A stretch of 52,556 bases of DNA from Nitrospira sp. Lineage in GTDB: Bacteria > Nitrospirota > Nitrospiria > Nitrospirales > Nitrospiraceae. Location: contig SWDR01000028.1 of NCBI GenBank assembly GCA_005116815.1, forward strand, positions 1 to 52,556, read 5' to 3'. The first letter of the stretch is position 1. Every line of letters begins with the position of its first letter. Made by a program: the position numbers and the translations under genes. Below the pieces are notes generated by a model that worked only from the letters and a program-made list of their open reading frames with translations, had not been told where the DNA came from and did no database searches. Positions 1-52,556 of this stretch are shown here, piece by piece.

Positions 1-373
1 CTTCACCTGATATACACTGGTGGCCGCAAGCGTGGGGGGAACAAGGGTGGCCCCAGGGTGGTGCACATGGAAGGAAACAGGTGTTATTCCAGTGTTAAGA
101 AGAGCGGCAAACCTGGCAGAAATGAACCGACGAGCAACAAAGAGAACCAACTCACCAACACCGCCACTAGAGCGGGAGGAGAAGGGGATTGCCCAATCAT
201 CAAGGACTTAGGCAACCCCCACCGACACAATCCCGCCTTCGGCACCAACTACTCCCATCTCAGCTTCCTCGTCACAAGAACAACTTAGCCAGGCTGAGCG
301 CCTGTCAGCATTCGCCATCCACGTTCTTTCGCTGGATGAACAACCTGTATTTGACCGCTTTCCAGGCGCTTGA

Positions 374-1294
374 TTAGGAACGGGCGGCAGCCCTGTGGGT
401 AGAAAGAAGCATCATCAGACGGCTGTGCAGCGCGGTGAGATCGTCCAGCAGTTCGATCTTGGTATCGCGAAGGCGGTCTCCCATGGCGCGGGCACCCTGG
501 CCACCCACGGCCACCGACCAGCGGGTGGCGAGATGCTCAAGCTCCTGGAGTTGTTGCAATGCTGCGGCCTCCGACCTCACCTCAGTGAGAGAAAGGAGTA
601 CGAGATCTGGCGAGATCTGCTCACAAAATGTACGGAGGCCTGAAAAGGGAAGATTCGGACCGAGGTAGTAGACGTGGCATCCTTTCGTTGCGGCAATGTA
701 GGCCACGGCCTGAGCGCCGATCTCATGTGTTTCGCCCTCCGGACAGGCGATGAGTATCCGTGGACCGAATTCATTTACCGGAAGTTGGTTCATGACCGAA
801 AACAATTTCTGTTGAATGATCTTCGTCACATAATGTTCGACGGCAATACTCAATCGACCTTCGTGCCACAACTCGCCAATTCGTCGTTGTAGCGGGAGAA
901 GAATCCGCTGGACGGCTTCTTCAAACGGAATGACGGCCACTGCGCCGTTCAGTCTTCGCTCGAATCCTGCCTTATCGAGCGGATCAAGCGTTCCCATCAA
1001 ATCATCTAACAGGCGATCATGAGGTTTCTGATCCTCCGGAGAAACAGGAGTCGCGATACGCATGCGTGCGATAAGCGAATCGTGTCCCTCCGCTGCGAGT
1101 GCACCGATCGTTGAGCCCTGTTCCATCTGGTTCTTCACAAAGCGAAGGAGTGCCACCTCTTCATCGCTATATTCACGATAGCGATTGGAGCTTCGTGAAG
1201 GTTTGACAAGCCCATATCGCCTCTCCCAGACGCGAATGACATCTTTCGAGAGACCGGTGAGCCTTGCAACTCTATGAATTCTATGAGTATTCAT
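374..1294 (-). CDS. MerR-family transcriptional regulator with B12-binding domain (CarH/LitR-type photoreceptor)
   Basis: N-terminal MerR HTH (HRVARLTGLSKDVIRVWERRYGL); W-x9-EH motif (WHEGRLSIAVEH) and ExHxxG cobalamin motif (ETHEIG) as in CarH/LitR proteins. Confidence 0.9.
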   Translation of the reverse strand: MNTHRIHRVARLTGLSKDVIRVWERRYGLVKPSRSSNRYREYSDEEVALLRFVKNQMEQGSTIGALAAEGHDSLIARMRIATPVSPEDQKPHDRLLDDLMGTLDPLDKAGFERRLNGAVAVIPFEEAVQRILLPLQRRIGELWHEGRLSIAVEHYVTKIIQQKLFSVMNQLPVNEFGPRILIACPEGETHEIGAQAVAYIAATKGCHVYYLGPNLPFSGLRTFCEQISPDLVLLSLTEVRSEAAALQQLQELEHLATRWSVAVGGQGARAMGDRLRDTKIELLDDLTALHSRLMMLLSTHRAAARS

Positions 1295-1306
1295 TATTAT
1301 GGCTTC

Positions 1307-1335
1307 ATTATATTAGAATGTCCAATGTTTGTCAA
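1307..1335 (-). promoter_or_regulatory. Leftward sigma70-type promoter for the carH-like gene
   Basis: On the minus strand: TTGACA (1335-1330), 17-nt spacer, TATAAT (1312-1307); spacer contains ACATTGGACAT. Confidence 0.75.
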
Positions 1336-1413
1336 ATATTTTACGACATAACTATTGACACATTGGACAATATGGTTTATACATTAGACATACTTGCTTC
1401 TAACATTGGACAT
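1318..1413. promoter_or_regulatory. Cluster of putative CarH-like operator elements (ATTGGACAT type)
   Basis: ATGTCCAAT 1318-1326 (inverted), ATTGGACA 1362-1369, ATTAGACAT 1383-1391, ATTGGACAT 1405-1413; all contain TnnACA. Confidence 0.6.
1355..1383 (+). promoter_or_regulatory. Rightward sigma70-type promoter for the photo-responsive operon
   Basis: TTGACA (1355-1360), 17-nt spacer, TATACA (1378-1383); spacer contains ATTGGACA. Confidence 0.75.
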
Positions 1414-1432
1414 CAATCCTGTGGAGGTGATC

Positions 1433-1735
1433 ATGGCAAGAGCGATGGCGGAGAAAACCAGAGTTGAACAGCCCGCAAATTACAGCGCCTCTTCGGTCAT
1501 CCAACATCAATCGACATGCAGCAGATGCGGCGGGCTCATGGTGAGCGACTTCTGCATGGATTTGCTGAACAGCACCGGTGAGTTGGAGTTTGCTGCCAAA
1601 CGTTGTGTGCAATGTGGCGAGGTCGTCGATCCCGTGATCCTGCGGAATCGAGGAACCAGGCATGAGCTGACCTTGGCGCATCCGACACAGGTGCGAAGCA
1701 AGGCCTTTACATCTCAAAGAGTGGTCCAGTCGTAG
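1433..1735 (+). CDS. Small zinc-ribbon-like protein (two CxxC motifs)
   Basis: CSRCGG...RCVQCGEVVDPVILRNR; ATG at 1433 preceded by strong SD GGAGGTGATC; paralogue at 4471-4794. Confidence 0.75.
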   Translation: MARAMAEKTRVEQPANYSASSVIQHQSTCSRCGGLMVSDFCMDLLNSTGELEFAAKRCVQCGEVVDPVILRNRGTRHELTLAHPTQVRSKAFTSQRVVQS

Positions 1736-1757
1736 TTTTCAACCAAGGAGGTTTCCC

Positions 1758-2723
1758 ATGCGGAGTCAAACGGTTCTTCAGGTCGGATTGGGGGTGGCAT
1801 TGATGGCAGGAGCCATGTCCGTCGCCGGAGCGGCGGACATGCCAAGTAGCGACAAGGATATGGTGCTCATCCCAAAGGGTGAGTTCACCATGGGGAGCAG
1901 TCACCATTCAGATGAGGCCAGACACCAGGTCGTGCTTGATGCCTACCTGATCGACAAGTTCGAAGCCTCGAATGCCAGGTACAAAGAGTTCATGAAATCC
2001 ACCGGGCACCCGGCTCCGGCCTATTGGGACGATCCGCGGCTCAGCAAGCCCAATCAGCCGGTCGTCGGTGTGAGTTGGACTGACGCGAGCGCCTTCTGCA
2101 AGTGGGACGGCAAGCGGCTTCCGACGGAGGCAGAATGGGAGCGGGCGGCCAAGGGTCCGGAAGGCGACAATCATTATCCCTGGGGCCATACACTCGACCC
2201 GAAGAAAGCCAACTATGGGCAGAACGTCGGCCATACCACGCCAGTGGATTCCTACCCGGAAGGAGTGAGCGGGTTTGGGGTCTACAACATGGCGGGGAAC
2301 GTCTTCGAATGGGTCGAGGATTGGTACGATCAGAAGTTCTATAAGGAGAGCCCTGCCCTGAATCCACGTGGCGCCGAGAAGGGCTACAACTTCGCTAATC
2401 AAGGCCCGGTCAAGGTGTTGCGTGGCGGTTCCTGGCTCGCGCCGGAAACCTCTCTCCATACGAGCCATCGGTTCTGGAATCAACCGGACAATAACTCTTA
2501 TGGGGTCGGCCTCGGGTTCCGTTGCGCGAAGTCGGCACAGACGGTGTCCGACGAAGCCTTGCAAGCAGGCCGTGACGCCTTCATTCAGGCATTAGTGGCG
2601 ATGGGTGCCGAGAAGAATGCCGATGCGATGGTGTCCATCGAGAAGGCGTTGGCCTCAGAGCCGGGCAACAAAGAATATTTGGCGACACGGGATCTGATCA
2701 AGAAGAGCATGAAGCGGAAATAG
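1758..2723 (+). CDS. Formylglycine-generating-enzyme-like (SUMF1/FGE-sulfatase domain) secreted protein
   Basis: Signal peptide; MVLIPKGEFTMGS, RLPTEAEWERAAKG, GNVFEWVEDWYD, VLRGGSW, GFRCA motifs. Confidence 0.85.
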   Translation: MRSQTVLQVGLGVALMAGAMSVAGAADMPSSDKDMVLIPKGEFTMGSSHHSDEARHQVVLDAYLIDKFEASNARYKEFMKSTGHPAPAYWDDPRLSKPNQPVVGVSWTDASAFCKWDGKRLPTEAEWERAAKGPEGDNHYPWGHTLDPKKANYGQNVGHTTPVDSYPEGVSGFGVYNMAGNVFEWVEDWYDQKFYKESPALNPRGAEKGYNFANQGPVKVLRGGSWLAPETSLHTSHRFWNQPDNNSYGVGLGFRCAKSAQTVSDEALQAGRDAFIQALVAMGAEKNADAMVSIEKALASEPGNKEYLATRDLIKKSMKRK

Positions 2724-2734
2724 TGGAAGGACTG

Positions 2735-2764
2735 ATAGGGGGGGGCGGCATCGCTGCCCCCCCT
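2735..2764 (+). terminator. Strong GC hairpin between FGE-like gene and next gene (no U tract)
   Basis: GGGGGGGGCGGC-ATC-GCTGCCCCCCCC stem of about 12 bp with a 3-nt loop. Confidence 0.45.
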
Positions 2765-2870
2765 CCAGAACGAGCCGAGTATTTGGAGAAAGCCAGGATT
2801 GAGCATTTGGTGGTACCGCAGTCACGAGATAGTTACTCATTCCTGGTGACGGTATGGTCGTGACGGAGGC

Positions 2871-3245
2871 TTGCTGATGAAACATCTCACAACGATTATG
2901 TTAGGAATTTCGTTCAGTGCGGTTCTCGGAATTTCGCCCCTGCATGCTGGTCCCATCGATCCGGGCAGGCATTTACACCCAGAGAATGCGCAAGACGTGC
3001 ATGAGGCCGAGCATGATGTGGACCATGCGTGGGAGGTCTATCATCGTGCGGCGTTAGGTGGGACGGTCGCGTCCCCTGCCCTGCAGGCGGACATCGAAGA
3101 ACACCTGCACGAAGCCAGGACCCTCATCACTCAGGCGCAAGAGGCAGCCGAACGGGGTGACAAACCTTTGGTGGAGCGCCTCGTGAGCCAAGTAAGAGTC
3201 CATACGACTAAGGCTATCGAGGGGAGCAAGGAGCAGAAACAATGA
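2871..3245 (+). CDS. Small secreted His-rich helical protein (SmbP-like)
   Basis: Signal peptide followed by His/Glu-rich segment (HLHPENAQDVHEAEHDVDHAWEVYHRA); start codon could be internal. Confidence 0.5.
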   Translation: MLMKHLTTIMLGISFSAVLGISPLHAGPIDPGRHLHPENAQDVHEAEHDVDHAWEVYHRAALGGTVASPALQADIEEHLHEARTLITQAQEAAERGDKPLVERLVSQVRVHTTKAIEGSKEQKQ

Positions 3246-4087
3246 CACAAGGTCTGAGGAAAAGAGGGGCCAGCTGGAACACTATTGTTGTGATCGCAGC
3301 CATAACTTGTGCGGTTACAGCCCCGCCCGTCATGGCAGCTCCGCCGACTTCCAAAGAGCTTGACCCGGTCCCCATGGTGACGATTCCGGCTGGAGCATTT
3401 TTGATGGGGAATCCGGAAGGAAAAGGCCGGGCAGATGAATGGCCGCAACGATCTGTGCATCTCGACGAGTTTGCGATCGATCAAGTCGAAGTGACCAATG
3501 AACGATATCTGGCGTTCGTGGCGACGACGGGCCATCGAAGCCCTCCGAATCCCTATGGCACCGGCCCGCTCTCGTCCGTAAAAGGAATCGAACAGCTTCC
3601 GGTCGTGCAGGCCACCTGGTACGACGCCAAGGCCTATTGTAGTTGGGCCAAGAAACGGCTCCCGACGGAAGCGGAATGGGAGAAGGCCGCTCGCGGCACC
3701 GATGGCCGGCTGTTTCCCTGGGGCAACGAACCAGCGACATCGAAGTGGGCGAACTTCGATCGTGAGTGGGAGGAAGAGAAAACATTACATCCGGTCGGGT
3801 CCTTGTCCGGCGGCGATTCACCCTACGGCGTGAAGGACATGTCCGGCAATGCACGAGAGTGGGTGCAGGATTGGTATGACCCCGAGTATTACCGACATGC
3901 GCCGGATCGAAATCCGCAGGGCCCTGACAAAAAGGGTGTCGTGCGGTCGATTCGCGGCGGATCCTGGCATAGCCCGATCTCGGACATTACGACGACGGCC
4001 CGCGGGCGAGGCGGATTCGCGCTGCAGACCCATGGGACAGGCTTTCGCTGTGTCCGGGGTCTCGAAGGCCAGGTCCAGCAGAAGTAA
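3242..4087 (+). CDS. Formylglycine-generating-enzyme-like (SUMF1/FGE-sulfatase domain) secreted protein
   Basis: MVTIPAGAFLMG, RLPTEAEWEKAARG, GNAREWVQDWYD, IRGGSW, GFRCVRG; ATGA overlap with preceding ORF. Confidence 0.85.
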   Translation: MTQGLRKRGASWNTIVVIAAITCAVTAPPVMAAPPTSKELDPVPMVTIPAGAFLMGNPEGKGRADEWPQRSVHLDEFAIDQVEVTNERYLAFVATTGHRSPPNPYGTGPLSSVKGIEQLPVVQATWYDAKAYCSWAKKRLPTEAEWEKAARGTDGRLFPWGNEPATSKWANFDREWEEEKTLHPVGSLSGGDSPYGVKDMSGNAREWVQDWYDPEYYRHAPDRNPQGPDKKGVVRSIRGGSWHSPISDITTTARGRGGFALQTHGTGFRCVRGLEGQVQQK

Positions 4088-4194
4088 GCAGTCGAGTGGT
4101 GACGCGATGAAACATGCTGCGCACAACGGAAACACGGAGGCCGGTTTCTTGTTCCCATCAGGGTGGCGCCGCGACTCCGCACGGCGTCTCCCGC

Positions 4195-4237
4195 TGAGGC
4201 AGACAGCTCCCTCCATCGGGAGGGACCTGTCTCCTCA
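4195..4237 (+). terminator. Long imperfect hairpin (attenuator/terminator-like, no U tract)
   Basis: TGAGGCAGACAGCTCCCTCC-ATCG-GGAGGGACCTGTCTCCTCA, near-perfect inverted repeat. Confidence 0.5.
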
Positions 4238-4302
4238 GTATACACAAGAGGCTGGTTGCAGAATGAGGGCGCGCGACTGACGGTCGTGATGAGGAGGATC
4301 GC

Positions 4303-4428
4303 ATGGACCAGATGATCTTGTGTGCAATCGCACTGGTGGCGTTACGTTATTGGGCAAGTGCCGCATCATGGAGACCGGCTGTCGCGGGGCGGCAGCAGGC
4401 TAGATTGGGTAGGTTTCGTGTCGAGTAA
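4303..4428 (+). CDS. Possible 41-aa single-TM small protein
   Basis: ATG preceded by GAGGAGG; MDQMILCAIALVALRYWASAASWRPAVAGRQQARLGRFRVE. Confidence 0.3.
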   Translation: MDQMILCAIALVALRYWASAASWRPAVAGRQQARLGRFRVE

Positions 4429-4470
4429 GACGCATGCTGTTGACCGGTATGATCGCCAGCGAGGGTTCCC

Positions 4471-4794
4471 GTGGCATCGAATGGGAGACCAAACAATCCT
4501 CCATCCTTCCCCCAGCCATCCGGCACCCGAATCTGTATGCGCTGCGGGGGGTTGCTGGTCACAGAGTATTATCTGGACCTTCAGGACGATAGCGGTCAAA
4601 TCGGCATCACGGGATTGCGTTGCACCAGTTGTGGGGAGGTCGTCGATCCGGTCATTCTTCGGAACCGGCTGAACCAGACGCCAGATCTGTTGCACGGCAC
4701 GAAGCAGAGAAAATATGCGCAACGGGTCGGTCGTGGAGAGTCCGGTGGGCCACGTCGGATCGACCCTAAGAACGACAGGCAACTAGGCGACTAA
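4471..4794 (+). CDS. Small zinc-ribbon-like protein, paralogue of 1433-1735
   Basis: CMRCGGLLVTEYYLDL...LRCTSCGEVVDPVILRNR; GTG start. Confidence 0.7.
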   Translation: MASNGRPNNPPSFPQPSGTRICMRCGGLLVTEYYLDLQDDSGQIGITGLRCTSCGEVVDPVILRNRLNQTPDLLHGTKQRKYAQRVGRGESGGPRRIDPKNDRQLGD

Positions 4795-4826
4795 CGAATG
4801 GTCGGTACCGCGTAAGGAGATGAGCC

Positions 4827-5744
4827 ATGCACATTGTGGTCACAGGCGGAACGGGCTTCATCGGTCGGCCCTTATGTGCCTCGCTCGTTCAGGAGGGGCA
4901 TCGGGTCACCCTCCTATCGAGAAGGAAGGAAGAGGCGCAACGGTTGTTCGGCTCCGCTGTGACGGCCGTCGAGTGGAATGGCACAGAGACGGGAGCCTGG
5001 GAGCAATCTCTCGAAGGGGCCGATGCTGTCATCAATCTCGCCGGTGCGCCCATTGCCGATGCACGCTGGACCGATGCCCGCAAGCGTTTGCTCACCGAAA
5101 GCCGGGTCCTGACCACTCGTCTGCTGGTCGCAGCCATGTCGCGTCAGTCCCCGAAGCCTCGCATGCTGATTTGCGCCTCCGGTATCGGCTACTACGGGGC
5201 CAGTGATGATCGAGTGCTGAACGAGGGCGCCGCGCGCGGGCAAGGGTTTCTGGCCGATCTCTGTCTCGCGTGGGAAGCGGAGGCGCTGCGAGCTGCCGAG
5301 TTCGGTGTGCGAGTCGTCATGCTGCGGACCGGAATGGTGCTCGAACAAGACGGCGGGGCCTTGTCGAAGATGCTGTTGCCGTTCCGGCTCTTTGCGGGCG
5401 GTCCGATCCTGCCGGGGACTCAATGGGTGTCCTGGATCCATCGGCGCGATCACATCGGTTTGATCCAATGGCTGCTCACAGCACCAAGCATCTCTGGCCC
5501 CGTTAATGCGGTGGCGCCAGAGGCAGTCAGGATGAGCCGGTTCTGCGAGGTGCTCGGACAAACAATCCATCGGCCTTCCTGGCTTCCCGTGCCGGGCTTT
5601 GCGTTACACCTGGCATTAGGTGAGCTGGGGACACTCATGACCACGGGCCAACGGGGCCATCCGGCGAAAGCCCTCTCAGGGGGCTACGTCTTTCACTATC
5701 CGACGCTCGAATCGGCCTTGCAGGCGATCATGACGAAGGCATAA
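4827..5744 (+). CDS. TIGR01777-type NAD-dependent epimerase/oxidoreductase (SDR superfamily)
   Basis: MHIVVTGGTGFIGRPL Rossmann motif, SGIGYYG, C-terminal DUF1731-like region. Confidence 0.88.
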   Translation: MHIVVTGGTGFIGRPLCASLVQEGHRVTLLSRRKEEAQRLFGSAVTAVEWNGTETGAWEQSLEGADAVINLAGAPIADARWTDARKRLLTESRVLTTRLLVAAMSRQSPKPRMLICASGIGYYGASDDRVLNEGAARGQGFLADLCLAWEAEALRAAEFGVRVVMLRTGMVLEQDGGALSKMLLPFRLFAGGPILPGTQWVSWIHRRDHIGLIQWLLTAPSISGPVNAVAPEAVRMSRFCEVLGQTIHRPSWLPVPGFALHLALGELGTLMTTGQRGHPAKALSGGYVFHYPTLESALQAIMTKA

Positions 5745-5856
5745 AGGAACCTCTGCCATGGCTTCTTGACGATCTATTCAGTTGAGTTCGAGGGTACGTG
5801 CAGGATGCTGTGTGATCTGGCATCCACAAGACTCTCATTCATAAGGAGGGAATCAG

Positions 5857-6327
5857 ATGAACAGACACAACATGGCCACAATCTTCTTTCTCATCGCTCT
5901 CTGTGCTCTATCTGGCGGCACGAGTCAGGTATTGGCCGCAGAGGGGCAGGACAAGCCCACACGTGATATGAGCCGACCGTACGGAGATGAGGCCAATCTA
6001 CCGAACGGAGTGATTGGCGTATCACTACATGTCGGCGCCGAGCGGATCGGTGATCCGGCTTCGTTGTACGTGGCCCATGTCCATCCGGAAGGTCCGGCTC
6101 AGCAAGCAGGCCTTACGCACGGAGATGAAGTGGTGACGGTGAACGGTACGGCAGTTACCGGAAAGACCTATGAGCAGGTCGTGAAGATGGTGCGCGGGGA
6201 AGCCGGTACCCTGGTGAAGCTGGGCGTGAAGGGAGATGGAGCCCTGCGCGAGCTTGCGATCACGCGCATCGGCAGCGAGAAACTCTACAAGGGCGAAATG
6301 GGATCCCATGGCGGTCCGGCACGATAG
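5857..6327 (+). CDS. Secreted PDZ-domain protein
   Basis: Signal peptide plus PDZ pattern (GPAQQAGLTHGDEVVTVNGTAVTGKTYEQVVKMVRGEAGTLVKL). Confidence 0.75.
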   Translation: MNRHNMATIFFLIALCALSGGTSQVLAAEGQDKPTRDMSRPYGDEANLPNGVIGVSLHVGAERIGDPASLYVAHVHPEGPAQQAGLTHGDEVVTVNGTAVTGKTYEQVVKMVRGEAGTLVKLGVKGDGALRELAITRIGSEKLYKGEMGSHGGPAR

Positions 6328-6336
6328 GGGTGACTC

Positions 6337-6867
6337 ATGCTCAATAGCCTGAAGACGGTCGCAGTGCTTGGACTCCTGATCATGCTTGGCGGGGAACCTG
6401 CGTTCGGGGAACCAGCCGCCGCTGTGGCCGGTTCGCCTCGATCCAGCCTGACGAAAGCGAATATCTACCTGGTAGCCGGCGATTACCGTCGGGCGCTGGA
6501 GGCCTGTCAGAAAGAAATCGACAACGCGCCCTCCGTTGAGACCTATATCCATGTGACCTATGTCTTCCATGCGATCGATGCCTACTTAGACCATCTGTCT
6601 AAAGAGGAGCGGTGGAACATGGTCGAACAGTTGCATCTGAATCTGGCCTACAAAGATCCGCAGGATTTGATCGATCCCCCCGGTGGGCTGGCCCGCATGG
6701 CGAAGGAAATGATTCAGACCAGCGTCCAGCAACAGGCTGACGTGAGCGCGGCGATGGCCACCAGGCTGAACAAGAGCGAAGCCGATCGTTTGTGGCAACA
6801 ACAGACTCAATGGCGTGCGGCAAACCCACAGACCTGGTGGACCGGTATGCCGGACCCATGGCGTTGA
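6337..6867 (+). CDS. Hypothetical secreted protein
   Basis: Intact ORF in operon context; N-terminal hydrophobic segment. Confidence 0.6.
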   Translation: MLNSLKTVAVLGLLIMLGGEPAFGEPAAAVAGSPRSSLTKANIYLVAGDYRRALEACQKEIDNAPSVETYIHVTYVFHAIDAYLDHLSKEERWNMVEQLHLNLAYKDPQDLIDPPGGLARMAKEMIQTSVQQQADVSAAMATRLNKSEADRLWQQQTQWRAANPQTWWTGMPDPWR

Positions 6868-6887
6868 AGCGAGTGGAGCATTGAACG

Positions 6888-7337
6888 GTGGGATTCCGGC
6901 TGAGGGAGGCAATCATGCGGGCGAACCGAGTCGGGCTTGATATCAAAATACTGGGTGGACTCTTTCTGATCTTCGGCACAGTCGATCTGGTCGTCATCGC
7001 CTTGTTTCCTTCCTATGCCTTCAAGCTGTTCGGGGTGGCCGTGACCGGCCCCTCGTCATATCTCGTCAAGCTCCACTCGCCTGCCGTACACCTGCTCATC
7101 GGTTATGGCTTCCTCTGGCTGAGACCCTGGGCCTGGGGACTGAGCCTGGCCTATGCGGGATTCGGTCTTGTGAGCGAGACCATGAATCAACTCTCGTTCG
7201 GCTTTCATCCTGTCCGATCGGGATTCATGGTCACGACGATACTGTTTGTGGCCTATGTCATCTGGAGACGAGCTCTGTTTACAGACGAAGACCAAACCGC
7301 GAAGCATCACCACAGGGTTTCGGAGGAGACGCACTGA
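6888..7337 (+). CDS. Hypothetical integral membrane protein (about 4 TM)
   Basis: Hydrophobic segments, operon position; start may be ATG at 6915. Confidence 0.6.
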   Translation: MGFRLREAIMRANRVGLDIKILGGLFLIFGTVDLVVIALFPSYAFKLFGVAVTGPSSYLVKLHSPAVHLLIGYGFLWLRPWAWGLSLAYAGFGLVSETMNQLSFGFHPVRSGFMVTTILFVAYVIWRRALFTDEDQTAKHHHRVSEETH

Positions 7338-8785
7338 TGCGAGGGGTTGTCTGGCTCAGACGGGATCTTCGGCTACAGGATCAGCCGGCACTCGCTGCCG
7401 CCTGCGCAGACTGCGACGAAGTGACCCCGCTTTTCGTCTTCGACGATCCCCTCCTGCGTTCCAGGCAATTCGGCTCATCTTGCGTGACGTTCATGGTCTC
7501 CTGTCTGGTGGAGCTGGCCGACACCCTGGCCCAGCGAGGACTTTCTCTACAATGGCGGCGGGGGAATCAGATCGAGGAGGTGCTCAGTTTCGTCGAGGAC
7601 GTCAAGGCCGATGTGATCTACTGGAATCGCGATTACGAGCCGGCGTCGATCCAGCGAGATCGGAAAGTTCAGCAGGCGCTGATGGCCCGTGGAGTGGTGG
7701 TTCGCACGTTCAAGGACCATGTGGTCTTTGAGGCCGAAGAGATCCGAGGGTCGACGGGAGATCCGTTGCAGCGATACAGCGCCTATCGCGCCAGATGGTG
7801 GACAAAGTGGCATGCCGCCCCCCCGCCGCTCCTACCCTCCCCTGCCGGGCTTCAAAAACAGCGAACCGGCACCTCGTCACCCGGCATTACACTGCCGACA
7901 GTGGAAGATCTCGGCTATCAGACCATTCCCTTGTCGATCAAGCCGGGAGAGAAGGAGGCACTGCGGAGGCTTCGCTGGTTTCTCGACGGTCCCATCCATC
8001 ACTACGTTGAAGGACGAAATCTTCCCGCGATCGACGGGACATCCAAACTGTCTCCACAGTTCCGGTTCGGGACGCTATCGGTGCGAACCGCCGTGCATGC
8101 AGCCTTAGGCACGCTCGCGACAGGCAGTCCCGTCTCGCGTCGCGATGTGCTCACCTGGATCGATGAATTGATCTGGCGGGAATTCTTCCAGCAAATCTTA
8201 TCCGCCTTTCCTCACGTCGCCTCCGGCCCGTTCAAGAGCAAGGATGGATTGCCGCGACCCCGTCCGGCGGGGGCGGAATGGAATCGGCTCTATGCCGCCT
8301 GGTGTGAAGGGCAGACCGGTTATCCATTGGTGGATGCAGGCATGCGGCAGTTGAACCAGACCGGGTGGATGCATAATCGCGTGCGGATGGTCGTGGCATC
8401 GTTTCTCATCAAGGACCTCCGGATCGAGTGGCAAAGCGGAGAGCGCTATTTCATGCAGCAGCTTATCGACGCAGACCTTGCAGCTAATAACGGCAATTGG
8501 CAATGGGCCTCCGCGACCGGGACGGACTCCATGCCGGGGTACCGGATTTTCAATCCCCTGCTGCAGAGCAGGAAGTTCGATCCGGAAGGCGTCTACATTC
8601 GGCAATATGTGCCGGAGCTTGCCGCCGTTCCTACGGACCGGATTCATGCGCCGCAGCTGATGACTCTGAACGAACAGGCTCTGGCCGGATGCCGGATCGG
8701 CAAGGACTATCCTTTGCCCATCGTGGATCACCGGCAGGCCCGCGAGGAATATCTAGCCCTTGGCAAACAACTGGTGACGAGATGA
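7337..8785 (+). CDS. phrB: Deoxyribodipyrimidine photolyase (cryptochrome/photolyase family)
   Basis: VVWLRRDLRLQDQPAL; TGYPLVDAGMRQLNQTGWMHNRVRMVVASFLIKDL; NNGNWQWASATGTD. Confidence 0.93.
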   Translation: MRGVVWLRRDLRLQDQPALAAACADCDEVTPLFVFDDPLLRSRQFGSSCVTFMVSCLVELADTLAQRGLSLQWRRGNQIEEVLSFVEDVKADVIYWNRDYEPASIQRDRKVQQALMARGVVVRTFKDHVVFEAEEIRGSTGDPLQRYSAYRARWWTKWHAAPPPLLPSPAGLQKQRTGTSSPGITLPTVEDLGYQTIPLSIKPGEKEALRRLRWFLDGPIHHYVEGRNLPAIDGTSKLSPQFRFGTLSVRTAVHAALGTLATGSPVSRRDVLTWIDELIWREFFQQILSAFPHVASGPFKSKDGLPRPRPAGAEWNRLYAAWCEGQTGYPLVDAGMRQLNQTGWMHNRVRMVVASFLIKDLRIEWQSGERYFMQQLIDADLAANNGNWQWASATGTDSMPGYRIFNPLLQSRKFDPEGVYIRQYVPELAAVPTDRIHAPQLMTLNEQALAGCRIGKDYPLPIVDHRQAREEYLALGKQLVTR

Positions 8786-9735
8786 CGACCCTGGCGCTCC
8801 GTCTCGGGATCAGCCGTTGTCTCCTGGGGGACGAAGTCCGGTTCGACGGTGGACATAAACGTGACAATTTTCTGACCGATGTATTGGGTCAATATGTGGA
8901 GTGGGTCCCGGTCTGCCCTGAGGTAGAAACCGGTCTCGGGACGCCCCGGGAAGCGATGCGGCTGATTGGCGATCCTCATCGTCCACGGCTTGTAACTATT
9001 AAGAGCGGAACAGATCACACAGGCGCGGTCGAGAAGATGACCGAGAATCGTATCAAGGATCTCGAGGAGCTGGATCTCTCCGGGTATGTCTTTAAAAAAG
9101 GTTCGCCAAGCTGCGGGATCGAGCGAGTGCGTGTCTATAATGAGCAGGGGATGCCCAGCCGGAATGGAGTCGGGCTATTCGCTAGGGCTTTTATCGAGCA
9201 GTTTCCGCTAATTCCGGTCGAGGAGGAAGGGCGCCTTTGTGATGAGCCGCTCAGGGAGAATTTTATCGAACGGGTCTTCTGTTACCGCCGCTGGCAGGAT
9301 CTCGTACAGAGCGGAGCCACGAGGCAGACCCTGGTGCAGTTCCACACGATCCACAAATATTTGCTGTTGGCCCATAGCCCGCAGCAGTACCAAGTCCTCG
9401 GGCGACTCGTCGGTCAAGCGGAGCGGTACCGTCCCAAGGACCTTGCAAACCGCTATGGCGAACTGTTCATGAAAGCTTTGGCCATGAAGGCGACGGTGCG
9501 CAAGCATGTGAACGTGCTCCAGCACATCCTGGGCTACTTCAAGGACCGATTGGGGGCTCAGGAAAAAACCGAGCTGCTGGGGGTGATTGGCGATTATCAT
9601 CAAGGGCTCACTCCGTTGGTCGTTCCGATGACGCTGATTAAACACTACGTTCGGATCTTTGACGTCGGCTACATTCGCGATCAGGTCTATCTCAATCCGC
9701 ATCCGAAGGAACTCATGCTGCGCAATCATGTGTAG
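8782..9735 (+). CDS. DUF523 (TudS-like) plus DUF1722 fusion protein
   Basis: SRCLLGDEVRFDGGHKRD, VCPEVETGLGTPRE, KKGSPSCG plus YbgA-like C-terminus; ATGA overlap with photolyase stop. Confidence 0.85.
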   Translation: MTTLALRLGISRCLLGDEVRFDGGHKRDNFLTDVLGQYVEWVPVCPEVETGLGTPREAMRLIGDPHRPRLVTIKSGTDHTGAVEKMTENRIKDLEELDLSGYVFKKGSPSCGIERVRVYNEQGMPSRNGVGLFARAFIEQFPLIPVEEEGRLCDEPLRENFIERVFCYRRWQDLVQSGATRQTLVQFHTIHKYLLLAHSPQQYQVLGRLVGQAERYRPKDLANRYGELFMKALAMKATVRKHVNVLQHILGYFKDRLGAQEKTELLGVIGDYHQGLTPLVVPMTLIKHYVRIFDVGYIRDQVYLNPHPKELMLRNHV

Positions 9736-9764
9736 GCAGAGGTGAACCAGAAAGGAGTTGCAGT

Positions 9765-10274
9765 ATGTCGAAGTCAGTGAAGGGTGTCATTCTCGTCGGT
9801 CATGGCGGCATTCCCAAGGGCTGTCCGCAGGAATTAGTGACGAAACTGAAACGGCTGGAGGGTCAGCGGCGTGCCGCGAAGATGCCGCCATCGGCGGAAG
9901 AAATCGAATTGGATACCAAGATCCGCCAGATGCCGAGGACCCCTGAAACAGACCCCTATCAGTCAGGACTTGAGTCGGTGGCGGCTCAGTTGAAAGCCAA
10001 CCTGGGAGATGTCTTATTCGCCGTGGCCTACAACGAATTCTGTGCGCCGACCTTGGAAGCGTCGGTGGAGGAGTTGGTCCAGAAGGGCGCGACCCACATT
10101 ACCGTGACCACGACAATGTTCACGCCTGGCGGATCGCACTCGGAGGTGGAAATTCCTGAAATTCTCGATCACTTACGACCGCAGTATCCAGGGGTCGAAC
10201 TGCGTTACGCCTGGCCGTTCGATTTGAAACTTGTCGCGAGCACGCTGGCAGAGCAGGTGAAGCGGTTTTCATGA
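9765..10274 (+). CDS. CbiX/sirohydrochlorin-chelatase-superfamily-like protein
   Basis: GVILVGHGGIPKGCP N-terminus and TVTTTMFTPGGSHSEVEIPEIL motif. Confidence 0.7.
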   Translation: MSKSVKGVILVGHGGIPKGCPQELVTKLKRLEGQRRAAKMPPSAEEIELDTKIRQMPRTPETDPYQSGLESVAAQLKANLGDVLFAVAYNEFCAPTLEASVEELVQKGATHITVTTTMFTPGGSHSEVEIPEILDHLRPQYPGVELRYAWPFDLKLVASTLAEQVKRFS

Positions 10275-10325
10275 CGATGGCTAAGACGACATCCGGATGC
10301 GCGCCTCTGCTTGGAGACTAAGCCT

Positions 10326-11390
10326 ATGCAACATTTCACGAGTCTTGCATTGAACCTGGCCGAACAAGGATTACTTCCTGATGTGGCGACTCGATGGGGG
10401 ATTCGGCAGTTGCTTAAGCAGCGCCTCCGGGAGATCCGGTCAGGTGACGCTGCAGCAGCAGCACGGCAGGAAATGCGATTTATCGAGGAGATACGCCGTT
10501 CGCCCATCGCCGTGGTGCCGGAGAAAGCCAACGATCAGCACTACGAGGTCCCGGTTGAGTTCTTCCGGCAGGTCCTCGGGCCTCACCTGAAATATAGCAG
10601 CGCGTTCTGGCCCGCCACCGTGACGACCCTAGCCCAAGCAGAAGCCGCCGGTCTGCGTGAGTCCTGCCTGCATGCGGGCCTGATGAATGGGCAGACGATT
10701 CTGGAGCTCGGATGCGGCTGGGGGTCCCTTACGTTGTGGATGGCGGAGCACTACCCCGACAGCCGTATCACGGCGGTCTCCAATTCCCGCTCGCAGCGGG
10801 CTTACATCGAGGCCCAGGCCAGAGAACGCGGCCTACAGAACCGGGTTCGGGTGGTGACCTGCGACATGAACACGTTCGAGATCGACCCCGGGCAATTCGA
10901 TCGGGTGGTGTCGGTGGAAATGTTCGAACATATGCGTAACTGGCCTGACCTCTTTGCGCGCGTCCGACGATGGCTGAGACCGGGCGGCCAGTTCTTCATG
11001 CACGTGTTCGTGCATCGCGCGACTTCGTACTTGTTCGAAGACCGGGGGCCCGCCGACTGGATGAGTCGTCAGTTTTTCACGGGCGGGATGATGCCCAGCG
11101 ATGGCCTGCCACTGGCCTGTCAGGACCAACTCGCCTGTGTGGCCCGCTGGCGGTGGGACGGCACGCACTATGAGAAGACGGCCAACGCCTGGCTGACCAA
11201 TATGGATGCCGCCCGCGAGACACTCTGGCCCGTGATCGAGCATGTCTACGGCAAGGCCCACGCGCGAGCCTGGTGGGGGAGGTGGCGTATCTTCTTTATG
11301 GCCTGTGCCGAGCTGTTCGGCTATGAAGAGGGCCGACAATGGGGGGTCAGTCACTATCTCTTCGAAAAACAGGCGGCGAGTGCTTCATGA
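10326..11390 (+). CDS. Cyclopropane-fatty-acid-synthase-type SAM-dependent methyltransferase
   Basis: ILELGCGWGSLTLWMAEHYPDSRITAVSNSRSQRAYIE; VSVEMFEHMRNW. Confidence 0.85.
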   Translation: MQHFTSLALNLAEQGLLPDVATRWGIRQLLKQRLREIRSGDAAAAARQEMRFIEEIRRSPIAVVPEKANDQHYEVPVEFFRQVLGPHLKYSSAFWPATVTTLAQAEAAGLRESCLHAGLMNGQTILELGCGWGSLTLWMAEHYPDSRITAVSNSRSQRAYIEAQARERGLQNRVRVVTCDMNTFEIDPGQFDRVVSVEMFEHMRNWPDLFARVRRWLRPGGQFFMHVFVHRATSYLFEDRGPADWMSRQFFTGGMMPSDGLPLACQDQLACVARWRWDGTHYEKTANAWLTNMDAARETLWPVIEHVYGKAHARAWWGRWRIFFMACAELFGYEEGRQWGVSHYLFEKQAASAS

Positions 11391-11938
11391 AGATGAACAC
11401 CACGATGATCCTGAGCAACTTCGTGCTCTTTCAGATCGGCTGGTTTGCGTGCGTGTGGAGCGCCTCGGCGCACCAGCCCTGGATCGGCGTGTTGGTGTCG
11501 ACGGGGGTGGTGGTCGCGCATGTGCTCCGCGCTGCCCTGCCAATGGCGGAGCTCAAGCTGGTATTCCTGGCACTCGCCTTGGGACTCGTCTTCGATAGCC
11601 TGTTGGTATGGCAGGGATGGCTTCAATATTCCTCGGGAATCATGATCCAAAACATTGCCCCCTATTGGATCGTGGCGTTGTGGGGGCTCTTCGCAACCCT
11701 GCTGAATGTCTCGCTGCGTTGGATGAGGGGGCACTGGGTCATCGCGGTTGTGTTTGGAGCTGTCGGGGGTCCTGCCGCCTATTATGGCGGCCTCCGCCTT
11801 GGCGCACTGGAATTCGGCAATATGCCCGCGGGTCTCTTCGCTCTGGCGATTGGTTGGGCGGTGCTGACGCCGCTGCTGCTGGTGTTGTCAGCTCGCTTTG
11901 ACGGCTATGCAGGCCTGCTGGAGAGGAAGACGTCATGA
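11387..11938 (+). CDS. DUF2878 family membrane protein
   Basis: NFVLFQIGWFACVWSASAHQPWIG...GGPAAYYGGLRLGAL; ATGA overlap. Confidence 0.8.
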   Translation: MKMNTTMILSNFVLFQIGWFACVWSASAHQPWIGVLVSTGVVVAHVLRAALPMAELKLVFLALALGLVFDSLLVWQGWLQYSSGIMIQNIAPYWIVALWGLFATLLNVSLRWMRGHWVIAVVFGAVGGPAAYYGGLRLGALEFGNMPAGLFALAIGWAVLTPLLLVLSARFDGYAGLLERKTS

Positions 11939-12744
11939 GCCTATCGCTCTATGTCTTGGGATTGGTTTCGACACTGGGTCTGGCGACGCTGACATGGGTC
12001 GTCAGCGTGCTCAAGCGCGATGTGAGCATCGTGGACGGCGTGTGGGCCTTGATGCTCCTCGCCGCCGCGACGGTGTACGCCACCGGTGCGGAGCCCTATA
12101 CGGGACGGACCACGCTCATCCTGATCCTGGTTGTGCTGTGGGCCCTGCGCCTGTCAGGTCATATCATCCATCGCAACTGGGGTGAGCCCGAGGACCGGCG
12201 TTATCGAGACATCCGCCAGAAATACGAACCCAATTTCGCATTGAAGAGTCTTGGCCTCATCTTCTGGTTTCAGGCGGGACTGGCGTGGATCATCTCCATG
12301 CCTCTGTGGCCGGCTCTCACCGTACCGGTCGATGGGGGGACATTCGATCTACTCGCGGTGACGGTATGGACCGCCGGCATGATCTTCGAAGGCGTCGGAG
12401 ATTGGCAGCTGTCACGGTTCAAAGCCGACCGGGCGAACCACGGCAAGGTGATGGACCGCGGCCTCTGGCGCTACACACGGCATCCCAACTACTTCGGCGA
12501 GTGCCTGATCTGGTGGGGCTTCTCCCTCTTTGCGCTGCCGGCCGGGGCCTGGTGGACCGTCGCGGGGCCCCTGCTCCTCACATATATGCTCTTGAAATTC
12601 TCAGGCGTGACCTTGATGGAGCAGACCATCGTCGAGCGGAGACCGGCGTATCGAGCGTACATCGCCAGGACCAATGCCTTCATTCCCGGTCCGCCGAAAC
12701 AGGGTATGCAGGCCTCCATTCCAGGAAACAGGCGTCATGATTAG
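11935..12744 (+). CDS. DUF1295 family membrane protein (steroid 5-alpha reductase-like)
   Basis: WGEPEDRRYRDIRQKY; GLWRYTRHPNYFGECLIWWGFSLFAL. Confidence 0.9.
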   Translation: MSLSLYVLGLVSTLGLATLTWVVSVLKRDVSIVDGVWALMLLAAATVYATGAEPYTGRTTLILILVVLWALRLSGHIIHRNWGEPEDRRYRDIRQKYEPNFALKSLGLIFWFQAGLAWIISMPLWPALTVPVDGGTFDLLAVTVWTAGMIFEGVGDWQLSRFKADRANHGKVMDRGLWRYTRHPNYFGECLIWWGFSLFALPAGAWWTVAGPLLLTYMLLKFSGVTLMEQTIVERRPAYRAYIARTNAFIPGPPKQGMQASIPGNRRHD

Positions 12745-13408
12745 CGCATGTTCCGTGACCAGTGGGTTTCGTATCGCGATGGCCTTTCTCGGATTCCTGA
12801 CATGCCTTGGAAGCGCCTCCCAACAGGCTTGGAGCGCCGCCTCGCAGACCTATGACTTCAAGGTCTTCCTCGGCAAGGATGAAATCGGGCGCCAGCGCTT
12901 TGACGTCTCTTCGGAAGGCGACCGGACCCAGGTCCGGGTAGACGCGCAGTTCACGGTCAAGTTCCTATACATCACGGTCTACACCTATCGGCATACCAAC
13001 GTCGAAACATGGGAGGGAACGTGCCTGCGCGAGATTCGCGCGGAGACGGATGATAACGGCGATTCTTTCTTCGTACACGGAATCTTTCGGAACGGGCAGT
13101 TGCAGGTGCAGACACAGGCCGGGAACTGGATTAGCGAGGGATGTATCAAAACCTTTGCCTACTGGAACCCTGAGTGGATCAAGGGCGAACGATTGCTGAA
13201 TTCACAGACCGGCGAACATCAGCCGGTGTCTATTCTTGCGGTGGGTGAAGAGACGATCCCCGTGCAGGGAGTCCCGACGCGAGCCATCCACCGCCGGATC
13301 GTTACGGATAAGTTTGCGGTCGATCTCTGGTACACCTTGAACGGCAGATGGGTCGCGCTGCAATCCACCACGAAGAGGGGCGACACCCTTCGCTATACGC
13401 TCCTGTGA
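12737..13408 (+). CDS. DUF6134-like secreted protein
   Basis: Signal peptide; YDFKVFLGKDEIGRQRFDV...FLYITVYTYRHTNVETWEG. Confidence 0.6.
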   Translation: MISACSVTSGFRIAMAFLGFLTCLGSASQQAWSAASQTYDFKVFLGKDEIGRQRFDVSSEGDRTQVRVDAQFTVKFLYITVYTYRHTNVETWEGTCLREIRAETDDNGDSFFVHGIFRNGQLQVQTQAGNWISEGCIKTFAYWNPEWIKGERLLNSQTGEHQPVSILAVGEETIPVQGVPTRAIHRRIVTDKFAVDLWYTLNGRWVALQSTTKRGDTLRYTLL

Positions 13409-13415
13409 GGACCCC

Positions 13416-13946
13416 ATGTCATCTGTGAGGCCATCATTTTTCATGCCCCTTGTTCTGCTCGTACTCGCAGCCTGCGGCAGCCCACCACCCATTCACACCG
13501 CGACGGCCGTGGACTTGAAGCGGTTCATGGGGGACTGGTATGTCATCGCCAATATTCCAACCTTTATTGAGACGAATGCCTACAACGCCATAGAGTCCTA
13601 TCGCATGGCCCAGGATGGCACAGTGGCCACAACCTTTAACTTCCGCGAGGGCGGCGTTGAGGGGGAGCGCAAGACCTATCATCCGACCGGCTATATCATC
13701 GACAGGCAATCGAATGCTGTCTGGGGTATGCAATTCATCTGGCCGATCAAGTCCGACTATCGCATCATCTCCGTGAACGATGCCTACGACCAGACCATCA
13801 TCGGCAGGATACATCGTGATTACGTCTGGCTGATGGCGCGAACACCGCAGATTTCCGAAGCTGATTACCAGCGGTTCCTGCAGCTCATCACCGAGGAAGG
13901 CTACGATGTCTCCAAAGTCCGGAAGGTGCCACAACAGTGGAACTAG
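13416..13946 (+). CDS. Lipocalin (Blc-like) lipoprotein
   Basis: Lipobox LAACG; VDLKRFMGDWYVIANIPTFIE; YVWLMARTPQISEADYQRFL. Confidence 0.9.
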   Translation: MSSVRPSFFMPLVLLVLAACGSPPPIHTATAVDLKRFMGDWYVIANIPTFIETNAYNAIESYRMAQDGTVATTFNFREGGVEGERKTYHPTGYIIDRQSNAVWGMQFIWPIKSDYRIISVNDAYDQTIIGRIHRDYVWLMARTPQISEADYQRFLQLITEEGYDVSKVRKVPQQWN

Positions 13947-14125
13947 TGTGCCCTGGGGAAAAACGGGACACGGTGATCGCTATGTGTTGACAGACCAGCC
14001 CGGAGTGGGGACCGGGGTATCGCTCATCGCCAGCGCGAGGGAATCATACCGGGTGTCGCTGCTATGACGACCTCTTTTGCAATCAATCTTGGTCCGGATT
14101 CGATCAACGAGGCGCTGAAGACCGT

Positions 14126-15388
14126 ATGAAAATCGCGATTGTCGGCACAGGCATCTCGGGAATGGTCGCAGCCTATCTGCTTCACCGGGATCACGAGATC
14201 ACCGTCTTCGAGGCCGCTGATTATATCGGCGGCCATACCAATACGATCGATGTGGAAATGGATGGGCGGACCTATGCGATCGATACGGGATTCATCGTGT
14301 TCAATGATTGGACCTATCCCAACTTCATCGCCCTGTTGAATCGGTTGGGCGTGGCGTCACAGCCGAGCGACATGAGTTTCAGCGTGACATGCGAGCGCAC
14401 TGGCCTGGAGTATAACGGGACGAATCTGAATACGCTGTTCGCGCAACGCCGCAATCTGTTGCGCCCATCGTTCTATCGCATGATCCGGGATATCCTTCGC
14501 TTTAATCGAGAATCGCCGGAGCTGCTCACGCAATTGGAGCCAGGCCCCTCGCTCGGTTCGTACCTTGCCGCGCACCGCTATTCGAGTGCCTTTATCGATC
14601 ACTACATTGTACCGATGGGAGCGGCCATTTGGTCTGCGGATCATGCCACCATCTTGAGACTTCCGGCCCGTTACCTGGTGCAGTTCTTCAAGAACCACGG
14701 CATGTTGTCCGTCGAACACCGTCCGACATGGCGCGTGGTTCAGGGAGGATCACGACGTTACGCTGAAAAATTGGTTGCGCCGTTTCGGGATCGCATCCAT
14801 CTGAAGTCGCCGGTCGACTCGATCAGCCGCTATCCGGACTTCGTGGAGGTCCGTGCCCGTTTCACCGGTCAAGACTGCCGGGCGCTCCGGTTCGATCACG
14901 TGATCATTGCCGCGCACAGCAATCAGGCGCTCGCGATGCTGGCCGACCCATCACCGAGTGAACAAGACATCCTGGGCGCGATCCGCTATCAAGAGAATGA
15001 AGCAGTGCTGCATACCGATGCGTCGCTCCTGCCCCGCAGGAAACTGGCCTGGGCTGCCTGGAACTATCATCTCCTGCCCACCCAGCCTGATCGTGCGGTG
15101 GTGACCTATCACATGAATCGGCTCCAGCGCCTGTCGTCCTCTCACGAGTTCTGCGTAACCTTGAATCATACGCGGGCCATTGATCCGGCCAAGATCCTGC
15201 GCCGTATCACCTATCACCATCCGGTCTATTCGCCGGATGCAGTTGCGGCGCAGAAGCGGCATGGCGCGATCAGCGGGATCAATCGAACCTCCTACTGCGG
15301 CGCCTACTGGGGCTTTGGATTCCACGAAGATGGGGTGAAGAGCGCGTTGGCCGTCTGCACGCCCTTCGGTAAGGATCTGACGTCATGA
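14126..15388 (+). CDS. FAD-dependent amine oxidase/NAD(P)-binding flavoprotein
   Basis: [41 protein letters not shown] dinucleotide-binding motif. Confidence 0.92.
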
Positions 15389-16176
15389 AGAGTTGTATCT
15401 ACACCGGAAACGTTCGACACCGCCGCTTCAGTCCGGTGCCGCATGCCTTCACCTACCGGCTCTTCATGATGTATCTGGATTTGGACGAACTGCCGACGGT
15501 GTTCAGACCGCACTGGCTCTGGTCTGTCGATCGGAGCGGCTTGGCTTCGTTCAAGCGCAGGGATCACTTCGGCGATCCGGCTATTCCGTTGGATCACGCG
15601 GTTCGCGAGCTGGTACAACAACATACGGGGCTGCGGCCAACCGGTCCCATCAGACTGCTCACCCATCTCCGGTACTTCGGGTATGTCTTCAATCCAGTCA
15701 GCTTCTATTTTTGCTACGACCCGTCAGGCGATCGCGTCGAGTCCATTGTCGCAGAGATCACGAATACGCCCTGGGGCGAGAGACATTGTTACGTATTGGG
15801 GCCGAAAGACAACCTGGCTGTGGGGTCGCGCAAGCGGTACCGCCTGAACAAAGTGTTTCACATCTCTCCGTTCATCGACATGAACGCGGCCTACGATTGG
15901 AGATTTTCCGATCCGACAACCCAACTGGCCATCCATATGGAAAATCTTCGTGACGGCCAACCGTTTTTCGACGCAACGATGGTGCTGAAGCGAAAGGAGA
16001 TCTCCAGCGCCTCTCTCGCGCAGGTACTCGTGCAATATCCCCTGATGACGGCACAAGTCATCGGAGCCATCCATTGGCAAGCGCTGAAGCTGTGGCTCAA
16101 AGGAGTTCCGTTTCTTTCACATCCGAAGAAAGAGAAGGAGGCGTCGCCAGTGGCGACGGGTCAATCACGCCCATGA
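15385..16176 (+). CDS. DUF1365 family protein
   Basis: [51 protein letters not shown] overlap. Confidence 0.92.
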
Positions 16177-16562
16177 ATCACACCACCACTCCATCCGATC
16201 TGACCATCGAGTCTCCTCTGGCCCGGACAGCATCCCCTTCCCGAGCCCTGGCGTGGCTCTATCGCCTCGCCAGACGAGCGGTGTTCTTCCGGCTACAACC
16301 TCTCCGCCATGGTGCGATTACCATCGTCGAAGGCCATCAACGGCATACATTTGGTGACGTGACCGCAGCCTGTCCGCTTCACGCGACGATTACGGTTCAC
16401 GATGCCCATACCTACGCCGACCTTGCATTGGGCGGGACGATCGGTGCCGCCGATGCGTTCCGATGGGGACTGTGGACCTGCGACAACCTGACAACATTGG
16501 TGAGGATCTTCGTCCAGAACCGCGAACTATTGGCAGGCATGAGGGAGGACTGGCGAAGATGA
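16173..16562 (+). CDS. CFA synthase N-terminal domain, separate ORF (split/frameshifted gene)
   Basis: Ends ...[19 protein letters not shown], where CFA synthases continue as ...GMEGGLAK; ATG at 16173 overlaps DUF1365 stop. Confidence 0.65.
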
Positions 16563-17476
16563 CCAAGCCTCTGCTCAAGGCCATCCATTGGTTCAATCGC
16601 AACTCGAAAGCAGGCAGCAAGAAAAATATCGCGGCCCATTACGATCTGGGAAACGAGTTTTTCCGCCTCATGCTCGATGAAACGATGATGTATTCCTGTG
16701 CCTATTTCGAACGACCGGATGCGACCCTGGCAGAGGCTTCGCGGGCCAAGAACGAACGGATCTGCAGAAAACTGCAGTTGTTGCCGAGCGACCATCTGCT
16801 GGAAATCGGCACCGGCTGGGGCGGCTTTGCCATCCATGCCGCCTCACAGTACGGGTGCCGCGTGACCACCACAACAATCTCGCAGCAGCAATATACGGTC
16901 GCAGTTCAACGGGTGGAAGAAGCAGGACTGACCGATCGTGTCACGGTGATTCTGAAGGATTACCGTGATCTACCTCAGCTGGCCCAGCAATTCGACAAAC
17001 TGGTCTCGATCGAAATGATCGAAGCGGTGGGTTATCAATTCTTCGAGGAATTTTTTGCCGTCTGCAGCCGGATGCTGAAACCCAATGGTCTGATGTTGAT
17101 TCAAGGCATCACGATCGACGAAGGCATTTACGAACAGGCCAAGCGGTCGGTCGATTTCATTCAGCACTTCATGTTTCCAGGAAGCTGCATCCCGTCGGTC
17201 GCCGCATTGACTCAAGCCTCTGCAACAGGTGGCGGTCTCAGCCTCGTGCAGTTGGAAGACATCGGGGCCCACTATCCCTTCACCCTGCGAGCGTGGCGGC
17301 ACAATCTGTCAGAAAGAGGGTCGCAGATCTCGGCGCTAGGCTATCAACCGGAGTTTCTCCGCCTCTGGAATTTCTATCTTTGCTACTGTGAAGGTGGATT
17401 CCTCGAGCGCTCCATCAGCGATGTGCATCTCCTGTTTGCAAAGCCTGGGTGGCGCGCCGCCTCCGTCGAATACTGA
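16559..17476 (+). CDS. cfa: Cyclopropane-fatty-acyl-phospholipid synthase catalytic domain (split/frameshifted)
   Basis: NIAAHYDLGNEFFRLMLDETMMYSCAYF; LEIGTGWGGFAIHAA; ATG 16559 overlaps upstream TGA; homology extends 5' in the +1 frame. Confidence 0.8.
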   Translation: MTKPLLKAIHWFNRNSKAGSKKNIAAHYDLGNEFFRLMLDETMMYSCAYFERPDATLAEASRAKNERICRKLQLLPSDHLLEIGTGWGGFAIHAASQYGCRVTTTTISQQQYTVAVQRVEEAGLTDRVTVILKDYRDLPQLAQQFDKLVSIEMIEAVGYQFFEEFFAVCSRMLKPNGLMLIQGITIDEGIYEQAKRSVDFIQHFMFPGSCIPSVAALTQASATGGGLSLVQLEDIGAHYPFTLRAWRHNLSERGSQISALGYQPEFLRLWNFYLCYCEGGFLERSISDVHLLFAKPGWRAASVEY

Positions 17477-18003
17477 GCCGAATCTGGAACGTCTTGGGAT
17501 TTCAAGCTGCGTGGTTCGCCTGAGTCCTTGGGGCCGCGCACGATCACCCCTGGCTCGGCCCTCTCGCAGTCCTACTTCTCTTGACGGAGCACATTGCGAT
17601 CGTACCGGACTGGCAGCAGGCCGTTCGCCGTATCCTGTTCATCGGCCTGCTCGGAATGTTTGTCGATAGCAGGCTGGGTTTTGTGGGAGTGCTCCAGTAT
17701 CGAGACGGCCTAGGCGCCGGTTGGATCTGCCCCCCCTGGCTGACCGCGCTCTGGATGGCCTTTGCGACGACGCTGAAATCTTCCCTCGGCTGGCTGGAGG
17801 GATGTTATGCAGCCGCAGCGATCGCGGGAGGAATCTTCGGTCCCCTCAGTTATTACGGCGGTCATGCGGCAGGAGCCTTACGCGTGAGAGGAGACCTTGT
17901 TGACGGCCTTCTGGTCTTAACGGTTCTTTGGGCAGTTCTACTTCCAGGGCTCTTGTGGCTGGGAGCAGCATCCAATCTTAAGCCGAAAACAGAGAGCGGT
18001 TAA
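17470..18003 (+). pseudogene. Second DUF2878 gene interrupted by in-frame TGA at 17521-17523
   Basis: NVLGFQAAWFA*VLGAAHDHPWLGP aligns to FQIGWFACVWSASAHQPWIGV of 11387-11938; TGA at the Cys position; no ATG start; ORF track gives only the TTG-initiated part from 17581. Confidence 0.65.
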
Positions 18004-18136
18004 ATCGGCCAGGGAGTTGGTAAACTCTGCCCTGATCGGATATCTGTCTCGGCGAGAGGCTCCACGAATAGTCAGATGCGATCCGCCCGCGAGCAGTGTA
18101 GAATGCCGACGACAATCTTACTTTCTAGGAGACACG

Positions 18137-18724
18137 ATGGCAATCGAGACTCACAAGCAACAACTGGCCAGGGCATTTCACGACACACAGTCGTTTAAAT
18201 GGGATCCTGGAACCGGGTTCACCCTCGCGTCCGGCTTGAAGAGCCCTTTCTACGTCGATTGCCGGTCTTTGATGGCCCATCCAGGCTCACGCCGTCTCGT
18301 GGCGAGCCTGGCCTATGAGGCATTGAGGCCGGTCGAACTTGATTGCCTTGGTGGACTAGAAATTGGGGCGATCTCCATTGCCACGAGTATCTCGGACTTT
18401 GCGTTCATCGCCCAAACACCTCGAACATGGCGGACCTTCGTGGTGCGGAAGCAAGCGAAGGATCACGGGCTCGGGAAACTCATCGAAGGGTCGTTTCAGC
18501 CAGGGGATCGAGCCGTGATCGTGGACGATGTGCTCACCAGCGGGGGATCGCTTCTCAAAGCAGTAACGGCTGCCAGGGGCGCAGGTCTGGTGGTGACGCA
18601 TGCCTTAGTGATCGTCGATCGGAAGGAGCAGGAGGGGCGTCGTACGGTGGAAGCTGAAGGGTTGACCCTCCTGAGCCTCTTGACCATTGACGACTTGACC
18701 AGTGCGCGGCCAACCCCCTCGTAA
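18137..18724 (+). CDS. pyrE: Orotate phosphoribosyltransferase
   Basis: VVRKQAKDHG; AVIVDDVLTSGGSLLKAV PRPP-binding motif; KSPFYVDCR. Confidence 0.88.
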   Translation: MAIETHKQQLARAFHDTQSFKWDPGTGFTLASGLKSPFYVDCRSLMAHPGSRRLVASLAYEALRPVELDCLGGLEIGAISIATSISDFAFIAQTPRTWRTFVVRKQAKDHGLGKLIEGSFQPGDRAVIVDDVLTSGGSLLKAVTAARGAGLVVTHALVIVDRKEQEGRRTVEAEGLTLLSLLTIDDLTSARPTPS

Positions 18725-18735
18725 CGAAGCGACTC

Positions 18736-19044
18736 TTACTTACACTGAAACTCGATACCCCACCGGCGCTCCCGTACCAGTTCCTGTGCGCCTTCAACCG
18801 GGCTGGCCATACGAGATCGGCCCTTCGTTTCGCCCTCACGCACAATGGTATAGAGGCCGCCGCATTTTTCTTTCATTAGGACCATGGCATCTTTACGAAA
18901 CGATGACAACATCGATCCCTGCTCCCCTTTGAAGGGATAAGAGACCACCCCACCGTCTTCCCGTTCCTGAACCAATTTGGCTCCTTCGGCGCAGCCGAGC
19001 AGGAGGATGACCATGAGGAGTGCGAGGCTTGACCAAATCTTCAT
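18736..19044 (-). CDS. Small predicted lipoprotein
   Basis: Signal peptide with lipobox LLLGC. Confidence 0.6.
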   Translation of the reverse strand: MKIWSSLALLMVILLLGCAEGAKLVQEREDGGVVSYPFKGEQGSMLSSFRKDAMVLMKEKCGGLYTIVREGETKGRSRMASPVEGAQELVRERRWGIEFQCK

Positions 19045-19118
19045 GCGGTCCCTATCATATTCATGGGAATGAACTCGGTGAAACGATTGTCTACCCTGTT
19101 ACGGCAAGGAGGCCAGCC

Positions 19119-19544
19119 ATGACCACGCGCATATTCATCACACTCGTCAGTCTGTTGCTCCTGTCTACCGTCACGATCAGTGGAGTCTCGGCCTATCATT
19201 CCTATCTGCTCACCGTGCAGCAATTACGCGCCGGATTGGCCAAGGGCCCTTCCATGAACCAGAAGGGGTTTATCTTGATCGATGTCCGGACCACGGAAGA
19301 ACATGCGGCCGGATTTATTCCAGGAACCGACGTGAATATCGAGTTCAAAGAAATGAAGGCTCGGCATCGTGATATAGGGGCGCAGCTTGAAGACCATCTG
19401 GTGGTCTACTGCCAATCAGGCCATCGCAGCAACATTGCCGCAGAAACGTTGGCAGACTTGGGCTACCGCCATGTCTATAACGTCACCGGCAGCATGAACG
19501 CCTGGCTCGAGGCAGGCTATCCGGTTGAGTCGGAACGCCGCTAG
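19119..19544 (+). CDS. Rhodanese-like domain protein with N-terminal TM/signal
   Basis: FILIDVRTTEEHAAGFIPG; VVYCQSGHRSNIAAETLADLGY active-site loop. Confidence 0.9.
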   Translation: MTTRIFITLVSLLLLSTVTISGVSAYHSYLLTVQQLRAGLAKGPSMNQKGFILIDVRTTEEHAAGFIPGTDVNIEFKEMKARHRDIGAQLEDHLVVYCQSGHRSNIAAETLADLGYRHVYNVTGSMNAWLEAGYPVESERR

Positions 19545-19576
19545 TTCAACTCATTGTCCCACGACCACACGTTCTC

Positions 19577-20560
19577 CTACCGAGTCTTGGCGGCCGGTTG
19601 GTCGCGGCGCGGACTGATCCCGATCACGGCCGGAAGCCCGATGTGGATTGTCGTGCTACCTTCTAACAACGGTATCCAACTGTGAAAGCCTGCCATCGCC
19701 ATCGTGGCCTGTCGAAGCGACGGGCTGACGGCGATATCGGAGGAGGACCCTCCATCCATGGCCATGACCTGGCGCAGGGAAGGAAAGGCATCGCGCAGAC
19801 ATTCTCCAAGGGCATGGAGCGACACCACTTCCGTGGTCTTGAGGATGAGCAGATGCCCATTGCCTTGTTCTGCAACGAGGGTCTGATGGGCGCGTTTTCC
19901 AGTTTGCCGCACGCGGACTTTTCCTGTCCGGTCCAACAACATCAGCGATTGCGCTACTTCTCGAAAGGCTAGCTGTTGTTCGTCGAACGCGTCAAAGGTT
20001 AGGTCCAAGACCCGCGCGCGGCGTGAACCGGCCTCAGCCGGTTCTGCCGCAAACAGTCCAAGCCAGGTTGCATGCCGCTTGCTCCCCATCGAGCGCCCGT
20101 TCCCATAGAGGAGACCCAGGTAGGCATAATTCTCACGGAACAGTCCCGCATTGAAGACCAGGTCGTGACCGGTACGTTCTTGCCATTGGCGAATATCGGG
20201 CGGGTCCGAAAGACCCTCTTGCTGATAGTAATGAACGGTAAAGCGATACCGATCGGGGTCGATGTCGACGGCGATCATCGGAGCCACGTCTGGGCATTGC
20301 GCGTGCGGATTCCAGACGGAGATGGATAAACCGTCTCCCAATCGATCCCCCGAGAGGTCTTGCGCCATGGCGATCGACTGGCCACTGAGCACAACAAAGA
20401 GGAACCCCAGGAGAAGCTGGGAGACAAGGGTACGTGGGAGAGGCAAATAGATGCGAGAGTCCTGTGCCATCATATCTCGGAATCGAGTATAGAGAGCGCA
20501 TCTATCGAGCGTCAATTCCGTCAAGGGAACGAGATGCCGGCTGTCACGCGGCTCTCGCAT
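19577..20560 (-). CDS. Phosphodiester glycosidase (NAGPA/DUF2233) family protein
   Basis: DLVFNAGLF..., AMDGGSSSDIAVSP motif; true start perhaps around 20473. Confidence 0.7.
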   Translation of the reverse strand: MREPRDSRHLVPLTELTLDRCALYTRFRDMMAQDSRIYLPLPRTLVSQLLLGFLFVVLSGQSIAMAQDLSGDRLGDGLSISVWNPHAQCPDVAPMIAVDIDPDRYRFTVHYYQQEGLSDPPDIRQWQERTGHDLVFNAGLFRENYAYLGLLYGNGRSMGSKRHATWLGLFAAEPAEAGSRRARVLDLTFDAFDEQQLAFREVAQSLMLLDRTGKVRVRQTGKRAHQTLVAEQGNGHLLILKTTEVVSLHALGECLRDAFPSLRQVMAMDGGSSSDIAVSPSLRQATMAMAGFHSWIPLLEGSTTIHIGLPAVIGISPRRDQPAAKTR

Positions 20561-20562
20561 CG

Positions 20563-22185
20563 TCAGTGCGGAGTCGGCAGAGATGTTGAGGAGGGGGTGC
20601 CGGTCTTATCTGATGAGGTCTGAAGATCCAGTAAGTCACGGACTGCGCGAGCCAGAACCTCAGGCGTGAAGGGCTTTTGCAGGAAGCTGCTCGTGCCTTC
20701 TTCTTGTCCTGCCATAATACCGACGTCATCCATATACCCCGACATAAACAGCGTTCGCAAATCCGGCTTGATGGCGGAGAGATGCTGTGCCAACTCCCGT
20801 CCACCCATGCCTGGCATGACGACATCGGTCAACAGCAGTTGTAAGGATCCTGCTTGTTGTGTCGCCACTAGACAAGCCTCAATTCCACTCTTCGCTTCTA
20901 GGACGCGGTAACCCAACTTGCGCAATTCGTCGCGCACAAGCGTACGGACGCTCGGCTCATCTTCCACCACAAGAATCGTTTCCGTGCCTCGCTGTGGCTG
21001 TCCCGATGATTGGATCGCCGGAGGGATGAAGAGATCGGACTCGACATTCGGAAAATAGAGATCGAAGCGCGTGCCATGCCCCACTCGGCTGATGACATCG
21101 ATGGCACCGCCGCATTGGGTGACAATGCCAAATACTGTGGAGAGACCCAGACCGCTGCCCTTCCCCTCCCCCTTCGTCGTGAAGAAAGGCTCAAAGATAT
21201 GGGATTGTGTCTTGCGGTCCATACCGCAGCCGGTATCCGTGACGGCCAATCGGACGTAGGGACCGGGAGGGAGCGGGGTCAGGTGGTAGACCGGACTGCG
21301 GGTCAACTCAACCTGGGCTGTTTCAATCGTCAGCGTCCCGCCATTCGGCATGGCGTCTCTCGCGTTGACGACGAGATTGACCAGGACCTGCTCAAGCTGC
21401 GCCTGGTCGGCGCACAGCCGGCCATTCGTTGGGTCGAGCGTGGTGACCAGTTTGATATTCGTACCGATCAGGCGGCCCAGCAGACTGACCAAACTTGTGA
21501 CGGCGGTATTGAGCGACAGCACTTTGGGGTCCAGCGATTGTTTGCGGCTGAACGCGAGAAGCTGACGGATCAACGTCGCAGCCCGTTCGCCGGCCTTTAA
21601 GGTTTCATCGACCTTTCCCCGAAGAGGATGCTGTGGGCCAAGCTCCGTCGAGATGACTTGGCTGTAGCCCAAGATAACGGTCAGGAGATTATTGAAGTCA
21701 TGCGCGATCCCACCGGCCAACCGTCCCACCGCTTCCATCTTCTGGGACTGCCGAAACTGTTTCTCGCTCTGCCGCAGGGCCTCTTCAGCCCGTTTCCGTT
21801 CGGCTCGATCGTCGAGTTCACGCAAGGCGCGCTGAATCGATGGCACCAATCGTCCAAGCCGTTGCTTGAGGACATAGTCTGTCGCGCCTTGATGCATGGC
21901 GTCGATCGCCAGCTCCTCTCCAATGGTGGCCGAAACGAAGAGAAACGGCACATCTGGACAATGCTGACGGGCCAACGCGAGAGCTGCCATGCCATCGAAA
22001 CCTGGGATGGAATAGTCCGCGAGGATGAGGTCGAGCCGGCCGGCCTTCAGGGCTGCCAGAAAAGCCTGACGCGTGTCGACGAGTTGCGACTGACAGGGAA
22101 TTCCGCCCTCGATCAAGGTGGCCGTAATCAATTCGGCGTCAACCGGATTGTCTTCAAGTTGGAGCAGACGGAGAGGGGTTTTCAC
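20563..22185 (-). CDS. Hybrid sensor histidine kinase (REC-HisKA-HATPase-REC)
   Basis: GRLAGGIAHDFNNLLTVI H-box; DTGCGMD, GKGSGLGLSTVFGIV; two receiver domains. Confidence 0.92.
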   Translation of the reverse strand: MKTPLRLLQLEDNPVDAELITATLIEGGIPCQSQLVDTRQAFLAALKAGRLDLILADYSIPGFDGMAALALARQHCPDVPFLFVSATIGEELAIDAMHQGATDYVLKQRLGRLVPSIQRALRELDDRAERKRAEEALRQSEKQFRQSQKMEAVGRLAGGIAHDFNNLLTVILGYSQVISTELGPQHPLRGKVDETLKAGERAATLIRQLLAFSRKQSLDPKVLSLNTAVTSLVSLLGRLIGTNIKLVTTLDPTNGRLCADQAQLEQVLVNLVVNARDAMPNGGTLTIETAQVELTRSPVYHLTPLPPGPYVRLAVTDTGCGMDRKTQSHIFEPFFTTKGEGKGSGLGLSTVFGIVTQCGGAIDVISRVGHGTRFDLYFPNVESDLFIPPAIQSSGQPQRGTETILVVEDEPSVRTLVRDELRKLGYRVLEAKSGIEACLVATQQAGSLQLLLTDVVMPGMGGRELAQHLSAIKPDLRTLFMSGYMDDVGIMAGQEEGTSSFLQKPFTPEVLARAVRDLLDLQTSSDKTGTPSSTSLPTPH

Positions 22186-22203
22186 AAGTCCTTTACAGGG
22201 CAG

Positions 22204-22659
22204 CTAGTTGGTCGACGCGGAGCTGTCCGGGGGTGGTTCGTTGATGATGCCCCAAAACACACTGAGTTCTTTCACGGCCGTGATGAACTGGTGAAACTCA
22301 ACCGGCTTCACCACATAGGCATTGGCGCCCAGCGCATAACTTTGCGCCAAATCGCACTCCTCTCTCGAGGACGTGAGCATGACGACCGGAATCGGTTTGA
22401 GATTCACATCGCTCTTGATCGTCCGTAACACTTCGAGTCCGTCGACTTTCGGCATCTTGAGGTCGAGGAACACGACCACGGGATTGCCAGGCTCTCTGGA
22501 GGCAAAGGCCCCTCGGCAATAGAGGTAGTCGAGGACTTCAGCCCCGTCATGGCAGACCACCACCTTATCGGCGATGTGATGCTCCTCCATGGCAGCGAGC
22601 GCCAACTCGGCGTCGCGAGGGTTATCTTCCGCAAGCAAGATTGGTTTGACTGTGGTCAT
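22204..22659 (-). CDS. Response regulator, Rcp1-like single receiver
   Basis: ILLAEDNPRDAELAL, VVFLDLKMPKVDGLEVL, VVMLTSS; overlaps stop of kinase at 22656. Confidence 0.9.
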   Translation of the reverse strand: MTTVKPILLAEDNPRDAELALAAMEEHHIADKVVVCHDGAEVLDYLYCRGAFASREPGNPVVVFLDLKMPKVDGLEVLRTIKSDVNLKPIPVVMLTSSREECDLAQSYALGANAYVVKPVEFHQFITAVKELSVFWGIINEPPPDSSASTN

Positions 22660-24134
22660 TTGAGAGACCTCGCGACTGGAAGGGAAAAGTAGAAGGTCGC
22701 GCCTTGATCGAGCGCCCCTTCGGCCCACGTCCGCCCACCGTGCCGATGGATAATCCGACGCACGTTTGCGAGCCCGATGCCGGTCCCTTCAAACTCATCG
22801 CTCCGATGGAGACGCTGAAACACCCCGAATAACTTATTCACATACTGCATGTCGAATCCCACCCCATTGTCTCGCACAAAGATCTCGACCTCGCTCGGGT
22901 TTCGTTTCGTGGCGCCGATCTCGATCTTCGCCTCAGGCCTGGTGGCGGTAAATTTCAACGCGTTGGTGATGAGATTCACGAACACTTGGCGAAGCATCGC
23001 CGGATCGCCTAACACGAGCGGCAATGGGCTCATTGTCCAGGAGATTGTGCGGCCTTGCAAGTCAAGATGCAAATCGTGGAGGACCGTCTTGACGAGCTGG
23101 TCCAAATTGACCGTGGTGCGCAGCATGTCCTGCCGGCCCATACGGGAAAACACCAGTAAATCGTCAATGAGCTGCCCCATCTGTTTGGCGGAATCTGAAA
23201 TGGTCTGGAGATACCGGCGCGCTTTGTCATTGAGCGCCTCACCGGCTGCCTTCGACAAGAGAGCGGCATACCCGTCGATATGACGGAGTGGGGCGCGGAG
23301 GTCGTGCGACACGGAATAGCTGAACGCTTCCAACTCTTTATTCGCGGCCTGCAGCAATTCACCCCTGTTTTCCAGCTCCGCGGCGACGCGGCGGCGCTCA
23401 GTGACATCGTGATGGATGAGAAAGTAGACGGAGGCCAAGAGCACTAGCTGCAAGAGCGCGCCCAGTCCGAGCAAGGCAATCGTATTTTTCGTGCTTCCGG
23501 CGGACTGACGGACTCGGGATTGAAGGGCTCGCTGCTCAGCCCCGTCGAGCTCAGTCATCACCGTGTGAATTCTCTCAAGCTCGTTCTTTGCCGCTCCGGA
23601 GAGAGCGAGGTGGCGGACCGCCTCATAGCCATCTTTCTCTCGTCTGGTGATGGCGCGCGCCTCCGCATCCAATTGCCGGTCGATGAGGGCTTCGAGCGTC
23701 ACCACCCGGGATTGCTGTTCGGGCCACTCGTTCGTCAGACCCCTGAGATACCGAAGGTATTCCGGCATCTGCTCGACGGTGCTACGGTAGAACTTCAAAT
23801 AGGACTCTTCCCCTGTCACCAGGTAGCGCCGATGCCCTCGTTCAGTCGCGTCGAGGGCTTCGCTCACCGATTCGAGCAACTGCACTAACTCATGGCTCTT
23901 GCTGTCGAGCCGGCTATTCTCAATCAACACGGAGGTGTTGCGATAGGAAATGGCGCTGATGACCACAATGCCGGCAAACACGAGCCCAAAACCTGCGAGG
24001 ACGCGCCGCTCAATCGACCAATGGGTCAACCATTCCATGAGTCTGCCATTCTTGGGAGTCGGAGCCGGACTGGTGCCTGGAGCCGGTTCAGGCGTGATGG
24101 GCATGACCGGATGTTGTGGTGCGACAGAAGCCAT
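22656..24134 (-). CDS. Sensor histidine kinase with CHASE3-like N-terminus
   Basis: EAFSYSVSHDLRAPLRHIDGYA; DNGVGFDMQYVNKLFGVFQRLH; GTGIGLANVRRIIHRHGG. Confidence 0.9.
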   Translation of the reverse strand: MASVAPQHPVMPITPEPAPGTSPAPTPKNGRLMEWLTHWSIERRVLAGFGLVFAGIVVISAISYRNTSVLIENSRLDSKSHELVQLLESVSEALDATERGHRRYLVTGEESYLKFYRSTVEQMPEYLRYLRGLTNEWPEQQSRVVTLEALIDRQLDAEARAITRREKDGYEAVRHLALSGAAKNELERIHTVMTELDGAEQRALQSRVRQSAGSTKNTIALLGLGALLQLVLLASVYFLIHHDVTERRRVAAELENRGELLQAANKELEAFSYSVSHDLRAPLRHIDGYAALLSKAAGEALNDKARRYLQTISDSAKQMGQLIDDLLVFSRMGRQDMLRTTVNLDQLVKTVLHDLHLDLQGRTISWTMSPLPLVLGDPAMLRQVFVNLITNALKFTATRPEAKIEIGATKRNPSEVEIFVRDNGVGFDMQYVNKLFGVFQRLHRSDEFEGTGIGLANVRRIIHRHGGRTWAEGALDQGATFYFSLPVARSLK

Positions 24135-24264
24135 GGCTTAAGCGTCTGCAGAAGTGTGAGTGCGAGGAATTACTATGGCCACTATACTCTGAGCCGGAAG
24201 ACCCTGCAAAAAATATTGCAGCAGACTTCTCGCCGAACGCCGCGCGGAACCGACTCGTATGGGT

Positions 24265-25767
24265 TTACCCACCGACTGGAGTGGCGGCGGGGGGAACGGG
24301 AAGGGAGACGGCTGGATCCGCTAAGCCGGAAAACATCATCGTGGCCGAGACGACCCAATCGGCGAAGGGTTGCGGATAAATACCAAGCACAAGAGTGCCG
24401 GCGAGACAGACATACAGCACGGCTTTGATTGGACCGGACACCGTAATGGGAGAAGGGTCATGGGGTTCGCTGATATACATCTTCTTCACCACGATCAGGT
24501 AGTAATACATCGAAATCACGATGTTGATCAGGCCTACCGTGATGAGCACGTAAAGCCCTTCTTTCATGGCCGCCACAAAAATGTAAATCTTGCCGATGAA
24601 GCCGGCCAACGGAGGCACACCAGCCAGAGACAAGAGGAAAATCAGCATTGAAAAAGCAAGAAAGGGCGAACGACGCCCGAGCCCGCTGTAATCGTCGATC
24701 TCCTCGCTCCCGATCGCTTCACTGACGGCGATGATAATGGCGAAGGCCCCGAGATTAGCAAAGAGATAGGTCAACAGGTAGAACAGAATCGCGTCGTTCC
24801 CCATTTTGGTGCCGGCCGCGAGACCGATCAGCACATTGCCGATCTGCGCAATACCGGAATAGGCCAAGAGCCGTTTCATGTTCTTCTGGGCGATCGCCAC
24901 GATGTTCCCATAGGTCATGGACATGACGGATGCGGCAACGAGCAGCAAGACCCAGATCGGTTTAAACGTCGCCAAGGCGACGAAGAACATCCTGAGGAGG
25001 ATGGCAAAGGCCGCCCCCTTCGGGGCGATCGAAAGGTAGGCCGTCACCGGCGTTGGCGACCCATGATAGGTGTCAGGAATCCACGAGTGAAACGGTACCG
25101 CGCCGATTTTGAACCCTAATGCGCCGAAGATCAGCAGGAAGCCGATCGCCAGCCCCGGTGTCGCCTGTGCCGATTTCATATCGGAGAATACCAGCTTGCC
25201 GGTTTCTCCATAGACCAAGCTAATGCCATAGGCAAGGAGACCCGCGGCGAAGACGCCTAGAATGAAAAACTTGATACCCGCTTCGTTCGAAGCCATATCC
25301 TCACGGAGGTAGGCAACCAAGACGTAGAAGCCGAAGGTGGAAAACTCCAACGTGACGAACACCGACAACAAGTCGTTGGCGGAGGCCATGAACATCATGC
25401 CGAGCGCCGACATCACAATCAGGAAGTAATACTCTCCGCGGAAGAACCTGAATCGATGGATGTAATCGACGGAAGCCAGGATGACGAGAATCGTCGATCC
25501 GACGATGAACATTTTGAAGAACAAGGCCATCCGGTCGAGGACGAACATATTGGCAAAGAGCGTCCCGGCGACACCGGTCACATCGAACCAGACCAGGCAG
25601 CCGAGCGTGGCAGCGAGGCCCGCGACGCTCAGATAGGCCAACTGTTCGTTGGGCAGCCGGGGAAACGAGAAATCGACGATCAGAATGCCGCACAACCAGA
25701 CCGTGAGCAGGATTTCCGGCAGCAGCAACAACAGATCGGAGGGAGACATCGTTAGCGAAAAGTTCAT
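24265..25767 (-). CDS. nuoN: NADH-quinone oxidoreductase subunit N
   Basis: GALGFKIGAVPFHSWIPDTYHGSPTPVTAYLS; KRLLAYSGIAQIGNVL. Confidence 0.95.
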   Translation of the reverse strand: MNFSLTMSPSDLLLLLPEILLTVWLCGILIVDFSFPRLPNEQLAYLSVAGLAATLGCLVWFDVTGVAGTLFANMFVLDRMALFFKMFIVGSTILVILASVDYIHRFRFFRGEYYFLIVMSALGMMFMASANDLLSVFVTLEFSTFGFYVLVAYLREDMASNEAGIKFFILGVFAAGLLAYGISLVYGETGKLVFSDMKSAQATPGLAIGFLLIFGALGFKIGAVPFHSWIPDTYHGSPTPVTAYLSIAPKGAAFAILLRMFFVALATFKPIWVLLLVAASVMSMTYGNIVAIAQKNMKRLLAYSGIAQIGNVLIGLAAGTKMGNDAILFYLLTYLFANLGAFAIIIAVSEAIGSEEIDDYSGLGRRSPFLAFSMLIFLLSLAGVPPLAGFIGKIYIFVAAMKEGLYVLITVGLINIVISMYYYLIVVKKMYISEPHDPSPITVSGPIKAVLYVCLAGTLVLGIYPQPFADWVVSATMMFSGLADPAVSLPVPPAATPVGG

Positions 25768-27455
25768 GGCCGGCCTCCGCTCACAGGGGCGCTGGCGAAG
25801 GGCACTGAACGATCGGCGAGAGGGGTATTGTTATCGCCTCTGGCCTCTAGCCTCAGACCTGTCGTCTCCGCAGCGACCGGCACGACGCGGGTGATCTTGG
25901 CAATCAGCGGATCGACCCCCGATCGCACCACGTTATACAGGTGCATGGGGAAGAAAAAGAATCCGATGCTGACGGTGATCATGATCAAGAGCGGCAGACG
26001 ATCGACTGCGGACACGGCATCATGCGCATGGCTGTACTTCTGGTCCATGGGGCCATAGAAGAGCCCGCGCATCATCTTGAACAAGTACGCTAAGGTCAAC
26101 ACGATTCCGACTACAGCCACGATGACCTGAAACGGATACTTGTTCCAACTGCCCACGATGATCATGACTTCAGCGATGAAGTTAATGGTGCCGGGGACGC
26201 CGATCGAGGCCATGCAGCCGATCACGAAACAGCCGGAGATGAACGGCATACGATTCGAGAGTCCGCCGAGCGAGGGGATATCCCGGGTGTGCGTCTGATC
26301 GTAGACCCATCCAGCCATCGCGAAGAGCATCCCCGTGGCCATGGCATGGGCGAACATGTACATCACCGCACCGGTCAAACTGATGTAGTCCAGGGCTGCC
26401 ATGCCTAAGAACACATAACCCATGTGACTCGAGCTGGAATATCCGATGACGTACTTGGTGTCTTTGGCATAATAGGCCACGAACCCGCCGTACACGATAC
26501 TGAACATACAGAGCACAGCCGCGATGGGCATAAGTTCTCTGGTGGTCTCCGGCAGAATCTCAAAGGCCACCCGGATGATGGAGAAATGGCCAAGCTTCAT
26601 GAGCACACCCGCGTGCAACATACTCGTGGCGGCCGGCGCCGCGGCATGGCCCACAGGCGACCAGGAGTGAAGCGGCCAGAGCGGGGCGATGGAAGCGAAG
26701 CCGAAGAAAATAAGCAGCCAAATAATCTTGTCCAGCGTCGTGCCCAGGACCGGGATGTTCATCAAGTTGGCATGTTCACGCAGAACCAAGATGTCGAAGG
26801 TATTCAGCCCCGAATACTTGTAGATCAACAGGATGCCCATGAACGCCGCGACGGCAAAGGCCGAAAGGAAGAGCACCAACTTCATCGCAGCATATTCTTT
26901 GCTATTCGACCCGAAGTTGAAGATAAACCCGACTGAATCCCGCTGTTTGAGGCCCTCCGGATCCGTCATCTCGTTGTACTTCTTCGTGTGGCTTCCCCAC
27001 ATGCCCAAGAGGAGATACATGGGGATGACGGACATCTCGTAGAAGAAATAGAGGAAGAACAGGTCCAGCGACATAAAGACGCCGATGGTGGCCGCCGCGA
27101 GGATGAGCAGCCAGATGTAAAATTCTTTCGCCCGATCCTTCACGTGCCATGAGACGAAAATTCCTGCGAACAGCAAAATACCCGAAGCCAGAACCAGGGG
27201 GGTGCCGATGCCGTCCACCCCGAGGTGAAGCGAAATGCCCAACTGCCGCGACCATTCGAACTTCTGAACGAATTGGAAGCCGCCCTTCACATGGTCGTAT
27301 GCATAAAAGAGATAGACCGAGGCGAGAAGGCAGATGAAGGCCGATCCAGCCGCAATCCCACGCACGAGCATCGCCTGCCGGTTTGACACGAAAATCAGTG
27401 CGATGGCTCCCACGAAGGGAGCAAAGAGGATGTAGAGGAGCGCGTAGTCACCCAT
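25764..27455 (-). CDS. nuoM: NADH-quinone oxidoreductase subunit M, second divergent copy
   Basis: FYEMSVIPMYLLLGMWG; GFASIAPLWPLHSWSPVGHAAAP; GTINFIAEVMI. Confidence 0.92.
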   Translation of the reverse strand: MGDYALLYILFAPFVGAIALIFVSNRQAMLVRGIAAGSAFICLLASVYLFYAYDHVKGGFQFVQKFEWSRQLGISLHLGVDGIGTPLVLASGILLFAGIFVSWHVKDRAKEFYIWLLILAAATIGVFMSLDLFFLYFFYEMSVIPMYLLLGMWGSHTKKYNEMTDPEGLKQRDSVGFIFNFGSNSKEYAAMKLVLFLSAFAVAAFMGILLIYKYSGLNTFDILVLREHANLMNIPVLGTTLDKIIWLLIFFGFASIAPLWPLHSWSPVGHAAAPAATSMLHAGVLMKLGHFSIIRVAFEILPETTRELMPIAAVLCMFSIVYGGFVAYYAKDTKYVIGYSSSSHMGYVFLGMAALDYISLTGAVMYMFAHAMATGMLFAMAGWVYDQTHTRDIPSLGGLSNRMPFISGCFVIGCMASIGVPGTINFIAEVMIIVGSWNKYPFQVIVAVVGIVLTLAYLFKMMRGLFYGPMDQKYSHAHDAVSAVDRLPLLIMITVSIGFFFFPMHLYNVVRSGVDPLIAKITRVVPVAAETTGLRLEARGDNNTPLADRSVPFASAPVSGGRP

Positions 27456-27460
27456 ACGAA

Positions 27461-28580
27461 TTAATCCACCTTTACCGGCTGTTTAGACTCGGCCGACACC
27501 ACAGTCCCCCGTTCCAATCGATCGACCAGGGCCTGTACCGACCCATTCATCATTCGCAAGAACGGAGCGGGGTAGAGCCCAATCCACAGAATCATGATCG
27601 ATAAGGCCGATGCGATCACCATTTCGCGGGGATGCAAATCGCTGATGGAGTCTTTCACCGCCTTGCCGACTGGTCCCAGCATGGCTCGCTCGTAGTACCA
27701 GAGAAAATATGCTGCGCCAAAGATGACCCCGGTGACTGCGATTCCACCATACAGCCAATTGGCCGTGAAGGCTCCCAGGAGAATGAGGAACTCACCGACA
27801 AATCCATTGGTACCGGGTAAACCGATCGACGCCAGTCCGATGAGCAGGAAAAAGCTCGCGAGGAGAGGAGTCAGCTTCGCCATACCGCCGAATGAGCTCA
27901 GTTCGGTCGTCTGCTGCCGTGAGTAGAGAAAGCCCGCGATAAAAAACAACCCTGCCGTGCTGAACCCCAAATTGATCATAGTCAGCAGGCTACCTTGGAG
28001 CCCCTGATAGTTCAGAGCGAACAGACCGATCACCACAAACCCGAGATGGCTGATGCTGCTGAATGCCAGGAGCCGACGGAAATCCGACTGGATCAGCGCC
28101 ATGATCGCGCCATAGAGAATGGCCGCTAAACCCAGCACCATGGTCACCATGACGACGGTCTGACTCTTCGACGCATCCGGCAGCAAGGGAATGCTAAAGC
28201 GGATAAACCCGAACGTCCCGAGCTTCAATCCTGCCAGCACCACCGCCATCCCGATCGGTCCTTCGAGTAGCGCGTTCGGGAGCCAGGTATGGAACGGGAA
28301 CAGCGGGGCCTTAAAGGCGAAGCCGAGAAAGAGGAGCCAGAAGATAAGAACCTGTTGGCTGAACGGGATCGGCACGGAGAGCAACGCCAACAAATCGAAC
28401 GAATAGGCCGGCTCGATATGACGCAGCATCGCCCACTGGTGATAGTTGAGGTCCAACAGCGCGATACCGACCAACATGAAGACGCTGCCCAGCAAGGTAT
28501 AGAGCACATATTTCAATGCTGCGTAATGCCGCTCCGCGCCTCCACCCCAGAGTTTACCAATCGAGCAGCTGCCCCAGTTT
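27461..28580 (-). pseudogene. nuoM: NADH-quinone oxidoreductase subunit M, first copy, N-terminally truncated
   Basis: Homology starts abruptly at LWGGGAERHYAALKYVLYTLLGSVFMLVG, equivalent to about residue 150 of E. coli NuoM; region before TM6 missing; 5' end runs into nuoL 3' end. Confidence 0.8.
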
Positions 28581-30272
28581 CTTGGTCGGTTCCACCCAGA
28601 CGAGATCGTACAATTCATCGACATAGTACTTGTTGAGCAGGGTCGTATAGACCGCCTGGAATTTTGTCGCCAACCGCTCCGGCGCCGAGAGATTCACACT
28701 ATAGAAATAATGCGCGACGCCCCAGCCCAACAACGCAATTCCTGTGGCAATCATCATGAGTGTGAGGACGAGTCCGGTGCTGGCCTCATGCTCCCCTCCC
28801 ATACCAGCGACCGGCGCCAGAAATTGGTGGAGCCAGCCATGCTCAGGGGGAAAGCCCAGGAATCCCCCAAAAACGGATAACACCCCTAACGCCATGAGCG
28901 GACCGACCATCACTGTCGGGGATTCATGGACATGTTCCTCGGTATGGTGGTCCATCCGCGAGGTGCCGTAAAAGGTCAGATAGGTCAGGCGGAACATGTA
29001 GAAGGAGGTCAGCAATGCGCCGATGGCCGCCATACCATAGAGGACATAATGTTCGTGCGTGAAGGCATGAGCCAGGATTTCATCTTTACTCCAGAAACCT
29101 GCCAACGGCGGGATACCGGCGATCGCAACGGTGCCGATTAGAAACAGCCGATAGGTCCAGGGAATCTTGGTGCTGAGGCCACCCATCTTTCGAATGTCTT
29201 GTTCGCCCGAGAGCGCATGGATCACCGACCCGGCGGAGAGGAACAAGAGGGCCTTGAAGAAGGCATGAGTCATGAGATGAAACACGGCAGCCGAGTATGC
29301 GCCGATTCCGCATCCGAGAAACATGTACCCGAGCTGGCTTACCGTCGAATAGGCCAAGACCCGCTTAATGTCCGTTTGCACAAGACCAATGGTAGCGGCG
29401 AAGAGTGCCGTGATGCCGCCAATCGTTCCGACCCAAAACATGGCGGTGGGGGACATGTCGAAAATGGCATGGTTTCGCACGATCATGTAGACCCCTGCCG
29501 TCACCATCGTCGCTGCATGGATGAGGGCGCTGACCGGTGTCGGACCTTCCATCGCATCCGGGAGCCAGGTATAGAGGGGGAGCTGGGCTGATTTGCCGAT
29601 GGCACCGACGAGCAGGCAGAGCGCAATTGCCGTGGCCATGTCCGGAGACAGTTGTCCGACCTGGGCAAACACCTTCGTGTAGTCCAGCGTCTTGAAATTG
29701 ATGAAGATCAGGAAGATCGCCAGTAGGAATCCGGCATCCCCGATACGGTTCACCACGAACGCTTTCGAGGCAGCTTTGGCGGCAGAGACCTTATCGTAGT
29801 AATAGCCGATCAAGAGATAGGAGCAGAGTCCGACTCCTTCCCAGCCAATAAAGAGCACGACATAGTTGTTCCCCATGACGAGGAGCAACATGGAGACCAT
29901 GAAGAGGTTCATGTAGGTGAAGAATCTGGTGAATCCCGCTTCTCCATGCATGTAGCCGACGGAGTAGACGTGAATCAGCAAACCAACACCCGTGACCACC
30001 AGCAACATGATGCAGGTAAGCGGGTCGACCAGATAGGCTAGGTTGATAGTGAGATCGCCGCCGAAGATCCATTGATAGGCGATGACTTCATGCGCGGTGC
30101 CGGTCCTCAAGATGTCGATGAATACACCGAGCGTGCAGAGAAATGACAACCCGACTGAGCCCCAGGCCAGCCGGTGTGCGATCTCGTGGGAATATTTCCT
30201 GCCAGCGAGCCCGTTCACGATAGCGGCCAGCAAAGGAAATACCGGAATGAGTTTTATGAGTAGATCCGTCAC
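28554..30272 (-). CDS. nuoL: NADH-quinone oxidoreductase subunit L, apparently C-terminally truncated
   Basis: GAIGKSAQLPLYTWLPDAMEGPTPVSALIHAATMVTAGVYM; ends at YYVDELYDLVWVEPTKKLGQLLDW*. Confidence 0.93.
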   Translation of the reverse strand: MTDLLIKLIPVFPLLAAIVNGLAGRKYSHEIAHRLAWGSVGLSFLCTLGVFIDILRTGTAHEVIAYQWIFGGDLTINLAYLVDPLTCIMLLVVTGVGLLIHVYSVGYMHGEAGFTRFFTYMNLFMVSMLLLVMGNNYVVLFIGWEGVGLCSYLLIGYYYDKVSAAKAASKAFVVNRIGDAGFLLAIFLIFINFKTLDYTKVFAQVGQLSPDMATAIALCLLVGAIGKSAQLPLYTWLPDAMEGPTPVSALIHAATMVTAGVYMIVRNHAIFDMSPTAMFWVGTIGGITALFAATIGLVQTDIKRVLAYSTVSQLGYMFLGCGIGAYSAAVFHLMTHAFFKALLFLSAGSVIHALSGEQDIRKMGGLSTKIPWTYRLFLIGTVAIAGIPPLAGFWSKDEILAHAFTHEHYVLYGMAAIGALLTSFYMFRLTYLTFYGTSRMDHHTEEHVHESPTVMVGPLMALGVLSVFGGFLGFPPEHGWLHQFLAPVAGMGGEHEASTGLVLTLMMIATGIALLGWGVAHYFYSVNLSAPERLATKFQAVYTTLLNKYYVDELYDLVWVEPTKKLGQLLDW

Positions 30273-30273
30273 A

Positions 30274-30576
30274 TTACCACTTCAAGAGGTTCATCTCGTC
30301 CACGTTCGTGGAGATCTTTCCACGGAACACGACGATGATGATGGCGAGCCCGATTGCCGCTTCTCCGGCCGCAATGGCAATGATGAACAACGCCACCAAT
30401 TGGCCAGCCATGGATTCCAGGTAATAAGAAAAGGCGACAAGGTTGATGTTTGCCGCGTTCAACATGATCTCGACGGACATCAACACGATGATGAAGTTCC
30501 GTCTGATCAAGACGCCGAGCAGGCCGGTAATAAACAACACGGCGCTCACGGCGACATAGGCGCTTAACGGAACCAT
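30274..30576 (-). CDS. nuoK: NADH-quinone oxidoreductase subunit K
   Basis: [47 protein letters not shown]. Confidence 0.95.
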
Positions 30577-30588
30577 AGACCGAATCCT

Positions 30589-31113
30589 TTATCTTCCACG
30601 TTTCTCCACGATCGGCTTCGGCGTTTTTGCCAGCACGATCGCTCCGATGACCGCGCCCAACAGGAACACCCCGACGATTTCGAACTGCAAGAGATACTCG
30701 CTGAACATCTTGATTCCGACTGCGTAGGTATCCCCGTCCTGGAGCACCGCCACGGTGGGGGCATCGCCCTTTGCGCCTGCGAAAGGTGAGCGGAGCAGGA
30801 GGCTCAGGACGTAGACCGATCCAAGAGCTGCCGGAGCGAGAAAATACCGGTACGAGGAATGAAGATACCGATCGTCGGTTTTCAAATTCATCAACATCAG
30901 CACGAAGAGATACAAGACAAGGATCGCACCGGCGTAGACGATGACTTGCACCGCCCAGAGGAATTCGGCGTTGAGCAGGATGAAGAGCCCGGAGACGTGA
31001 AGCAGCAGAGCCAGGAGAGCCAGGCCGCAATGCACCGGGTGCTTGAGCGCGACCGTCATGACGCCCGCGACAATGCTGACCAATGCGAAATAGGTGAAAA
31101 ATACCAAAACCAT
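30589..31113 (-). CDS. nuoJ: NADH-quinone oxidoreductase subunit J
   Basis: NAEFLWAVQVIVYAGAILVLYLFVLMLMN. Confidence 0.95.
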   Translation of the reverse strand: MVLVFFTYFALVSIVAGVMTVALKHPVHCGLALLALLLHVSGLFILLNAEFLWAVQVIVYAGAILVLYLFVLMLMNLKTDDRYLHSSYRYFLAPAALGSVYVLSLLLRSPFAGAKGDAPTVAVLQDGDTYAVGIKMFSEYLLQFEIVGVFLLGAVIGAIVLAKTPKPIVEKRGR

Positions 31114-31121
31114 CGATCGAT

Positions 31122-31709
31122 TCAGCCCAGATGCTTAGGTTGCGATTGAGTCGGCTTCAATACCGATTGCGGGAAGTAATACCGATACTCCCGGCTTTCC
31201 TCAACGTTCTGTTCCTGATTATGCGCGTATAAGTATTTTTTTGCATCGTCGAGATGCCGCTCTCCGATTTCGTACAGCCGCTTCTTATCGAACAGCAGGG
31301 TCCGTTTGTCGTGAGTGGAAAACTCGTACATCTTGGTCATGGCTAAGGCGTTGACGGGACAGGCCTCGACGCAGTAGCCGCAAAAAACACATTTCGTAAT
31401 ATCGATGTAAAACTCGCTGGCAAATCGCTGCAGCGGACGCGCCGCATCTTCCGAACTGATGACCTTGATACAGCGGGATGGACAGGCGGCTTCGCAGAGG
31501 TCACAGCCGACACAGCGCTCCTGATGATCGTCATAGCGCAACAGAGCCAATGCCCCCCGGTGTGTATCGGGGAGAACGCGTTGCTCCCGCGGGTACTGGA
31601 AGGTAATGGGCTTATGGAACATATGCTTGAACGTCACCTTCATCGCGTCCCAGATCTCATAAAACAACGCGGCATGGAGAATGTTCTTGATCAGTACGGT
31701 GACACGCAT
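31122..31709 (-). CDS. nuoI: NADH-quinone oxidoreductase subunit I
   Basis: Two 4Fe-4S motifs CVGCDLCEAACPSRC and CVFCGYCVEACPVNAL. Confidence 0.95.
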   Translation of the reverse strand: MRVTVLIKNILHAALFYEIWDAMKVTFKHMFHKPITFQYPREQRVLPDTHRGALALLRYDDHQERCVGCDLCEAACPSRCIKVISSEDAARPLQRFASEFYIDITKCVFCGYCVEACPVNALAMTKMYEFSTHDKRTLLFDKKRLYEIGERHLDDAKKYLYAHNQEQNVEESREYRYYFPQSVLKPTQSQPKHLG

Positions 31710-31729
31710 CGATGTTTCCCTGTTTCCCC

Positions 31730-34426
31730 TTATGCTTTTTCGATCGTCACGCCAATACGCTTAAACGAAGGCACTCCGGTAGTCGGATCGACCTGAACCG
31801 ACATCAGATCTTTGACCGGGGGCTCGTTGAAATGCTCCGGAAAGAAGCAGGTCTGCGGGGCGACAGACTGATCCGGCTGCACCGCCACTTGCAGCGAACC
31901 ACGATCAGATGTGAGGCGCACCTTGCCCCCTTCACTCACCGCAAGCCGTTTCATATCTTCCGGATTCATCCTGAGCCGACCGGTATTCGGGGCGATCTTG
32001 ATGAGCCCTGGCGCTTCCGTGGACATTTTGCCGGAATGATACAGGATCTGTCCCATCAACAACCCATAGGGCCGCTGAGCCTTCGCGTCCGACGCAACTG
32101 GGGCTCGATAACGCGCTGCCACTTCGCCGGCATAACCGTTCGACAGATAGCGGTCTACCGTCGGAACGACCTTCCGGGGCTGTCCGAGGTTGTAGTACCC
32201 GGGCAATAGCTTCATGATCTCGGCTTGAATGTCGTTCGACGATTCATATTCCCATTGGCAGCCCAGCGCGTTGGCCAATGCCGTCATGATGTGCCAGTCC
32301 GGCAAACTTTCTCCGACCGGATCCAGCGCCTCGCGGACACGCAGAACACGACCTTCCAGGTTGGTGAAGGTGCCGTCTTTTTCCGCGGACGTACAGGCCG
32401 GCAACACCGCATGAGCCATACGCGCAGTCTCGGTCATGAACGGATCCTGGACGACGAGCAATTCCAGCCGATCCAATGCCGCACGAACTTCCATCGATGC
32501 CGGCAACGTCGCGAGCGGATTCTCTCCAATCACATACAGCGCACGGATCTGGCCGCTCTTGCAGCGCTTGAGTATCTCGACGAGATTCGCGCCGGATCCG
32601 GCTGCCGGGAGCGTCACGTCCCAGGCCTTCGCAAACCGGTCGCGAGCGGCCTGATCACTGAAGGAGGCTTGACCGGGAAGGAATTCCGGGGCAACCCCCA
32701 TATCGACGGCGCCCTGCTCGTTCGGCTCTTCTGTCACCGTATTCACGCCACAGCCGGGCTGGCCTAACTTGCCGGTGACCCAGGCGAGATCCATCAGTTT
32801 CAACACGTTCTGATATCCGCCTGACTGCCGGACGATGCCCTCGGCACAGAGGATGATGGAGCGTGGCGCTTCGGCGAAGATGCCCGCTGTGGTTTTCAAG
32901 GCTTCAACCGACATGCCGGTCCGCGCCGCTACCTGCTCCAATGACACGTGGGCCACCGCAGCCTTCAAGGCCTCAAAAGCCTTCGGGTGCTTCCCGGTGG
33001 TCTCCTCATCGATTAACCCAAGCTCCAGAGTGGCCTTCACGAGTCCGTCGATCACGAGCCCTTCCGTTCCGGGACTGATGAGATAGGGATGGGATGCCAG
33101 CTTGGCCATATTCGTGATAGCGGAATCGATGACGACCACCTGCGCCTGATAGACACGAATCGCTTCCTTGATCCGTACGGCTGTGAGCGGATTGGTCTCC
33201 GTAAGGTTCGAGCCAATGAGCACGATGGCTTTGGCCTTTGTCAGGTCTTCCCAGTCGTTCGGGCTCCGCCCAATCCCCAACGCATGCCGGGAGGCATGGA
33301 CAAAGTTGAGATGGCCGTAGCGCGCGCTGCTGTCGAACTGGTTGGTCCGGAACCCGGTTCGCATGAGTTTCTGGAAGAGATAGAGCTCTTCGTTGGTGCA
33401 ACGGGCGGTGATCAGACCGGCAATCGCGTCCGGTCCATGCTTGCGGCGGATTTCAGAGAACTGTTCCACCACCTGGTGCATGGCTTCGAGCCAAGGCACT
33501 TCGACGAGCTGATTGCCTTTGCGGAGGAGCGGTTGCTTGAGACGTGCAGCGCTATCGATGTACTCGAACCCGAAACGCCCTCGCACGCAAAGCCCGCCAT
33601 GCCCCTTGGCAGTATCGGCCCGATCGCCCCATTTGTTCTTCCATGACAACGGCGAGGTCACACGAACGACTTCAGCATCCTTGGTCTCAAGGTGCATCTG
33701 GCAGCCGTCCCCACAGTAGTTGCAGGTCGTGGTGGTTTTCTTCATCTGCCACGGCTTGTACAAATACTTGGAAAATTTATTCGTAATCGCGCCAACCGGA
33801 CAGACAGCGAGGCAGTCTCCGCAGAACTCGCAGGAGAGCGCGAGGTCTCCCTTCGGCACGACTTGATTGAATCCGCCCTTCTTCATGAACTGCAGCGCAT
33901 CGATCATCAAGACGTCTTTACAGACGTTGATGCATTCTGCGCAGGCGATGCAGCGGTTCATATTGAAGTCGAGCACCGGGCTGCGGGTATCTTCCGGAAT
34001 AAATTTCTGTTTGGCGTTGGCCAGGTTCGTGACCCCATGCTGGAAGGCCATATCTTGCAGTTCGCAATGGCCGTCGGCATCGCAGACCGGACAGTCGAGA
34101 GGATGGACCGAGAGGTGCTTCTCCACCGCTTTCTTCCTGGCCTGGAAGAGATCGTCGCCCTCGGTTCTGATAACCATACCGGCGGCGGCTTTAGCAGTGC
34201 AGGAACGGACCGGTGCTTTCTTGCCCTCCTGCATGACCAAACACATGCCGCAGGAGCCGAAGGGATCGAAGGTATAGTGGTAACACATGGCCGGAATGAT
34301 CTTGCCCGTACTTGATATCACGTCGTAGAGCGAGACTCCGTCCTTCGCAGTCACAGTCTTCCCGTCAATCGACAGCTCGATCGCGACGGCCTCTACCTCT
34401 GGATTGGTTGCTGGCTTCAAACCCAT
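31730..34426 (-). CDS. nuoG: NADH-quinone oxidoreductase subunit G
   Basis: 2Fe-2S/4Fe-4S N-terminus (FGSCGMCLV, CPVCDADGHCELQ, CIACAECINVC, CEFCGDCLAVCPVGAI) plus molybdopterin-oxidoreductase-like domain. Confidence 0.95.
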   Translation of the reverse strand: MGLKPATNPEVEAVAIELSIDGKTVTAKDGVSLYDVISSTGKIIPAMCYHYTFDPFGSCGMCLVMQEGKKAPVRSCTAKAAAGMVIRTEGDDLFQARKKAVEKHLSVHPLDCPVCDADGHCELQDMAFQHGVTNLANAKQKFIPEDTRSPVLDFNMNRCIACAECINVCKDVLMIDALQFMKKGGFNQVVPKGDLALSCEFCGDCLAVCPVGAITNKFSKYLYKPWQMKKTTTTCNYCGDGCQMHLETKDAEVVRVTSPLSWKNKWGDRADTAKGHGGLCVRGRFGFEYIDSAARLKQPLLRKGNQLVEVPWLEAMHQVVEQFSEIRRKHGPDAIAGLITARCTNEELYLFQKLMRTGFRTNQFDSSARYGHLNFVHASRHALGIGRSPNDWEDLTKAKAIVLIGSNLTETNPLTAVRIKEAIRVYQAQVVVIDSAITNMAKLASHPYLISPGTEGLVIDGLVKATLELGLIDEETTGKHPKAFEALKAAVAHVSLEQVAARTGMSVEALKTTAGIFAEAPRSIILCAEGIVRQSGGYQNVLKLMDLAWVTGKLGQPGCGVNTVTEEPNEQGAVDMGVAPEFLPGQASFSDQAARDRFAKAWDVTLPAAGSGANLVEILKRCKSGQIRALYVIGENPLATLPASMEVRAALDRLELLVVQDPFMTETARMAHAVLPACTSAEKDGTFTNLEGRVLRVREALDPVGESLPDWHIMTALANALGCQWEYESSNDIQAEIMKLLPGYYNLGQPRKVVPTVDRYLSNGYAGEVAARYRAPVASDAKAQRPYGLLMGQILYHSGKMSTEAPGLIKIAPNTGRLRMNPEDMKRLAVSEGGKVRLTSDRGSLQVAVQPDQSVAPQTCFFPEHFNEPPVKDLMSVQVDPTTGVPSFKRIGVTIEKA

Positions 34427-34457
34427 GCTTCAACTCCACCACTGAGCGATGAATGCA

Positions 34458-34517
34458 GAACGATGAACAAGGGCACATGAGCTGTTAGTTTTTGGTTACA
34501 TTCAACGTTCATCGTTC
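34458..34517. repeat. Inverted repeat in nuoD-nuoG intergenic region
   Basis: GAACGATGAAC (34458-34468) and GTTCATCGTTC (34507-34517), perfect 11-bp arms. Confidence 0.7.
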
Positions 34518-34532
34518 ATCACTCATCATTGT

Positions 34533-35777
34533 CTACCGGTCGCACTCACCCATCACAATGTCGTAGCTCCCGAAGAGCGTGATCGCATCGGCGATCATAT
34601 AACCTCTGGACATATGGTCGAATGCGCCCATGTGAATAAACGAAGGGGCGCGAATCTTCAAGCGGTAGGGTTTTCCACCGCCCGTGCTGACGATATAAAA
34701 CCCCAACTCGCCCTTATGCGCTTCGGTGCCGCAGTAAATCTCTCCCGGAGGGGCGTCGAAACCCTGCGAGAAGAGTTTGAATTGCTGGATCATGGATTCC
34801 AAATTCGTGAAGACTCGCTGTTTCGGCGGCAACGTGACGCTAGGCACATCGGCCATGATGGGACCGTCCTGCATCTGCTCCAGACATTGCCGAATGATCT
34901 TCACACTTTCATAGAGCTCCTGGACACGAATCCAGTACCGATCATACGTGTCGCCGTTCTTGCCAAGCGGCACACTGAACTCACACTTGGGGTAAGCCGA
35001 ATAGGGCTCAGCCTTACGAAGGTCGTAGTCGACGCCAGAGGCGCGGAGCGTCGGTCCGCTGAGACCGAAACTGACGGCGTCTTCCGCCGAAATAACCGCC
35101 ACACCCTTCGTCCGCGCGACCCAAATCCGATTCGTCTCCAGAAAGATCACGTACTCATCGATCTTTGGCGGAAAATAATCCAGGAACTGCTTCAGCTTAT
35201 CGAGCAACGACGACGTAAGATCCCGCTCGACACCGCCGATGCGATACCAGCTGGTCGTCAGACGCGCGCCGCACAATTCATCGAACCAATCCAGGAGAAT
35301 TTCCCGATCCCGGAAACAATAGAAGAAAACGGTCATGGCCCCGATGTCGAGCGCCTGCGTACCGAGCCAGAACTGATGGCCAATGATACGTTGGACCTCT
35401 GCCACGATCGTGCGCAGATACTCGGCCCGATCCGGCACGGTGATGTTCATGAGTTTTTCGACCGCGCGACAGTAAGCGAAGTTGTTGTACATCGCGCAGA
35501 CGTAATCGAGCCGGTCGGTGTGGGGAATAAATTGATGATAGGTGCCGTCTTCCGCAAGTTTTTCCACTCCGCGATGCAGAAACCCCAACACCGGAGTAGA
35601 CTTCACCAGGCGTTCGCCCTCCAACTCGAGGATCACTTTCAGCACGCCATGGGTCGCAGGGTGCTGGGGACCCATATTGAGCAGGAGCTCCTCCGTGCGC
35701 AAGGTCGGGAGGGTCTCGCTCTCCGGATGGGCCGGGTCGACCTTATAAACGGTTGTTCGTTGATCTTCAAAGGCCAT
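34533..35777 (-). CDS. nuoD: NADH-quinone oxidoreductase subunit D
   Basis: LNMGPQHPATHGVL; terminal GSYDIVMGECDR. Confidence 0.97.
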   Translation of the reverse strand: MAFEDQRTTVYKVDPAHPESETLPTLRTEELLLNMGPQHPATHGVLKVILELEGERLVKSTPVLGFLHRGVEKLAEDGTYHQFIPHTDRLDYVCAMYNNFAYCRAVEKLMNITVPDRAEYLRTIVAEVQRIIGHQFWLGTQALDIGAMTVFFYCFRDREILLDWFDELCGARLTTSWYRIGGVERDLTSSLLDKLKQFLDYFPPKIDEYVIFLETNRIWVARTKGVAVISAEDAVSFGLSGPTLRASGVDYDLRKAEPYSAYPKCEFSVPLGKNGDTYDRYWIRVQELYESVKIIRQCLEQMQDGPIMADVPSVTLPPKQRVFTNLESMIQQFKLFSQGFDAPPGEIYCGTEAHKGELGFYIVSTGGGKPYRLKIRAPSFIHMGAFDHMSRGYMIADAITLFGSYDIVMGECDR

Positions 35778-35785
35778 CGTCTGTC

Positions 35786-36289
35786 CTACCGGGCCGTTTC
35801 GTCCAAGAACTCAAACGTGTCACGCCAACCCTTGCCACGAAGCGGAAAATCCTTTCGCAAGGGATAGCCTTCAGTGTAATCGTCGGGCATGAGGATCCGT
35901 CGGAGATCCGGATGGTGCCGGAAGCGGATGCCCATCATGTCGTAGACTTCACGTTCCATGAAATCGGCGCCTTTCCAGAGATCCGTCAAAGAATCGACGA
36001 TGCAGTCCGATTCGGGCACTCGAGTCTTGAGCCTGATACGCTGACGCTTTTTGATCGAGTAGAACTCATACACGACTTCAAATCGCTCTTCGTCATCAGG
36101 CCAATCGACCGAACTCACATGCACGATGTAATCGAAATCCATGGCCGGATCGTCATGAAGGTACTGTGCGACCTCATGAAGGCGGTCCCGCGTGACGGTC
36201 ACCGCAAGGTCGCCGCGCCACTCCACGGCTTTCACCAAGCCGACAGGGAAGGTATCTTGGAGTTGGCTGGCCAATTGCTGCAATGACAT
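35786..36289 (-). CDS. nuoC: NADH-quinone oxidoreductase subunit C
   Basis: EREVYDMMGIRFRHHPDLRRILMPDDYTEGYPLRKDFPL. Confidence 0.96.
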   Translation of the reverse strand: MSLQQLASQLQDTFPVGLVKAVEWRGDLAVTVTRDRLHEVAQYLHDDPAMDFDYIVHVSSVDWPDDEERFEVVYEFYSIKKRQRIRLKTRVPESDCIVDSLTDLWKGADFMEREVYDMMGIRFRHHPDLRRILMPDDYTEGYPLRKDFPLRGKGWRDTFEFLDETAR

Positions 36290-36296
36290 GGGGGAC

Positions 36297-36830
36297 CTAA
36301 ATCTTAATTTTAAAGCCGGGCTTGACCTGATCCGGCTGCGTCAGAAACACACGTTTCAGCATGATCCGTTCTTGCAACTTGAGGATGCCGTCAAAGAGCG
36401 CCTCTGGCGTTGGAGGACATCCAGGCACATAGATATCCACCGGCACAAAACGATCGACGCCCTGAACGACGCTATAGCTATCGTAAATGTTTCCCGACGT
36501 GGCGCATGACCCCATCGCAATGACATACTTCGGTTCCGGCATTTGGTCGTAAATTTTCCTGATTACCGGCGCCATCCTGCGGCAAACAGTCCCGGCGACG
36601 ATCATGAGATCCGACTGCCGAGGCGAGGCCCGGAAGACGCCAGCCCCATAACGGTCCATATCGTACCGTGACGACACCGCAGCGATCATTTCGATGGCGC
36701 AACAGGCCAGACCAAACGTCATAGGCCAGAGCGATCCTTTACGGGCCCAATTCACCGCTTTTTCGACCGTTGTGGTCACGACATCTGGAGTCCCGTCTTT
36801 ATCGTGACGACCGATTTGAATTAGTCCCAT
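36297..36830 (-). CDS. nuoB: NADH-quinone oxidoreductase subunit B
   Basis: [54 protein letters not shown]. Confidence 0.97.
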
Positions 36831-37117
36831 TCCAGGGCTCCCTTACGCCAGGCATAGACATAGGCCACCAAGAACAACCCGATGAAGACCAGCATTTCAA
36901 TCAACCCGATCAACCCTATTTTGGTGAAGACCACCGCCCATGGGTAGAGAAAGATGACCTCGATATCGAAAATCACGAAGAGCATCGCGAAGATGTAGTA
37001 CCGAACTGGGAATGGCATCCGAGCATCAGAGAACGGCTCCGATCCGCACTCATAGGTAGAGAGCTTCTCAGATTCTGGATACTTCGGTATAGACTGCGGT
37101 GAGTCCAAGACCCACAT
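36821..37117 (-). CDS. nuoA: NADH-quinone oxidoreductase subunit A, lacking the usual N-terminal TM helix
   Basis: [47 protein letters not shown]; preceding residues [16 protein letters not shown] are not hydrophobic. Confidence 0.85.
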
Positions 37118-38561
37118 TCATTTCTTTTGTGGAAAAGAAGGGCTCAAACATATGCGACTGGATCTCAAGACTCATCCCGCTTCCCGTATCGCTCACTTGA
37201 ATCAGCACCTTGGACTGGTGCCCCCCCTTGCCACTCACCGATACAGTCTCATACCCACTGGACAGGGGCTTCGCTTCAATCCGAAGCCGACCACCCTGAG
37301 GCATGGCCTCCCGCGCATTCACGGCAAGATGCAGAAGGATTTGTTCGAGCCCTTCACGATCAACCTCGACATCCATCGGTGCATGGTCGATCACCAGATC
37401 CATCTCAATCGACGCAGGCAGCAACCCTCTGATCACTCCACGAATCTCCTCCAGCACAGCCTTGACCGACAGCACCTGCCGAAAGTGGCCGTCATGGAGG
37501 CCCAGTCCGGACAATTGAGCCGTCAGGGCCGCGGCCTGGCCTCCGCTTCGAAAGATGTCATCGACCGGCCGATACAGCGGATCGCCCGATTTGAGGGAGG
37601 AGAGGACAACGCCCGTCTGCCGCCCGATCACGGAAACCAGATGATTGAGTTCGTTGGCAATCCCGCCAGCGACTCGACCGATCGCCTCCATCTTCTGTGC
37701 TTCAAGTAATTGCTTCTCCAGGCCTTGCCGCTCTTGCTGTTCCTGCCGGACTTGCTCATTCGCTCGCGAGAGATCCCCCTTGAGCGCCTTGATACGGGCC
37801 TCCAACTGGTCACGCGAGGCTTGCAAGGCCTGCTCAGTTTCTTTCAAGGTCTCGATACTCTCCATCAAGAATGACTTCTGTTGCCGTTCGGCCCCAATCG
37901 TTTGCAACGCGAGTCCGTAGAACGTTGCCATCACCAATAACACCGGCACTCCCAACAGATGCCCGACCGTCAATGAGCCAGTTTGGACGACCCCTTGGTA
38001 GAGGGTGAATCCATATCCGGCACAAAGCAGCAGGGAAAATGCGATGACATGGGAGAGCCGCCGCACCGAAGCGGCAATGAGCATAAGCAGAAAATACGAC
38101 AGATAGAGATCCGAGCGAGCATTGCCGGACAGGTAAATTGTCGCAGTGACAAACAGCGTATCGATCCCGATCAGAGCTCCGCTGAACCATGACGCTTGTA
38201 GGATTGAGATCGGCACCAACAACAGACAGAGCACCATCGCCGCCAACCCGCCGACCATCACGTCGCTCGTCAAGCGACTTGCAATCAGCTCCGCTCCTGA
38301 CAATAATTGGTAGGCCAACATGATGCCAACTAGCGACTGAAGCACGACATATCGTGGACGTGAAATCTCACTGCCGTACAGCGAATCGTCCAACAGCGGC
38401 TCAGCACGATTCTCAGAAGGAAGGGTGCGACTGCTCATCTGCATGATCTCCTGTTGGGCTACCAAACACTCGCAAGATGCTGAACAAGTCCATCGGTTCC
38501 TGCCAACATCGTTTTCCTGCAACCGGATCAGAGTGGAGCAAGTCCCGTACCGATACCCCAA
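37068..38561 (-). CDS. Degenerate membrane histidine kinase (phosphoacceptor His replaced by Asn; truncated ATPase C-terminus)
   Basis: GRVAGGIANELNHLVSVI in place of GRLAGGIAHDFNNLLTVI; ends at [14 protein letters not shown]; start may be internal. Confidence 0.8.
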   Translation of the reverse strand: MGYRYGTCSTLIRLQENDVGRNRWTCSASCECLVAQQEIMQMSSRTLPSENRAEPLLDDSLYGSEISRPRYVVLQSLVGIMLAYQLLSGAELIASRLTSDVMVGGLAAMVLCLLLVPISILQASWFSGALIGIDTLFVTATIYLSGNARSDLYLSYFLLMLIAASVRRLSHVIAFSLLLCAGYGFTLYQGVVQTGSLTVGHLLGVPVLLVMATFYGLALQTIGAERQQKSFLMESIETLKETEQALQASRDQLEARIKALKGDLSRANEQVRQEQQERQGLEKQLLEAQKMEAIGRVAGGIANELNHLVSVIGRQTGVVLSSLKSGDPLYRPVDDIFRSGGQAAALTAQLSGLGLHDGHFRQVLSVKAVLEEIRGVIRGLLPASIEMDLVIDHAPMDVEVDREGLEQILLHLAVNAREAMPQGGRLRIEAKPLSSGYETVSVSGKGGHQSKVLIQVSDTGSGMSLEIQSHMFEPFFSTKEMNVGLGLTAVYTEVSRI

Positions 38562-38776
38562 CAGAGGAGAACCCCGCCATTCTAGTAGCTACGCACTGAG
38601 AAGGTGATCCGTTTTATCCATCTCCCTACAGCAGTTCACAAAATAGAACGGTACGTGATGGCCAGAAAACGGCTCACAGATTGGCGTTGCCTGATTACCA
38701 TGGCTGACAGAATGCCCCCGCGGCAGCATCCTGTCGGTTGATGCCGAATAGGAACCAGACACAGACATGAAGGTGT

Positions 38777-39955
38777 TTATGCTGAGGGGAGGGAACCGTT
38801 CGCCAGGCCGTCACGAAATGGCGTCGCATGATCGAGAGCAAGACCGAGTGTCTCGCCGAGAAACGTGACATGTCCCATCTTGCGACGGGAACGAATCTCA
38901 CGTTTACCATAGAGGTGGAGCACCGCGCCGGGGATGTCCAGCAGGGCTCGACAACCTGAGCCCTGTGTAATCGCCGCGACATCATTCCCGATGAGATTCA
39001 CCATGACGGCAGGGCTCAGCAAACGCACTTCACCAAGCGGCATCCCACTCACCGTGCGAACCTGTTGCTCAAACTGAGACACACTGCAGGCATCAAGCGT
39101 GTAGTGGCCAGAGTTATGAGGCCGAGGCGCGATTTCGTTGATGAGCAGTTCTCCCCTAGGCAACTGAAATAATTCGAGACAGAAGACCCCGACCCCTTCC
39201 AGACGATCCACGACCTGACGTGCAAGAGCGGCCGCTCGTTCGGCCACAATGGGAGAGGCCAACGCCGGCACCATGGTGGTCCGAAGAATCCCCTCTTCAT
39301 GTTCATTCTCAACCAACGGATAGGTGCAGCTCTGTCCATCAGATCCACGGACCACCAGGATTGAGAGTTCACGTTCAAACGGCACATACGACTCCACGAT
39401 CCATCGCATGCCGGGGCGGACGGATCCCACTAATGCCCGTTCCACTTCCTGCACATCGGACTCCTGGCCGATGTGCCACTGGCCTTTGCCGTCATAACCG
39501 GCCGTCGCCGTCTTACAGAATGCGGGGTAGCCAACCTGTCGGACGGTTGCCGCTAATTGATCGGGTGCTGTCAGGGTGGCAAACGAAGGAACGGGAAATC
39601 CGTTGGAGGCCAAGAAGGCCTTTTGTTCGAGACGATCCTGAATCACGTTCAGGACGGCACTCGACGGACGAACCGGTTTCTGCTGCTCCAACGCACGACA
39701 GAGTTCGACAGGGATGTTTTCCCACTCATAGGTCACGGCGCTGACCAAGTCGGCAAACCGCACAAGACTGGGCTGATCGTGAAAGGGAACTGAAAAATTG
39801 TGTGTGGCGAAACGATGGGCAGGCGCCTCTGGATCGGGGTCCCACACGGCGACCTGATAGCCAAGACGGCGTGCTGCCAGGGTGAACATAGCGCCCAATT
39901 GTCCGCCGCCCAGAACACCGAGGACAGACCCTGGCTCGACGACCTCTGTCTTCAC
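38777..39955 (-). CDS. purK: 5-(carboxyamino)imidazole ribonucleotide synthase
   Basis: [40 protein letters not shown]. Confidence 0.95.
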
Positions 39956-40536
39956 GGTCGACGACTCGGACGGCCAGGGCCTTTCGTTCTGGCCACCAGG
40001 CCCTTCGCCTCAGGAGACTGGAGCACGCTGTCCGTCTGTGTTTGGCGGAATAACTTCACACGGTCGGCAATCGCGGGATACCGGCCTGCCAAGATTTGCG
40101 CCGCCAGCAAACCGGCATTTTCCGCCCCGCCGATCGCCACGGTGGCGACGGGAATCCCTCGTGGCATTTGTACGATGGAAAGGAGGGAATCCAGTCCGCG
40201 AAGATTTTCCGTCGGGATCGGCACTCCAATAACCGGCAGATGCGTCTTCGCAGCCAGCATCCCGGGGAGATGGGCCGCCCCGCCAGCCCCGGCAATAATC
40301 ACTTCGATCCCCCGGTCGGAAGCCTGTTCTGCATAGGAGAACAAACGATCCGGAGTCCGGTGCGCCGAGACGACCAGAAGTTCGCTTGGAATCCCCAAGT
40401 CCGTCAGCATCGCCACGGCCTTTTCTAGGATCGGGAAATCTGATTTACTTCCGCCCAACACCCCGACCAAGGGATGCGAGCGATCCACCGTTTTTCGTTG
40501 CGATAGTCGTTGGGGTCCTCTACTGAGACGAGGCAT
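39952..40536 (-). CDS. purE: 5-(carboxyamino)imidazole ribonucleotide mutase
   Basis: [60 protein letters not shown]. Confidence 0.95.
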
Positions 40537-40734
40537 ATTCGCGCGGGCCTTTCTCTCGTGGGTCTCTGGCTTATGGCTCTCAACGGAGCCCCCACCTTAT
40601 CGACTCTCTGAAGGATGGTCAAGCAGGCCCTATCAGCAAAAGCCGATTCCCGCAGAGAAATTGACCGGATGATCGGCTTTCCACTATGATGGAGCCGTAG
40701 TGGTCGTTTCTCTGCCTCTGTCGAGGAGAAGTCG

Positions 40735-42171
40735 GTGGCACGCTTCACACAGGATTTGCGAAACAAAGTCCGCTCTCTCGTCAGGCGGGACACCGGCTTG
40801 GATGAGATTGCCATCGACGAACTTGCGACTTCAAGAAAGCTTCAGTCCTGGGAAGCGGTCCAAATCCCTGAACGCCTTCGATTTTCCTCGCGCCTCGCCA
40901 TCAAACTCGTACTCCTGTTCCTCTTGATCATCGCCTTCGTTCCTTGGACTCAAACGATTACCGTCAGCGGACAACTCTCCGCCTATACACCCTCCGAACG
41001 ACCACAAGATATTGAAGCGCAGATCACCGGACGGATCAAGAAGTGGCACATTTTTGAGGGGGTGCGCGTCAAGCAAGGCGATCTTATTCTTGAGTTGGAT
41101 GACTACGACCCCAATTTCATGTCTCCAGACCTCCTATCCTTCCTAGACCAACGACGCAAGGCACTGGATCAAAGTCGCAAGGCGGCGCTCGCCAGGGCCG
41201 AGCAATTGGATAAACGGATCAAGGAGATGCAGAACCTCGTGAAGTCCGCAGTCCCGTCCGCCCAGGCCCGCGTGATCGAATCCGAGAATAAGGTCCGCGA
41301 AGCCTACCAGAAAGTCGAAGCAGCAAAAATTGCAGTCGCGACAGCCGAGTTGAACGTGGACCGTCACAAACAGTTAGCGGAGCAGGGCCTCGTCTCGCAA
41401 CGCGAACTCGAGTTGACCATTCAGTCGGCGCTTGCCACCAAGGCCGATCTGACCGGAGCACAAGCCAACCTCAAGGGTGCGGAACAGGCCATGAAGGCTC
41501 TCGGTTTCGGCCGCGACCAGGTCAGCGCCGAAGTCCTGCAACGATTGCTCGACGCAGAAGCAGCCCGTGAGGCCTCTATCGGCGAAGCGGCAAAAGCCAC
41601 CGATCAACTGGCCGATGTCTCCCTGCGGATGTCTAACGCGGAACAACGCCGGCTCGCCGGCCACATCCTCTCCCCGATCGATGGCACCGTGGTGAAGATG
41701 GCTCAAGCCGGTGCCGGTGAAACCGTCCGCCCCGGGGACAAACTCGTGAAAATTTCTCCAGCGAGCGCCGACAAGGCCATCGAGATGGTGGCTGACGGAA
41801 TGGACGCCCCGCTGCTCAACGTAGGCCGGAAGGTGCGCGTCTTGTTTTATGGGATTCCTGCTATTCCCCTCCCGGCTTGGCCGGAGATCATGGCCGGCAC
41901 TTACGGTGGCGTCATCAAGGTCATCGACCAAGTCGACGACGGCAAGGGAAACTTTCGTTTCTGGGTGGTCCCGGATCCCGAAGATCGGACCTGGCCCCCG
42001 CAGGAACATGTTCGCCAGGGAACTAAAGCCATGGGATGGGTCATTTTGAACCGAGTCCCACTCTGGTACGAACTCTGGCGGCGCTTCAACCTCTTCCCGC
42101 CTGATTATCAAGAGCGCCCACCTAGCCTGATCGATACGCTCTTGCCAAAAGCAGGGCGAGGTGCGAAATAA
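40735..42171 (+). CDS. HlyD-family membrane-fusion/periplasmic adaptor protein
   Basis: N-terminal TM, biotinyl-lipoyl-like halves (GRIKKWHIFEGVRVKQGDLILELDD / GHILSPIDGTVVKMAQAGAGETVRPGDKLVKI), long coiled coil; GTG start. Confidence 0.88.
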   Translation: MARFTQDLRNKVRSLVRRDTGLDEIAIDELATSRKLQSWEAVQIPERLRFSSRLAIKLVLLFLLIIAFVPWTQTITVSGQLSAYTPSERPQDIEAQITGRIKKWHIFEGVRVKQGDLILELDDYDPNFMSPDLLSFLDQRRKALDQSRKAALARAEQLDKRIKEMQNLVKSAVPSAQARVIESENKVREAYQKVEAAKIAVATAELNVDRHKQLAEQGLVSQRELELTIQSALATKADLTGAQANLKGAEQAMKALGFGRDQVSAEVLQRLLDAEAAREASIGEAAKATDQLADVSLRMSNAEQRRLAGHILSPIDGTVVKMAQAGAGETVRPGDKLVKISPASADKAIEMVADGMDAPLLNVGRKVRVLFYGIPAIPLPAWPEIMAGTYGGVIKVIDQVDDGKGNFRFWVVPDPEDRTWPPQEHVRQGTKAMGWVILNRVPLWYELWRRFNLFPPDYQERPPSLIDTLLPKAGRGAK

Positions 42172-42292
42172 GCGCAGCGCTGTTCGTGTTATCTCGTCTC
42201 AATATGCCCGCACCACGAACGACATCACCCTTCCGCGTCTGGTCTAACCCTCGCCGCGGTCGCTCGCCTATCTGACGAAAGGAGTATGTCTC

Positions 42293-43777
42293 ATGAATTC
42301 CCGTCACTATCTCCCGATCGTGCTGCTCCTAGGGTCGATCGGACTCTGTCCCCTCACCTCTTCTGCGGGAGAACCGCTGAAATCGAAATCGCTCCCGCCG
42401 ATTCCCTTGAGCGTGGAAGAGATTCACGCCTGGATCGATCGCTCGCACCCACTCCTCAGGGGAGCCGGCACAGAGAAAACCATGGCACGAGGAAAAATGC
42501 TCAAAGCATTAGGCGCCTTCGAACCAACCCTGATCAACGATACGGAACTTGAACGATTCATCAAGAGTTCAGACCCCGGCAAAGGCACCCAAACGGTGGG
42601 CTTCAACGACACACTCGTCGAAGCGCGCCACCCCTGGGGATTTCGCTACAGCGCAGGGGTACGGCATGCCATCGGCGATGCAACCATTCCCGACCTTTCA
42701 TTTGGCGGGGGCAACAATCAAGTCCTGCTCGGAGGCTTTTTCCCGCTGCTCCGAGGCCTCATGATGAATCCCGAAAATGCCGAACTCCAGCGATCCGAAT
42801 TGGCCAATCCAAAGGCGGAAGTGCAGATCTCTCAAACAAGACAGGACCTGTTCCTGGCGGCAGCCACACAGTTTTGGGATTGGGTCACCGCGGTAAAGCT
42901 TGCAGAAGTACAGCGCCGGGCCGTAGGTGTGGCCGAAGATCGATATCGACAGGTCGAGGGCCGCGCCAAAGCAGGAGCCGTCGCGCCGCTCGACGTGGTC
43001 GAGGCTAATCAGGAGGTTCAGCGCCGCCGCGAGGTGGCCATCGCCGTGCAACGGCTGGTGGAACAAGAACAGCTGAAACTGTCCATGTTCCTCTGGGATA
43101 ATAACGCGCCCGTCTCGCCGCATCTGGAGCGAGCCCCGGACTTCCCGTCGACCATGCTGGTGCCGGCGCCTGACACCATCCAAGCCCATAAACTCCAAGC
43201 GAAAGTCGATCGGCCGGAGGTCAAGGAGATCGGCATCGAAGCCAAGCTCAACAATATCGATCTGGAGCTGGCCAAAAACAACCTCCTCCCAAGCCTGGAT
43301 GCTGAAGCAGCGCCCGCGCGCGCGCCGGAGAAGTTCGTGCTGGGGCTCGGCTACCGCTTTGGACTGGAGCTCAAGATTCCGATCCTCCAGCGAAAGAGCC
43401 GCGGCGAAGTCCTGGAAGCGCAAGGCAAGGCAGATCGATTTGTCTTCATGCAGCAATTTCGCGAACAACAAGTGCTCATCGATGTCGACAATGCCCTCTC
43501 CGCCCTCGAACGTGCCAAGGAGCGTGTCGCGGCCGCAGCCGAATCGCTCCGGCTAGCCAAGACACTCGAAGAAGGGGAGCGCTTCCGGTTTAGCCTTGGG
43601 GCCACCAGTATCCTCTTCGTCAACTTGCGGGAGCGGAATTCGGTCGATTCGGAGAGCCAGGTGATCCGAGCCAAAGCGGACTATCAAAAGGCCCAAGCCT
43701 TATACCAATGGGCCATCGGAGCCTGGGCCAGAACGACGCCGTTTGTGACCCCCGTGACCTATCGCGCAAGAGATTGA
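42293..43777 (+). CDS. TolC-family outer membrane efflux protein
   Basis: Signal peptide, repeated long helical segments, operon with HlyD-like and ABC-like genes. Confidence 0.82.
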   Translation: MNSRHYLPIVLLLGSIGLCPLTSSAGEPLKSKSLPPIPLSVEEIHAWIDRSHPLLRGAGTEKTMARGKMLKALGAFEPTLINDTELERFIKSSDPGKGTQTVGFNDTLVEARHPWGFRYSAGVRHAIGDATIPDLSFGGGNNQVLLGGFFPLLRGLMMNPENAELQRSELANPKAEVQISQTRQDLFLAAATQFWDWVTAVKLAEVQRRAVGVAEDRYRQVEGRAKAGAVAPLDVVEANQEVQRRREVAIAVQRLVEQEQLKLSMFLWDNNAPVSPHLERAPDFPSTMLVPAPDTIQAHKLQAKVDRPEVKEIGIEAKLNNIDLELAKNNLLPSLDAEAAPARAPEKFVLGLGYRFGLELKIPILQRKSRGEVLEAQGKADRFVFMQQFREQQVLIDVDNALSALERAKERVAAAAESLRLAKTLEEGERFRFSLGATSILFVNLRERNSVDSESQVIRAKADYQKAQALYQWAIGAWARTTPFVTPVTYRARD

Positions 43778-43914
43778 TTGAGAAGAAGTGGCTTTTCTTT
43801 CACTGCTTTGATAGCGTGAGAGCATAACGCGCCTGTTCCCATACATCGGCTCGCCCTGCCCTTCTCACACCATGCATCGAGGGGCAGGACCAGCCGAGGA
43901 AAAAGGCGGATTCC

Positions 43915-45579
43915 GTGCAAAGTCAGGTCGTTCATCAACAAAATCTGTTTCAATCGATGCTCGCATGCCTGGGCGTCCTCTTCCGTTTGGAACGGCGGAT
44001 CCTCGCTCTGATCGTCTCGTATTCGCTCGCCATTGGACTGTTTTCCCTCATCGTTCCTCTCACAGTCCAAGAGCTCGTCAACACGTTTGCCTTCGCCATT
44101 CAGCCCATTACCATTGTGACTCTCGCCGGGGTGATGGTGGCCGGGCTCATGTTCGTCGGAGCGTTTCGAGCCTTACAGTTCTATTCCGTCGAGGTGTTGG
44201 AGCGCCGGATCTTCGCTCGGGTTGCCCTCGGGATGGCCCAACAGTTGCCCCAGCTACAATTTTTAGGGTTTAAGCCCCGCTATGCCAATTACTTCATGGA
44301 AACAATCTTTATGCAACGGGCGCTCTCCGTCCTCCTCGTTGACCTGATCAATGTCATCGTGGGCGGGGCGGTCGGCATGACCATCCTGGTCTTTTATCAT
44401 CCCTACTTCTTGCTGTATAACGCACTGCTCATGGCAGGATTTACCGTCGTCTTTTTCCTCATGTCGCATGGAGGACTGAAGGCCACCATCAACATGTCCC
44501 ATGCGAAATATGACACCCTGCATTGGCTGCAGGAGATCTCGTTCAATCTGCTGCACTTCAAAGCCACAGACAGCCAAGCCATACTGATGCGAAGAACCGA
44601 CGAGTTAGTCCAGTCCTACGTTGAGACCAGACAAACTCGATTCGGCATTCTGATTCGCCAATACCTGGGATCGGTCGGCTGGCAAGCCGTCGCCCACAGC
44701 GGACTCCTCGCGACGGCCGGATGGTTGTTATCCATCGGCCAATTGACGCTTGGACAACTAGTCGCCGCCGAGGTTGTTGTCAGTGGACTCCTTTTGAGTT
44801 TTGATGCCGTCGTCAAACGCATGGGACACATTTATTACTTCCTCACCGGTTTGAACGAGCTCGATTTTCTCTTCTCGCTTCCAAAGGACCAAGCCTCCGC
44901 CACCCTGTCCGTCCCGTTGCCGGATCCTACCATTCACGGTATTCGCGTGACCTGCAAAGACCTCGCGGTCATTCACCCTGGCCTGCCTCCGATCTTCGAG
45001 CAGTTCAACCTTGAAGTCACCCCCGGGGAAAAAATCGGTGTCTACGCCAGTACGGCTGCAGCCAAAACGGCGCTCGCACGAGTCTTGGCAGGACTGGAAA
45101 CGCCGACCGGTGGTGTCCTTCGCTACAACGGGGTAGACCTTCGCCACCTCGATCTTCACGCCATCAACCGCTGTCGAGGGTTCATGATCGACTCCCAGCT
45201 CTCTCTGTTCGAGGGCACGATCGAAGATAACATTGTGTTGGGACGATCCTATATTCCGTATAGCGATATCCGGTGGGCACTACGCTTCACCGAACTGGAA
45301 GAAGACGTCGACGCATTCCCGCAAGGACTCAAGACCCACATCCGGGCCCCCGGGAAAATCCTGGCTCCGACGCATATCATGCGGATCCTGCTCGCACGTG
45401 CCATCCTGGCTCGTCCGCAAATTCTGATCTTTGACGGCATCATCCACAACCTGCAACCGACTATGCGCGAGACCGTCTTGCGGCGGCTCTGCTCAAAAGA
45501 CGAACCCTGGTCGGTGATCTTTGTGTCGAACGATCCGAATCTCACACCGCACGTCGATCGACGAATCATTCTCGATTAA
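43915..45579 (+). CDS. ABC exporter-like protein with degenerate nucleotide-binding domain
   Basis: ABC TM domain fold pattern; NBD with GEKIGVYASTAAAKTAL, RILLARAILARPQILIFDGIIHNLQ, VIFVSNDPN in place of Walker A/signature/Walker B/H-loop; GTG start. Confidence 0.82.
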   Translation: MQSQVVHQQNLFQSMLACLGVLFRLERRILALIVSYSLAIGLFSLIVPLTVQELVNTFAFAIQPITIVTLAGVMVAGLMFVGAFRALQFYSVEVLERRIFARVALGMAQQLPQLQFLGFKPRYANYFMETIFMQRALSVLLVDLINVIVGGAVGMTILVFYHPYFLLYNALLMAGFTVVFFLMSHGGLKATINMSHAKYDTLHWLQEISFNLLHFKATDSQAILMRRTDELVQSYVETRQTRFGILIRQYLGSVGWQAVAHSGLLATAGWLLSIGQLTLGQLVAAEVVVSGLLLSFDAVVKRMGHIYYFLTGLNELDFLFSLPKDQASATLSVPLPDPTIHGIRVTCKDLAVIHPGLPPIFEQFNLEVTPGEKIGVYASTAAAKTALARVLAGLETPTGGVLRYNGVDLRHLDLHAINRCRGFMIDSQLSLFEGTIEDNIVLGRSYIPYSDIRWALRFTELEEDVDAFPQGLKTHIRAPGKILAPTHIMRILLARAILARPQILIFDGIIHNLQPTMRETVLRRLCSKDEPWSVIFVSNDPNLTPHVDRRIILD

Positions 45580-45592
45580 GTAAGGGAACAGA

Positions 45593-46387
45593 GTGGAACT
45601 GACAACATTTTTTCGATCATTTCGTCCGAGCGCCTCACAACTATTGATCAGCCTCCTGGTTGCCGGACTTGGGTGGCTCAGCGGACAAGCCTTGAGCAGC
45701 GTCGACCAGGATTTACGCATTATGTATACCGAGTACACGCTCGGAGCCACCGACCTTGCTCATATTTCTGCAGACATCATGCGGTACCGGAACACCATCA
45801 TCCGCGCGCTCGAAGCGGACAGCCAGAAGGACTTCGAGCGAATCACGGAATCCCTGCCCGCACAACGCGCGAGAATTCAGCATGCCGTAGACCGGTATGC
45901 GGCCGCAGGGCTGCGCGTCTCACGGAGCGGGCGTAGTGAGCCTGAAGATATCGAGGCGGTCCGGCGCAGTCTCGACCAGTATTTTTCCGTGGCCAGCACG
46001 ACTGTACAACTCTTGACGCAGGAATGGACCGCCGTCTCTCCAGCGGAACGGGAAAGCATCAGACGAAAAGCGGAGGAACATGCCTCCGATAACGCAGGAC
46101 CGAAAATGATTCAGGTCAGCCTCGCGCTGGACCGGCTATTGGACACTGTGGCGGATGTGGCAAAAGACATGCGGGATGAGGGCACCAAGGCGATCCAGCG
46201 CACAAGCCTGCTGCTCGTAGGTGGAAGTTTTTTTATCGCCTTTTTGAATCTCTTCTTCACCAGACAGCGTGGAGGAACCTCCCAGCACAGGGATGGTCCG
46301 GATGAACGCGAGATCGATTCCGTCCACAGGCCCATCCCGCGTCCATTGGCCAGCGACTCCCCAGCGGCGGCCCTACGTCAGGAATAG
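45593..46387 (+). CDS. Membrane protein with periplasmic 4-helix-bundle/CHASE3-like sensor region, no output domain
   Basis: TM at N-terminus, helical region with MRYRNTIIRAL, second TM LLLVGGSFFIAFLNLFF, short tail. Confidence 0.6.
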   Translation: MELTTFFRSFRPSASQLLISLLVAGLGWLSGQALSSVDQDLRIMYTEYTLGATDLAHISADIMRYRNTIIRALEADSQKDFERITESLPAQRARIQHAVDRYAAAGLRVSRSGRSEPEDIEAVRRSLDQYFSVASTTVQLLTQEWTAVSPAERESIRRKAEEHASDNAGPKMIQVSLALDRLLDTVADVAKDMRDEGTKAIQRTSLLLVGGSFFIAFLNLFFTRQRGGTSQHRDGPDEREIDSVHRPIPRPLASDSPAAALRQE

Positions 46388-46403
46388 TTCGTTCTGGGTC
46401 AAC

Positions 46404-47321
46404 CTACCCGCTTATGCCGTGACTGCTCCCTCGCCCGACAGCCCGAAAAAGCTGTGCACGCTCCTCGTCAGTAAGCGGTTTCCACGCTCCTGAGGCTAAT
46501 CCACCAAGCGTCAGATGCATGATCCTGACACGGTGCAACATGAGCACCCGATACCCCAAGACTTGGCACATGCGCCGGATCTGTCGATTGCGGCCTTCGG
46601 TGAGAATGATGCGGAACCGTGCGGGACCGAGCCGGTCAATCCGGCAGGGTTTAGTCGGACGGTCGAGAATGTCGACCCCCTGAGCCATACGGTCAACGAA
46701 TGTCTGGTCAAACGGTCGATCGACGGATACCTCGTATTCCCGCTCATGCCCATGCTCGGTTCGGAGAATCTCATTCACGATATCTCCGTCGTTCGTGAGT
46801 AGGATGAGACCGGACGAGTCCTTATCGAGTCGGCCGATTGGAAAAATTCTCTCCGGGTGGCCGATCTCCGCGATGATGTTACGAGCCACATGCGACTCGC
46901 TGGTTGTCGTCACGCCGACAGGCTTGTGATACTTGATATAGACCGAGGCCGTTCCCCAGGGAATCACCTGTCCGTCTCGTGCGATGACGTCTTGAGGCGT
47001 CACCTTATCTCCCAAGGAGGCCACCCGTTGATTGATAGTCACGCGACCGGATTCAATCAAGCGATCGGCCTCACGCCGAGAGCAAATGCCATGGTGTGTA
47101 AAAAACTTATTGATGCGAAGCTGGTCGGTCACAGGGTAGGCATGCTGTTTCAGTGAACGCGACGGCCCGCGTGAATTCGCCCCAACATGCGGTAGATCAA
47201 GCGGGCGATACAAAACTGCGGAGCGACGAACCCTTCGATCGGAGCAATCTCGCTGATATCCATCCCGAGGATGCCTGGGCCGTTGGCCAACGCGGTGATG
47301 AGATTCAGCGTATCGTACCAC
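46404..47321 (-). CDS. 23S rRNA pseudouridine synthase (RluF/RluB family)
   Basis: S4 domain RINKFFTHHGICSRREADRLI; GRLDKDSSGLILLTNDGD; EGRNRQIRRMCQVLGYRV; real start likely internal. Confidence 0.9.
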   Translation of the reverse strand: MVRYAESHHRVGQRPRHPRDGYQRDCSDRRVRRSAVLYRPLDLPHVGANSRGPSRSLKQHAYPVTDQLRINKFFTHHGICSRREADRLIESGRVTINQRVASLGDKVTPQDVIARDGQVIPWGTASVYIKYHKPVGVTTTSESHVARNIIAEIGHPERIFPIGRLDKDSSGLILLTNDGDIVNEILRTEHGHEREYEVSVDRPFDQTFVDRMAQGVDILDRPTKPCRIDRLGPARFRIILTEGRNRQIRRMCQVLGYRVLMLHRVRIMHLTLGGLASGAWKPLTDEERAQLFRAVGRGSSHGISG

Positions 47322-48082
47322 CCCAACCCACCGGGCTCAGGAGTACCGAGTGCAGGAACCAACGAGGCATCAAGCCCATCACAGTCGAAGGTCAAATAGA
47401 CCGGCCCGCGACAGGCCTTCACCACCTCAGGAACCCAGCGAGAGGCCTTGCCCTCATAGGGTCCTGACGGATCAAGAATATCGGCGGCAAAGAACGTAGA
47501 AATCCGATCGGTGCTCTGGATGCGATCGATTTCTTCCGGAGAAATTGACCGAACCCCGACTTGAACCAACGGCAATCCGTCATCGACCACGCGTGCCATA
47601 ACGCTGGCGTGGCTGTAGGGGTTTCCCTGGTAGGCCTTCCGCAAGTCGCCGTGGGCATCGATTTGCACCACGCACAAGTCAGGATAACGACGGGCATGGG
47701 CTCTGATCGCCCCCAACGCACCGGTATGTTCCCCGGTTAAGGTCACGACAAACCGACCGGTCCCGACATGCGGTGTGACGAAGGCATCAATGGCATCCAC
47801 CGCTTGCCGATCGACTTTGCCGTCGAGGTCGAGCGAACGGATGGTGGCGACCCCGCCCCATTCGCGATAGGGCTCACAACGAAGTGTTTCGTCGTATAAC
47901 TCGACCTGTTGAGACGCCTCGATGATCGAGGATGGCCCTCGATCGGATCCCAATACGTAGCTGGAAGTATGTTCGTAGGGCGCAGGGAGGATATAGACGC
48001 CAGCCTGATCAGGATGGCACCAAGGCTCTTCGAGCCCGAGGAAGTTCTGGTCGATACCTTCCCATCCGGCAGGAAGCGTCAT
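47150..48082 (-). CDS. speB: Agmatinase/arginase family ureohydrolase
   Basis: VVTLTGEHTGALGAI, VVQIDAHGDLRKAYQGNPYSHASVM, YLTFDCDGLDASLVPALGTPEPGG. Confidence 0.92.
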   Translation of the reverse strand: MTLPAGWEGIDQNFLGLEEPWCHPDQAGVYILPAPYEHTSSYVLGSDRGPSSIIEASQQVELYDETLRCEPYREWGGVATIRSLDLDGKVDRQAVDAIDAFVTPHVGTGRFVVTLTGEHTGALGAIRAHARRYPDLCVVQIDAHGDLRKAYQGNPYSHASVMARVVDDGLPLVQVGVRSISPEEIDRIQSTDRISTFFAADILDPSGPYEGKASRWVPEVVKACRGPVYLTFDCDGLDASLVPALGTPEPGGLGWYDTLNLITALANGPGILGMDISEIAPIEGFVAPQFCIARLIYRMLGRIHAGRRVH

Positions 48083-48105
48083 GGGCGTTCACTCACTCGA
48101 CAGGG

Positions 48106-48672
48106 CTACCGACGCCGTTTCGGGATATTTTCTTCTGGAATGAACACGGCCAACGCGATCACGGTCGTCCAGCGATTGGGCTTTCCGATCGCAGACTGGG
48201 TGATGTTGAGCGTCCGAACGATCTTGCCGGCCATCTTGAAGACTTGTTCCCGTTCTTTCCAGGCGATATTCGGATCGAACTCGACGCCAAGCGTCGTCGC
48301 CAACATCTGTGCCGCCAAGTCTTCCGTATATTCGCCGGTCTCTTCATCGGTTTCACCATGAGCATGGTGCTCGGACAGATAGCCATAGGTCCGGCGATCC
48401 GTCGGGATCGCCAAGCCGATCGAGGCGGAGACCAGGCGATTCCGTTCGTTCGTTTCCGACCGCGCCATCACACAAAACGTGATTTCACCGGGGTTCAGTA
48501 ATTTCTCGCCGCGCGCACGCGGGATAATTTTGCAATTCGGGGGAAGAATTGACGACACCGTGACGAGGTTACAATAGGCCACGCCGGCTGCTCGCAAGGC
48601 TTGCTCGAAGGAGGCCAGCTTTTCTTTATGGACTCCAACGCCTCGCGTCAGAAACATCTGCGTAGGTACCAT
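48106..48672 (-). CDS. Pyruvoyl-dependent arginine decarboxylase
   Basis: [17 protein letters not shown] self-cleavage motif; [24 protein letters not shown]. Confidence 0.92.
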
Positions 48673-48821
48673 CGTCTCTTCTCCTTACGTTATCCAAGCA
48701 ACTAAGGGACGGACGCATGGTTCACTGACATGCGCGCCCACAGTACGACTTTTCATAAGCACAGGGTCGCTGTTGTACCAAGATTGGCGCCGCTTCGCAA
48801 TATCCCGCGACGTTTTTTTCC

Positions 48822-49810
48822 TTAGGCCCCGGCGGGCGGCCTGAGATTTAACACCAGCATGCGGGGCTCGGTCATGTCCTCGATCGCGGCCTGGACCCCT
48901 TCGCGGCCGATTCCAGAGTCCTTGACGCCCCCGTAGGGCATATGATCGGCCCGGAACGTCGGGATCTCATTGGCCAGCACCGCCCCGACTTCAAGATGCC
49001 GAAACGCATGAAAAATCGCATTCACATTCTGAGTAAAGACCCCGGCTTGAAGCCCATAATCTGACTGGTTGAGCGCCGTGATCGCTTCGTCGAAGTGACG
49101 ATAGGGGGTCACAGTCACCACCGGCCCAAATACTTCCTGGCAAGATACTTTCATCGTTGGCGTCACGAGGGAGAGCACCGTCGCCTCCACCACTGAGCCC
49201 AACCGTTTTCCGCCCAGAAGCACTCGCGCCCCCTGCGAGACGGCTTCCCCGATCCAGGCCTCGACACGATGGGCTGCGGCCGAATCAATGAGTGGGCCAA
49301 CCACCGTCGACTGATCGCTCGGGTCTCCGGCTTTTAGACGCGCAACCTGTAACAGCAATTTCGTCGTGAATAGGTCCGCAATAGCATGATGGACAAAGAT
49401 GCGCTGCACGGAAATACAGGTCTGGCCGGCATAGCCGAACCCACCGGCTGCGCAACGCTGTGCGGCAACCTCCAAATCGGCATCGGGCTCCACGATCACG
49501 CCTGCGTTCCCCCCGAGCTCCAACACCACCTTCTTCTTCCCGCACTTGGCCTTCAACATCCATCCCACGGCGGCACTCCCGGTAAAACTCAGGAGCTTGA
49601 ACCGAGGATCGACGACGAGCTGTTCTGCCACTTGGTTGTCGCAGGGCAGGACGTTGAGTGCGCCAGGAGGAAGCCCCGATTCCAGCACGACTTCGCCCAG
49701 CAGTAATGCGGTGAGGGGCGTCTGTGGCGCCGGCTTGATGAGAATGGAATTGCCGGCAGCCAGCGCTGGCGCGACCTTGTGGGCGACAAGATTCAACGGA
49801 CAATTATGGA
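48822..49810 (-). pseudogene. Aldehyde dehydrogenase family, N-terminally truncated
   Basis: VVLELGGNAGVIVEPDAD and GYAGQTCISVQRI catalytic motifs present; homology begins at HNCPLNLVAHKVAPALAAGN; upstream in-frame residues are encoded by a tRNA. Confidence 0.8.
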
Positions 49811-49846
49811 TGAGGCGAGCGCGGGATAAGTGAGCGTGGCGTGTGG

Positions 49847-49921
49847 TGGTCCCAACGGGATTTGAACCCGTGTTTAAGCCTTGAGAGGGCTCCGTCCTAG
49901 GCCAGGCTAGACGATGGGACC
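49847..49921 (-). tRNA. tRNA-Glu (anticodon CTC)
   Basis: GGTCCCA...TGGGACCA acceptor, GGTTCAAATCC T-arm, anticodon stem GAGCC-CTCTCAA-GGCTT; CCA encoded. Confidence 0.88.
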
Positions 49922-50150
49922 AGATACCAATGACGTAAGATCGAGCTGGCACAGTAGCACAGGGGCTTTTGACTTTTCAATTCCTCATGATTTGGAGCAG
50001 TATTCAGACTGCTCCAACCTGGCTTCACCTGCGACTTGACAGGGACGATGGCATAGCCTACCTTGCGGAAAATACGTGCGGCGGGCCTCTGGGAAAGGGG
50101 ATTCTTCTGTCGTCGGCCCCCTCTTCCTTTCGACAGACTCATGGTGGAAC

Positions 50151-50684
50151 ATGAACAACCCGCTCCAAGCCAAAACCAAATCTATCGGCATCACAGACTC
50201 CCCTGAACTAATCGACCTCGAAAAGCCTGAACAGGGCCTTGAGCTCCACCTCGGCTCGAACGTGTTTCGAAACACGAACGGCGTCATTAAACTCCAAGGC
50301 AAGGAGCAGGTGGTGCTGGAGCTGCAGCCCGATCCCTTCACCCTGCTCCTGACTATGGACTTCTATGATGACCAGGGGACTCGGATCGGTCACATCAGAC
50401 GGAATACTCTGTCAGCGCATAGCGCAGCCCGCTTCACCGTTACCGTGAAGGTCGGCGACGAGACCAGCCCCCCTTCGGTCGCCGTCACAGACCTGACGAC
50501 TGAACGCACGGTGTTCGAGGCCTGCCTTATCCAGAAAAGAAAGATCCGCATTACCGTGGGGCACTTCAATGCCCATACCGGCGAATTGGTGACTGTCAGC
50601 CCGCACTACTGCCGCATTGGCACTGGCCTCACCCTATTTGGCAATGTCGCGGAAAGCCGCGGCGGCGCAGCCACAATCGGATAG
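50151..50684 (+). CDS. Hypothetical protein
   Basis: Intact ORF from ATG 50151. Confidence 0.55.
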   Translation: MNNPLQAKTKSIGITDSPELIDLEKPEQGLELHLGSNVFRNTNGVIKLQGKEQVVLELQPDPFTLLLTMDFYDDQGTRIGHIRRNTLSAHSAARFTVTVKVGDETSPPSVAVTDLTTERTVFEACLIQKRKIRITVGHFNAHTGELVTVSPHYCRIGTGLTLFGNVAESRGGAATIG

Positions 50685-50823
50685 TCCCTTCCCCAAACAC
50701 AGCAGCCTCAACTCATACGTTTCCACCCCTTCGATCGAGAGCACAACCACGCACACCACTCCAATCGCTTGCTGAAACAGACATCCTTTTTGACAAGCGG
50801 AAAAACTTCCGTACAATCAAAGC

Positions 50824-51237
50824 ATGTCGGATATCATGAAACCGAGCGTGCAAGCCTTCCTGGTCTGCGATCAGGTCATTGAGGACAGCGTCACCAGAAA
50901 AAAGAGCCTCATTGGCCTCTTCACCCACCTACAGGCGGTGAGCTTTCCATTTCAACATTCACAAATGGGGCTGTACTTCTGCCTCACCGACGCCGAAGGG
51001 ACCTATCACTTCGACATCGATTTGATTTACCTCAACAACGAACAACTCGTCTGCCGGGCGGCCCTTCCGAATATCATGATCGCTGACCGCCTTCAAATTT
51101 CAGACTTTGGAATCAATATTCCATCCCTGGTCTTCCCTGCCCCTGGCCGTTATGAGTTTCGTCTACGCATGGAAGGGCATCTCATCGCGCAGAAAGACTT
51201 CAGTGTGATGCAGATGCCCACTCACCAAACCGCATAG
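50824..51237 (+). CDS. DUF6941-like hypothetical protein
   Basis: SVQAFLVCDQVIEDSVTRKKSLIGLFTHL pattern. Confidence 0.65.
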   Translation: MSDIMKPSVQAFLVCDQVIEDSVTRKKSLIGLFTHLQAVSFPFQHSQMGLYFCLTDAEGTYHFDIDLIYLNNEQLVCRAALPNIMIADRLQISDFGINIPSLVFPAPGRYEFRLRMEGHLIAQKDFSVMQMPTHQTA

Positions 51238-51357
51238 AACGCACCCACACCCCTCTCTTCCTGCTCAGGCGCATGAGGCCTTCTCCCCTATGCCGTTCTT
51301 ATGGTAGAACAGCCGCGATGATGTGTTCACATATCTCCCAGGAGTCAACAACCTCGC

Positions 51358-52554
51358 ATGTCTGATCAGGCTGGTGCTTCGAACTTTATTCGCGAAATCG
51401 TGACCGCCGATCTCGCTGCCGGCAAACATGGCAACCGAGTGGTCACGCGCTTTCCTCCTGAACCGAACGGTTACCTCCATATCGGCCATGCGAAATCTAT
51501 TTGCCTGAACTTCGGCTTGGCACAGGATACCCCGAACGGCATTTGCCACCTGCGATTCGACGATACCAACCCGACCACCGAAGATCCTGAGTATGTCCAG
51601 GCCATTCAGGACGATGTCCGATGGCTGGGGTTCGACTGGCACGAGAAGATGTTTTTCGCCTCGGATTACTTCGAACGACTCTACGAATTTGCCGTAAGAC
51701 TGATCCAGAAAAACCTCGCGTACGTTGACACGTTGACGGCTGAAGACATGCGTAGCTATCGCGGCACACTCACAGAACCCGGTAAAAATAGCCCTTCTCG
51801 CACCCGCTCCGCCGAGGAAAATCTTGACCTCTTTCGACGTATGCGAGCAGGAGAATTCGCCGACGGAACCCATACCCTTCGAGCCAAAATCGACATGGCC
51901 TCGCCCAATATCAACCTGCGCGACCCAGTCCTCTACCGCATCAGACATGCGACGCATTATCGAACCGGAAGCGCCTGGTGCCTGTACCCGGCCTACGACT
52001 ATGCCCATCCCCTCTCGGACGCACTTGAAGGAATCACGCACTCCATCTGCACCTTGGAGTTCGAAGATCACCGGCCCCTCTACAATTGGGTAGTCGAACA
52101 GGCTGAGGCGCCGTGCCGGCCACAGCAGATCGAGTTTGCCCGCTTAAATCTGACCTATACCGTCATGAGTAAACGGAAGCTGCTTGAGTTGGTCAGCAAG
52201 AAACTCGTGACCGGATGGGACGATCCACGATTGCCGACGATTAAAGGCCTCCGTCGCCGCGGCTATACACCGGAAGCGATTCGGGCATTCTGTGACCATA
52301 TCGGCGTCGCCAAGCGCGAAGCCACCGTCGAAATGCAGCTGCTCGAACACTTCGTTCGCGAAGACCTGAATAGACGCTCGCCGAGAGTCATGGCGGTCTT
52401 GCGGCCGCTCAAGATCATCCTCGATAACTATCCCGAGGACCAGTCCGAAGAGCTGGAGGCCATCAATAATCCGGAAGTAAGGATGATGGCGGTCAAAGGC
52501 GTGCCAAGGAAGATGGCCGCCGTCAGTGCGCCAATGAAAGGCGCAGTGCCATAG
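51358..52554 (+). CDS. glnS: Glutaminyl-tRNA synthetase, C-terminal anticodon-binding domain missing in this window
   Basis: [33 protein letters not shown]; ends ...[10 protein letters not shown] then unrelated [12 protein letters not shown]...*. Confidence 0.9.
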
Positions 52555-52556
52555 TA

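Follow-up and report, generated by a model that had tools for sequence, protein, structure and literature searches.

The window, meaning the whole stretch of DNA that was analysed (52,556 nucleotides; Nitrospira sp., contig SWDR01000028.1), contains an operon bordered by housekeeping genes (purK and purE; rluB-like and speB-like genes). Its genes, together with the two domains of the ABC-exporter-like protein, are as follows.

40735..42171, + strand: HlyD-type periplasmic adaptor, 478 aa (Pfam HlyD_3, 7.6e-9; TIGR01843, 2.6e-21)
42293..43777, + strand: TolC-like outer membrane factor, 494 aa (Pfam OEP, 6e-32)
43915..45579, + strand: ABC-exporter-like protein with a degenerate NBD, 554 aa
43915..44889, + strand: membrane domain (TMD) of the ABC-like protein, aa 1-325, kept in every family member
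44932..45576, + strand: pseudo-NBD, aa 340-554 (Pfam ABC_tran, 1.3e-8, above the Pfam cut-off)
45593..46387, + strand: orphan 4HB_MCP protein, a four-helix bundle (Pfam 4HB_MCP_1, 1.3e-7)

The intergenic gaps are 121 bases between the HlyD and TolC genes, 137 between the TolC and ABC genes and 13 between the ABC and 4HB genes, and the ABC reading frame is open from a GTG start with no internal stop. The adaptor is laid out with a short cytoplasmic N-terminus, a single transmembrane helix (about residues 48-79) and an RLS TolC-docking motif, RHKQLAEQGLVS. The 4HB_MCP protein has two estimated transmembrane segments (about 17-35 and 204-224) and no HAMP or output domain. In a survey of related loci its gene was confined to the Nitrospiraceae form of the operon, and we do not regard this 'sensor' as a core part of the system. 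It is 33-39% identical to part of longer proteins from the same genus (frames of 355-662 aa), which are likely to be full chemoreceptors; because of this resemblance, it may itself be a truncated chemoreceptor.

By descent, the 554-aa protein is an ABC exporter of the type IV fold. Its architecture is that of an exporter, with an NBD fold coming after a six-helix TMD that has long cytoplasmic loops, and an AlphaFold2 model made with 52 natural sequences (mean pLDDT 79, pTM 0.69) predicts a complete exporter fold, including the NBD. The closest PDB structure to the model was HlyB in the HlyB/D complex (8dck; TM-score 0.88). Alignment with intact exporters from the genomes of its relatives gave the following motif positions.

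45046..45069, + strand: degenerate Walker A, aa 378-385 (ASTAAAKT)
45361..45375, + strand: degenerate ABC signature, aa 483-487 (LAPTH)
45421..45456, + strand: Walker B/D-loop region, aa 503-514 (Asp507 kept; catalytic Glu replaced by Gly508; SALD replaced by HNLQ; new invariant His511)
45529..45534, + strand: H-loop His replaced by Asn539, followed by a conserved Asp540

Where intact exporters read GRSGSGKST at Walker A, the protein reads ASTAAAKTA, with all three glycines changed to alanine and Lys384 and Thr385 retained; LSGGQ in the intact signature corresponds to LAPTH. The Q-loop Gln is Ser427 by PDB alignment, but this column is shifted in the family alignment and the assignment is hence less certain. 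The protein therefore fails the criteria for a functional ABC exporter ATPase at Walker A, the signature, the catalytic Glu and the H-loop His. At positions formerly devoted to ATP chemistry it has new residues that are themselves conserved (Ser427, Gly508, His511 and Asp540), and from sequence alone we infer that this new set marks a retained domain with an altered job.

The same losses run through the family. None of the 129 NBD-bearing members kept more than five of 13 scored catalytic residues, as against at least 10 of 13 in each of 12 intact exporters. The first signature Gly and the H-loop His were found in 0/129, the signature Gly485 was missing in 129/129 and the catalytic Glu survived in 2/129. 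The Walker A Lys persisted in 97/129 (with Arg in 27) and its Ser/Thr in 91/129; in members of the family-level group f3 the Lys was also gone. The search turned up no intact-motif homologue; the closest proteins with intact motifs are ordinary ABC exporters, about 25-30% identical.

A membrane-domain profile (threshold E <= 1e-15) matched 110 of the 396 genomes sampled from the phylum. The Nitrospirales carriers, counting orthologues and paralogues, fall into two family-level groups, f1 and f3, within one order, and Nitrospira defluvii and N. moscoviensis are among the relatives that have names. Association with HlyD and TolC genes is nearly constant, in five gene orders: HlyD-TolC-ABC(-ABC2)-sensor; TolC-ABC and an oppositely oriented HlyD; as many as three TolC genes in tandem, then ABC and HlyD; HlyD-TolC-ABC in f3; and HlyD-TolC with a TMD only. 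A few paralogues (L035-L038) sit away from recognisable HlyD/TolC genes. The RLS pattern R...L......S was present in 82/82 Nitrospirales HlyDs. In all eight genomes of the genus that lacked the ABC-like protein and were checked, HlyD was not found either. Two genomes, G031 and G006, had only broken remnants of the operon at the syntenic site, and in a small-genome relative, G160, a truncated HlyD was the sole remnant. The genes are gained and lost as a unit. The syntenic remnants comprise the truncated HlyD alone at L219 (7253-8602; G160) and broken ABC and sensor pieces at L044 and L204.

Other features of these loci were observed in passing. Two or three different tandem TolC-like genes precede the degenerate ABC and HlyD genes in L097, L098, L102, L104, L105, L108 and similar loci, which suggests a mixed outer membrane channel. 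A contig labelled Armatimonadetes (L086; JAIBHM010000125.1) holds a copy of the Nitrospirota type, with 67% identity to the 554-aa protein; L085, from the same sample, is likewise 67% identical, and the label is likely to reflect a binning error.

Could the gene simply be decaying, with an ATPase on its way to being lost and a locus without function? The remnants in G031, G006 and G160, and the absence of the gene from other genomes of the genus, are what such an explanation can offer. Against it, dN/dS was 0.03-0.11 across intact reading frames, more than 100 intact genes share identical losses, and residues such as His511 and Asp540 have newly become invariant. The range of 0.03-0.11 holds for the pseudo-NBD itself, with no systematic difference from the TMD, HlyD or TolC, although dS was saturated in the most distant pairs. 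The pseudo-NBD is under purifying selection as strong as that on the TMD, and decay is all but excluded; a merely local pseudogene is ruled out by the low dN/dS and the more than 100 intact relatives.

These results bear on an earlier note, made from the sequence of the window. Its claim that the Walker A glycines, LSGGQ, catalytic Glu, D-loop and H-loop His were replaced, with the Lys and the Walker B Asp kept, held; its claim of an altered Q-loop Gln is less certain, that position being alignment-dependent. HlyD-like, TolC-like and sensor neighbours were confirmed by Pfam, the orphan sensor belonging only to the Nitrospiraceae version. Its suggestion of selection for a non-hydrolysing ABC scaffold was supported by conserved losses and low dN/dS. 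The checks it proposed on homologues and dN/dS came out in its favour, and neither of the two findings that it named as refuting turned up: identical losses were conserved beside HlyD/TolC neighbours without an intact-motif homologue, dN/dS of the pseudo-NBD resembled that of the membrane domain, and the only second ABC copies were degenerate.

The family extends beyond Nitrospirota, where only plasmids, and no chromosomes, were surveyed. A TMD-only search of 72,556 plasmids returned 22 records, from sphingomonads, Persicobacter, Aureibacter and Riemerella. All 13 plasmid loci fetched encoded ABC, HlyD and TolC, so that HlyD/TolC genes adjoin the family gene in Sphingomonadales and Bacteroidota as well as in Nitrospirales. 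The NBDs were degenerate there too, with different spectra of loss: in Riemerella and Persicobacter the P-loop is nearly intact and the signature and H-loop His are lost. On a TMD tree, the family members included were split from the intact exporters with 100% bootstrap. The family is apparently one old branch, and the tree leaves its root and the number of losses unresolved. Of six HlyDs tested from outside Nitrospirales, four lacked the RLS pattern, so TolC docking may differ there.

Some side observations concern these loci. In Persicobacter (L164, L168) the ABC reading frame has an N-terminal extension of about 170 aa that partly matches the N-terminal region of LssB-type exporters. Genes for LysR-type regulators lie near family operons in three phyla (L045, 210-1139; L040, 2226-3140; L166, 8161-9069) and upstream in L169, L171 and L174. 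Such regulators near an operon are usual for small-molecule efflux.

A referee might object that the degenerate protein is energised in trans: an intact ABC half-transporter whose gene lies elsewhere could pair or co-assemble with it, the degenerate protein perhaps forming structural dimers within a three-dimer ring of the HlyB/D kind. Heterodimeric exporters in which one site is degenerate are indeed common (PMC7756269), the HlyB/D complex consists of three HlyB dimers and six HlyD (PMC11026475), and other HlyB-related half-transporters were present in 16/16 genomes checked; that the same genomes hold other ABC half-transporters is a point against the explanation we favour below. However, the loci inspected held one ABC gene or two degenerate ones and no intact NBD partner: where a second ABC gene follows in tandem, both copies are degenerate. 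Moreover, every ATP-site motif is lost, not merely the set belonging to one half-site, and the NBD-less members described below could not form an NBD pair at all. The near-complete carrier genomes G020, G011, G015 and G001 had no match above the HlyB cut-off, which weakens the in trans explanation without excluding it, and overall we consider it unlikely. Examples of tandem degenerate pairs are L034 (6856-10320) and L065 (5887-9477), with the second copy about 53-56% identical to the 554-aa protein; such a pair might form a pseudo-heterodimer.

In one Nitrospirales lineage (G056, G058 and G387) the NBD is absent, and the locus encodes HlyD, TolC and a membrane domain of 339-348 aa. Identity in the coupling helices CH1/CH2 was 0.27/0.21 between NBD-less and NBD-bearing relatives, compared with 0.55/0.64 among NBD-bearing relatives, whereas TM5-6 identity was 0.81 in both comparisons. 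The loops that would contact the NBD have decayed, and TM5-6 and the HlyD/TolC partners have been kept. This loss in one lineage, with its coupling-loop decay, is shown directly; the decay of the coupling loops beside a conserved TM5-6 indicates that selection acts to keep the membrane domain, with the pseudo-NBD a dispensable accessory. In the two genomes (f3) in which neighbours of the NBD-less form were examined, a dabB-like gene on the same strand comes next, followed by dabA (L045, 5495-11728; L046, 1-6279). In a Sphingobium plasmid, dabA (L166, 1362-3914) lies 43 bp upstream of the ABC gene. DabA is an inorganic carbon transporter, and a link of the family to inorganic carbon uptake is possible, dabA proximity having been seen only in L045, L046 and L166.

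It might also be argued that the pseudo-NBD still binds nucleotide, and that binding without hydrolysis gates the membrane domain. The Walker A residues retained in most members (Lys in 97/129, or Arg in 27, and Ser/Thr in 91/129) favour this, as do the near-intact P-loops of the Persicobacter and Riemerella relatives. These same features count against the explanation we favour, and nucleotide binding is therefore not excluded. Nevertheless, the P-loop glycines have gone in most members, Gly485 is missing in all 129, f3 lacks the Lys and one lineage dispenses with the NBD altogether, and we think this explanation improbable.

The membrane domain has conserved residues of its own. The two that stand out, with helix boundaries taken from the AlphaFold2 model, are:

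44398..44400, + strand: His162, in the TM3-TM4 turn, present in 131/131 aligned family members and 0/12 intact exporters
44770..44772, + strand: Glu286, in TM6; the family has Glu in 111 members and Gln in 21, and 0/12 intact exporters have Glu

Ser195 and Gln249 are further family-specific residues of this domain. Candidates for carrying protons were chosen by conservation alone. As 21 members have Gln instead, Glu286 is weakened as a candidate for a universal proton carrier and cannot be essential to every member in that role.

A further possibility is that the system is not a pump: the pseudo-ABC dimer would merely anchor a HlyD-TolC conduit, as a static gate or platform, with substrate drawn from the periplasm or with a part in sensing or envelope integrity. 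In its favour, no energy-coupling residue has been proven, an orphan periplasmic 4HB protein lies downstream in the Nitrospiraceae version and some lineages have several tandem TolC genes. However, invariant polar residues are kept in and near the TMD helices, and conservation is highest in TM5-6, even where the NBD has been lost. Together these point to a working translocation path, and a static platform seems to us unlikely.

How does the family compare with known systems? It resembles type I secretion (HlyB/HlyD/TolC; PDB 8dck) in exporter fold (TM-score 0.88), in homology of its membrane domain to HlyB (E 3.7e-10) and ComA (E 9e-13) and in its HlyD and TolC partners with the RLS motif; the criterion of an adaptor and a channel encoded with the ABC-like protein is met. 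It differs in that the 554-aa protein has no C39-like domain, has lost the catalytic NBD motifs and scores at most 112 bits where the NCBIfam T1SS cut-offs (HlyB, LssB, PrtD) are at least 510. No substrate gene for type I secretion was recognised near the operon. In heterodimeric ABC exporters (TmrAB, TM287/288, TAP) one chain likewise has degenerate catalytic residues, and the fold matches, but there an intact partner chain keeps one canonical site, whereas the family operon has no such partner and its tandem copies are both degenerate. Secondary-SecA/HlyD modules, a known non-ABC variation on T1SS parts (PMC4452313), consist of peptidase_M50 and SecA and do not match the operon.

SbmA/BacA (SLiPT) provides another parallel, an ABC-exporter-type membrane domain without an ATPase. 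SbmA is proton-driven, lacks an NBD and coupling helices and has been proposed to derive from a complete ABC protein (PMC13316013); coupling helices lost with the NBD have their counterpart only in the decayed loops of the G056/G058/G387 lineage, the 554-aa protein having a pseudo-NBD. Unlike SbmA, which is an importer, the family belongs to a HlyD-TolC tripartite set, its ABC ancestor lies on the HlyB/ComA side and not that of YddA, and most members keep a pseudo-NBD. Membership of SbmA/BacA was rejected, there being no match to Pfam PF05992 (SbmA_BacA). The membrane domain of MsbA without its NBD (MsbA-MD) transports on a pH/proton gradient (PMC4979069); unlike the family, it is a laboratory truncation and not a natural gene, and has no HlyD/TolC.

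The explanation we favour, with moderate confidence, is a tripartite system for export or efflux in which the inner-membrane dimer hydrolyses no ATP itself. The operon would encode a trans-envelope exporter derived from a type I secretion or ComA-HlyB-like ABC exporter, with an inner-membrane dimer (a homodimer, by inference) that functions without ATP hydrolysis of its own. The pseudo-NBD would be kept folded and docked on the coupling helices, where its role is probably to clamp the dimer together at its cytoplasmic face or to regulate it. Substrate would pass from the membrane domain to the RLS-docked HlyD adaptor, then through TolC to the outside, and the energy may come from the proton motive force, perhaps via family-specific polar residues such as His162 and Glu286. 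This model rests on sequence alone: both transport and its outward direction are inferred, with no biochemical evidence. The same is true of the energy source, and a proton motive force drive remains a possibility, suggested by analogy with SbmA and NBD-less MsbA.

The earlier note had proposed a previously undescribed assembly not driven by canonical ATP hydrolysis. This is supported, as an inference; we found no description of a tripartite system with a dead NBD in the open-access literature searched, a scope that leaves out most subscription papers. The relatives in three phyla, the NBD-less lineage with its coupling-loop decay and the family-specific membrane-domain residues go beyond that note. 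A bolder reading, for which the case is suggestive but still falls short, is of a naturally occurring tripartite exporter family spanning at least three phyla and powered by the proton motive force or by some source other than ATP. Its conserved pseudo-NBD would be a structural or regulatory module, shed by one lineage, and the family would be a second, independent case, besides SbmA, in which an ABC exporter became a non-ATP transporter.

The annotation 'ABC transporter ATP-binding protein' can denote a protein without a working ATPase. How the membrane domain of an ABC exporter works without ATP is an open question, for which SbmA is the main natural case. The family shows steps side by side, from near-intact P-loops in some Bacteroidota, through degenerate NBDs in Nitrospira and sphingomonads, to NBD loss with coupling-loop decay in one Nitrospirales lineage, and all of them retain the HlyD-TolC set. 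Since it is found in widespread nitrifiers and in culturable Novosphingobium, the family is open to experimental test.
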